Source of the DNA: Bordetella parapertussis
Lineage (GTDB): Bacteria > Pseudomonadota > Gammaproteobacteria > Burkholderiales > SG8-41
NCBI GenBank assembly: GCA_945901405.1
Contig: CAMDLH010000036.1
Coordinates: 1-40,934, forward strand
Direction of reading: 5' to 3'
Length of the DNA stretch: 40,934 nucleotides
Shown here: positions 1 through 40,934 of the stretch, one piece after another
How positions within the stretch are numbered: the stretch's first letter is position 1
Layout: each line of letters opens with the position of its first letter
Notes under the pieces: model-generated
Told to the model about the DNA's origin: nothing
Database searches by the model: none
What the model saw: the letters and a program-made list of their open reading frames with translations, nothing else
Made by a program: the position numbers and the translations under genes

Positions 1-63
1 TGAGATTTCTTGCAGGCTCTCGCCTTGCGCCATCACTGGCGTAATGTCCGTCATCTTGCCCAT
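1..63 (-). CDS. 5' end of an unidentified gene, cut by the window edge
   Basis: Reading leftward from an ATG at 63 there are 21 open codons running off the window edge, beginning M-G-K-M-T-D-I-T-P. A GAGGAG sequence lies 8 nt upstream of the ATG on the reverse strand, which supports a real translation start. A second in-frame ATG at 54 is the alternative start. Too little of the protein is present to assign a family, and no function is proposed. Confidence 0.4.
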   Translation of the reverse strand, partial: MGKMTDITPVMAQGESLQEIS

Positions 64-127
64 CGCCTCTGCTCCTCATCAGATTGAACCCGCTGATGAA
101 GTTAACAGAGGCGTCAATCAATTTCAT

Positions 128-592
128 TCACGCTTGCTGCAAGGACACGCCGGTGAGTATGTCGTGGCGATTATTCGGCTTGTCGCCGCGGCCAGCGACA
201 ATGTGGCCCTTCTCGTTGAGCGCGGTTTGTTTGGTCACGTTGTTTGACGGACCATGCAAGTGATTCACGTCGCTGGCGATAAAATCACCGCGGAAATTGC
301 GCCACGGCCCGTTGCCGATACGGTCACGCGCGTTCACCGTCTGCCCGCCATCCTTGGCCTGCGTGCTCAGATACGCGCGCCACGTTCTGGTGCTCCCCAC
401 GGCAGTTGCCAGATTTTGGCAATGCCGGTCCGCGCCCGCCAGCCCGCCAAGATCAGCGCCCTTGCCCAGACCAACGCTGGTGACGAAGAACGTCATATGA
501 TTGCCACCGCCGGTCAGGGTCGCGCACGCGGCAATGATCATCGCAACACCAGCCAGCGCGGCCGGCAACAGCCAATTCTTTATTCTGCGCAT
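128..592 (-). CDS. small secreted lipoprotein with a lectin-like/DUF1554-like domain
   Basis: This gene encodes about 154 aa. A basic N-terminus and a hydrophobic stretch end in a lipobox, I-A-A-C, near residue 23, so the mature protein should be lipid-anchored at the cysteine. The body has the pattern GLAGADRHCQ, TWRAYLS, ARDRIGNGPW and HDILTG, which I associate with bacterial DUF1554-like or collagen/lectin-fold extracellular domains. That family call is from memory and is not certain. The start at 592 is chosen over an upstream ATG at 628 because AAGGAG lies just before it. No enzymatic residues are recognised. It stands alone, transcribed away from the hydrolase gene to its right. Confidence 0.7.
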   Translation of the reverse strand: MRRIKNWLLPAALAGVAMIIAACATLTGGGNHMTFFVTSVGLGKGADLGGLAGADRHCQNLATAVGSTRTWRAYLSTQAKDGGQTVNARDRIGNGPWRNFRGDFIASDVNHLHGPSNNVTKQTALNEKGHIVAGRGDKPNNRHDILTGVSLQQA

Positions 593-698
593 AATTTTTC
601 TCCTTGATAGTTGTGAAACGGCATTCATTCGTTAGTCTATTGTGCGGCCAGTGACGCGCCGCGGAAAGCATACCAAAAATAGCGCGCCGCCGCCGCGA

Positions 699-1544
699 TT
701 ACTTGCCGCGCGGGCGCCATTGCCTCAATTCGACCAGCGCGAAGAAATCCTCGGTGAGCCGGTGCATGAGATCCGGCTCCTCCAGATTCACCAGGTGCCC
801 GGTGTCGGGAATAACCGAAAGCCGCACCGCCGGGCTGACCTGTTTCATGAACAAGCCCGAATCGATCGCGCCCGGGTCTTCGTCGCCCACGATCACGTGC
901 GCGGGCACCTTCAACGCGCGCAGCGCTTTTTCCATGCTGAACAGCGAAACCCGCCGCGCCATCACGCGCCGCGTGATGTTGGCGCAGCCCTGCGCCGAAT
1001 GCTGCAGGAAGCGCCGGCCGAAATCCTCGAAAGCGCGCGTGTTCTTGCGCTTCAGGCGCACGCGATTGTCCGCCTTGCGCAGCCCCGCCAGCACCACGGC
1101 CAGCCCGCGCTCTTCGTAGACACGCGCCCTTGTCTCGGCGTGTTTGATGAATTCAGCCTTGTTGCGCGGATCCCCGCCGCTGCCGATACCGATCATGGTG
1201 AGTGACAGCGCCATGCGCGGATAAGTGAGACCGAAATCCAGCGTCGTGCGCGAGCCCATCGAACAGCCGATGATGTGCGCCTTGCTCACTCGCAAGTGAC
1301 GCATCACGGCGGCGACATCATCGACCGCGTGTTTGTGGGAATAGCGCGACAGTGCCTGCGGCACGTCCGACGGCGGATAGCCGCGCGCGTTGAACGCGAT
1401 GCAACGGTAGCGGCGGCTGAAATGCTGAATCTGCTTTTCCCAACTCCACAGATCGCCTGAGAATTCGTGGGCGAATACAACGGGTGTTCCCGTGCCGGCC
1501 TCCTCGTAATACAGCCGCGCGCCGTCTGACTGGACATAGGGCAT
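699..1544 (-). CDS. alpha/beta hydrolase
   Basis: A complete alpha/beta-hydrolase-fold protein of 281 aa. The nucleophile elbow is GCSMGS with Ser95, the acid is probably in the GDEDPGAIDS segment, and the catalytic histidine is in DTGHLVNLEEPD, so the triad is intact. An HEFSGD segment near residue 26 takes the oxyanion-hole position. No signal peptide is seen, so it should be cytoplasmic. An ATG at 1544 is preceded by AAGGAG at 7 nt; the upstream codons to 1613 are not needed. The substrate cannot be told; esterase, lactonase or dehalogenase-like roles are possible. Its 5' end lies 36 bp from the truncated, oppositely oriented hydrolase remnant. Confidence 0.85.
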   Translation of the reverse strand: MPYVQSDGARLYYEEAGTGTPVVFAHEFSGDLWSWEKQIQHFSRRYRCIAFNARGYPPSDVPQALSRYSHKHAVDDVAAVMRHLRVSKAHIIGCSMGSRTTLDFGLTYPRMALSLTMIGIGSGGDPRNKAEFIKHAETRARVYEERGLAVVLAGLRKADNRVRLKRKNTRAFEDFGRRFLQHSAQGCANITRRVMARRVSLFSMEKALRALKVPAHVIVGDEDPGAIDSGLFMKQVSPAVRLSVIPDTGHLVNLEEPDLMHRLTEDFFALVELRQWRPRGK

Positions 1545-1580
1545 GTTGCGCTCCTTGGGTGAAAGACATGGCAAATATAA

Positions 1581-2162
1581 CAGTTCGACGCGCTGAAAAT
1601 CAGGCGTGCGCACATCGTCGGCTTTTCACTCGGCAGCAGCACCGTCGCGCAACTGTTGACGTTGCACCCCGAGCGTTTTCTGACCGCCGTGCAGGTCGCG
1701 GCCGCGGGGCGCTCGCCGAAGGAGGTCAACGATCCGCGCATCGAAGCCGAAGCCGCCGAAATCGCCAGGGACTGCATCAGCCGCGGCCGTGTAACGCGGC
1801 AGGCGCCGGAAGGCATGAAGCCCACTGAAGACGACATCCAGAAGCGCATCGCCGAATGCCGCGCCAATAAAAACTTCGATCCGCTGGCGGTCGCGGCATC
1901 GTTACGCGGCTATCGCGATCAGGCGGTAACCGCGGAACAAATGGCCGCAGTGAAAGTGCCGACGCTGGGCATCGTCGGCACGCTCGACCACACGCTCAAG
2001 GCCATGCAGCAACTGAAGGTGATACGCCCGAACATGAAGCTCGTGCTGGTCGAAGACGCGTCACACTCTGGCACGACTGGCATCGTCACGCGGCCGGAAC
2101 TGGTTGCCGAGATACGCACGTTTATCGCGGAGCAGCGCAAGCCTGCGGCGGCGGGCTACTGA
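1581..2162 (+). pseudogene. 5'-truncated alpha/beta hydrolase remnant
   Basis: An open frame begins right after a TAA at 1578-1580. It reads FDALKIRRAHIVGFSLGSST, the classic strand leading into a nucleophile elbow (G-F-S-L-G), and then continues through GTLDHTLKAM (acid) and EDASHSGTTG (histidine) to a normal C-terminus. About 80-90 N-terminal residues expected of the fold are missing, including the oxyanion-hole strand. The only possible starts are internal, such as a TTG at 1656 that would exclude the nucleophile. The catalytic residues are all preserved, so the deletion is probably recent. The break lies at the 5' end of the neighbouring reverse-strand hydrolase gene. Confidence 0.75.
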
Positions 2163-2213
2163 CGACAATGCCGGTCAGCAATCGCCGCTGTTTACCCGTC
2201 GTTGCATGAGTTA

Positions 2214-2235
2214 TCGTAACTTGTTGTTTTTATTA
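2214..2235 (-). repeat. AT-rich intergenic motif, copy C
   Basis: One of four 22-nt copies in this window sharing the core AATAAAAACAA followed by a (C/G)TTA(T/C) element. The others are at 8185-8206, 11061-11082 and 19261-19282. This copy reads on the reverse strand, 50 bp beyond the stop of the hydrolase remnant. Its function is unknown. Confidence 0.6.
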
Positions 2236-2268
2236 ACTATTCAGGTTCGATGGCAGGAAAACATCCTT

Positions 2269-2353
2269 ACCGCGGAGACGCAGAGTCGCAGAGGATAAGC
2301 AGAGAACTGCTTTCCTCTGCGGGGGTTCTCTGCGCCTTTGCGCCTCTGCGGTG
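2269..2353. repeat. dispersed palindromic repeat (ACCGCGGAGACGCAGAG family)
   Basis: The left arm ACCGCGGAGACGCAGAG and the right arm, whose reverse complement is CACCGCAGAGGCGCAAAGG, form an imperfect inverted repeat with a short centre. I recognise this CGCAGAG-rich type as a dispersed intergenic repeat common in environmental proteobacteria. It fills most of the gap between 2163 and 2409, which holds no gene. Confidence 0.7.
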
Positions 2354-2409
2354 GAGATTTTCAAAGCGGCTGAATAGATGCAGTTTTCGGCCCGGACGCA
2401 GTGCCGCGA

Positions 2410-2622
2410 TCAGCCTGAACGCCGCAGCCGGTACTCGCAATCACTTGCGTGGTTTTCGACTCGTCCATTGATGTCGGTGGTGAGCTTTTTGCAAAACGCG
2501 CAACGGTAGGTGTACATCTTGCCTTCGACATGCTCTTGCGGATAGCTGATATCGAACGCTTCCTGATACGGTGCGCTCGCGTAATAGTTCCCTGCCGTGG
2601 CGTCGTTCTTGGTCATACGCAT
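2410..2622 (-). CDS. small C2HC zinc-finger-like protein
   Basis: A 70-aa protein with a Cys-x2-Cys-x13-His-x3-Cys arrangement near its C-terminus (CAFC ... NHASDC), which suggests a single bound zinc. The N-terminal half is Tyr-rich and polar. An ATG at 2622 follows GAGGAG closely; an in-frame ATG at 2616 is equally possible. It lies 42 bp downstream of the reverse-strand receptor gene and is probably co-transcribed with it. I do not recognise the family, and the zinc binding is inferred from residue spacing alone. Confidence 0.6.
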   Translation of the reverse strand: MRMTKNDATAGNYYASAPYQEAFDISYPQEHVEGKMYTYRCAFCKKLTTDINGRVENHASDCEYRLRRSG

Positions 2623-2664
2623 TGATCTCCTCAAAATTTCCCGCTATCGCGCGCAGCCTCAACG

Positions 2665-3654
2665 TTATTCCGGCTTCAAGCCCGCGTCGACGACCACCTT
2701 GGCCCAGCGCGCGGTTTCGTTGCGGATCAGCGTGCCAAATTCGGCCGGTGTTCCGGTTTTAACCTGCGCCCCCATCGCATCCATGCGGCTTTGCACACCC
2801 GCTTGCGCGGCGGCGCGATTGATCTCCGTGTTAAGCAGGCCGATCAAGGTCGCGGGTGTGCGCGCGGGCGCCACCACCCCCAGATAGCTGGTGACGGCGA
2901 AGCCGGGCAAGCCCGCCTCGGCAATCGTCGGAATCTCGGGTGCCGCCGGCAGGCGCGCGGGGCCGCTGATACCGAGCGCGCGCAAACGGCCGGAGCGCAC
3001 ATGCGCAAGACCCGCGGTGGGATCGCTGAACATCAATTGCAGTTGACCAGCCACCACATCGGTCGTCGCCGCGGCCGCGCCTTTGTAAGCGACGTGCACC
3101 AGCTTGATGCCCGCGGTGCGCGCGAAGAGTTCCATCCCCATGTGCGGCGAGCCGCCGATGCCGGGTGAGCCATAGTTGATCTTCGCCGGATTCGCCTTGG
3201 CGTAAGCGATGAGTTCAGAAACATTGTTGTAGGGCTGCGCGGGATGCGTGACCAGCAGCAGGGAAAAAGTGACGACCTGCCCCACCGGCGCGAAGTCGCG
3301 CAGTTGATCGTATGCCATGCTTTTGTAGAGGCTTTTGTTGATGGCCAGCACACCGATGGTGCCCATCATGATGGTGTAGCCATCGGGTTCGGATTTCGCC
3401 AGCAGTTCCGCGCCTATGTTGCCGTTGGCCCCCGCGCGCGGGTCGACCACGAACGTCTGCTTCCAGCGCTCGGACAATTTTTGCGAGATCACACGCGCCA
3501 CGTTGTCGGCGGCGCCTCCGGCGGCGGTCGGCACGATCATGCGTACCGCGCGCGTGGGATAGCTCTCAACGGTTTGCGCGGCGGCTGACATACTCACCAG
3601 ACATGCCGTCAACCCAAAGGCGATCCGGGTTTGCGGTTGTGTTGCAGTTCGCAT
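2665..3654 (-). CDS. Bug/TctC-family tripartite tricarboxylate receptor
   Basis: A 329-aa periplasmic solute-binding protein. It has a signal peptide ending around SAAAQT, then the family landmarks RMIVPTAAGGAADNVAR, VDPRAGANGN, EPDGYTIMMG and VAYKGAAAATTD, and the usual W-A-K-V-V C-terminal helix. Bug receptors bind small carboxylates, amides or amino acids in the periplasm. The first loop reads VDPRAG rather than the usual VDNRPG. The start at 3654 is chosen because a GGGAG site precedes it and a clean signal peptide follows. It diverges from the ThDP enzyme operon at 3810, and no membrane partner is encoded nearby. The ligand is unknown. Confidence 0.9.
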   Translation of the reverse strand: MRTATQPQTRIAFGLTACLVSMSAAAQTVESYPTRAVRMIVPTAAGGAADNVARVISQKLSERWKQTFVVDPRAGANGNIGAELLAKSEPDGYTIMMGTIGVLAINKSLYKSMAYDQLRDFAPVGQVVTFSLLLVTHPAQPYNNVSELIAYAKANPAKINYGSPGIGGSPHMGMELFARTAGIKLVHVAYKGAAAATTDVVAGQLQLMFSDPTAGLAHVRSGRLRALGISGPARLPAAPEIPTIAEAGLPGFAVTSYLGVVAPARTPATLIGLLNTEINRAAAQAGVQSRMDAMGAQVKTGTPAEFGTLIRNETARWAKVVVDAGLKPE

Positions 3655-3809
3655 CTTGAAGATCTCCCGCGTGTATGGATGCACGAGTACCGTGAATTGA
3701 CAGTTCCTTCTGCTTGAATCTACCATGGGCCACAATTCTCTTCGATGATAATTTCGAGTTTCGTTGTATTGTTGTACTACAGACAGAATTCCAATTCAGG
3801 ACACCAGCC

Positions 3810-5450
3810 ATGACCGCCAACCTGCCCACTGCCGCGACTACAGGCGTTTCCGGTGTTCACGCCCTGATAAAACATTTTGTCGCGCGCGGCGTCAAGCACA
3901 TGTACGGCGTGCCGGGCGGTGATTGCAGCATCGACATCATCGCCGAGGCCGAGGCGCAGGGCATCAAGTTCATCCTCACCCGCAGCGAGAACTCCGCGGC
4001 CATGATGGCGGCGGCTGCCTACCAGATCAACGGCAGCCTCGGCGTGGTGCTGACCACCCGCGGCCCCGGCCTGGCCAACGGTGTGAATGGTGTCGCGTGT
4101 GCAATGCTGGATCGCTGCGGCATCGTGTTGATCAGCGACGGCTATGAGAACGATCAGGCGTTTGTCAGTCATCAACGCTTCGATCAGCAACGCGTGCTGG
4201 AGCCTGTGGTCAAAGGGTCGTTGCGCATCGACGCCCCCACCTGCCTGCCTGCGCTCGGCCCCTTGCTCGATCTGGCGCTCGCACGGCCGGCAGGCCCTGT
4301 CTATCTCGAAGTCACCGGCAACGGCATGCGCGGAATCGCGCCCGACATGGCGTTGCCGATGCAAACCGCGCCCAGCGTGAAGCTTGCGCCGCATCAGCCG
4401 GCATTGATTGCCGCCGCGCACGATATCATGAAAGCGGCGAAGCGGCCGGTGATCATCGCCGGACTGCAAACGCGCGACAAAGGCGCCGCGGCCGGCTTGC
4501 GCGCGCTGGCCGCGCAATGGCAATGCCCGGTGCTTTCAACCTATATGGGCAAGGGCGCGTTGCCGGATGCCGACCCGTTGATGGTGGGCCATTTCATGGC
4601 GGGGGGCGCTGAAAACGAGACCATGAAGGCGGCGGATTTAATCGTCACGTACGGCATGGATCCGATCGAACTGCTACCCAAACCCTGGCCCTACGGCGGC
4701 GCGGTGATCAATATCAGCACGTACCCCTTTGATCGCAATCATTACTCGCCGGCCATCACGCTGATCGGCGAGTTGCTTGATGCCGCGAACCAACTCGCGG
4801 AGAACTTGCCGCGCAGCCCCTGGCAAGCCGATACGATAGCCGCATTGAAGCGCCACATGCGCACGCGCGCGACCGCCGATGCGGATGGCGCGATCACGCC
4901 AACCTACCTTGCCCAAACCGTTTGCAAATTGCTGCCGCCCAACGTGCGCATCACGGTCGATGCGGGCGCGCACATGTTGCCGACGCTGGCGTTCTTCGAG
5001 GCGAAAAATCCCTACGACGCGCTGCTCTCGCGCGGCTTGGCAACCATGGCCTATGGGCTGCCGAGCGGCATCGGTGCCGCGATTGCCGACCCGGCGCGGC
5101 CCGTTGTCACCTTCACCGGCGATGGCGGCCTGATGATGTGTACCGCGGAGCTAGCGACTGCCGTGCAGGCCGGATGCAAGCTGACGGTCATCGTATTCAA
5201 CGATTCATCCATTGCCATGATCGGCGTCAAACAGAACCAGCGCGGCTTCGACCGCGTGGGCATGGATTACTCGCCGAGCGACTTTGCGAAAATAGCCGAG
5301 GGGTTTGGCTGCAAGAGCTTCACGGTGAAAGAACGTGCCGAGCTCGCGCCGACGTTCATCAAGGCGCTGGCATGCGAGGGGGTAACGGTGATCGACGTGC
5401 TCGTGGATCATGCCACTTATCAGCAGCAGGTTCGCTCGTTGCGCGGATAA
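3810..5450 (+). CDS. ThDP-dependent enzyme of the acetolactate synthase/decarboxylase superfamily
   Basis: A 546-aa protein with the three-domain ThDP-enzyme layout. The N-terminal domain has GVPGGDCSID and the activating glutamate in TRSEN (Glu60). A central domain with RPVIIAG follows, then a C-terminal domain with the ThDP/Mg motif GDG (Asp438) and its asparagine partner 26 residues later (Asn464). It should be cytosolic and decarboxylate or ligate a 2-oxo acid; which substrate is not clear. Acetolactate synthase, benzoylformate decarboxylase, oxalyl-CoA decarboxylase and sulfopyruvate decarboxylase are all related. It is followed 14 bp later by a lyase of the isocitrate-lyase family and then by a receptor, which suggests a pathway for an imported acid. 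The ATG at 3810 gives the usual family N-terminus. Confidence 0.85.
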   Translation: MTANLPTAATTGVSGVHALIKHFVARGVKHMYGVPGGDCSIDIIAEAEAQGIKFILTRSENSAAMMAAAAYQINGSLGVVLTTRGPGLANGVNGVACAMLDRCGIVLISDGYENDQAFVSHQRFDQQRVLEPVVKGSLRIDAPTCLPALGPLLDLALARPAGPVYLEVTGNGMRGIAPDMALPMQTAPSVKLAPHQPALIAAAHDIMKAAKRPVIIAGLQTRDKGAAAGLRALAAQWQCPVLSTYMGKGALPDADPLMVGHFMAGGAENETMKAADLIVTYGMDPIELLPKPWPYGGAVINISTYPFDRNHYSPAITLIGELLDAANQLAENLPRSPWQADTIAALKRHMRTRATADADGAITPTYLAQTVCKLLPPNVRITVDAGAHMLPTLAFFEAKNPYDALLSRGLATMAYGLPSGIGAAIADPARPVVTFTGDGGLMMCTAELATAVQAGCKLTVIVFNDSSIAMIGVKQNQRGFDRVGMDYSPSDFAKIAEGFGCKSFTVKERAELAPTFIKALACEGVTVIDVLVDHATYQQQVRSLRG

Positions 5451-5464
5451 CTTTGAGTAAAACA

Positions 5465-6343
5465 ATGACCCGCAATCAACAATTCCGCGCGCTGTTCAAA
5501 AACAACGAACCGTTCATCTGCATGGGCGCACACGACGCCATCACCGCGATGCTCGCCGAGCAGTGCGGCGCGCCTGCTGTTTTCGTCAGCGGCTTCGTTG
5601 CAGCCGGCATCGTGGCCGGATTACCCGACATCGGCTCGCTATCACAGACCGAAATGTTCGAGCACATCCGGCGCGTGTGCCGTGCGACGAATCTGCCCGT
5701 GTTCGCGGATGCCGACACCGGCTACGGTGGATTGCTGGACGCGCAACGCACGATCCAGTTGTGGGAGGAAGCCGGCGCGTCGTGCCTGCATCTTGAGGAC
5801 CAAGTGCTTCCCAAACGCTGCGGCCATTTCGCCGGCAAGCAAGTGATCCCGAAGGAAGAAATGGTGCAGAAGCTGCGCGCGATGATCGCCGCGCGGCGTG
5901 ATCCGGATTTTTTCATCGTGGCGCGCACCGATGCGGTCGCTGTCACGGGCCTGGACGACGCGATTGACCGTCTCGATGCCTACGCCAAGGCCGGCGCGGA
6001 TGGCCTGTACGCCGACGCGCTCGAAAGCGAGGCGCAAATGAGTGAACTCACCAGCCGCCTCAAGCATCACGGCAAACCCATCCTGTTCAACATGGTGCGT
6101 TCAGGCAAAAGCCCGTTTCTGCCATTAAAGCGCGTGCACGAGCTCGGCTTCGCGTTCACGCTGCTGCCGGTGGAACCGATGCTCGCCATGCACAAGGCGG
6201 TGAAGGAAATGATGGAAACCTTCATGCGCGAAGGCTGTTCCTCAAACGCCATTGCCGGGCGCCTGACCACGTTCGAGGAATACAACCGTTTTGTCGGCCT
6301 CGACAAGGCGGTCGCACGGGAGCGTCTGTTTAGTTCCGGATAA
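5465..6343 (+). CDS. isocitrate lyase/PEP mutase-family carbon-carbon lyase
   Basis: A 292-aa cytosolic TIM-barrel enzyme. The Mg-binding segment is ADADTGYGG (Asp82, Asp84), followed by LEDQVLPKRCGH with Glu111 and Cys119. The K-R-C-G-H loop is the lyase signature of methylisocitrate and 2,3-dimethylmalate lyases. PEP mutases carry a different loop at this place, so a phosphonate role is unlikely. The expected reaction is aldol cleavage of a 2-hydroxy or branched dicarboxylate to pyruvate or glyoxylate plus another acid. It lies 14 bp after the ThDP enzyme, which could act on the 2-oxo product, and 45 bp before a Bug receptor. The exact substrate cannot be read from the sequence. Confidence 0.88.
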   Translation: MTRNQQFRALFKNNEPFICMGAHDAITAMLAEQCGAPAVFVSGFVAAGIVAGLPDIGSLSQTEMFEHIRRVCRATNLPVFADADTGYGGLLDAQRTIQLWEEAGASCLHLEDQVLPKRCGHFAGKQVIPKEEMVQKLRAMIAARRDPDFFIVARTDAVAVTGLDDAIDRLDAYAKAGADGLYADALESEAQMSELTSRLKHHGKPILFNMVRSGKSPFLPLKRVHELGFAFTLLPVEPMLAMHKAVKEMMETFMREGCSSNAIAGRLTTFEEYNRFVGLDKAVARERLFSSG

Positions 6344-6360
6344 CAGACGCGCGCCGGATT

Positions 6361-6366
6361 TATAAT
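6361..6366 (+). promoter_or_regulatory. possible -10 box (TATAAT)
   Basis: A perfect TATAAT lies 22 bp before the receptor ATG at 6389, in the short gap after the lyase gene. No good -35 hexamer is visible at 16-18 bp, so this is only a weak promoter suggestion for separate expression of the receptor. Confidence 0.25.
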
Positions 6367-6388
6367 TCGCCCCAGCATGGAGACGATC

Positions 6389-7369
6389 ATGAATTCAAAA
6401 ATCAGCAAGCCATTTTTGAAACTCGGCCCGGGCGCGCTGCTCGCCTTGCTGACGTCGATTGCCGCGGCTCAGGACTATCCGGTGAAACCGGTGCGGATCA
6501 TTGTGCCGTTTCCGGCGGGCGGCTCCACTGATGTGCTGGCGCGGCTCACCGCGCAAAAGCTCAATGAAACGTACGGACAGAATTTCATCGTTGACAATCG
6601 TCCGGGCGCGACGGGCACCATCGCCGGCGCCGCCGTGGCGAAAAGCGCCGCGGACGGCTACACGCTGATCATGCATTCGAGCAGCAGTTACACGGCAGGG
6701 TTTCTTTATCGCAAACTGAGCTACGACGCCACGCGCGCATTCGCGCCGGTGATTCGATGTGCGATCAGCGGTTTATTCATGGTCTCCGGCGTTTCGCTGC
6801 CGGTCAGGAACGTGAAGGAGCTGGTGGCGCTTGCGCGCAATCGCCCCAACGAAGTGACCTATGCCACCGTGGGCAAGGGCAGCGCCGCGCATCTGTCCGC
6901 GGAAATGTTCAGCGCCGCCGCCGGCATCAAGACCGTCACCGTGGATTACAAGGGCGCAGCGCCCGCGTTGCTTGCGCTGGCCTCGGGCGAAGTCGGCTTT
7001 ACCGTGCTCAACATTCTGGATCCGCAGCCGTTCGTGAAGCAGGGCAAGCTGCGCGCGCTGGCGGTCACCAGCGCCAAGCGCTCGCCGGCTATACCCGATG
7101 TGCCCACTCTGATGGAGTCGGGCATCAACGTAGAGGCAAATTTGTGGACGGGACTGTTCGCGACGGGAGGCACGCCCGCGCCCGTCGTCACTAAACTCAA
7201 CACGGATATCACGCGCTTCATCAGCGAGCCGCAAACAATGTCGTGGCTGGTGAACAACCTGGGCGGCGAGTTTTCTCCGCACACGCCGGAGCAGTACGCT
7301 GAATTTCTGACGGGCGATATCGCGCGCTGGCAAAAAATCATCAAACAGATCGGTCTGCAGCTCGACTGA
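6389..7369 (+). CDS. Bug/TctC-family tripartite tricarboxylate receptor
   Basis: A 326-aa periplasmic receptor. The signal peptide ends near SIAAAQ, and the fold is marked by RIIVPFPAGGSTDVLAR, VDNRPGATGT, AADGYTLIMH and VDYKGAAPALL. The ATG at 6389 is chosen because GGAG lies 6 nt upstream; the ATG at 6377 would place that GGAG inside the coding region. It is the third gene after the ThDP enzyme and the lyase, so its ligand is probably the acid, or a precursor of the acid, that those enzymes break down. This is context-based inference. No TctA/TctB genes follow; the next genes are an oppositely oriented toxin-antitoxin pair. Confidence 0.92.
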   Translation: MNSKISKPFLKLGPGALLALLTSIAAAQDYPVKPVRIIVPFPAGGSTDVLARLTAQKLNETYGQNFIVDNRPGATGTIAGAAVAKSAADGYTLIMHSSSSYTAGFLYRKLSYDATRAFAPVIRCAISGLFMVSGVSLPVRNVKELVALARNRPNEVTYATVGKGSAAHLSAEMFSAAAGIKTVTVDYKGAAPALLALASGEVGFTVLNILDPQPFVKQGKLRALAVTSAKRSPAIPDVPTLMESGINVEANLWTGLFATGGTPAPVVTKLNTDITRFISEPQTMSWLVNNLGGEFSPHTPEQYAEFLTGDIARWQKIIKQIGLQLD

Positions 7370-7383
7370 CCAGATTCAGTGCG

Positions 7384-7800
7384 TCAAGTCTTGCACCATT
7401 TCACCAATTCAAAGCGTTTGCTCTTGCCCACGCGAAAAACGCTGAAGTCGCGCACATCAACCGTCAACAACGATGTGCAGCCGGTTTCCTGCGCGAACCA
7501 GACAACAGCGGCATCGGTAAAATCCGGGTCCAGCGCGGCATAGCGCTCGATTATTTTGCCCACATCAGCATAGGCGGCCACGGGCAAGTCGAGCACCTCA
7601 CACGGCGGCTGGCTCGCCCAATCGAACAAGCGCGCCTTGCCTGCGGACGACAGGAAGTAACAGGTCTCGGTCACCACGGGTGCGGGCACCAGCAGTTTTC
7701 CAGCGTAATCGTCCAGGAATTCCCGCGCCGCGCGATGCCGCGGATCGCGCGCGATACCGAGCGCAACCAGAAAGCCGGTATCAACCAATACGCGATTCAA
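7384..7800 (-). CDS. vapC: PIN-domain toxin, VapC family
   Basis: A 138-aa PIN-domain protein with the acidic active-site set: Asp7 in VDTGF, Glu45 in VTETCYFL, Asp96 in DFTDAA and Asp115/Asp118 in TVDVRDF. VapC toxins are Mg-dependent endoribonucleases that cut tRNA or rRNA and are held by their antitoxin. Translation appears to start at a TTG (7800) that overlaps the antitoxin stop in a TTGA junction. That implies coupled translation and a toxin made in smaller amount than the antitoxin. No internal damage is seen. The gene ends 14 bp from the stop of the oppositely oriented receptor. Confidence 0.88.
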   Translation of the reverse strand: MNRVLVDTGFLVALGIARDPRHRAAREFLDDYAGKLLVPAPVVTETCYFLSSAGKARLFDWASQPPCEVLDLPVAAYADVGKIIERYAALDPDFTDAAVVWFAQETGCTSLLTVDVRDFSVFRVGKSKRFELVKWCKT

Positions 7801-8048
7801 CGCGTGCGGCGTCCAAAGCGCGCGCGCAACGCGGCCTTCACGTTTCCGGACACGTCGGAACCATCGCCCGCGTCACCGCCGATGAACGGATGGCGGCCTT
7901 GGCTCGTGCCGTCCGCCTCGGCGGACGACGAACGCAACAACTCCTCAAGCGCATGCTTCACGGCCTCGCTCTTGGTGAGCCGGCGCTTGACGCAATACTC
8001 GGCGAGTTCTTGTTCCACGCGATCGGGCAGGCGAACGGTGAGCGTCAT
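7797..8048 (-). CDS. vapB: ribbon-helix-helix antitoxin of the VapC pair
   Basis: An 83-aa protein. The first 40 residues (MTLTVRLPDRVEQELAEYC and the following helix KSEAVKHALEELL) are a ribbon-helix-helix DNA-binding domain of CopG/MetJ type. The C-terminal part is Gly/Ser-rich and flexible, as expected of the toxin-binding tail. It should neutralise the PIN toxin and repress its own promoter together with it. The palindrome at 8062-8092, 14 bp upstream of the ATG, is a suitable operator. An AGAGG site precedes the ATG at 8048. The VapB label is by partner; several antitoxin families share this fold. Confidence 0.82.
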   Translation of the reverse strand: MTLTVRLPDRVEQELAEYCVKRRLTKSEAVKHALEELLRSSSAEADGTSQGRHPFIGGDAGDGSDVSGNVKAALRARFGRRTR

Positions 8049-8061
8049 GGCGGCCTCTGGA

Positions 8062-8092
8062 TGTAATACGAAATTTAGTATATTGTATTACA
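8062..8092. promoter_or_regulatory. inverted-repeat operator of the toxin-antitoxin operon
   Basis: TGTAATAC (8062-8069) and GTATTACA (8085-8092) are exact reverse complements separated by 15 AT-rich bases that contain another GTAT-like half-site. The element sits just upstream of the antitoxin start, where RHH antitoxins bind. The AT-rich centre probably contains the promoter -10. Confidence 0.65.
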
Positions 8093-8184
8093 AACCACGC
8101 TTGTTTGGAGCATGCTTCGCGAAAAGTTTGTTCGGGCTGGCGTAAGGCATGGCGTGCACGCGTAAACAGCGGTTAAAATAATAT

Positions 8185-8206
8185 CAATAAAAACAATGAG
8201 TTATGT
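8185..8206 (+). repeat. AT-rich intergenic motif, copy A
   Basis: This copy carries the core CAATAAAAACAAT and then a GTTATGT element. It lies in the 240-bp gap between the toxin-antitoxin pair and the CoA-transferase, about 83 bp before the transferase ATG and in the same orientation. See the matching copies at 2214, 11061 and 19261. Confidence 0.6.
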
Positions 8207-8288
8207 CTGTTTCGCCTGTGCTAAAGTTAGCTGCTGTGTTTTAATCGCATCAAATATCTCCCGCACGGCTGACTTAACCCTAATTGCC

Positions 8289-9545
8289 ATGACTCCAACC
8301 AATTCCACCCAGTCACGCCGACCAGCGCTTGCGGGGCTGCGTGTGCTTGACCTCGCGCGCGTACTCGCTGGACCGACTTGCGCGCAGACGCTCGCCGACC
8401 TTGGCGCCGATGTGGTGAAGATCGAACGCCCCGGCATCGGTGACGACACTCGACCATGGGGGCCGCCATGGCTGCCCGACGCGCACGGCGAGCCCACGCG
8501 CGATTCGACCTACTTCAGCAGCGCCAATCGCAACAAGCGCTCGATCGCGATTGATCTCGCCAATGACGCGGGCGCGGCGCTGGTGCGCCGGCTTGCGCGC
8601 GAGGCCGACGTGCTGATCGAGAATTACAAAGTTGGCGATCTCGCACGGCGCGGGCTCGACTACGCAACGCTGTCCGCGTTGAATCCGCGGCTGGTGTATT
8701 GCTCGATCACCGGCTTCGGCCAGACCGGGCCGCTGCGCGAGCGGCCGGGCTACGACTATATCTTTCAGGGCGTGGGCGGGTTGATGAGCGTAACCGGGCA
8801 TCCGGACGGAGCGCCCGGCGGCGGGCCGATGAAAATCGGCGCTTCCATCGTCGATCTCTCGACCGGGCTTTATGCGGGCATCGCCATACTCGCGGCGCTG
8901 CGCGAACGCGACGCGAGCGGGCTGGGTCAGTACATCGACATGGCGCTGTTCGATACCGTGGCAGCGCTCAGCATGCACCAGGCGGCGGGCTACTTTCAGA
9001 CCGGCAAGGTGCCCACGCGCCAGGGCACATCATCCGGCGGCATCATGATGCCTTACGAGACCTTCAAGTGCGCCGACGGGCACTTGATCGTCGCGTGCGG
9101 CAACAACACGCAATGGCAGTCGTTATGCAAGGCGCTGGGGCGCGGCGACCTCGCGCGCGATGAGCGGCTTGCCACGCCCTCGTCGCGCCAGATCAACCGC
9201 GATTACGCGCTCACCGAACTGCGCCGCTCTTTTGCACAAGGCAAGGTCGAAGACGTAGCCGCGAAACTCGACGCCGGCGGCGTGCCCAACGGCCCCATCA
9301 ACGACATGAAACAGGTATTCGAGATGGAGCAGGCGCGCGAGCGCGGCCTCAAGGTCGAGCTCACGCGCAGCGACGGCACCAAGGTCGCCGCTGTCGGCAA
9401 CCCGATTCGCCTGAGCGCAACCCCGGTTGAATACCGCACCGCCGCGCCCCGGCTTGGAGAACATGCCGTTGCCGTATTGACGGATTGGCTCGGCGCGGAA
9501 ACTGAAGAAATCGATGCGTTGCGCGCGGCAGGGGCGCTGGCGTGA
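8289..9545 (+). CDS. CaiB/BaiF family III CoA-transferase
   Basis: A 418-aa enzyme. It opens with LAGLRVLDLARVLAGP, followed by LGADVVKIERPG, NRNKRSIAIDL and GFGQTGP, all typical of family III CoA-transferases. The motif GLGQYIDMALFDT contains Asp222, expected to be the aspartate that forms the acyl-CoA anhydride, as Asp169 does in formyl-CoA transferase. It should move CoA between organic acids in the cytosol, activating an imported acid. The start at 8289 is chosen over 8196 because the first 31 codons of the longer frame do not look like this family. No strong ribosome site is seen. A receptor follows 121 bp later. Confidence 0.9.
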   Translation: MTPTNSTQSRRPALAGLRVLDLARVLAGPTCAQTLADLGADVVKIERPGIGDDTRPWGPPWLPDAHGEPTRDSTYFSSANRNKRSIAIDLANDAGAALVRRLAREADVLIENYKVGDLARRGLDYATLSALNPRLVYCSITGFGQTGPLRERPGYDYIFQGVGGLMSVTGHPDGAPGGGPMKIGASIVDLSTGLYAGIAILAALRERDASGLGQYIDMALFDTVAALSMHQAAGYFQTGKVPTRQGTSSGGIMMPYETFKCADGHLIVACGNNTQWQSLCKALGRGDLARDERLATPSSRQINRDYALTELRRSFAQGKVEDVAAKLDAGGVPNGPINDMKQVFEMEQARERGLKVELTRSDGTKVAAVGNPIRLSATPVEYRTAAPRLGEHAVAVLTDWLGAETEEIDALRAAGALA

Positions 9546-9666
9546 TCGCCCCGCGCCAGATTCGTTGAACGCGCATCACGGTACTATTCATCGGCGAGAA
9601 GCTGGTGCAATAATGCAGCCCCGCAATCGGCGCAACGCCCGTACCAAGATCAAAGGAATAATTACG

Positions 9667-10635
9667 ATGAAGCTTTTCGCAGGTATCACCGCATTGGCCG
9701 CACTCACGTGCAGCCTCACCGTCCACGCCCAGCAAAACTACCCCACCCGCCCGCTGCGCGTGGTGGTATTTCTGCCGCCCGGCGGCGCGGCGGATGTACT
9801 GGCGCGCGTGATGGGACAGAAACTCGGCGACGTGCTCGGGCAGACCGTGGTGATCGACAACCGTCCCGGCTCGGGCGGCGTGATCGGCACTAACGTTGTC
9901 GCCAAGGCCGCGCCCGACGGTTACACGTTGCTGCATAGCGGCATCACCACGCACGGCATCGGCCCGCACATCTATACCAACCTGCCGTACGATCCGGTCA
10001 AGGATTTCACGCCCATCATCCTCGCCGCGACCATGCCGGTGTTCTTGATGTCCCACACGCAGGTACCGGTGAAAACAGTAAGCGACGTCGTGGCGCTTGC
10101 CAAGGCCAAGCCCAATACAGTCAGTTGGGGTTCGCCCGGCACCGGCAGCGCACCGCACATGGTCGGCGAGTTGTTCAAGATCGTCACCGCCATACCGAGC
10201 CAGCACATACCGTACAAAGGCAGCGGCACCGGCGCGCCCGCGCTCGCGGCGGGAGAAATACCGATCTTCTTCGATGCGGTCGCGGGCCATCAGGCCTTCA
10301 TCAGATCGGGCCGCGTGCGCGCGCTCGCCGTCACCAGCGCCGCGCGCGTATCGGCATATCCCGATGTCCCCACCATGAAAGAAGCCGGATTCGCCCGCAT
10401 CGACGGGCTGGTGTGGTATGGCCTGCAAGCGCCCGCCGGCACGCCGAAACACATCATCGCCAAGCTCAACACCGAATCAAACCGCGTGCTCGCGATGCAG
10501 GAAGTGAAAGACAAACTGACCGCGGTAAGCATCGAAGCGGCAGGCGGCACGCCCGAGGAATTCAGCAAGTTTATCCGCGCCGAACTCGACAGGTGGGGGC
10601 CGGTGGTGAAGGCGGCTGGAGTGAAGGTGAACTAA
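9667..10635 (+). CDS. Bug/TctC-family tripartite tricarboxylate receptor
   Basis: A 322-aa receptor. The signal peptide is followed by a cleavage site near VHAQQ, and then come RVVVFLPPGGAADVLAR, IDNRPGSGGV, APDGYTLLHS and IPYKGSGTGAPA. An AAAGGA sequence 9 nt before the ATG at 9667 supports the start. It sits between a CoA-transferase and a cupin gene (13 bp gap) in a forward operon, so the ligand is probably the acid handled by the transferase. That assignment rests on context only. Confidence 0.92.
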   Translation: MKLFAGITALAALTCSLTVHAQQNYPTRPLRVVVFLPPGGAADVLARVMGQKLGDVLGQTVVIDNRPGSGGVIGTNVVAKAAPDGYTLLHSGITTHGIGPHIYTNLPYDPVKDFTPIILAATMPVFLMSHTQVPVKTVSDVVALAKAKPNTVSWGSPGTGSAPHMVGELFKIVTAIPSQHIPYKGSGTGAPALAAGEIPIFFDAVAGHQAFIRSGRVRALAVTSAARVSAYPDVPTMKEAGFARIDGLVWYGLQAPAGTPKHIIAKLNTESNRVLAMQEVKDKLTAVSIEAAGGTPEEFSKFIRAELDRWGPVVKAAGVKVN

Positions 10636-10648
10636 TGGAGTATCAACT

Positions 10649-11050
10649 ATGACCACCGCCGGAACCGTCCAGTCTCTCAACGTCAACGAGCTGGTCAAGT
10701 ATTCGCACGAGGCGCGCACCAATCAGCCTTTGCTGGTATCTAAGGATTTCGTCACGCGCATGAATTGCTACGAGCCGGGACAGGTGACGCCGTTTCATGT
10801 GCATCCTAACGACGACGAAGTGATTTTCTGCGTCGAAGGGCGCGGTGCGATTACGTTTGCGGATCGTGCCAAGGTGCCGATGGCGCCGGGCAGTCTGGTG
10901 AGCCTGCCCGCGGGCCTGCCGCACGGCATAGAGGCCGCCAAGGACAGCCGCATGGTCGTGATTTACACCACCAACGCGGGTTACACCAGCGAGCGGCCCA
11001 AACACATCGCCGCCGAGGCGGGCATACCGCTGCCGGGCGAGCAGCGTTGA
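10649..11050 (+). CDS. single-domain cupin
   Basis: A 133-aa beta-barrel protein with both cupin motifs. Motif 1 is GQVTPFHVHPNDDE with His50, His52 and Glu57. Motif 2 is GSLVSLPAGLPH with His92. These four residues form a complete metal site (Fe, Mn or Zn). Small cupins act as isomerases, dioxygenases, lyases or ligand sensors, and the sequence alone does not decide among these. GGAG lies 8 nt before the ATG at 10649, and the gene follows the receptor by 13 bp. Its stop overlaps a TTGACA sequence that begins the AT-rich leader of the next receptor. Confidence 0.85.
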   Translation: MTTAGTVQSLNVNELVKYSHEARTNQPLLVSKDFVTRMNCYEPGQVTPFHVHPNDDEVIFCVEGRGAITFADRAKVPMAPGSLVSLPAGLPHGIEAAKDSRMVVIYTTNAGYTSERPKHIAAEAGIPLPGEQR

Positions 11051-11060
11051 CAAAAATAAT

Positions 11061-11082
11061 CAATAAAAACAATAACTTATAT
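11061..11082 (+). repeat. AT-rich intergenic motif, copy B
   Basis: The core CAATAAAAACAAT is followed by ACTTATAT, and the motif ends 11 bp before the receptor ATG at 11094. It occupies nearly the whole gap between the cupin and the receptor, so it must act as a leader or promoter element if it is functional. A TTGACA hexamer at 11047-11052 lies upstream, but its spacing to TTATAT (25 bp) is too long for a standard promoter. Confidence 0.6.
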
Positions 11083-11093
11083 TACACTCGCAC

Positions 11094-12074
11094 ATGACGC
11101 CAAACGCCACCGGTCGATGCTTCATGCTCCTCTGCGTGTTCATCACGCATGCGGCCCCGGCCCTGGCGCAGCAGAATTATCCGAACAGGCCGATACGCTT
11201 CATCGTGCCCAACGCGCCCGGCGGCGCGACCAGCATCGTCGCGCGCTTGGTCGGCGACAAGCTCACTCATGCCTGGGGCCAGCAGGTCATCATCGACAAT
11301 CGCCCCGGCGGCAATAACATCGTGGCCGGGGAAACGCTGTTGCGCGCCTTGCCCGATGGTTATTCGATGCAACTGGTGACCGCGGCGCATGTCATCAATC
11401 CGACGGCGCACCCGAATCCGCTCTACCGGGAGTTTCTCGAATTTCCGCCGGTTGCCACGCTGGTGAGCACCGACTACATCCTGGCGGTGAATGCCTCCGT
11501 GCAGGCGAACAATCTCAAGGAATTCGTGGCGCTCGCCAAGGCGAAACCCGGCCAGTTGAACGCCGCGGTCTCCAATGTCGGCGGCATTCAGCATCTTGCG
11601 CTCGAATTTTTCAACGTGCTGGCCGGCGTGAAGCTGACCGCCGTGCCATATCGCGGCGGCGGGCCGGGCATGACCGATCTGATCGGCGGCCAGGTGCAGC
11701 TTGCGTTCAACAACACGCTGAATTTTCTGCCGCATCTGAAGACCGGCAAGATCAAGGCCATCGGTGTCGGCGGCGAATCGCGGCTTGCGGTACTGCCGCA
11801 ACTGCCGACGTTCGCCGAGCAGGGGCTGCCCGGCTACAACGTGAAGAACTGGTTCGGCGTGGTGGTGCCGGCGCGCACGCCCAAGCCCATCATCGACAAA
11901 CTCGCCGGTGAAATCGTCAAGATACAGGCGCTGCCCGACTTCAAGGAAAAGCTCGCCCTGCAGGGGGTGGAGCCTTTCGTCAACGGGCCGGACAAATTCG
12001 CCGCGCTCATCAAAACAGACCTCGCTGCGTTCGCCAAGGTGATCAAGGCGGCAAACATCAAGCTCGAAAATTGA
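11094..12074 (+). CDS. Bug/TctC-family tripartite tricarboxylate receptor
   Basis: A 326-aa periplasmic receptor. The signal peptide ends near APALAQQ, followed by RFIVPNAPGGATSIVAR, IDNRPGGNNI, LPDGYSMQL and VPYRGGGPGMTD. There is no clear Shine-Dalgarno sequence before the ATG at 11094. The leader is AT-rich and contains the shared motif copy B, so a short or leaderless transcript is possible. It is the second receptor in this operon run and precedes an FMN hydroxyacid dehydrogenase by 25 bp. A 2-hydroxy acid ligand is plausible, but this is inference. Confidence 0.9.
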   Translation: MTPNATGRCFMLLCVFITHAAPALAQQNYPNRPIRFIVPNAPGGATSIVARLVGDKLTHAWGQQVIIDNRPGGNNIVAGETLLRALPDGYSMQLVTAAHVINPTAHPNPLYREFLEFPPVATLVSTDYILAVNASVQANNLKEFVALAKAKPGQLNAAVSNVGGIQHLALEFFNVLAGVKLTAVPYRGGGPGMTDLIGGQVQLAFNNTLNFLPHLKTGKIKAIGVGGESRLAVLPQLPTFAEQGLPGYNVKNWFGVVVPARTPKPIIDKLAGEIVKIQALPDFKEKLALQGVEPFVNGPDKFAALIKTDLAAFAKVIKAANIKLEN

Positions 12075-12099
12075 AACACTCAGGACAGGACACACCGTG

Positions 12100-13287
12100 A
12101 TGAATAGCCAACTGGAAGAAGCCCTCAACGTCCACGACCTGCGCGCAATGGCGAAAAAGCGCCTGCCGAAGTGGATGTTCGAATTCATCGATCGTGGCAC
12201 CGAAGACGAAGTGGCGTTGCGCAATAATCGCGCGGCGTTCGAGCGCATCAAGTTAAAGACGCAGGTACTGGTCGATGTGTCCAAGCGCAATCAAGAGATT
12301 ACGCTGTTCGGCAAGAAGCACGGCATGCCCATGGGCATCGCGCCCACCGGCCCGGCGGGCATGCTGTGGTTCAAGGGCGAGCTAGAACTCGCGCGCGCGG
12401 CCAAGGCCGCCAACATTCCGTTCACGCTCGCCACCGGCTCGCAGACCAGCATGGAAGAGGTGGCCAAATTGGTGGGTGGCACGTTGTGGTTTCAACTCTA
12501 CATGTGGTCGGACGTGCGCATGTCGCATGTGCTGGTGGAGCGCGCCAAGAACGCCGGCTTCGAGGCGCTGGTGGTCACGGTGGATGGCCCCGTGGGCACC
12601 AATCGCGAATACAACATCCGCAATGGCTACTCGGTGCCGTTTCGTTACAACAGCAAAAACACCAGCGCGGTGCTGGCACGGCCGGGGTGGCTATTTGGCG
12701 TACTGCTGAAGTACTGGATGAACGGCGGCATGCCCACGCGCGCCAACTACCCGGAAGGCATGACGGAAAAATTCACCCACGTCTCCACCGCCGAACGCAA
12801 GACCAAGAACGATTCACTGTCGTGGCAAAATCTCGACGAACTGCGCGCGATGTGGCCTGGCAAGCTGCTGGTGAAAGGCATACTCACGCCGCGCGACGCC
12901 GAGCGCGCGATCGCGCACGGTGCGGACGGCGTCATCGTCTCCAATCACGGCGGGCGCAATTTTGACAGCTCGATGGCGCCCATCGAAGCGCTGCCGTCGA
13001 TTGTTGACGCGGTGGGCAATCGCACCACGGTCATCGTCGACAGCGGTTTTCGCCGCGGCAGCGATGTGGTGAAGGCGCTTGCCATCGGCGCCAAGCTGGT
13101 GATGGTGGGGCGCGCGACGCTGTGGGGCACCACCGTCGGCGGCGAGGCGGGTGCTGCGCGCGCGATCAACTTCTATCGCGAGGAAATCAGCCGCACCATG
13201 GCCTACCTCGGCTGCTGCACCGTGCCGGAACTGAACCGCGAATTTCTGGAGTTTGTGCCGACCCCTCATGTGCCGCTGACGGTTTAA
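12100..13287 (+). CDS. FMN-dependent alpha-hydroxyacid dehydrogenase/oxidase
   Basis: A 395-aa TIM-barrel flavoenzyme of the L-lactate dehydrogenase, glycolate oxidase and mandelate dehydrogenase family. Visible landmarks are MPMGIAPTGPAG, TLWFQLYMW, ALVVTVDGPVGTNRE, LVKGILTPRDAE and the active-site SNHGGRN with the catalytic base His283, followed by the phosphate-binding VDSGFRRGSDV. It oxidises an (S)-2-hydroxy acid to the 2-oxo acid, passing electrons to quinone or oxygen. The ATG at 12100 is preferred; a GTG at 12097 is possible. Located between a receptor and a dioxygenase, it probably acts on the imported acid. LldD and GlcD-like roles cannot be separated here. Confidence 0.92.
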   Translation: MNSQLEEALNVHDLRAMAKKRLPKWMFEFIDRGTEDEVALRNNRAAFERIKLKTQVLVDVSKRNQEITLFGKKHGMPMGIAPTGPAGMLWFKGELELARAAKAANIPFTLATGSQTSMEEVAKLVGGTLWFQLYMWSDVRMSHVLVERAKNAGFEALVVTVDGPVGTNREYNIRNGYSVPFRYNSKNTSAVLARPGWLFGVLLKYWMNGGMPTRANYPEGMTEKFTHVSTAERKTKNDSLSWQNLDELRAMWPGKLLVKGILTPRDAERAIAHGADGVIVSNHGGRNFDSSMAPIEALPSIVDAVGNRTTVIVDSGFRRGSDVVKALAIGAKLVMVGRATLWGTTVGGEAGAARAINFYREEISRTMAYLGCCTVPELNREFLEFVPTPHVPLTV

Positions 13288-13372
13288 TGGCGGGCGCCGG
13301 TACCAACATTGCATTCCCCACCACATTGGGCGGAGAATGAAGACAAGTATTCAACGCGAGGGAGAGCCAGCC

Positions 13373-14326
13373 ATGCCGTTACAAGCCGTACGGGAAGCAG
13401 CAACGCCACAAAACGAGGTAGCCGGGGCAGTCGAAGTCGTGCCGATGGCGATACACATCGGAGCGGAAATACGCGGTGTCGATCTTTCGCGGCAGCTGCC
13501 GCCGGCGCAGGTGAGCGCGGTGCGCGCCGCGCTGCTGCGCTGGAAGGTGGTGTTCTTTCGCGGTCAGAATCTCGATCACCGCGCGCACATCGCCGCCGCG
13601 CGCCACTTCGGCGACACCACCGCCGGGCATGTGGTCTACGGCAGTGACGGCGAGTTTCCGCAGATTTATTCCGTGGCCAAGAATCGCAAGGCCAATCGTT
13701 TTCAGGGGCAGGTGTTGTTCCGCCCGTGGTCGGGCTGGCACACCGACATCACGGCGGCGATCAATCCGCCCGCCGCCTCCATGCTGCGCGGCGATGTGGT
13801 GCCGCCCTATGGCGGCGACACACTGTTCACCAATCTGGTTGCCGCCTACAACGCGCTGTCGCCGGTGATGCAAAAATTCGCCGATGGATTGCGCGGCGTG
13901 CATCGCTTCGCGCCGCCGCCGGGCGTGGATCAAACGCCGGAGTATCAGGAGCTGATGCGCAAGCGCACACTGGTGAGCGAGCATCCAATCGTGAGGGTGC
14001 ATCCGGAAACCGGCGAGCGCGCGCTCTACGTGAGTCCGTCCTTCCTCAAATCCATCGTCGGCGTGTCGGCGCGCGAGAGCCAGGTGCTGCTGGAGTTTTT
14101 GTGGGAACACATCGTGCGCCCTGAATTCACCGTGCGCTTTCGCTGGGAGCCGGGCAGCGTCGCGTTCTGGGACAACCGCGCCACCGCGCACCTGGCGCCA
14201 CGGGATATTTTCGATTCGGATTTCGACCGCCAGTTCTATCGCGTGACCCTGGTGGGTGATGTGCCCGCCGGCGTGGACGGCAAGTTGTCGACGGCGGTCG
14301 AAGGCAGCCCGATCACGGCGTTATAG
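13373..14326 (+). CDS. TauD/TfdA-family Fe(II)/2-oxoglutarate dioxygenase
   Basis: A 317-aa double-stranded beta-helix enzyme. The iron-binding motif is WHTD (His123, Asp125) and the distal histidine is in ATAHLAP near residue 268. The 2-oxoglutarate-binding arginine is probably in FDRQFYRVTLVGD. These enzymes hydroxylate a substrate, often releasing sulfite, an alcohol or an amine, with decarboxylation of 2-oxoglutarate. The ATG at 13373 follows GGGAGAG at good spacing, better than the ATG at 13337. The gene lies between a hydroxyacid dehydrogenase and a divergent receptor. Sulfonate, aryloxy-acid or carnitine-type substrates are all possible. Confidence 0.88.
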   Translation: MPLQAVREAATPQNEVAGAVEVVPMAIHIGAEIRGVDLSRQLPPAQVSAVRAALLRWKVVFFRGQNLDHRAHIAAARHFGDTTAGHVVYGSDGEFPQIYSVAKNRKANRFQGQVLFRPWSGWHTDITAAINPPAASMLRGDVVPPYGGDTLFTNLVAAYNALSPVMQKFADGLRGVHRFAPPPGVDQTPEYQELMRKRTLVSEHPIVRVHPETGERALYVSPSFLKSIVGVSARESQVLLEFLWEHIVRPEFTVRFRWEPGSVAFWDNRATAHLAPRDIFDSDFDRQFYRVTLVGDVPAGVDGKLSTAVEGSPITAL

Positions 14327-14394
14327 CATCCGCCGCGCGGCGGCGTTCGCTTGCGATTCCGCGTTTTCTTGAACCCAACCCACAGGGGGGGAGC

Positions 14395-15369
14395 ATGAAA
14401 GTCTGTCGCACACTGTTCGCACTGCTGTTATTGATCTCCAGCGGCGCCGTATGGCCGCAGGCCTGGGCGCCGCAACGCACCGTTGAAATCGTCGTCAGCT
14501 TCGCGCCGGGCGGCGGCGTTGACCGCACGGCGCGCGCGCTCGAACGCATACTCACCGCCAACAAGCTGGTGAACACCAGCGTTGCGGTGGTCAACAAGCC
14601 CGGCGGCAACACCAACATCGCCTACACCTATGTCAGCCAGCGCGCCGCGGACGCGCATACGCTGATGGTGTTCGGGCAGACGATCATGACCAATCACATC
14701 ACCGGTGCCAGCGTGCTCAACTACAGCGACTTCACGCCCATCGCATCGCTGTTCAACGAGTACCATGTGTATGTGGTCAGCGCCAGCACGCCGGTCAGAA
14801 CCGGCGCTGATTTGATTCAGCGCCTGAAAAACGACACGCGGCTGGTGAGTACCGGCGTGTCCGCCATCGGCAGCCCCGGCCACATCTCGACCGCGCTGCT
14901 CAACAAGTTGATCGGCGGCAACGCCAAGGAACTGAAGATCATCGCCTTCAAAGGGTCAGCCGAGGCATTGACCAACGTGCTTGGCGGCCACATCGAACTC
15001 ACACCCGCGCCGGCCAGCCTCGCGGCCCCGCACATCAATTCCGCGCAAATGCGCGCGGTGGCCGTGGCCGCGCCCAAACGGCTCAGTGGCGCGTTCGCCG
15101 CGATCCCGACATGGAGGGAGCAAGGTGTTGATCTTGTGTATGGCCCGTGGCGCGCGATACTCGCGCCCAGGGGCATCAGCGCCGCGCAGATCGCCTATTG
15201 GGAAAACGCGCTGCGCAAGGTGGCCGACACCGCCGAATGGAAAAGCGACGTGGAAAAAATCCTCGCGGTTGATGACTTCGTGATTGGCGCGCAGTTGCGC
15301 AAGGATCTCGAAAAAGAGTACGCCGACACCAAGGCGGTGTTGAGTGAATTGGGAATGGCGAGGCAGTAG
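14395..15369 (+). CDS. divergent TctC/Bug-like periplasmic receptor
   Basis: A 324-aa protein with a signal peptide ending near VWPQA. The family landmarks are recognisable but altered: EIVVSFAPGGGVDRTAR, VVNKPGGNTN, AADAHTLMVF and IAFKGSAEALTN. The usual DNRPG becomes VNKPG and the usual PDGYT becomes ADAHT. The C-terminal helix ends in the charged KDLEKEYADT instead of the W-A-K-V-V seen in the other receptors. These changes lie in loops that contact the ligand carboxylate, so a different ligand class is likely. A very strong ribosome site (GGGGGGAG) precedes the ATG. It is followed by the ClpX-like gene. Confidence 0.85.
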   Translation: MKVCRTLFALLLLISSGAVWPQAWAPQRTVEIVVSFAPGGGVDRTARALERILTANKLVNTSVAVVNKPGGNTNIAYTYVSQRAADAHTLMVFGQTIMTNHITGASVLNYSDFTPIASLFNEYHVYVVSASTPVRTGADLIQRLKNDTRLVSTGVSAIGSPGHISTALLNKLIGGNAKELKIIAFKGSAEALTNVLGGHIELTPAPASLAAPHINSAQMRAVAVAAPKRLSGAFAAIPTWREQGVDLVYGPWRAILAPRGISAAQIAYWENALRKVADTAEWKSDVEKILAVDDFVIGAQLRKDLEKEYADTKAVLSELGMARQ

Positions 15370-15444
15370 CCTCCTCGTGCGCGCATCGAGGGCGCGTCGC
15401 CCGCGGCCAGGTTTTCAACATCGTGATACAGGCGGGACACCCTC

Positions 15445-16446
15445 GTGCTCGACAAAGACATCAAACCCAGCACCATCGTCAAAAATCTCGATCAGTACGT
15501 GATCGGCCAGGACGCGGCCAAGAAGGTGCTTGCAGTCGCGGTGTACTCGCACTACCGCAAGATCGACAAAGCGCGCAAGGACGCGGTTGATCTGATCAAG
15601 AGCAATGTGCTGCTCATCGGCCCCACCGGCACCGGCAAAACTCTGCTGTGCGAGACGCTATCGCGCGTGCTGGGCGTGCCGTTCGTCACCGCCGACGCCA
15701 TGTCGCTGGCGCAAACCCGCTACGTCAACGACGAGATCGAGGCCATTTTGCAGCGGCTGATCGACAAGGCCGAAGGCAAGCTCGACCGCGCCGAGATGGG
15801 CATCGTGTTTATCGATGAAATCGACAAGCTGAAAACCAGGAGTGGCGCCGCAGGCAGTACATCGGGCGAAAGCGTGCAGCACGCCTTGCTGAAAATCATG
15901 GAAGGTTCGCAGGTGAAGCTCTCCGGCGGACAATACATTGACACCACCCGCCTGCTGTTCATCTGCGGCGGCGCATTTGTCGGCCTGGAGGAAATCATGG
16001 CCAGCGCCCGCACCTACGGTTTCATTTCAACTTCGCAAAGTGACGACAAGACCATCCTTGAGCGGCTCAATAGCCGGGTGAAGCCGACTGATCTGGTGCA
16101 GTTTGGATTGATTCCCGAATTCACCGGGCGGCTGCCCGTCATCGCGCGGTTTCATGATCTCACCAGGGACATGCTGGTGCGCATACTGGTTGAGCCGAAG
16201 AACAGCATTCTCAACCAGTACCTGGAGATTTTTCGCAACGAAGGTGTTGAACTCGCCGTGGCGCGCAAGGTGTTCGAGCAAATCGCCGATCTTGCCATCG
16301 AATACAAGGCCGGCGCGCGCAGCCTGCGCGGCATATTCGAGGAGTTGGTAACGCCCGTGCTCTACACGGTGCCGGACGATCCGGCCATACGCCGCGTTGA
16401 AATCGAATCGCTGTTCACCGAGCCACGCTACGTGCGGCAGGTGTAA
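15445..16446 (+). CDS. ClpX-like AAA+ ATPase without the zinc-binding domain
   Basis: A 333-aa ATPase closest to ClpX. It has Walker A GPTGTGKT (59-66), Walker B IVFIDEID (120-127), the segment [13 protein letters not shown] (220-232) and a sensor-2-like GARSLRG. Housekeeping ClpX is about 420 aa and begins with a four-cysteine zinc domain; that domain is absent here. The pore-1 loop GYVG is replaced by RYVN (92-95), the RKH loop is missing, and the ClpP-docking IGF is replaced by YGF (191-193). ATP hydrolysis looks intact, but substrate gripping and ClpP docking may differ. Translation starts at a GTG with a weak ribosome site. No clpP is nearby; a ModA-like gene follows 44 bp later. Confidence 0.85.
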
Positions 16447-16490
16447 GCCGTCCTGGTCGTCGCAGGCTGCAACCGCACAAACAGTAAAAC

Positions 16491-17186
16491 ATGACCAACA
16501 CCACCATCCAATTACTGAGCGCGGGTTCCATCGAGCCGGGGCTGGTCGCCGCCGTCGACGCGTATAACGCACGCGGCGCCGCGCAAGCCCATATCACCTG
16601 GGCCACCACGCCGGCCATACGCGCGTGCATCGCGGGTGGCGAGGTTTTCGACATCGTGATTGCATCCGGCGCGGCGCTGGATGAATTTTCGCAACAGCGC
16701 AAGGTTGCAGGGGAAAAGCGCGTACCGGTCGGCCGCGTGGGCATAGCCGTGTTTGCACGCAACGATGTCAATGTGCCCGACGTGTCGAGCGTGGAGGCGC
16801 TGAAACTTGCCGTGCTGCAAGCCGAATCGTTGGTTTTCAACCGCGCGTCCAGCGGGCTATACGTTGAAGCGCTCGTGAAAAAGCTGGGACTGTTTGAGCG
16901 CATACAGCACAAAACCAAACGCTTCGATAACGGCCCGACGATGATGGCGCACCTGATGAACGGCAAGGGCCACGAGATCGCATTCGGCGCGATCATCGAA
17001 ATTCTGATGTTCCGCGATCAGGGGTTGAAGCTCGCCGCGCCGCTGCCGCCCGAGGTGCAATACTTTACATCGTATGCGGCAGCGCCGATGATCGCGGCGC
17101 CTGACTCGGCTGGCGCGCAATCGTTCCTGGATTACCTCGCCTCGTCACAGGTGAAAGCGCTGTTTGCCGCTCATGGCATCGAGTAG
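16491..17186 (+). CDS. ModA-like substrate-binding protein lacking a signal peptide
   Basis: A 231-aa protein with the type II periplasmic-binding fold of the molybdate-binding ModA family. It begins at the first strand (IQLLSAGSIEPG), with FDIVIASGAALDE, ARNDVNVPDVSSVEAL and LVFNRASSGLYVEAL following. The N-terminus has no hydrophobic signal peptide: the mature fold starts at residue 5, and no earlier in-frame start is evident. It is therefore predicted to be cytoplasmic, which is unusual for this fold. It lies just after the ClpX-like gene and may be co-transcribed with it. It could be a cytosolic ligand sensor or a secretion-defective relic. Confidence 0.7.
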   Translation: MTNTTIQLLSAGSIEPGLVAAVDAYNARGAAQAHITWATTPAIRACIAGGEVFDIVIASGAALDEFSQQRKVAGEKRVPVGRVGIAVFARNDVNVPDVSSVEALKLAVLQAESLVFNRASSGLYVEALVKKLGLFERIQHKTKRFDNGPTMMAHLMNGKGHEIAFGAIIEILMFRDQGLKLAAPLPPEVQYFTSYAAAPMIAAPDSAGAQSFLDYLASSQVKALFAAHGIE

Positions 17187-17235
17187 CGTCTGTCGCCCTT
17201 GTTGCACGCCGGGTTGCCGGCATTTGCGCGCGGCT

Positions 17236-18219
17236 CTACGGCGTCTGCGGCGGGATCTTGGCGTCCTTGATTACCTTGGCCCACTTGCGAATTTCGGCGG
17301 CAAGAAATTTCTCAAACTCCTCCGGCGTGCTGCCCACGGGCTGAGCGCCTTCGCTCGATAGCCGGCTACGCACCGCGGGCACGCGCAGCGCGCCCGCCAC
17401 GTCCGCCTGCACCTTGGCAAGAATCGCCGCGGGCGTGCCCGCCGGCGCGAGCAGCGCATACCAGCCGGTGACATCAAATCCGGGGAAGCCGGATTCGGCG
17501 AGCGCCGGCAGATCGGGCCGCAATTGCGAACGCTGCGCGCTGGAGACGGCAAGCACGCGCAGCCGCCCGCTGTTGATGTGCGCGTTCGCCGCGATAAAAT
17601 TGTTGAACATCGCCTGCACCTGCCCGGCGATGAGATCCACGTTCGCAGGCCCCGCGCCCTTGTACGGCACGTGAACCAGATCAATCTTCGCCATGCTATT
17701 GAAAAGCTCGAAACCCAGATGCGGGCCGCTGCCGTTGCCCGACGAGGCATAACTTAACTGCCCCGGTCGCGCCCGCGCGAGCGTGATCAACTCGCGCACG
17801 GTTTTCGCGGGCAGGGACGGATGAATGGTGAGTATGAACGGATACTGCGCCATCAGCGACACCGGCGCGAAGTGGGCCACCGTGTCGTAGGGCAACTGGC
17901 GATACAGCGACAGGTTGATGGCATGGATCGCGATGGCGACCAGCAACGTGTGGCCATCCGGCTTGGATTTCGCGCCGAAGTCGGTGGCGATAATGCCGTT
18001 GGCGCCCGGCCGGTTATCCACGATCACCGGCTGGCCCCACGTCTCGGTGAGTTTTTGCGCGAGCGTGCGCGCGACCAGATCAGTGCCGCCGCCGGGCGGA
18101 GACGGGATAACGATGCGCACGGCGCGGTTTGGATAGCCCGCCTGCGCCGCGGATTCGTTTGCCATCATGCCGATGGCCGCGCCCAGCACTGTGCAAGCGA
18201 GTACGCGCGAAGCGCTCAC
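17236..18219 (-). CDS. Bug/TctC-family tripartite tricarboxylate receptor
   Basis: A 327-aa receptor. The signal peptide ends near ESAAQAG, followed by RIVIPSPPGGGTDLVAR, VDNRPGANGI, KPDGHTLLVA and VPYKGAGPANVD. It starts with GTG at 18219, directly after the TAA of the upstream hydrolase gene with no gap, and a GAGG site lies in the hydrolase 3' end. The two genes are therefore translationally coupled, and the hydrolase substrate is probably the receptor ligand or a product from it. The ORF ends facing the ModA-like gene. Confidence 0.92.
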   Translation of the reverse strand: MSASRVLACTVLGAAIGMMANESAAQAGYPNRAVRIVIPSPPGGGTDLVARTLAQKLTETWGQPVIVDNRPGANGIIATDFGAKSKPDGHTLLVAIAIHAINLSLYRQLPYDTVAHFAPVSLMAQYPFILTIHPSLPAKTVRELITLARARPGQLSYASSGNGSGPHLGFELFNSMAKIDLVHVPYKGAGPANVDLIAGQVQAMFNNFIAANAHINSGRLRVLAVSSAQRSQLRPDLPALAESGFPGFDVTGWYALLAPAGTPAAILAKVQADVAGALRVPAVRSRLSSEGAQPVGSTPEEFEKFLAAEIRKWAKVIKDAKIPPQTP

Positions 18220-19065
18220 TTAAGCCTCATGGCACGCAATGCCGTCATGGCTTGCGATAAAGTGCAGCAGATGCGAGGCACAAGCCGCGCGATGGGTGTA
18301 ATGAACCATGTGATAACTCGTCGGCAAATGCACGATGCGCAAGTCACGCACGTTCTCGCGCAGCAACTTTTCCTGCTCCGCGCTGGTGATCTCGCCGGCG
18401 GTGGGATACAAGCCCAGCACCGGCGCCTTGATGCGCGGCAAAAAGTCCGCGGCGCTGGCGCTGTTGACGAGCTTTGCAAAGGCCAGTTGCACGTCGGGGC
18501 GGCCTCTCGCGTATTCGGCGCTGTACCAATCGACCAGTCCGGGGTCGGCATCCGGCGGAAAACGCGTGCTCGCGTTGGTGGCCTTGAGCCACGCCTCGCG
18601 CCCCATCGCCTGCATCGCGGCAATGCGCGAGGCATGCCCCATCGAATACGTTTCCTTCGCCTTGTCGTTGATATACACCGGTGTCGACACCAGCGTCAGC
18701 GTGCGCACGCGCTCCGGGTGCATCGCGCTGAACGCAAGGCCCATGATGCCGCCCATCGACTCACCGCAAAAGTGCACCGACTTTGCGCCAATCGCATCGC
18801 ATATCGCGGCCAGATCATCCACCAGCGCCTCGACCGTGACGCCGTGCTCCAAGTCGAAATCGGCGGAGGACTCGCCAAGCCCGCGCGCGTCCGGGCGCAC
18901 CACTTTGTAGAAGCGGCTGAGATAGGGCACCCAGCTATACCAGAAGCACGACGAGCGGCCGTTGCCATGCTGCAACAGCAGATACGGCGCGTCTTTCCAC
19001 GGGTCGGTATGGTCGTCGATGACGTAATGCAGTTGCGGTTTACCCGCTCGTTTCAGATCAGCCAT
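18220..19065 (-). CDS. alpha/beta hydrolase
   Basis: A 281-aa cytosolic alpha/beta hydrolase. The oxyanion-hole segment is LLLQHGNGRSS, the nucleophile elbow is CGESMGG with Ser103, the acidic residue is probably in TAGEITSAEQ, and the histidine is in PTSYHMVHY. It aligns without gaps around the elbow with the protein at 22312-23142, which has lysine instead of the serine. The ATG at 19065 is chosen because it gives the normal N-terminus; the longer frame to 19104 adds an unlikely 13 residues. It is the first gene of a two-gene reverse operon with a Bug receptor. The substrate is unknown; an ester, lactone or C-C bond substrate of the imported acid type is plausible. Confidence 0.87.
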   Translation of the reverse strand: MADLKRAGKPQLHYVIDDHTDPWKDAPYLLLQHGNGRSSCFWYSWVPYLSRFYKVVRPDARGLGESSADFDLEHGVTVEALVDDLAAICDAIGAKSVHFCGESMGGIMGLAFSAMHPERVRTLTLVSTPVYINDKAKETYSMGHASRIAAMQAMGREAWLKATNASTRFPPDADPGLVDWYSAEYARGRPDVQLAFAKLVNSASAADFLPRIKAPVLGLYPTAGEITSAEQEKLLRENVRDLRIVHLPTSYHMVHYTHRAACASHLLHFIASHDGIACHEA

Positions 19066-19260
19066 GCGCGCGGCCCCCGATTTGTTCGTGTGTTGTCGCG
19101 GCAAGTATAGCGGAGAGGCATCGGCGTAAAATGATCGCCGCGCAAGAGAGACGGGCCGCGTTTTGTTTCTGCTTTTGAATTCAAGTTCACCGCGGCACGA
19201 TGGCTACACTGGGGATCAATGGTGTTCCGATGCCGCGGATGTTCATATATTCCGAACGCA

Positions 19261-19282
19261 ACATAAGTATTTGTTTTTATTA
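19261..19282 (-). repeat. AT-rich intergenic motif, copy D
   Basis: On the reverse strand this copy reads TAATAAAAACAA and then ACTTATGT. It lies in the 283-bp gap between the divergent hydrolase (start 19065) and CMD gene (start 19349). Its orientation points toward the hydrolase gene, 196 bp away. Apart from this motif I see nothing in the gap. Confidence 0.6.
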
Positions 19283-19348
19283 AGTTATTTGAAAATAAGC
19301 ATCTTCACCTAAAGTGCCTGACATAATGAAACGCATGCGGAGACCACT

Positions 19349-19900
19349 ATGCCCTTCCTGAAATCACACAACGAAAACGCCGGCCCCGCCGATGTGTTCA
19401 ACGCCTATCCTGAGATTTACCGCCACTGGGCGCAGATGGGCGAGGCGCTGATCAACGGGCCGTCGCCGCTGACACCGGGCGAGCGCGAGATGATTCAAGG
19501 CTTCGTCGCCGGGCTGATCAATTGCAAGTTCGCCTACGTCGCGCACAGCGCGGCCGCGGTTGCACGCGGCATCGAACCGGGCGTGGTCGAGAAACTAGTG
19601 GCGGATGTCGCCACGGCGCCCGTGAGTGCGAAGTTAAAGCCGCTGCTGGCGCTGGTACGCAAACTTGCGCTCACGCCCACCGAAGTGTCGCAGAGCGACG
19701 CCGACGCCGTGTTCGCCGCCGGCTGGGACGAGCAGGCCTACCACGGCGCGGTGGCCGTCACTGCGCGCATGACCTTCATGTCCAAGATCATCCACGGTCA
19801 CGGCTTCATACCGATGAGCGCCGAACGCGCCAAGGCCAACGCAGAACATCGCGCGAAGGCGGGATATGTGGGGCTTTATCCGAAGCTCGGAAAAAAATAA
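19349..19900 (+). CDS. carboxymuconolactone decarboxylase/AhpD-family protein
   Basis: A 183-aa all-alpha protein of the AhpD-like superfamily. The core motif reads INCKFAYVAHSAA. Cys59 and His66 are at the usual positions of the E-x-C-x2-C-x3-H motif, but the second cysteine is Ala62. Without the cysteine pair a disulfide-based peroxidase cycle is not possible. A decarboxylase-like or structural role, or a single-cysteine chemistry, is more likely. GGAG lies 7 nt before the ATG at 19349. The gene leads a forward operon with a CoA-transferase 23 bp downstream, a receptor and a hydrolase-fold protein. Confidence 0.85.
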   Translation: MPFLKSHNENAGPADVFNAYPEIYRHWAQMGEALINGPSPLTPGEREMIQGFVAGLINCKFAYVAHSAAAVARGIEPGVVEKLVADVATAPVSAKLKPLLALVRKLALTPTEVSQSDADAVFAAGWDEQAYHGAVAVTARMTFMSKIIHGHGFIPMSAERAKANAEHRAKAGYVGLYPKLGKK

Positions 19901-19923
19901 CGCACTGAGTCTGGAGCACAACA

Positions 19924-21177
19924 TTGTCTAACGGCAACGTATTCGACGGCATCAGGGTGATCGCCGTGGCGCGCCAGATCGCAGCACCCTTTGCGACGTA
20001 TCAACTCGCCATGCACGGCGCGGAGGTGCTGACCATCGACAACCCCAAGGAAGTCGACAGCATGCGGCTGGTCGCGGGCGCGGGCGGCGGGCTGCACACG
20101 CATGCGATGAGTCACAGTTTTCTGGCGCAGGCGGCCAACAAAAAATCGATGCAGCTCGACATCAGCGTGGCCAAGGGGCAGGAGATCTTTCGTCAGCTAG
20201 CCGCGCAATCCGATGTCATCGTCGAAAACCTTGTCGCGGGCAACATGGCGCGCTACGGGCTGGGCTACGATGACCTGAAGAAGGTCAATCCAAAAATCAT
20301 TTACTGCTCGGTCACCGGCTACGGCCAGACCGGCCCCAACGCGCGGCGCGCGGCCATCGACGGCGCGGTGCAGGCCGCCAGCGGGCTGATGAGCCTGTCG
20401 GGCACGCGCGAAACCGGGCCGATGAAAGTCGGCTTTCTGATGGCGGACTATGCAACCGGCTACGCCGCGGCGCTGGGTATCGTCAGCGCCCTCTACCATC
20501 GCGCGTTGACCGGCGAAGGCCAGTACATCGACTGCGCGATGCTCGACACCGCAATCACCATGGCCGGCGCCGATGTGTGCGAAGCCGCCACCACCGGCAA
20601 ATACCGGCAACTGCGGGGCAACGGCGACGGTCGCTACATCTCCAATATTTTCAAATGCAAAGAGGGCACGCTGTCGGTGGCCGCCACCACCGAATCGCGC
20701 CGCGCGCGCTTCTGGCAGGCGATTGGCCGTACCGACATACCGCTCGATCCAAGGTTTTGCAACCTCGAGGCGGTCGGCAAACATTACCCCGCGTTTTGCG
20801 AGGAAATCGAAAAAACACTACAGCAGAAAACAGCACTCGAATGGGAAGAAATCGTCTCCGATGCCGGCGTGGCCGCGATGGCCGTGCGCGATTTGTATCA
20901 GGCCATCGACAACCCGCAAATCCAGCATCGCGGCCTCATGCACCGCTTCCCATTCGACGCCGAGCTAGGCTATGCAATCACCGTGCCCAAGGCCCCGTAT
21001 CAACTCTCAAAAACCGGCGCACGCATCCACGCCCCGCCCCCGCGTGTGGGGCAACATACCGATGAGATACTGCGACGGCTTGGCTTTGGCGACAGCGACA
21101 TTGCTGAACTGCGGAAATCTGGCGTGGTTGAGGGGCGGCCTGTGGCTGAATTGCTGGCGCGGCAGAACAAAGGCTGA
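19924..21177 (+). CDS. CaiB/BaiF family III CoA-transferase
   Basis: A 417-aa family III CoA-transferase with FDGIRVIAVARQIAAP, ANKKSMQLDI, GYGQTGPNAR and GEGQYIDCAMLDT. In the last motif Asp208 is the expected catalytic aspartate. It probably activates an imported organic acid using a CoA donor such as succinyl-CoA. It starts at TTG 19924, supported by GGAG 7 nt upstream and by the normal N-terminus; no nearby ATG fits. It lies between the CMD gene and a Bug receptor on the forward strand. Confidence 0.9.
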   Translation: MSNGNVFDGIRVIAVARQIAAPFATYQLAMHGAEVLTIDNPKEVDSMRLVAGAGGGLHTHAMSHSFLAQAANKKSMQLDISVAKGQEIFRQLAAQSDVIVENLVAGNMARYGLGYDDLKKVNPKIIYCSVTGYGQTGPNARRAAIDGAVQAASGLMSLSGTRETGPMKVGFLMADYATGYAAALGIVSALYHRALTGEGQYIDCAMLDTAITMAGADVCEAATTGKYRQLRGNGDGRYISNIFKCKEGTLSVAATTESRRARFWQAIGRTDIPLDPRFCNLEAVGKHYPAFCEEIEKTLQQKTALEWEEIVSDAGVAAMAVRDLYQAIDNPQIQHRGLMHRFPFDAELGYAITVPKAPYQLSKTGARIHAPPPRVGQHTDEILRRLGFGDSDIAELRKSGVVEGRPVAELLARQNKG

Positions 21178-21296
21178 TGCGGCGCAGCCTGCCTGGCCGT
21201 CATTAACGCGCAAACGTCTAAAATAGCGAACAAACTATTTTCCCAGCCCGGTGCTTCGGCGCAACCCGGTGCGCCTTTCTCTGTAAGGTGGCGAGC

Positions 21297-22280
21297 ATGA
21301 ACAGGTTTCAGCGCACATTGTGGTCAGGCACATTGTCAGTGGCAGCGAGCCTGATCGGCTTCGCGCACACAGCGGTTGCGCAGACGTATCCGAACAAACC
21401 GATCCGCATCGTCGTGCCTGCCGGCGCCGGCGGCATTACGGATCTTCTTGCCCGCATCGTTGCGCAAAAGCTGGGCGAGAATCTTGGCCAGCAAGTGCTG
21501 GTGGACAACCGTGTCGGCGCGAGCGGCATCGTCGGCACTGAAATCGTCGCCAAGTCCGCGCCGGACGGCTACATGCTGCTGATGGTGTATCCGTCGCATC
21601 CGGCTAACCCCAGCCTGTTCGCGAAGATGCCTTACGATACAGTTAACGACTTTTCGCCGATCACCATGGTGAGCGGCGTGCGGCTGGTGCTCACCGTCAC
21701 CCATGCGCTGCCGGCGAAATCGGTGAAGGAACTCATCGCACTGGCGAAAAGCCAGCCGGGCACTCTCAATTACGGTTCAACCGGTAAAGGCAGCCTGGGC
21801 CATCTGGCGGCGGAGTTGTTCCGTTCCATGAGCGGAGCGCAGATCACGCACGTGCCGTACAAGGGCGCGCCGCAAGTGATTACGGCGCTGATCTCCGGCG
21901 AAGTCGGCATGTTCTTCGACCCGCCGATTACCGCGGTGCCCCAAGTCAAGGCAGGCAAGACGCGCGCACTCGGCGTGTCGACGAAAACGCGCCTGGCGGT
22001 GCTGCCCGAAGTGCCTACCATCCACGAAGCGGGAGTGCCGGGCTTCGAAGTGATCGGATGGAACGGCATCCTCGCGCCGGCCAACACACCACGGCCCATC
22101 ATCGACAGGCTGCACGCCGAGATCGTCAAGGTACTGCGCACGCCGGATGTTGTCGAACGCTTCACGCAGAACGGCGCCGACATCATCGCCAATACGCCGG
22201 CGGAATTCGCCGCCATCGTCAAAGCCGATGTGGCGAAATGGGCGAAGGTGATACAAAGCGCCGGCATCCGGCCCGAATAG
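21297..22280 (+). CDS. Bug/TctC-family tripartite tricarboxylate receptor
   Basis: A 327-aa receptor. The signal peptide ends near TAVAQT, followed by RIVVPAGAGGITDLLAR, VDNRVGASGI, APDGYMLLMV and VPYKGAPQVIT. An AAGGTG site lies 6 nt before the ATG at 21297; an in-frame GTG at 21288 is less likely. It lies in a forward run after a CoA-transferase and 31 bp before the hydrolase-fold gene with the altered nucleophile. The paired genes suggest the ligand is a carboxylate that is made into a CoA ester. Confidence 0.92.
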   Translation: MNRFQRTLWSGTLSVAASLIGFAHTAVAQTYPNKPIRIVVPAGAGGITDLLARIVAQKLGENLGQQVLVDNRVGASGIVGTEIVAKSAPDGYMLLMVYPSHPANPSLFAKMPYDTVNDFSPITMVSGVRLVLTVTHALPAKSVKELIALAKSQPGTLNYGSTGKGSLGHLAAELFRSMSGAQITHVPYKGAPQVITALISGEVGMFFDPPITAVPQVKAGKTRALGVSTKTRLAVLPEVPTIHEAGVPGFEVIGWNGILAPANTPRPIIDRLHAEIVKVLRTPDVVERFTQNGADIIANTPAEFAAIVKADVAKWAKVIQSAGIRPE

Positions 22281-22311
22281 ATACCGGCAAATATCCCAAG
22301 GAGAACTACCA

Positions 22312-23142
22312 ATGCCCACAGCCCGCATAGCCTCCGATCTGGAGATGTACTACCAGATCGACGATTTCACCGACCCGTGGACCGCGCCGGAAACCGTGGT
22401 GCTGCTGCACGGAAACTCCGAGAACGGCGATGTGTGGTACGGCTGGATTCCGCACCTCGCCCGCCGCTATCGCGTGGTGCGGCCCGACATGCGCGGATTC
22501 GGCCGCTCAACGCCGATGCCGCGCGACTATCCATGGTCGCTCGACGGCATCATCGACGATTACGTCAAGCTGCTATCAGGCCTCGGCGTCAAAACCTTTC
22601 ATCTCGTCGGCGCCAAGATCGGCGCTACCATCTCGCTGCGCTTTGCGGCGCGCCATCCGCAGATGGTGCGCACACTGACGGTCGCAGGCGGGCTCGCGTC
22701 AGGTCAGGACGCGCTAGGCGACCGCGCGCAATCGTGGTTCGAACATCTCGAACAAAAAGGCGTCGAGAGTTGGGCGCGGTGGACCATGCCCGGACGGCTG
22801 GGATCAAAGTTCCCTGCGGCGGGGGCTGAGTGGTGGGCGCAGCTCATGGGCAAAACGCCGCTGTCGAGCCAGCTTGGCTTCATCCCGATGGTGCCCGGCA
22901 TCGATCTGGCCGCGGATATGCCGCGCATACAGTGCCCCACGCTGGTCATCGCCTCGCAAGGCGCCGGACTCGCTTCGGTCGCGGATACGCGCGCATGGCA
23001 GGAGCAGATACCGCGTTCGGAACTGCTGCCGATCGCCGGCGATTCGTATCATGTGGCGGCAACGGAACCGGATCGCTGCGCGCTCGCGACCTATGATTTT
23101 ATCCGGCGAACTGGCGGGGCACGCGCAAATGGGATCCGATGA
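22312..23142 (+). CDS. alpha/beta-hydrolase-fold protein with the nucleophile serine replaced by lysine
   Basis: A 276-aa protein clearly of the alpha/beta hydrolase fold: VVLLHGNSENGDVWYGW, RPDMRGFGRS, then VGAKIGATIS where the elbow G-x-S-x-G should be. Lys102 occupies the nucleophile position. The acid position reads IASQGAGLAS with no Asp or Glu. The histidine is retained in GDSYHVAA. Two of three triad residues are therefore lost, while the rest of the fold is intact and the frame is open. That points to a non-hydrolytic role or different chemistry rather than decay. AAGGAG precedes the ATG at 22312 at 8 nt. It is the last gene of the CMD, CoA-transferase and receptor operon. Confidence 0.85.
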   Translation: MPTARIASDLEMYYQIDDFTDPWTAPETVVLLHGNSENGDVWYGWIPHLARRYRVVRPDMRGFGRSTPMPRDYPWSLDGIIDDYVKLLSGLGVKTFHLVGAKIGATISLRFAARHPQMVRTLTVAGGLASGQDALGDRAQSWFEHLEQKGVESWARWTMPGRLGSKFPAAGAEWWAQLMGKTPLSSQLGFIPMVPGIDLAADMPRIQCPTLVIASQGAGLASVADTRAWQEQIPRSELLPIAGDSYHVAATEPDRCALATYDFIRRTGGARANGIR

Positions 23143-23175
23143 AAATGGAGCAGGTGTAACAATTGGTAAAGGATC

Positions 23176-23198
23176 GTACGATAATAAAAGACCTGACC
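23176..23198 (-). repeat. dispersed repeat fragment (GGTCAGGTCTTT...ATTATCGTAC)
   Basis: This 23-nt element reads on the reverse strand GGTCAGGTCTTT, one base, then ATTATCGTAC. It matches 27887-27909 on the forward strand with a single mismatch. Partial copies are near 24371-24386 (reverse) and 28659-28678 (forward). It fills the short gap after the hydrolase-fold gene and resembles terminal or REP-like sequence of a mobile element. Confidence 0.6.
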
Positions 23199-23239
23199 GT
23201 GTGCCACTGCCCGACGCTCGTCAGGCGCGGGTCCGCGTG

Positions 23240-23632
23240 TTAGGCGCGCGCTTCCTGCTCAGCGCGGTCAAAATCAATCTCGATCTTGGCGTCGTTGATA
23301 TCGTAGAAGAACAATTGCCACGTCCCGTAGTCGGGCAGGCGGCGCAGGTCGTACTCGATGCCGCGTGACTTCAGCTTCTCGATCATCCCGGGGAGGTCAT
23401 TGCCGGTAAACGCCATGTGATCGATCACGCCCTTGACGAGCACATCCTTCTGTTTGCCGCCGATAATGTGCAGGATCGGATCGCTGCCGCCGCGCGCGTA
23501 GAGCCACGCGCCCGGAAACTTGAACGGCGGACGCGCGCCGGGATGCAGATCGAGCATGTCGGCATAGAACGCGAGCGTTCCCTCCACATTGTCGGTGAGG
23601 ATGGTGAAATGGTTCATGGCGGTGGCGGGCAT
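23240..23632 (-). CDS. VOC-family (glyoxalase/dioxygenase-fold) protein
   Basis: A 130-aa protein with the paired beta-alpha-beta-beta-beta modules of the vicinal-oxygen-chelate superfamily. The likely metal ligands are His8 (NHFTILT), His72 (VIDHMAF) and Glu118 (AKIEIDF). Members include glyoxalase I, extradiol dioxygenases and epimerases. The reaction here is not determined. AGGAG lies 5 nt before the ATG at 23632; an internal ATG six codons in is less well placed. It is a single gene facing the forward operon that ends at 23142. Confidence 0.85.
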   Translation of the reverse strand: MPATAMNHFTILTDNVEGTLAFYADMLDLHPGARPPFKFPGAWLYARGGSDPILHIIGGKQKDVLVKGVIDHMAFTGNDLPGMIEKLKSRGIEYDLRRLPDYGTWQLFFYDINDAKIEIDFDRAEQEARA

Positions 23633-23725
23633 GGCGGCTCCTGTGGTTTCAATTCAAGTGGGTTAATGCGGCTTAAGACGACTGGCTATGATTTTACCCG
23701 GCAGCGCCGTCACCCACACGCGCGG

Positions 23726-24285
23726 TTAGGGAACGTGTACGGGCCGGGACTCGATCTCAACGGGCCGCAGCACCCGATACACGGGAACCTCGCTGCCGGC
23801 CGATCCGGACGGCGGTGAGCCTTTCTTGTCCACCGGGATCATGCCGAACGACACGAAGCTGCTTGGCGACTCCGGCTCCAGCGCAACGGCGATCACGCCA
23901 GCATTGGCCTGCACCATCGGGAACAGGTAGCTGCCTGCCGGAAAACGAACGCGTTTGGGTATTACTTCGGTGGTAACGCGGCTGGTGATCCTGCGTTCGA
24001 CATAGGTGGCGCTCGGGCGCCGGTCGGTGACCTGAAACGTTTCGACATTCAGTTTCACCGGCTTGTCCAGACGCGCATGTCCACCCCCGACAGCATCAGT
24101 CGTTGCGCTATCTCGTGAAACACCGGCGGCATGATGTATGCACAGGGCCGCTGGCGCACGATTTCGGCTGTGACGTTGAGCGAATCCGACCAGTCGACCT
24201 CGATCGTTTTCACTGCGCCGGTCGCGGGCGAGGGCGGACCGGATGATGCACACGCTGGACCGGATGGCACCGAAGTGCTGATCAT
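23726..24285 (-). pseudogene. frameshifted C-terminal remnant resembling an M14-type metallocarboxypeptidase
   Basis: Two reverse-strand frames together give one protein tail. Frame one (24285 to 24055) contains VRQRPCAYIMPPVFHEIAQR and LMLSGVDMRV. Frame two (about 24070 to 23726) continues with KLNVETFQVTDRRPSAT, FPAGSYLFPMVQANAG and ALEPESPSSFVSFG. The order and spacing recall the C-terminal part of zinc carboxypeptidase-like (M14) proteins, where a leucine- and proline-rich tail follows the catalytic domain. The switch of frame is near 24057-24080. No catalytic HxxE motif is present, so the N-terminal domain is deleted. The family call is from pattern memory and is moderate at best. Confidence 0.5.
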
Positions 24286-24421
24286 GCAGTATCTGCAACC
24301 GGATTCGGCGTTGCTTGGTGGTGCATCGGCGCCCTACTCGACGGACGACCGCTGATTTGCCGAGTGTGGGTACGATAATGCAAGACTAGCCCTCTTGCTC
24401 ATTCCTCTTCATGTCCCGGAT

Positions 24422-24449
24422 TTGCTTTCCAGTCAGGTTAGACCATAAT
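24422..24449 (+). promoter_or_regulatory. possible sigma-70 promoter for the Trp-repeat protein
   Basis: TTGCTT (24422-24427) and CATAAT (24444-24449) are separated by 16 bp and lie about 30 bp before the ATG at 24479. Both hexamers are near-consensus and the position fits the downstream gene. It is read by eye only. Confidence 0.4.
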
Positions 24450-24478
24450 AGAAGTACACATTTCCACAGGAGGAAAAT

Positions 24479-24718
24479 ATGGACGTTCGTGACATGCACG
24501 GCAATCCGGGCATCTGGGAAGAACTGGCCTGGGAAGACATGAGTAGCAGGGAGCAGCAGCTCTGGTCCAATCTGGGATGGCGCGGTGAGATGTGGAACAG
24601 CAATTCGCCGCCACCCAGCAGCAACAAGGAATGGAGCGAGCTGAACGCCCGGGAGAAGACTGCAGCGCTGGCGCTGGGCTTTACGCAACCGCTATGGGAC
24701 AACTTTGAGGATCAATAG
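24479..24718 (+). CDS. small acidic protein with two tandem Trp-bounded repeats
   Basis: A 79-aa protein rich in Trp, Glu and Asn. Residues 18-39 and 52-73 align without gaps. Each starts with Trp, has R-E at positions 7-8, L-G followed by an aromatic residue at positions 15-17, and ends in Trp at position 22. The repeats are separated by a Ser/Pro/Asn linker. The W-x2-L-x3-E...L-G-(aromatic)-x4-W pattern suggests a small helical repeat unit, probably for protein binding. A perfect AGGAGG lies 5 nt before the ATG and a promoter-like pair lies upstream, so expression is likely. No function is known to me. The flanks are pseudogene material. Confidence 0.7.
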   Translation: MDVRDMHGNPGIWEELAWEDMSSREQQLWSNLGWRGEMWNSNSPPPSSNKEWSELNAREKTAALALGFTQPLWDNFEDQ

Positions 24719-24780
24719 CGGATAGCGTGGCCCGGATTTTTTTCAGTTTAGTGCTGCTTACGCGGCGACGCCAGCGAAAC

Positions 24781-24963
24781 TCAACGTAATCGCAAAAGTT
24801 CACGCGGGTGTTTTTCGTGGCAGCACGAACAGTTGCGCGCACGACCGTCACAAAGCAGGCATTGTTCCACCGTGCAGCCCAACATGTGCAGATTCCCATT
24901 TGCAGTATTGCAGTCGGGGCAGTTCATCAACGACATGTGAGTATGTTCGGCGCCGAACGGCAC
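24781..24963 (-). CDS. small Cys-rich zinc-ribbon-like protein, possibly 5'-truncated
   Basis: About 60 aa from a GTG at 24963. It contains NCPDCNTANGN, HMLGCTVEQCLLCDG and RNCSCCHEK, giving nine cysteines arranged in CxxC-type pairs, so one or two bound zinc ions are likely. I recognise the order CPDC, GC-x2-E-x-C-x2-C and a C-terminal Cys pair from a family of small uncharacterised bacterial proteins. The open frame continues upstream to a TAG at 25018-25020 with family-like residues (GELLRRVPFGAE) but no ATG, so the true start may be lost or non-standard. Later in-frame ATGs at 24936 and 24927 are possible starts. Confidence 0.5.
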   Translation of the reverse strand: MPFGAEHTHMSLMNCPDCNTANGNLHMLGCTVEQCLLCDGRARNCSCCHEKHPRELLRLR

Positions 24964-25138
24964 GCGGCGCAGTAGCTCACCCTCGATAACGAAGTGCGTC
25001 GTCGACTGCGACGTTTCCTACTCCACGCGTATGTTGTCAGAAACGCTCATCCGCGGAAGGCGAGATTTAATTCTTGACATGTCGAACAATGCAGCAGGCA
25101 AATCACGCGAGAAACGCAATACCCTCGCGAAACGGAGA

Positions 25139-25993
25139 TCACGGCTTCGTCCCCGCAATCGTCACCCGATGCCCGTAACGCTTTTGCGGGAAGTAGTCCC
25201 ACATCGCCTGATGCATGGTGCAGCGGTTGTCCCAGAATGCAATCGAGTTCGGCCGCCACTTGAACCGGCACTTGAAGTCATCGCGCTCCGAGTGACGATA
25301 GAGCATGTCGAGGATCGCATCGCTTTCGAGCCGCGACAGGCCGACGATCTGTTCGGTGAAGTTCCTGTTGACGAATAGCGCGCGCCGTCCGGTTACCGGG
25401 TGGATGCGCACGACGGGATGCTCGGAGCGGGGAAGCTCGCCTGCCACTGTCTTGCGTTGCCGTCCGCGCCACACACGGTCGCCGTCGTGCATCGCTGTCA
25501 GTCCATCGATCATGTTTCGTACGGGCTCCGCCAGCGTCTCGTATGCCCGGTACATGTTGACGAAGAGCGTGTCGCCACCGGCGTTCGCCGGCGTCTGCTG
25601 CAAATAAAGAATGGAGCCCATCGGCGGCGTCGGGCTGCAGGTGACGTCGGAATGCCAGACTTCCCCCGCAACGTACCTGGAGTTCTCGTCCGCCTTGATC
25701 TCGATAATTTCCGGGTGGCCTTCCATGCGCGAGGTGGGGTGGATGTCGAGCTCGCCGAAGCGCCGTCCGAAGGCCTTGTGTTGTTCTATCGTGAGCTGCT
25801 GATCGCGAAAGAAAATCACCAGATGGCGCATCAGCGCCGTGTGAATCTCGTCGAACTGAAGCGCGGTGAGCGTCTGCCCGAGATCAACGCTGAATATCTC
25901 GGCGCCGATGGCCGGTGTAAGCGGTTCGACGCGGATCGTCTTATAGACGAGGCGGTCGCTATCGTAGTCACGGTCGGGGCGGTCGTCAGGCAT
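25139..25993 (-). CDS. TauD/TfdA-family Fe(II)/2-oxoglutarate dioxygenase
   Basis: A 284-aa dioxygenase. The iron site is VWHSD (His114, Asp116) and CTMHQAMWDY supplies the distal histidine. The 2-oxoglutarate-binding arginine lies in YGHRVTIAG close to the C-terminus. All required residues are present. It has the FFRDQQLT and RFGELDIHP segments common to TauD-type enzymes. The ATG at 25993 is favoured, although a TTG at 26008 overlaps the stop of the upstream CMD gene in a TTGA junction. It is the last gene of a reverse operon after a Bug receptor and the CMD protein, which suggests hydroxylation of an imported compound. Confidence 0.9.
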   Translation of the reverse strand: MPDDRPDRDYDSDRLVYKTIRVEPLTPAIGAEIFSVDLGQTLTALQFDEIHTALMRHLVIFFRDQQLTIEQHKAFGRRFGELDIHPTSRMEGHPEIIEIKADENSRYVAGEVWHSDVTCSPTPPMGSILYLQQTPANAGGDTLFVNMYRAYETLAEPVRNMIDGLTAMHDGDRVWRGRQRKTVAGELPRSEHPVVRIHPVTGRRALFVNRNFTEQIVGLSRLESDAILDMLYRHSERDDFKCRFKWRPNSIAFWDNRCTMHQAMWDYFPQKRYGHRVTIAGTKP

Positions 25994-26004
25994 GGCGTGT
26001 TTGC

Positions 26005-26550
26005 TCAAACAGAAGCCGGCTTGGGAATCGGCACACGATGCAGTTTCATGCCCATCGACACCGCGCTGTAGTAGCCCAACAACCCGATGACCTCTGCTAT
26101 GCCGTTGCGCCCCAGCAGCTTCTCGGCGCGGTCGAACACTTCATCCGAGCCGCCGCCAGGCGCCATCGAGATGGCGGCAAGATCATGGATCGCTTGCTCG
26201 CGCTCGCGGTCGAACGCTGGCGTCTGGCCGGCGCGCATCGCATCGAACACGGCTTGTTTGTATCCGAGTTCAAGGCAGCGTTTGACATGGGACGCCCAGA
26301 CATACTCGCCGCGCCAATGGTTGGCGATGATGCAAATGATGAGCTCGACCTCGCGCTCGCTGAGCGACCCCGCTTTGTTAAGAAACGTGCCGATGGTCTC
26401 CATGGCGGCCGCGAGTTTCGGCGAATGGATCCAGATCTTGTAAGGCGCGAGCAATTTGCCGCGGCCGGCGACCAGATCCGCGAACACCTTCTTCTGCGCA
26501 TCCGTCATTTCGTTATCGGGAATCTCCTTGATGCGATTCGTTTCCGCCAT
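26005..26550 (-). CDS. carboxymuconolactone decarboxylase/AhpD-family protein
   Basis: A 181-aa all-alpha protein of the CMD superfamily with SLSEREVELIICIIANHWRG, EYVWASHVKRCLELG and GYYSAVSMGMKLH. The redox cysteine pair is absent: the EYVW-A-S-H stretch sits where C-x2-C-x3-H is found in AhpD. Peroxidase activity is therefore unlikely, and a decarboxylase-like acid chemistry or accessory role is more probable. An AAGG site lies 8 nt before the ATG at 26550. It is coupled to the downstream dioxygenase and preceded 93 bp earlier by a Bug receptor on the same strand. Confidence 0.87.
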   Translation of the reverse strand: MAETNRIKEIPDNEMTDAQKKVFADLVAGRGKLLAPYKIWIHSPKLAAAMETIGTFLNKAGSLSEREVELIICIIANHWRGEYVWASHVKRCLELGYKQAVFDAMRAGQTPAFDREREQAIHDLAAISMAPGGGSDEVFDRAEKLLGRNGIAEVIGLLGYYSAVSMGMKLHRVPIPKPASV

Positions 26551-26643
26551 GATGTATACCTTTTCAATTACAGGGATGAGCGCGCATGGGTTCGTTTCCC
26601 GTGCCGCGCATTGTCGTAAACGATATCACAACGCGTCCGGCCG

Positions 26644-27627
26644 TTACGGCGCGCGCAGCCCGATCGTTACCACCACTTTGGCTAACGAATCGTGCAGGCG
26701 ACGCAGTTGCTTGTTGTGCTCCTCCGGCGTCATCGGCGCAGGTTCGAAGCCGATGGTGGCCATGCGCTCCTTGACGTCCGGAAACTCGAGTGCGCGCGCG
26801 ATGTCCTTGCTGATCTGATTCACTATGGCAGGCGGCGTGCCGGCCGGCGCGATGATCGCGTGCGTGGTGTCCCGCTCGAAGCCGGGCAGTGCGTCCGTGA
26901 TCAACGGTACGTCCAGCAGCGACGCCGCACGCTTCGCCGCGAGCTGCGCCAAAGCAATCACCCGCTTTTCCTGGATGAAGGGCAGCGCCGGCCCCAGGCT
27001 GATAAGGCCGTAGTTCAGGCGTCCCGCGGCGACCTCGACCAGCACCTCGGGCAACCCCTTAAAGGCTACATGCACAGCCTTGATGCCGGCCGCAAAGTTG
27101 AATCTCGCGGAGGTAATGTGGGTGCCGCTGCCCGCGCCGGACGTGCCGAACAGCAGCTTGCCTTGCCGCTCGTGCGCGAGCGCGATCAACTCTTTGACTG
27201 ACTTGACGCCCAGCGTCGGTGTGACGATCAGGGCAGTGGTGACCGTGCCAATCTGGGTGACCCCGGTGAAATCCCTGAGCAGGTTGTATAAAGGTTTCTC
27301 GGGCAGCACCGAGTTGATCACCATGGCGGTCGAGATCATCAGGAGTGTGTGGCCGTCAGGCGTGGAGTTGGCGACCATGACGGTGGCGAGCTGGCCGCCG
27401 GCGCCCGATCGATTATCGATGACGAGCGACTGCCCCCAGATATCGCTCAGTTTCGAGGCAACCATGCGCGTCGTGATATCGGTGGCGCTGCCTGGAGTGA
27501 AGCCCACGACAATGCGCACGGGCTTGGTGGGAAACTTCTCCTGCGCCTGCGCGAGGAGTGGCGTTGCCGCGACAGTAAACCCGGCTGCGATGATGGATGT
27601 ATACAGTGATGACTGCCATGCGTGCAT
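26644..27627 (-). CDS. Bug/TctC-family tripartite tricarboxylate receptor
   Basis: A 327-aa receptor. The signal peptide ends near LLAQAQE, followed by RIVVGFTPGSATDITTR, IDNRSGAGGQ, TPDGHTLLMI and VAFKGLPEVLV. AGGAGG precedes the ATG at 27627; the longer frame from 27648 is not needed. The P-G-G of the first loop is P-G-S here. It heads a reverse operon with a CMD protein and a TauD-type dioxygenase, so its ligand probably enters an oxidative route. The ligand itself is not known. Confidence 0.92.
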   Translation of the reverse strand: MHAWQSSLYTSIIAAGFTVAATPLLAQAQEKFPTKPVRIVVGFTPGSATDITTRMVASKLSDIWGQSLVIDNRSGAGGQLATVMVANSTPDGHTLLMISTAMVINSVLPEKPLYNLLRDFTGVTQIGTVTTALIVTPTLGVKSVKELIALAHERQGKLLFGTSGAGSGTHITSARFNFAAGIKAVHVAFKGLPEVLVEVAAGRLNYGLISLGPALPFIQEKRVIALAQLAAKRAASLLDVPLITDALPGFERDTTHAIIAPAGTPPAIVNQISKDIARALEFPDVKERMATIGFEPAPMTPEEHNKQLRRLHDSLAKVVVTIGLRAP

Positions 27628-27837
27628 AGTGCCTCCTGTATGAGACATCGTTCAATATGTGACATTACAACTTCAGTTACGACTTCGCAATACTCGATGC
27701 CAGCCTCCCCAACAATAGGGTCAGACGCAATACATTCCAACTAATTGATTTTATTGCACTTTTTACAACCTCTCATTTACATTAGGCTCGCATGTCCTAC
27801 TGCGCTTCTGCGTTTTCCGTCCGCTTTCGGCGGACGC

Positions 27838-27876
27838 CTATTCCGGTTTGATACCGGCGGCTTTCACCACCCTGCA
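27838..27876 (-). pseudogene. 12-codon C-terminal tail of a lost Bug receptor
   Basis: Read on the reverse strand this stretch encodes R-V-V-K-A-A-G-I-K-P-E followed by TAG. That is the exact family ending seen in the receptor at 28733 (RVVKAAGIKAE). Homology stops abruptly at about 27876, and an unrelated dispersed element begins 11 bp later at 27887. It is the scar of a fourteenth receptor gene, most of which has been removed. Confidence 0.7.
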
Positions 27877-27886
27877 AAAGCAAAAG

Positions 27887-27909
27887 GGTCAGGTCTTTCA
27901 TTATCGTAC
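27887..27909 (+). repeat. dispersed repeat fragment (GGTCAGGTCTTT...ATTATCGTAC)
   Basis: This is the forward-strand copy of the element at 23176-23198, with one mismatch over 23 nt. It sits between the receptor tail scar and the HigA-type gene. The remainder of the 295-bp gap (27628-27922) holds a GTCCGC hairpin at 27819-27835 and no gene. Confidence 0.6.
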
Positions 27910-27922
27910 AGTAAAGAGCGGA

Positions 27923-28252
27923 TTACGCAGCCATTTTTTCCTTGGGCACAAACGCGCGCTGCAATTCTTGTCGCGTCGCCCGTGCCGCGAACAACGCGCG
28001 CACAATCAAATCCAGTGACACAGCCGGGTCGCCGGCTTCGATTTTAGCCACGCGTGATTGGCTGGATCCCATGCGCTGCGCAAGATCAATTTGCGACAAG
28101 CGGCGCTTTGCTCTCGCCTGCTTGAGTGCACTGGTCAGCGACAGCTTGAGCTCCACCAGCATGACTTCTTCGTCACTCAGTTTCAGAAAATCTTTGGTGC
28201 TGCCAATCTTCCAACCCGCCGCCTGAAGTTTCTGAAGCTTTGCTTTGTTCAT
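27923..28252 (-). CDS. XRE-family helix-turn-helix antitoxin (HigA type)
   Basis: A 109-aa protein with an N-terminal region (AGWKIGSTKDFLKLSDEE) followed by a canonical HTH_3 domain: LKQARAKRRLSQIDLAQRMG, SSQSRVAKIEAGDPAVSLDL. It should bind DNA as a dimer and neutralise the RelE/HigB-like toxin encoded 19 bp upstream on the same strand. The toxin-first order is typical of higBA loci. GAGG lies 7 nt before the ATG at 28252; the longer frame to 28378 overlaps the toxin and is rejected. Confidence 0.85.
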   Translation of the reverse strand: MNKAKLQKLQAAGWKIGSTKDFLKLSDEEVMLVELKLSLTSALKQARAKRRLSQIDLAQRMGSSQSRVAKIEAGDPAVSLDLIVRALFAARATRQELQRAFVPKEKMAA

Positions 28253-28271
28253 AAGTTTTCCTCTCACAAAT

Positions 28272-28613
28272 TCAAATGGACTGGTAACGGCGCGACCGCG
28301 CCCTGCAGGCGCCGATAACCAGCTTGGGTGTTCGTTGCGTTGTCTTGGAAAACACTTCAAGAATCGCCATGGCGTCAACGTCGATGTGATAAATAATGCG
28401 CCAGGTTTTCATTGCATCCTGTATGCGCAATTCGTGACACGCTTTGCCGATGGACGGCATCGGGCGCGAATGCGGCAGCGGGATGTTTTCGCCTTGCTGC
28501 AGACGGCGCAAGAGCACGCCGGCCTCAATTCGCGCATCGGCGGAAAACGGCGGGGTTTTGACTTCACCGTGCAGCCAGACTAGCGGCTTGTCCAGTTTGC
28601 GTATGCCGGACAG
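28272..28613 (-). CDS. RelE/HigB-like (Gp49-type) toxin with no standard start codon
   Basis: The open frame reads GIRKLDKPLVWLHGEVKTPP at the front and then LLRRLQQGENIPLPHSRPM, CHELRI, TWRIIYHIDVDAMAILEVF and SKTTQRTPK. This is a full Gp49/HigB-type toxin of about 110 aa, a ribosome-dependent mRNA interferase fold. The frame opens after a TGA near 28620, and the only candidate starts before the conserved residues are CTG (28613, or 28595) or ATA. A GTG at 28517 would delete the first third of the domain. Either a CTG start is used or the toxin has lost its start codon. It is followed 19 bp later by the XRE antitoxin. Confidence 0.7.
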   Translation of the reverse strand: MSGIRKLDKPLVWLHGEVKTPPFSADARIEAGVLLRRLQQGENIPLPHSRPMPSIGKACHELRIQDAMKTWRIIYHIDVDAMAILEVFSKTTQRTPKLVIGACRARSRRYQSI

Positions 28614-28614
28614 T

Positions 28615-28634
28615 ATATGTCATTTCCGACATAT
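28615..28634. promoter_or_regulatory. inverted repeat upstream of the toxin frame
   Basis: ATATGTC (28615-28621) and GACATAT (28628-28634) are exact reverse complements with a 6-bp centre, directly upstream of the toxin frame. It is a good candidate operator for the XRE antitoxin. Its closeness to the CTG at 28613 would leave little room for a ribosome site there. Confidence 0.5.
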
Positions 28635-28732
28635 CCGTAATTTGCAAAAACAGGCGCAGGGTCTTTCGCACTCGTACGAGAATGCCGCCATTCCCCCGTC
28701 TCGCCGCGCGCGCCACCCGGTTTAGCTGCCGC

Positions 28733-29526
28733 CTACTCCGCCTTGATGCCGGCAGCTTTCACCACCCTCGCCCATTTCACGATTTGCGTTTTTACAAAGG
28801 CGGTGAACTGTTCTGGAGTCGAAGGCGCAGGATCGATTGCTTGCGCGATCAGTGTCGCTCGAATATCGGCCATGCCCAGCACGCCTCTTACTTCGCTGCC
28901 GAGGCGTTGCACGATGGCGGCGGGCGGGCGCGCGGGCGTCACCAAGCCGTACCAGTTTTTCGCCTCATAGCCCGGCACGCCGGCCTCGGAGATCGTGGGT
29001 ATGTCAGGCAGCGCAGCAGCGCGCGTTGCCGTGGTCACGGCGAGCGCCCGGATTCTGCCGGCCTTGACTTGCGGCACCACGGTGCCCGGCGAGGCAAAAA
29101 TCAATTGGATATGCTCCGCGATGAGATCAACCATGGCCGGGCCGCCGCCTTTGTACGCCACGTGCGTGAGGCGTATACCCGCCATCTCGTTGAATAGTTC
29201 GCCCGCCAGATGGCCGATGGCGCCGACGCCCGTCGAACCGAAATTCAGCGGTCTTGTTTTTGCCAGCGCCACGAGTACTTTTACCGAATTTTCCGCCACG
29301 GCGGGATGAACCGATAGCACGTTGTTCGCGTCTGCAATCCGCGTCACCCCCGCGAAATAACCGATAGCTTCTGCGCAATCGGCCGCGCGACCGGATCGAT
29401 GCCGCCGCCTGCCGCGAACCCGACGAGCAGCCGGATGGGGCGCGTAGGGTATTCCGCGGGCTGTGCGGCACAGGTGGCTGATATGCACATGCACGCGAAT
29501 GCCGCCGCACCTAATCGATTTGCCAT
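28733..29526 (-). pseudogene. Bug/TctC receptor inactivated by an internal deletion and frame change
   Basis: The N-terminal part (from ATG 29526) has a signal peptide and RLLVGFAAGGGIDPVAR then IAQKLS before running into a stop near 29344. The C-terminal part continues in another frame from YFAGVTRIADANNVLSVH to the normal end RVVKAAGIKAE. Compared with the intact receptors here, about 60 codons between QKL and the D-F-x-P/G-V segment are missing. These include the DNRPG and PDGYT ligand loops. The join lies near 29361. The remaining sequence is well preserved, so the deletion appears recent. It lies downstream of the GST gene on the same strand. Confidence 0.8.
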
Positions 29527-29609
29527 GCGCGTCAATTCGAATGGCTCAATCGAGCATGATAAAGGGCGAGCGACGGCTTTCTCACCGGAAACAACCGTGA
29601 CTGACCACC

Positions 29610-30236
29610 CTAACCCTTATGCACCGCCATCACGGCCTTCACCGCCGTGCGTTCGCTCATGCGCATGAAGTGATCGTTCACCTTGGGGAATTTCGCGATG
29701 TCCACGCCATCACTTTCCAGCCAGCCGCTGATGGTATAGAGATACGGATCGCAGATGCCGTAGGCCGCGCCCATCACCCACGGCCCCTTGAACATTTCGT
29801 TCTCGATCAGCGTGAAGCAGTCGGTCATATTTTGCGGCACCTTGGCGCGCATCGTTTCCTGCGCGGCAGGGTCGTCCGACCAGCGCGCAGCGCGCGGCCG
29901 GTGCGCGTGCGCCGGATGCACGGTAGAACACAGATAGCTGTTGAAGGCCTGCGCGGCAGCAAAATCAAACGCATCCACGGGCGCCAGCTTGGCCTGCGGA
30001 TGGGTCTGCGCGATCCACGCGAGTATCGCCGGGGTCTCGGTGATAATGCCGCGCTCGCTGACAAGCGCGGGCACGCGGCCTTTCGGATTCACCTTCAGGT
30101 ATTCAGGCTTGCGTTGATCACCCTGCGCGAAATTCAATTTCACCGTCTCGTATTTAGCGCCGGCTTCTCTGGCGTCTTCAAGCGCGATGTGCGATGCCAG
30201 CGCGCAGGTGCCCGGCGCCCAGAATAATTTCAACAT
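29610..30236 (-). CDS. glutathione S-transferase family protein
   Basis: A 208-aa cytosolic GST. The N-terminal thioredoxin-like domain has APGTCALASH, with Cys11 at the position of the beta-class active-site cysteine. NPKGRVPAL supplies the cis-proline and TETPAIL the glutathione gamma-glutamyl contact. The C-terminal helical domain has KGPWVMGAAYGICDPYLYT. The predicted role is conjugation of glutathione or reduction of thioether bonds. AAGGAG lies 7 nt before the ATG at 30236. It follows a Bug receptor by 36 bp on the reverse strand, so the two are probably one transcript. Confidence 0.9.
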   Translation of the reverse strand: MLKLFWAPGTCALASHIALEDAREAGAKYETVKLNFAQGDQRKPEYLKVNPKGRVPALVSERGIITETPAILAWIAQTHPQAKLAPVDAFDFAAAQAFNSYLCSTVHPAHAHRPRAARWSDDPAAQETMRAKVPQNMTDCFTLIENEMFKGPWVMGAAYGICDPYLYTISGWLESDGVDIAKFPKVNDHFMRMSERTAVKAVMAVHKG

Positions 30237-30272
30237 GTCAATTCTCCTTGGTTAACTAAACAATAATAGCGT

Positions 30273-31244
30273 CTATTCGACCTTCAACCCCGCCGAGCGC
30301 ACGACTTCGCCCCAGTCGCGCATTTCGTTGGATACGTACTGCTTGAACTGCGCCTGCGTGAACGGCGCGGCTTCGGCGGAATTCACCGCCAGCAATTCCT
30401 TGAGCCGCGCTTGCTCCACCGCTTTCATCGCCAGCCCGTGCAGGCGGCCCGTGATGTGCGCGGGCACACCGCCAGTGGTGAACAACCCGGTGTTGCATCC
30501 CATTTCAAATCCAGGCAGCGATTCAGCGACGGCGGGCGCCTCGGGAAACACCGGCGAACGCTTGAGTGCTGTTACACCGAGAAGCGTGAGACGCCCGGCC
30601 TTGATGTGCGGCACCGCCGCCGAGATGCACGCGAATCCCATGTCGCTTTCGCCGGAGACCATGGCGGCGGTGGCGGGCGCGCCGCCCTTGTACGGCACGT
30701 GCAGTAAATCCACTTTTGCATCGCGCTTGAAACGCTCGGAGGTGAGATGCGTTATCGAACCCGGGCCGGATGACGCGAACGACAACTTGCCGGCGCGCGT
30801 TTTCGCGAGATCAATCAGTTGCGGAATGCTTTTTACGCCGAGCTTCGCCGGCACCACCAGCACCAGCGGCGAGCGCGACGGCAGCGAGATCGGCTCCACG
30901 TCCTTGCGCGGATCGTACGGCAGCGATTTGTAGAGCGAGGCGCTGATGGCGTGGCTGGGCACATCGGTCATCATCAGCGTGTAACCATCGGCGGGCGCCT
31001 TGGCGACGATGCCCACGCCGAGCGTGCCCGCGGCGCCGGGGCGGTTGTCGAGCACCACCTGCTGGCTGAGCGAATCGGTAAGCGATGCGGCAAGCCCGCG
31101 CGCGATCACGTCGGTGACGCCGCCGGGCGGCCACGGCACGACCATGCGTACGGGGCGCGCCGGATAGTCTTGCGCGTGCGCGAACAGGGGCGTGCACGCC
31201 ATTGATGACAACACCGCAACACCAGTGATTTTCAAGCAATTCAT
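30273..31244 (-). CDS. Bug/TctC-family tripartite tricarboxylate receptor
   Basis: A 323-aa receptor. The signal peptide ends near LFAHAQD, followed by RMVVPWPPGGVTDVIAR, LDNRPGAAGT, PADGYTLMMT and VPYKGGAPATAA. AGGAGGGG precedes the ATG at 31244. It diverges from the SDR gene at 31340 across a 95-bp gap that must contain both promoters. The GST gene follows 36 bp later, so the ligand may lead to an electrophilic intermediate; this is inference only. Confidence 0.92.
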   Translation of the reverse strand: MNCLKITGVAVLSSMACTPLFAHAQDYPARPVRMVVPWPPGGVTDVIARGLAASLTDSLSQQVVLDNRPGAAGTLGVGIVAKAPADGYTLMMTDVPSHAISASLYKSLPYDPRKDVEPISLPSRSPLVLVVPAKLGVKSIPQLIDLAKTRAGKLSFASSGPGSITHLTSERFKRDAKVDLLHVPYKGGAPATAAMVSGESDMGFACISAAVPHIKAGRLTLLGVTALKRSPVFPEAPAVAESLPGFEMGCNTGLFTTGGVPAHITGRLHGLAMKAVEQARLKELLAVNSAEAAPFTQAQFKQYVSNEMRDWGEVVRSAGLKVE

Positions 31245-31339
31245 GACTTCCCCTCCTGCATGCGGCACTCTTTTTTAACAATTACATTATGCCTTAAGAT
31301 ACCGTGCAACCAATCCTGACACTTGGAAAAGGCATACGC

Positions 31340-32071
31340 ATGAAATTGCTCGAAGGAAAATCCGTCGCCATGACCGGTGGCGGCGGCGGGTTGGGACTTT
31401 GTTACGGCATGGCACTGGCCAAGGCAGGCGCATCGATTGCGGTGGCCGACATCAACCTTGCGGCGGCGCAAGCGACGGTTGATGCGATTACCAGGGCAGG
31501 TGGCCAGGCAGTGGCGGTGCAGGCCGATGTGACCAAGGCCGCCGAGTTTGAAAAATTATTTGATCTTACGGAAAACAAATTCGGGCCGCTGGATGTGCTG
31601 CTCAACATCGCGGGCATGTTCCCGCGCGTGGCGCTTGTCGACATGACCGAGGACACATGGGACGCGGTGATCGAATTGAATTTGAAAAGCGTGTATCTGG
31701 GCGCGCGCGCGGCGGTGCGGCGCATGCTGCCGCGCGGCAAGGGCGTGGTGGTGAGCACTGCCTCGGGCACGGGCATCCGCGGGCAACCCAAAGGCTCCGC
31801 CTATTCCGCATCAAAGGCCGCGATCATCGGCTTCACGCGCGCGGTGTCGCTCGAACTCAAGGACACGGGCGTGCGCATCAACTGCTTCGGCCCGGGTGCT
31901 ACCGACACGCCGCTGTGGCGCGTGGGCAAGAGCAAGGAGGATGTGAAGAAGCTGCTCGCGGCAGGTTATGTGTATCAACCCGACGAATTTTCCAACGTGG
32001 TGGTGTGGCTGGCGAGCGATTTGTCCGCGCCGCTGAATGGGGAATTCATCAGCCGGGATTTGCATAGATAA
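31340..32071 (+). CDS. short-chain dehydrogenase/reductase
   Basis: A 243-aa classical SDR. The cofactor loop is TGGGGGLG (TGxxxGxG), with an acidic residue after strand 2 (VADIN) that favours NAD(H). NIAG follows, then the catalytic STASGT serine and YSASK tyrosine-lysine. The C-terminus GEFISRDL is a slightly shortened form of the usual Gly-rich ending. It should oxidise a secondary alcohol or reduce a ketone in the cytosol. AAAGG lies 7 nt before the ATG at 31340. It heads a forward operon with a Bug receptor and a DadA-like oxidoreductase. Confidence 0.9.
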   Translation: MKLLEGKSVAMTGGGGGLGLCYGMALAKAGASIAVADINLAAAQATVDAITRAGGQAVAVQADVTKAAEFEKLFDLTENKFGPLDVLLNIAGMFPRVALVDMTEDTWDAVIELNLKSVYLGARAAVRRMLPRGKGVVVSTASGTGIRGQPKGSAYSASKAAIIGFTRAVSLELKDTGVRINCFGPGATDTPLWRVGKSKEDVKKLLAAGYVYQPDEFSNVVVWLASDLSAPLNGEFISRDLHR

Positions 32072-32124
32072 GACACGCTCCCTCTGAAGGATTTAGTGAC
32101 GCAGTATTTTCGAGGACTTCCATT

Positions 32125-33102
32125 ATGAAATTTACATTACGCCTTCTTGCCAACTCGCTGACCAGTATTGCCGCCATGTTTGCGGTGGCTGGCGCCCACG
32201 CCCAAACCTATCCCGCGAAGCCGGTAAAACTTTTCGTAGGCTTCCCGCCCGGCGGCGGCTCGGATGCGCTCGCGCGCCTGGTGGGCGCGGCGCTCACGGA
32301 GAAATTCGGCCAGCAGATCCTCGTCGACAACAGGCCGGGTGCGAACACCATCGTCGCCACCGAGTTCGTCAAGAGCCAGCCCGCCGACGGCTACACATTA
32401 TTATTCGTGTCGGCGTCGTTCTCGATCAACCCGAGTCTCTACAAACTGAGCTACGACATCGAGAAGGATTTCGCGCCCGCGTCGCTGGTGGCGATCGTGC
32501 CGCTGCTGTTGATCACGCACAACAGCATCCCGGTGAAAAACGTGAAGGAACTGATCGCGCTGGCACGAGCCCAGCCCGGCAAATTGAATTACGCCTCGTT
32601 CGGCATCGGCAGCGCCGCGCATCTGGCGGGCGAGATGATGCTGTCGATGACCAAGACCGACATGCTGCACGTGCCGTACAAAGGCAGCGCGCCCGCGGTT
32701 GCGGATGTGTTGGGCGGCCGCGTGGCGATGATGATGCCGGGCATAGGCTCGGCGATCAATCTTGCGAAGGAAGGCAAATTGAGAGCGCTTGCGGTCTCCA
32801 CCGCAAAGCGCGCGACGGGTGCGCCGGATATTCCAACCATCGCCGAATCAGGCATCCCCGGTTTTGATGTGGCGACGTGGGAATCGATACAAGCGCCGTC
32901 GGGCACGCCGGCGGATGCGGTGATGCGGCTCAATACGGCGATACGCGAAGCCGTCGCCGGCAACGAGCTACGGCAGAAAATGTTCAACCTGGGCTTTGAG
33001 CCGGACGCGACGAAATCACCCGCCGAAGTCGCGCAGTTCATCCGCGCCGAGCGCCAGAAGTGGGCGGCGCTGGTCAAGGCGCGCAACATCAAGGTCGATT
33101 GA
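32125..33102 (+). CDS. Bug/TctC-family tripartite tricarboxylate receptor
   Basis: A 325-aa receptor. The signal peptide ends near GAHAQT, followed by KLFVGFPPGGGSDALAR, VDNRPGANTI, PADGYTLLFV and VPYKGSAPAVAD. AGGA lies a few nucleotides before the ATG at 32125. The stop is separated by only two bases from the GTG of the following DadA-like enzyme, so the pair is coupled. The neighbour suggests an amino acid or N-substituted amino acid as ligand. Bug receptors for amino acids are known in Bordetella, which makes this plausible but unproven. Confidence 0.92.
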   Translation: MKFTLRLLANSLTSIAAMFAVAGAHAQTYPAKPVKLFVGFPPGGGSDALARLVGAALTEKFGQQILVDNRPGANTIVATEFVKSQPADGYTLLFVSASFSINPSLYKLSYDIEKDFAPASLVAIVPLLLITHNSIPVKNVKELIALARAQPGKLNYASFGIGSAAHLAGEMMLSMTKTDMLHVPYKGSAPAVADVLGGRVAMMMPGIGSAINLAKEGKLRALAVSTAKRATGAPDIPTIAESGIPGFDVATWESIQAPSGTPADAVMRLNTAIREAVAGNELRQKMFNLGFEPDATKSPAEVAQFIRAERQKWAALVKARNIKVD

Positions 33103-33104
33103 GC

Positions 33105-34355
33105 GTGAGCACCTCATCGGTTACCATCATTGGCGCCGGCATCGTCGGCGTGTGTTCGGCGCTGTGGCTGCAACGCGCGGGCTTCGCGGTGACGATGGTT
33201 GAATCCGGCGGCATCGGCGAAGGCGCGTCCTTCGGCAACGCCGGCAACATCAGCCCCGGCGCGGTGGTGCCGTATCTGATACCCGGTTTCTTGAAGGAAG
33301 CGCCCGGCTGGTTGCTCAACCCCGAAGGCCCGCTCGCCGTGCGGCCCGGCTATTTTTTCAAGGCAATGCCGTGGCTGTTGAAGGCGGTGCAATCAAGCGG
33401 CCTCGATGCCGCGCTCAAGACCTCGCGCGCGATGCACGCGCTACACGGCGGCACCTACGAAGCCTACGACGAACTCACGCGCGGCACCGACGCCGACAAT
33501 CTGATCGAGCATTGCGGCCAGCTTTATGTGTCGGAACACCCCAACACCGCGCAAGGTTCCGCGCTCGCGCAGCGTATGCGCCATGAGGCCGGAGTGAAGT
33601 ACCAGGCGCTCGATCACATGGAGATACGCGAACTCGAACCCTCCCTCGCGCGCATTTTTCAAAGCGGCATGCTGCTGCCCGGCAATGGCCGCTGCAAAAA
33701 CCCGCATCATCTGGTGCAGGCGCTCGCACGCGAGGCGCAAAGAAAAGGTGCTGCGATTCTGCGCGGCAAGGTCACCGGCTTTCAAACAAACAACGGCGGC
33801 GTGCAAGGCGTCGTCATCGACGGCAAGGTTAAACCCGTGGAGCGCGTGGTGATCGCGGCGGGCGCCGCGTCAGGCGAACTCGCATTAAATCTCGGCACGA
33901 AAATCCCCATCGAAGCCGAGCGTGGCTATCACATCACCATCGCCGACCCCGGCGTGATGCCGCGCATCCCCGTCACGCACGTCGATGCGAAATTCGCCTG
34001 CTCGCCGATGAACGTGGGCCTGCGCCTCGCCGGCACGGCGGAATTTGCCGGGCTGGATGCGCCGCCGAACTGGCGGCGTGCGGAACTGCTGAAACAACAA
34101 GCCGCGCGCATGTTCCCCGGCGTGAAGCTCGACAATGTGACGCGCTGGACTGGAAACCGGCCCAGCCTGCCGGATGGCTTGCCGGTGCTCGGCGCTGCGC
34201 CTGGCTACGCAAATGCGTACTTTGCGTTCGGCAATTCGCACTTCGGCATGAGTGCGGGGTCGGTGATGGGTAAGACTATTGCCGAGATAGTTGCAGGCAA
34301 GAAGCCGGGTATTGATGTGGAAGCGTTTCGTGCGGGGAGATTTCGCACGAGTTGA
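33105..34355 (+). CDS. DadA-like FAD-dependent D-amino-acid dehydrogenase family enzyme
   Basis: A 416-aa flavoprotein of the DAO/DadA superfamily. The FAD-binding GAGIVG motif is at residues 10-15, then GNAGNISPGAVVPY, which is close to the DadA N-terminal region. AERGYHITIAD and the C-terminal RPSLPDGLPVLGAAP, GNSHFGMSAG complete the pattern. It should deaminate a D-amino acid or N-methyl amino acid oxidatively, with electrons passing to the quinone pool at the inner membrane. The GTG at 33105 lies 2 nt after the receptor stop, with AAGG inside the receptor 3' end. Other amine-oxidising members of the family cannot be excluded. Confidence 0.88.
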   Translation: MSTSSVTIIGAGIVGVCSALWLQRAGFAVTMVESGGIGEGASFGNAGNISPGAVVPYLIPGFLKEAPGWLLNPEGPLAVRPGYFFKAMPWLLKAVQSSGLDAALKTSRAMHALHGGTYEAYDELTRGTDADNLIEHCGQLYVSEHPNTAQGSALAQRMRHEAGVKYQALDHMEIRELEPSLARIFQSGMLLPGNGRCKNPHHLVQALAREAQRKGAAILRGKVTGFQTNNGGVQGVVIDGKVKPVERVVIAAGAASGELALNLGTKIPIEAERGYHITIADPGVMPRIPVTHVDAKFACSPMNVGLRLAGTAEFAGLDAPPNWRRAELLKQQAARMFPGVKLDNVTRWTGNRPSLPDGLPVLGAAPGYANAYFAFGNSHFGMSAGSVMGKTIAEIVAGKKPGIDVEAFRAGRFRTS

Positions 34356-34393
34356 TTTATCGCGCGCTACGCTGGGACTCGGATTGTGTGTGT

Positions 34394-34410
34394 GATGGGT
34401 TTCACCCATC
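34394..34410. repeat. short perfect palindrome between convergent genes
   Basis: GATGGGT (34394-34400) and ACCCATC (34404-34410) form a 7-bp stem with a TTC loop. It lies between the 3' ends of the DadA-like gene and the reverse SDR gene. The GATGGGTTTCACCCATC unit is a type of dispersed intergenic repeat and may also act as a bidirectional terminator. Confidence 0.55.
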
Positions 34411-34440
34411 CTACCTTGCTTATCCAATGAAACGGGTTCT

Positions 34441-35205
34441 TCACGACCCCGCAATCGTAACCCCGCCATCCACCACGATCATCTGCCCGGTGACAAACGA
34501 CCCTGCCTCGGTGGCGAGAAACACCGCCACACCGCCAATATCCCTGGGCTCGCCTATGCGCCGCAGCGGTGTCGTCGCTTCGCGTGATTTACGCCGCGCT
34601 TCGTCCGACCACAGCGCCTTGGCGAAATCGGTTTTCACCAGGCCCGGCGCGATGGTGTTGACGCGGATGTTGTTTGGCCCCCACTGCACGGCGAGCGCGC
34701 GGGCGAGGCCGGCTTCGGCTGCTTTCGACGTGCCATAAAGCCCCAGCACCTGGCTGCCGCGCAGCGCGCCTATGCTGGAGATGATGATCATCGAGCCGCC
34801 TTCGCCGCGCTCGGCCATTTGCGGCAGCACCATGTTGGCGAGCCAGAACACGCTTTTCACGTTGGTCTGCATGATCTTGTCGAACACTTCGTCGGAGGCC
34901 GTCGCCATCGGCCCAAAGTGCGGGTTCGACGCGGCGTTGCACACCAGGCTGTCGATGCGGCCCCATTTTTTCATCACGGTATCGACGAGGTTTTGCGCCG
35001 CCGCCTTGTCGCCGACGTTGCATGGCACCGCAAGCGCCTCCTGCCCGCGTGCGGCGAACTCCTTGGCGACGGCCTCGCACGCGTCGGTCTTGCGGCTGGA
35101 GATAACCACCTTCGCGCCCGCGTTAGCCATTTCCTCGGCGATGGATTTGCCGATGCCCTTGGTGGAACCGGTGATGAGTGCGACTTTACCTTTGAGACTG
35201 AACAT
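34441..35205 (-). CDS. short-chain dehydrogenase/reductase
   Basis: A 254-aa classical SDR with TGSTKGIG (cofactor), SSRK after strand 2 (the arginine and lysine suggest NADPH), VCNAAS, the catalytic SSIGAL serine and YGTSK tyrosine-lysine. The C-terminus TGQMIVVDGGVTI is typical of the family. The enzyme is a ketone reductase or alcohol dehydrogenase of unknown substrate. GGAG lies 5 nt before the ATG at 35205. It is downstream of a Bug receptor on the same strand, but 208 bp of dispersed repeats separate them, so co-transcription is uncertain. Confidence 0.9.
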   Translation of the reverse strand: MFSLKGKVALITGSTKGIGKSIAEEMANAGAKVVISSRKTDACEAVAKEFAARGQEALAVPCNVGDKAAAQNLVDTVMKKWGRIDSLVCNAASNPHFGPMATASDEVFDKIMQTNVKSVFWLANMVLPQMAERGEGGSMIIISSIGALRGSQVLGLYGTSKAAEAGLARALAVQWGPNNIRVNTIAPGLVKTDFAKALWSDEARRKSREATTPLRRIGEPRDIGGVAVFLATEAGSFVTGQMIVVDGGVTIAGS

Positions 35206-35236
35206 GTTTGCTCCCTGATTGGAAAAACGAAAATCT

Positions 35237-35397
35237 TTAGACACAGATTAACGCAGATTTGCGCGGATCTATTCGTTGGTCGTTCCTAGCCGAAAATAGT
35301 GTCCGAACCGCATTGCCACTTGCGGCATCCCATTGCTTCCAACCTGCGCTGGAGCGAAACCGGGGTTAATCTGCGTTCATCTGCGTAAATCCGTGTC
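35237..35397. repeat. inverted pair of dispersed repeats (ACACAGATTAACGCAGAT type)
   Basis: The left unit at 35237-35268 reads GACACAGATTAACGCAGATT. The right unit at 35364-35397 is the inverse of a related sequence, GACACGGATTTACGCAGATG. The two face each other across about 95 bp. Units of this kind are dispersed in environmental proteobacterial genomes. They fill the gap between the SDR and receptor genes, and I see no gene there. Confidence 0.65.
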
Positions 35398-35413
35398 AAA
35401 AAAGGCTTTGACT

Positions 35414-36379
35414 TTACTCCGCTGGCACGCCCGCATCGCGTATCACCTGCGCCCAGCGCACCGTCTCCGATTTGAGCAGCGCGCCGAATTCCGCTGGCGT
35501 GCTGGGCGCGGCTTCGGCGCCGGCCTCGGCGAGGCGCTTTACCGTGTCCGGCGCGTTGAGCGCTTTTACCACATGCGCGTTGAGTATTGCGATCACCTCG
35601 CGCGGCGTGGCGGCGGGCGCGAACATGCCGAGCCAGCCGTTGACTTCAAACCCCGCCACGCCCGACTCGATGAAGGTCGGCACCTCGGGCAGTTGCGGAT
35701 TGCGCTTGGCGGACGGTATACCCAGCGCGCGTATGCGGCCGGCCTTGATATGCGGCAAATTCGCCGGCAGGTTGTCGAAGATTACCGGTATCTGCCCGCC
35801 GAGCAGATCGGTAAGCGCCTGCGCGCTGCCCTTGTACGGCACGTGCACGATATCGACACCCGCGAGTTTCTTGAACAGCTCCATCGACAGATGCGGCACC
35901 GCGCCCACGCCCGGCGAGCCGTAACTTATTTTTCCGGGATTGGCCTTCGCATGCGCGATGAATTCCTGCACTGTTTTGGCCGGGAACGTATTGCTCACGA
36001 TCATCACGTTGGGCAAATTCGTCAGCCGCGACACCGGTGCAAAATCACGCAGCGGCACGTACGGCAGATTCTTGCGCAGCGCCGGATTGATCGCCATGGT
36101 CATGCCCGCGTGCATCAAGGTGTAGCCATCGGGTGTCGCGCGCGCCGCGACTTCGGCTGCGATACTACCTCCGGCACCGGGACGATTCTCGACGATGACC
36201 TGCTGGCCAATCAGTTCGGTCAGCTTGGTTGCCGCCGTGCGTGCGATGAGATCAGTCGAGCCGCCGGGCGGAAAGCCGACGATGTAGCGTATCGGCCTGA
36301 TTGGAAATTGTTGTGCAAAGGTTGCGCCGGCAGCAGCAAAACCCAACAGCATCGTTGCAATGTAAGTAATTGTTTTCAT
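35414..36379 (-). CDS. Bug/TctC-family tripartite tricarboxylate receptor
   Basis: A 321-aa receptor. The signal peptide ends near GATFAQQ, followed by RYIVGFPPGGSTDLIAR, VENRPGAGGS, TPDGYTLMHA and VPYKGSAQALTD. The ATG at 36379 has no strong ribosome site. It diverges from the CMD operon that starts at 36498, with 118 bp between starts, so the two promoters share this gap. Repeats separate it from the SDR gene downstream. Confidence 0.9.
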   Translation of the reverse strand: MKTITYIATMLLGFAAAGATFAQQFPIRPIRYIVGFPPGGSTDLIARTAATKLTELIGQQVIVENRPGAGGSIAAEVAARATPDGYTLMHAGMTMAINPALRKNLPYVPLRDFAPVSRLTNLPNVMIVSNTFPAKTVQEFIAHAKANPGKISYGSPGVGAVPHLSMELFKKLAGVDIVHVPYKGSAQALTDLLGGQIPVIFDNLPANLPHIKAGRIRALGIPSAKRNPQLPEVPTFIESGVAGFEVNGWLGMFAPAATPREVIAILNAHVVKALNAPDTVKRLAEAGAEAAPSTPAEFGALLKSETVRWAQVIRDAGVPAE

Positions 36380-36497
36380 TCACTATTTTTGCATAGTGCT
36401 CAAAGTGGCTAATACACTATACCGCAAGCACGGCGGCAATTTGGCAATCGGCGCGTACTGCGATAATGCAGAATCGGAAACTCAATCGCGGATTGCC

Positions 36498-37106
36498 ATG
36501 CCCAACATCACCATGCTCGATATCGAGCAACTAAAGCTTACGCGCTTGAAACCGTACATCGAAAAATGTCTGGTCAACAAAGCGCCCGATCCCGGCTTTC
36601 ACGCGATGATGGGCCACAACATTGCGCTATGCGAAGCGATGTTCGTGGCGTGGGATACGGTGTTCAATAGCGGCACTGTCGATCACAAACTGAAAGAGAT
36701 TATCCGCGTGCAGCTTTCACGCATGGCCTCGTGCGTGTATTGAGGCAACGTCCGGTCCGCTTCGGCGAAGCGGCAGGGTTTGACCGAAAACGATATCGAC
36801 GAGGCAATTGCGAATTATCGGGAGAGCACGCGCTTCACCGCGGCGGAAAAAATCGCGCTGCGCTACAGCGAACTGATGTCGCTCGACTCTGACAAAATTG
36901 ACGCGGCGTTTCACGGCACGTTGCGCGAGCATTACACCGGGGAAGAAATCATCGAGCTGGGTGCGTTCATCGGTTTTAACATCGGCTATCACACGTTTTT
37001 TGGTTCGCTCAAGTTCTATCCGATGTTCTCGCCCGATGGGCGGTTGGTGAGCCAGGACGAATCCGCGCGCATTTATGGCGACGCGCCGGCGACGTTATCC
37101 ACGTGA
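36498..37106 (+). CDS. CMD/AhpD-family protein with an in-frame TGA at the second redox cysteine (candidate selenoprotein)
   Basis: If the TGA at 36741-36743 is read through, one continuous 202-residue CMD-family protein results. The first part ends in KEIIRVQLSRMASCVY, with Cys79. Next comes the TGA codon at residue 82, and then GNVRSASAKRQGLTENDID and a full C-terminal helical domain with no other stop. The cysteine pair C-x2-C of AhpD-type proteins therefore appears as C-V-Y-TGA, i.e. Cys-x2-Sec if selenocysteine is inserted. A hairpin at 36757-36773 lies 13 nt past the TGA. CxxU AhpD-like selenoproteins are known from metagenomes. Alternatives are a nonsense mutation or a sequencing error. 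The start at 36498 gives the best N-terminus. It is coupled to a paralogue at 37103. Confidence 0.65.
36750..36779 (+). promoter_or_regulatory. SECIS-like hairpin after the in-frame TGA
   Basis: CCGCTTC (36757-36763) pairs with GAAGCGG (36767-36773) around a GGC loop. A weaker lower stem forms from 36750-36753 with 36776-36779 across an internal loop. The apical loop begins 20 nt after the TGA and starts with G, within the usual limits for bacterial SECIS elements. It is also similar to a GTCCGC...GGAC hairpin repeat at 7911 and 27819, so chance or a repeat origin must be considered. Confidence 0.4.
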
Positions 37107-37603
37107 CCACGCCGGTTACCACTGACGATCCCGAATTGCAGGCACTAATCGCACGCTGCGAGGCGTTGGGCGTGCCGGATGCGGCATTCATACAAACGCT
37201 TGCGCGCGTGCCCGAATATGCAAAGGCGCTGTTGAAAGCGATGCTGGTGTCGCACACCGAGGGCAACGTCGATCATCGGCTGAAAGAGATCATCCGCGTG
37301 CGGTTGGCGCGCACGGCGGGTGATGGCTATTTCGCGGCGCTGCGCTCGAAGCAGGCGCCGGGCTTAAGCGAGGACACCATTGCCGCCGCGCAAGATGATG
37401 CCCGTTTCACCGCCGCCGAAAAATGGGCGCTCACCTACGCACGCGAGATGTACACTAACCCGGAGAGAGTGGACGCCGCTTTCTACGCGGAGGGCAAGCG
37501 CCACTACAGCGAGGCGCAAATCATGGAACTCGGCGCGTTCATCGCGTTTCACTACGGCATGCAGGCGTGGGCGCGCACGCTCAATTTGAGGAGTGACAAA
37601 TGA
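37103..37603 (+). CDS. CMD/AhpD-family paralogue without redox cysteines
   Basis: A 166-aa protein homologous to the gene before it: both have VDH(K/R)LKEIIRV, RSxxA/Q, GL(T/S)E, DDARFTAAEKWAL and MELGAFI(A/G)F. Where the partner has S-C-V-Y-TGA-G-N, this protein has G-D-G-Y-F-A-A, so both redox positions are replaced by Asp and Phe. It starts at GTG 37103, overlapping the partner stop as GTGA, and its own stop overlaps the receptor ATG as ATGA. All three genes should be made at matched levels. It may be the structural partner of a mixed oligomer with the preceding protein; that is inference. Confidence 0.85.
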   Translation: MTTPVTTDDPELQALIARCEALGVPDAAFIQTLARVPEYAKALLKAMLVSHTEGNVDHRLKEIIRVRLARTAGDGYFAALRSKQAPGLSEDTIAAAQDDARFTAAEKWALTYAREMYTNPERVDAAFYAEGKRHYSEAQIMELGAFIAFHYGMQAWARTLNLRSDK

Positions 37604-38556
37604 GGTGCATCATCTTCGCGGTGGCGTGTCTGGCCGTGCCTGCACTGCACGCACAGCAATATCCCAACCGCCCCATCCGCTTCATCGTGCCCTTCCCGCC
37701 CGGCGGCAGCACCGATATTTACTCGCGCATACTCGGCCCCAAGCTCGCGGACTCATTAAAGCAGCAGGTGGTGATCGACAATCGATCGGGCGCCGGCGGC
37801 GGGTTGGGCGCGGAGCTTGCAGCCAATGCGCCCGGCGACGGCTACACCATCTGGATGGGGCAGACCAACAATCTCGCCATTGGCCCGGCGATGCGCAAGA
37901 AAAATTCGTACGATTCGCTGCGTGATTTTTCGACGATCACGCTGCTGATGAAGGCGCCGCAGGTGCTGGTGGTGGTCGCCGGTTCGCCGATTGCATCGGT
38001 GAAGGACCTGATCGCCGCGGCGAAGAAAAGCCCCGGCACGCTCACCTATGCGTCCGCGGGCATCGGCAGCTCGGGCCATATCTGCGGCGAGCTTTTCAAT
38101 CAGGCGGCGGGAGTGAACATGACACACGTGCCATACAAGGGCGCGTCACCCGCGATGATCGATCTGCTCGGCAAGCGCGTGTCTTATCTGGGCACCTCGC
38201 TCGCCTCGGCCGCGAATTTTGTGCGCGACGGCAAGATCAAGCCCATCGCCACCACCGGCCTCTCGCGCGCACGCATTTACCCCGACGTGCCCACGGTGCA
38301 CGAATCCGGCGTGCCGGGCTTCGACGTCACCTCATGGCACGGCATGCTCGCGCCGGCGAAAGTGCCGCGCGAAATCATCCTGCGGCTCAACAAGGAGTTC
38401 CGGCAGATCATGGACACCGGCGACGTGCAGAAAATGCTGCTCGCCGAGGGCGGTGATATCGTCACCAGCACACCGGAAGAATTCACCGCGTTCCTGAAAA
38501 GCGAAGTCAACAAATGGGCACAAGTCGTCAAGCGCGCTGGTATTACTGCTGAATAA
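37600..38556 (+). CDS. Bug/TctC-family tripartite tricarboxylate receptor
   Basis: A 318-aa receptor. The signal peptide ends near PALHAQQ, followed by RFIVPFPPGGSTDIYSR, IDNRSGAGGG, PGDGYTIWMG and VPYKGASPAMID. The ATG overlaps the stop of the CMD paralogue (ATGA), and GAGGAG lies 6 nt upstream. It is the third gene in a coupled run and is followed by a CoA-transferase and an enoyl-CoA hydratase-like protein, so the ligand probably becomes a CoA ester. Confidence 0.92.
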   Translation: MRCIIFAVACLAVPALHAQQYPNRPIRFIVPFPPGGSTDIYSRILGPKLADSLKQQVVIDNRSGAGGGLGAELAANAPGDGYTIWMGQTNNLAIGPAMRKKNSYDSLRDFSTITLLMKAPQVLVVVAGSPIASVKDLIAAAKKSPGTLTYASAGIGSSGHICGELFNQAAGVNMTHVPYKGASPAMIDLLGKRVSYLGTSLASAANFVRDGKIKPIATTGLSRARIYPDVPTVHESGVPGFDVTSWHGMLAPAKVPREIILRLNKEFRQIMDTGDVQKMLLAEGGDIVTSTPEEFTAFLKSEVNKWAQVVKRAGITAE

Positions 38557-38579
38557 ATGAAATAACCACCGCACCACAA

Positions 38580-38609
38580 CTGTCATTCCTGCGAAGGCGG
38601 GAACGACAG
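38580..38609. repeat. dispersed palindrome (CTGTCATTCCTGC / GCGGGAACGACAG)
   Basis: The two 13-nt arms are near-perfect reverse complements around a GAAG centre. The TTCC(T/C)GC...GCGGGAA core recurs at 40741-40758. It belongs to a palindromic intergenic repeat type widespread in proteobacteria, and could also end the receptor transcript. Confidence 0.65.
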
Positions 38610-38652
38610 TGATGGTTGGGCACCTGAAAATCTACTGAGTGATCTCCATTCA

Positions 38653-39855
38653 ATGACCAAAGAACAAAACCCCCTGCCGCTCGCCGGTATCAAAATTCTT
38701 GAACTCGGCCACACCGTGATGGGGCCTTCGTGCTCGCTGGTGTTTGCCGATCTGGGCGCCGACGTGATCAAGGTCGAGCCGCTTGAAGGCGAGCGCACGC
38801 GCCACAACGTCGGCTTCGGCGCGGGGCTGTTCGCGCTGTTTAACCGCAACAAGCGCAGCATTTCGCTTGATCTCAAGTCGGAAGACGGCAAAACCATTTT
38901 GCGCAAGCTGGTGACACAGGCCGATGTGCTGGTGGAAAATTTCGCTTACGGCACGCTCGACCGGCTGGGTTTTGGCTACGAGGCGCTGTCGCAGCTCAAT
39001 CCACGCCTGGTGTATTGCAGCCTGAAAGGGTTTCTCTCCGGCCCCTATGAAAAACGTCCCGCGCTCGATGAAGTGGTGCAGTACATGGGTGGGCTGGCCT
39101 ACATGACCGGGCCGCGCGGCCAGCCGCTGCGCGCGGGCGCTTCAGTGGTGGATATCATGGGCGGCATGTTCGGCGTGGTCGGCATCATGGCCGCGCTACG
39201 CGAGCGCGAGCGCACGGGCAAAGGGCAGATGGTGCAAAGCGCGCTGTTTGAATCGACCGCCTACATGGTCGCGCAACACATGAGCGGCCAGATCATGACC
39301 GGCAAGGAGCCGCCGCCGATGCCGCACAAGGCAAGCTCATGGGCAATTTACGAAACCTTTCCTACTCTCGACGAGAAATCCATTTTTGTCGCGATCACCA
39401 GCGACAATCACTGGCGCGCGTTCTGCAAGGAGTTTGGATTGAATGAATTGCTCGCCGATCCGGTGCTGCAAACCAATCCGCAGCGCGCCGCCGAGCACGA
39501 CCGCATCGCACCGGTGGTCGCGGCCATCGTGCACAAGCATACATTCGAGGCGATGAGCAAAATTCTTGAGCGCCTGAAGATTCCTTTCGCGCCGCTTGCG
39601 AGACCCGCCGATCTATTCGACGACCCGCATCTGAATCAGGGCAACCGCATGTACGAAACGCATTTCCCCAACGGCAAACGTGCCAAGCTGCCCGCGCTGC
39701 CGCTGGAGATGAGCAATCACACTCTGGGCATACGCATGCAGTCGCCACGCAAAGGGCAGCAATCGCGCGAGGTGCTTGAAGAAGCTGGCTTCAGCGCGGC
39801 GCAAATTGATGCTTGGGTGAATAGCGGTATAGTCATCTCTGACGATAAATCGTAA
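38653..39855 (+). CDS. CaiB/BaiF family III CoA-transferase-like protein
   Basis: A 400-aa protein with LAGIKILELGHTVMGP, LGADVIKVEP, NRNKRSISLDL and KGFLSGPYE. The catalytic motif reads GKGQMVQSALFEST, so the aspartate found in the other two transferases here (ALFDT, AMLDT) is Glu200. A glutamate can still form an acyl-CoA anhydride, and this variant is seen in some family III members, so activity is plausible. No strong ribosome site is seen before the ATG at 38653. It lies between a Bug receptor and an enoyl-CoA hydratase-family gene 33 bp downstream. Confidence 0.87.
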   Translation: MTKEQNPLPLAGIKILELGHTVMGPSCSLVFADLGADVIKVEPLEGERTRHNVGFGAGLFALFNRNKRSISLDLKSEDGKTILRKLVTQADVLVENFAYGTLDRLGFGYEALSQLNPRLVYCSLKGFLSGPYEKRPALDEVVQYMGGLAYMTGPRGQPLRAGASVVDIMGGMFGVVGIMAALRERERTGKGQMVQSALFESTAYMVAQHMSGQIMTGKEPPPMPHKASSWAIYETFPTLDEKSIFVAITSDNHWRAFCKEFGLNELLADPVLQTNPQRAAEHDRIAPVVAAIVHKHTFEAMSKILERLKIPFAPLARPADLFDDPHLNQGNRMYETHFPNGKRAKLPALPLEMSNHTLGIRMQSPRKGQQSREVLEEAGFSAAQIDAWVNSGIVISDDKS

Positions 39856-39888
39856 GCTATTGTTTTTTAAACAACTTTTAGGAAAATT

Positions 39889-40689
39889 ATGAACATCAAT
39901 ACCAACACCGAAAAACTCCTCGCGCACAAAGACGGCGCGGCCGGCTGGGTCACCTTCAACAATCCGGCCAAGCGCAACGCCATGTCATTCGACATGTGGC
40001 TGGGCTTCGACATCGCATTGAATGAATTCATCGCAGACCCGGCAATACGCGTCATCGTGTTGAAGGGCGCGGGCGACAAGGCGTTCGTGTCGGGAGCCGA
40101 CATCAGCGAATTCAAGGAGAAGCGCGCCAACCCGCAGATGGTCGCCGAATACAACAAGGTGTCGGTCACCACCGTCACCAAGCTGCTCGAATGCCCGAAG
40201 CCGACGATCGCGATGATTCGCGGCTTTTGCATGGGCGGCGGGTTGGGCACCGCATTGCACTGTGACTTGCGCATCTGCACCGAAGATTCGCGCTTCGGCA
40301 TACCGGCGGGCAAACTCGGCGTGGGCTACAAGTACACGGCGTTAAAACGCCTCACCGATCTCGTCGGCCCGGCCAACACGGCGGAGATTTTTTACACCGC
40401 GCGCCAGTTCGATGCGCACGAGGCGAAAGACATGGGGCTGGTCAATCGCGTGCTGGCGACGGACAAGCTCGAAGAATATGTCGCGAACTACGTCAAGACC
40501 ATCGGCGGCAACGCGCCACTGACGTTGAAGGCGGTGAAAGTGTGTTTGAACGAGATCGCCAAGGACGATAACAAGCGTGACATCGCGCTGTGTGACCGCG
40601 TGGTTGATGAATGTTTTGCGAGCAAGGATTACGAGGAAGGGCGCACCGCGTTCATGGAGAAAAGGAAGCCTGTGTTTGTTGGGGCGTAA
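39889..40689 (+). CDS. enoyl-CoA hydratase/isomerase-family protein lacking both catalytic glutamates
   Basis: A 266-aa crotonase-fold protein. The oxyanion-hole segments SGADISEF and GFCMGGGLGTALHCD are present, so CoA-thioester binding is likely. The two glutamates of hydratases (Glu144 and Glu164 in the rat enzyme) correspond to Gly120 in GGGLG and Ala140 in FGIPAGKLG. Simple hydration is therefore unlikely. Isomerase, decarboxylase, hydrolase or ring-cleaving members of the superfamily are better candidates. AGGA lies 5 nt before the ATG at 39889. The preceding CoA-transferase would supply the CoA ester. Confidence 0.87.
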   Translation: MNINTNTEKLLAHKDGAAGWVTFNNPAKRNAMSFDMWLGFDIALNEFIADPAIRVIVLKGAGDKAFVSGADISEFKEKRANPQMVAEYNKVSVTTVTKLLECPKPTIAMIRGFCMGGGLGTALHCDLRICTEDSRFGIPAGKLGVGYKYTALKRLTDLVGPANTAEIFYTARQFDAHEAKDMGLVNRVLATDKLEEYVANYVKTIGGNAPLTLKAVKVCLNEIAKDDNKRDIALCDRVVDECFASKDYEEGRTAFMEKRKPVFVGA

Positions 40690-40740
40690 TTCGCACGCAA
40701 ACTACAAATGACTGAAACGCCTACCCAAATGTACCTGTCG

Positions 40741-40758
40741 TTCCCGCGCAGGCGGGAA
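40741..40758. repeat. dispersed palindrome (TTCCCGC / GCGGGAA)
   Basis: Seven-base arms around GCAG, the same family as the palindrome at 38580-38609. It lies about 50 bp after the enoyl-CoA hydratase-like gene and about 34 bp from the 3' end of the group II intron. Confidence 0.65.
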
Positions 40759-40791
40759 CCCATAACACAGTCTCGCTTGAGAAACCGCATG

Positions 40792-40934
40792 ATAGGGGTA
40801 GGAAAGGACGCTCGTCCTCCCCTCCCTCCGAACCGTGCGTGCGGTTCTCCCGCACACGGCTCTCCAGTCGGTGGTTTCCTCATCGGGATTGGCTTGCCAG
40901 CGCATGGGTCTCGGTCATCGTGAAGAGGCCCAAC
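40792..40934 (-). mobile_element. 3' end of a group II intron (domain V and VI), rest beyond the window
   Basis: On the reverse strand, 40862 to 40830 folds as a group II domain V: it begins GAGCCGTGTGCGG, has a GNRA-type GAGA loop and ends CGCACGGTTC, with the catalytic AGC at the base. It is followed by a G-rich domain VI-like hairpin (GGGGAGGACG ... CGTCC) and a pyrimidine-rich end, CCTACCCCTAT, at about 40792. The intron-encoded reverse transcriptase would lie to the right, outside the window. The precise 3' boundary is uncertain by a few bases. Short open frames across this segment are not real genes. Confidence 0.7.

Follow-up and report, generated by a model that had tools for sequence, protein, structure and literature searches.

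The CMD/AhpD-family gene found in the analysed stretch of 40,934 nucleotides (the window) carries an in-frame TGA at codon 82 that is, on comparative sequence evidence, strongly predicted to be decoded as selenocysteine (Table 1). The frame, translated with TGA read as U, contained a single internal U followed by the terminal TGA, in agreement with the earlier note, which had described this TGA as the only stop inside a CMD frame and had placed it at the second position of the redox pair. The residues at the site are C79-V-Y-U82-G-N-V-R-S-A-S-A-K and, with Cys in place of the UGA, the protein matched the Pfam CMD family (PF02627) with 38.6 bits (gathering cut-off 23). The explanation that we favour as a whole, with a probability of about 0.93, is that Sec82 is inserted via SelB and a SECIS element, and that the product is a thioredoxin-linked redox enzyme which probably forms a mixed oligomer with a paralog encoded downstream.

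Table 1 Features of the predicted selenoprotein gene, its surroundings and further CMD-type frames of the same genome. Positions are those of the window unless a locus is given.
Feature	Position	Strand	Remark
CMD/AhpD-family selenoprotein gene (predicted)	36498..37106	+	202 residues, predicted Sec at residue 82
Cys79 codon, first residue of C-x-x-U	36732..36734	+	TGC in window; TGC/TGT in 49/49 loci
In-frame TGA, predicted Sec82	36741..36743	+	TGA in 51/51 rows of alignment A1, window included
Predicted SECIS stem-loop	36751..36778	+	core 7-bp stem 36757-36763 / 36767-36773, loop GGC 36764-36766
Tandem paralog, AhpD fold, without Cys/Sec pair	37103..37603	+	Asp at Cys79 position, Phe at Sec82 position
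GTGA overlap	37103..37106	+	paralog's predicted start codon on terminal stop of selenoprotein gene
CMD-type frame, CGYU	L025:1483-2055	+	hairpin with GGUC in loop
CMD-type frames, CQYU and CKYU	L026 and L027:1405-2028	-	no clean fold
CMD-type frame, CNYU	L028:1609-1992	-	hairpin with GGUC in loop; TAG further on

Relatives were collected by a scan of GTDB species genomes with the protein carrying Cys at residue 82 as seed. The scan found 50 loci, each in a species-representative genome whose title marks it as metagenome-assembled; going by the titles, most of these genomes belong to Proteobacteria. One locus (L079) stops at residue 76, and the relatives that span the site are the 49 other loci and a second copy in L070. 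A gene that is seemingly broken by a stop has the same stop in all 50 spanning relatives, as the predicted route to Sec in a redox enzyme; TGC or TGT at codon 82 was found in none of them. Since the seed favoured Cys, the TGA is not a matter of ascertainment, and since the same codon is TGA in all 50 it is not a matter of chance. Cys79 is encoded by TGC or TGT in the second L070 copy as well. This copy (L070:4531) is a full Sec gene located behind the paralog and has the TGA and the same hairpin core. Within the available stretches, no further in-frame stop was seen across 49 loci (L034, L075 and L078 leave their contigs after the TGA); L073 lacks 29 codons, in frame, ahead of the TGA.

To describe selection on both flanks, pN/pS was calculated as Nei-Gojobori-type proportions with a custom script for 47 genes, comprising the window gene and 46 loci; L073, L075 and L078 (gapped or truncated), L079 (too short) and the second L070 copy were kept out of this set. 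Over 1081 pairs, the median was 0.258 for the part ahead of the TGA and 0.328 for the part behind it. Judged by these ratios, both sides of the UGA are under purifying selection. Seen in one assembly only, a single in-frame stop would also fit a pseudogene, with the TGA arising by nonsense mutation or as a sequencing error. This was ruled out, with hardly any probability left to it, by the TGA kept at the same codon in 49 loci of separate genome records and in the second copy, by the selected flanks and by the lack of further in-frame stops, the one gap being in frame and confined to one locus. Neither of the two refuting results named beforehand for close strains, TGC or TGT at the codon and further disabling mutations, was encountered among the relatives.

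Behind the UGA lies the hairpin CCGCTTC-GGC-GAAGCGG (36757-36773), with 13 nt from the TGA to the stem and 20 nt to the loop; the 7-bp stem, the G-starting loop and both spacings were as described before. A bacterial SECIS is a stem-loop right after the UGA with a small apical loop containing G, in the terms given in the Sargasso Sea paper (PMC1088965), and the 7-bp stem with its GGC loop, frozen at the codon level, agrees with this. There are 31 fully conserved residues with at least four codons in the 47 genes, of which 28 are encoded by more than one codon (0.96-2.40 bits); single-codon residues are only Ala88 (GCT), Ser89 (TCG) and Ala90 (GCG). The two-codon Lys91 is also invariant, with AAG in all 47 genes, and the codons of Ala88-Lys91 make up the upper stem and loop of the hairpin (columns 19-30 of A1). 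Columns 18 and 32 of the stem pair in every one of the 50 distinct rows, as CG in 28, UA in 13 and UG in 9; pairing is lost in 2 distinct rows for 17-33 and in 3 for 19-31, and it is less strict below the 7-bp stem. Two-sided change is limited to the one pair of columns 18 and 32. In a shuffle test, the number of paired cells and the covariation score were above all 500 shuffles and the number of cells with two-sided change was above all but 1 of 500; the remaining two measures, one pair with two-sided change and four further pair types, were reached by 493 and 500 of the 500 shuffles, respectively.

The folding energy of the window sequence was ordinary against dinucleotide shuffles (z of -0.45 for 50 nt and -1.00 for 34 nt), three relatives had z-values of -1.74, -2.40 and +0.67, and the RNAalifold consensus was weak (-4.43 kcal/mol). 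Since the energy of the hairpin alone is not unusual, the case for a SECIS element rests on conservation. An Rfam search of 36700-36900 gave no SECIS-type family, with a sub-threshold match to an antisense sRNA (E 6) as the only match. With up to three mismatches allowed, the 17-nt hairpin was absent elsewhere in the window; the two matches obtained were its own site on both strands (0.63 expected by chance). The earlier caveat that the hairpin resembles GTCCGC palindromes in the window did not hold, because the palindromes at 7911-7926 and 27819-27835 read GTCCGC..GGCGGAC and are a hairpin of different sequence.

The genome to which the window belongs (6.43 Mb, 96.8% complete, 6.8% contamination) was searched for the selenocysteine machinery, as had been proposed, and SelA (530.5 bits), SelB (458.2 bits) and tRNA-Sec (75.7 bits) were found on contig C185 and SelD (421.6 bits) on contig C72, all over cut-off. 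The SelD gene has an in-frame TGA of its own (L010:1531-1533) in the context GGG-U-GCK, which we take to be the known Sec site of SelD; SelD itself therefore looks like a selenoprotein. SelB was present in all 8 sampled genomes of the same family, which argues against contamination. Among the 50 genomes behind the loci, 41 encode SelB at E 1e-60 or better. In the other nine, tRNA-Sec was over cut-off in five (G012, G018, G019, G026 and G027, best matches 69-76 bits) and SelA was found in four (G012 and G017, both partial, G019 and G032); in G025 and G036, none of the searched genes (SelB, tRNA-Sec, SelA) was found. Hence, 48 of the 50 genomes have at least one gene of the Sec machinery. The tRNA-Sec model has a cut-off of 47 that was passed by 5 of 14 control genomes, whereas just 2 of these 14 passed the SelB cut-off, and scores near 47 bits therefore mean little; the matches counted for the genomes of the loci had 69-76 bits. 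In an order-level sample of 300 genomes, 6 had the ortholog, that of the window among them, and SelB was present in 4 of these 6 carriers versus 82 of 294 non-carriers, a weak contrast by itself. Loci L041 and L046 come from the two SelB-negative carriers (G059 and G101), in which other Sec genes are present, partly as fragments. In four loci (L040, L045, L066 and L074), which are not all independent, selB is located at most 3 kb from the gene; a back-of-envelope estimate for 50 loci and 4-Mb genomes gives about 0.1 such loci by chance.

Gene calling with translation table 4 renders TGA as W. Seven deposited relatives that span the site (P0002, P0003, P0004, P0005, P0007, P0009 and P0039) have W at residue 82, as such calling gives, and would fit a reading of the UGA as another amino acid, that is Trp by an altered code or by near-cognate readthrough, instead of Sec. 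We consider this very improbable, since TGA is the terminal stop of the same gene and of many relatives' genes, on which grounds a general code change was rejected, since the sole other intact ortholog read across the site (P0018) has Cys, and since the genome has the Sec machinery, including a SelD with TGA at what is presumably its Sec site. Of the 120 deposited proteins listed, 43 were examined. Since 29 of these 43 begin downstream of the UGA, automatic annotation hides the active site. A search with residues 50-110 gave 12 proteins, with P0018 as the one Cys form among those examined (P0122-P0125 left out). This protein of 139 residues, encoded on a contig of 518 bases, has CVFC at the site and is the only Cys ortholog found. 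The Sec/Cys exchange expected from aligned homologues was therefore seen, albeit thinly, in one ortholog, which is below the at least two Cys homologs required in the Sargasso screen (PMC1088965). P0019, P0026 and P0109 are garbled at the site, and P0029 has the partner-type DSYF. Because only one Cys form was found, screens anchored on Cys can miss a family of this kind.

CxxU selenoproteins of the CMD/AhpD type as such have been known since 2005, and their occurrence in metagenomes had been mentioned in the earlier note: CMD-domain selenoproteins were reported from the Sargasso Sea in 2005 (PMC1088965) and the GOS AhpD-like 1 and 2 selenoproteins in 2008 (PMC2398784), and they are tabulated in reviews of 2022 and 2026 (PMC9312934, PMC13188914), the latter of which cites a study of selenoproteins in groundwater MAGs. 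Like the window gene, the Sargasso and GOS selenoproteins have a CMD/AhpD domain, C-x-x-U and a SECIS hairpin behind the UGA. As compared by description, not by sequence, the family may be part of GOS AhpD-like 2; on the same basis, the passages on the Sargasso and GOS proteins make no mention of a Cys-less partner. For AhpD-like 2, 207 Cys homologs were given (PMC2398784), in contrast to the one Cys ortholog found here. In the NCBIfam search no model reached its cut-off for the window protein. The top model was NF053654 (GroundWater_YciW, YciW-related (seleno)protein), which stands for the same (seleno)protein class, but with 64.9 bits versus a cut-off of 310 the window protein is not a member; the peroxidase-related TIGR01926 gave 33.1 bits and stayed below its curated cut-off of 81.8. 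What is new is a subfamily that stays below the cut-off of every NCBIfam model, for which a single Cys form was found, in which Arg stands where AhpD has its relay His and which has a coupled partner. Neither this partner without Cys nor the change from His to Arg nor the scarcity of Cys forms was found in the surveyed portions of the literature.

The same fold as in the window protein is seen in the AhpD-like PA0269 of Pseudomonas aeruginosa (2o4d, 2ijc; also 7xw1). The spacing of Glu, CxxC and Tyr in the proton relay described for PA0269 (PMC3141380) is matched: the AhpD fold and the CxxU are accompanied by a Glu 12 residues before. The His four residues after the second Cys is not matched, as Arg86 is found there and is invariant in alignment A2 (28 sequences). 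Compared to PA0269, the window protein is predicted to carry Sec instead of the second Cys, has Arg86 at the place of the relay His, is longer in its N-terminal part and is accompanied by a paralog partner. From the sequence, the enzyme would be a thioredoxin-linked peroxidase/reductase: the Sec selenol of the Cys79-Val-Tyr-Sec82 site, delivered as Sec-tRNA by SelB bound to the hairpin, would reduce a hydroperoxide or similar substrate, Sec82 would close a selenenylsulfide with Cys79, and thioredoxin would reopen it. Since Arg86 replaces the relay His, the activity may differ. It is conceivable, though rather unlikely, that Sec is inserted into a reductive dehalogenase or another specialised reductase like the debrominase Bmp8 (6ohi, 6ohj) and not into a peroxidase-type enzyme; the likeness to Bmp8 is one of profile and fold only, and Bmp8 is a Cys enzyme with CMYC in the alignment, whereas the window protein is predicted to have CxxU. 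If the enzyme were a dehalogenase, it would be a Sec counterpart of Bmp8 with a fold unrelated to deiodinase.

A paralog without the Cys/Sec pair follows the gene in 45 of the 46 loci with room for it, and in 18 of the 45 relatives the two overlap by 1 or 4 nt (start codons chosen by nearness). In the explanation that we favour, the gene and the paralog would be translationally coupled, and the paralog, which has the same predicted fold, would likely join the Sec subunit in a mixed oligomer. In this gene pair, both a selenoenzyme accompanied by a coupled pseudo-enzyme without Cys and an operon whose output depends on selenium would be open to test. A further-reaching version, which we regard as possible but doubtful, is a two-subunit selenoenzyme of a Sec AhpD subunit and an obligate pseudo-enzyme sister with selenium-gated translation of the sister. 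Since the start of the sister overlaps the end of the Sec frame, its good translation would then need Sec at UGA82, and selenium supply would set the amounts of both subunits. In this version, the Arg86-for-His swap and the resemblance to Bmp8 would make reductive dehalogenation possible in place of peroxide reduction.

In at least 16 deposited proteins the selenoprotein and the paralog are fused in one polypeptide. An apparent fused span in the genome G373 was discarded: in its DNA the two genes are separate, and the locus is identical to L031. Evidence of fusion thus comes from deposited proteins only. The linkers of the fused proteins (e.g. P0006 and P0022) have RHPGASRDP- and ARLPGESQYPD-like motifs resembling intergenic repeats that have been translated, and the two genes may have fused through such repeats. 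A thioredoxin-like gene is located directly upstream in 9 of the 50 loci; beside the gene in the window and in the other 41 loci, some of which are incomplete, no thioredoxin was found. Directly downstream of the gene pair, a Prx-like frame with TGA in WUPYC was seen in three loci (L045:4370, L046:4322 and L052:4327) and is predicted from its sequence to be a second selenoprotein of the same cluster; in L045, selB comes after it. The arrangement resembles the one AhpD-like 2/Prx-like 1 neighbour pair reported from GOS (PMC2398784).

Four further frames of the CMD type in the genome of the window have an in-frame TGA at C-x-x-U, so that this genome may encode a few CMD selenoproteins.
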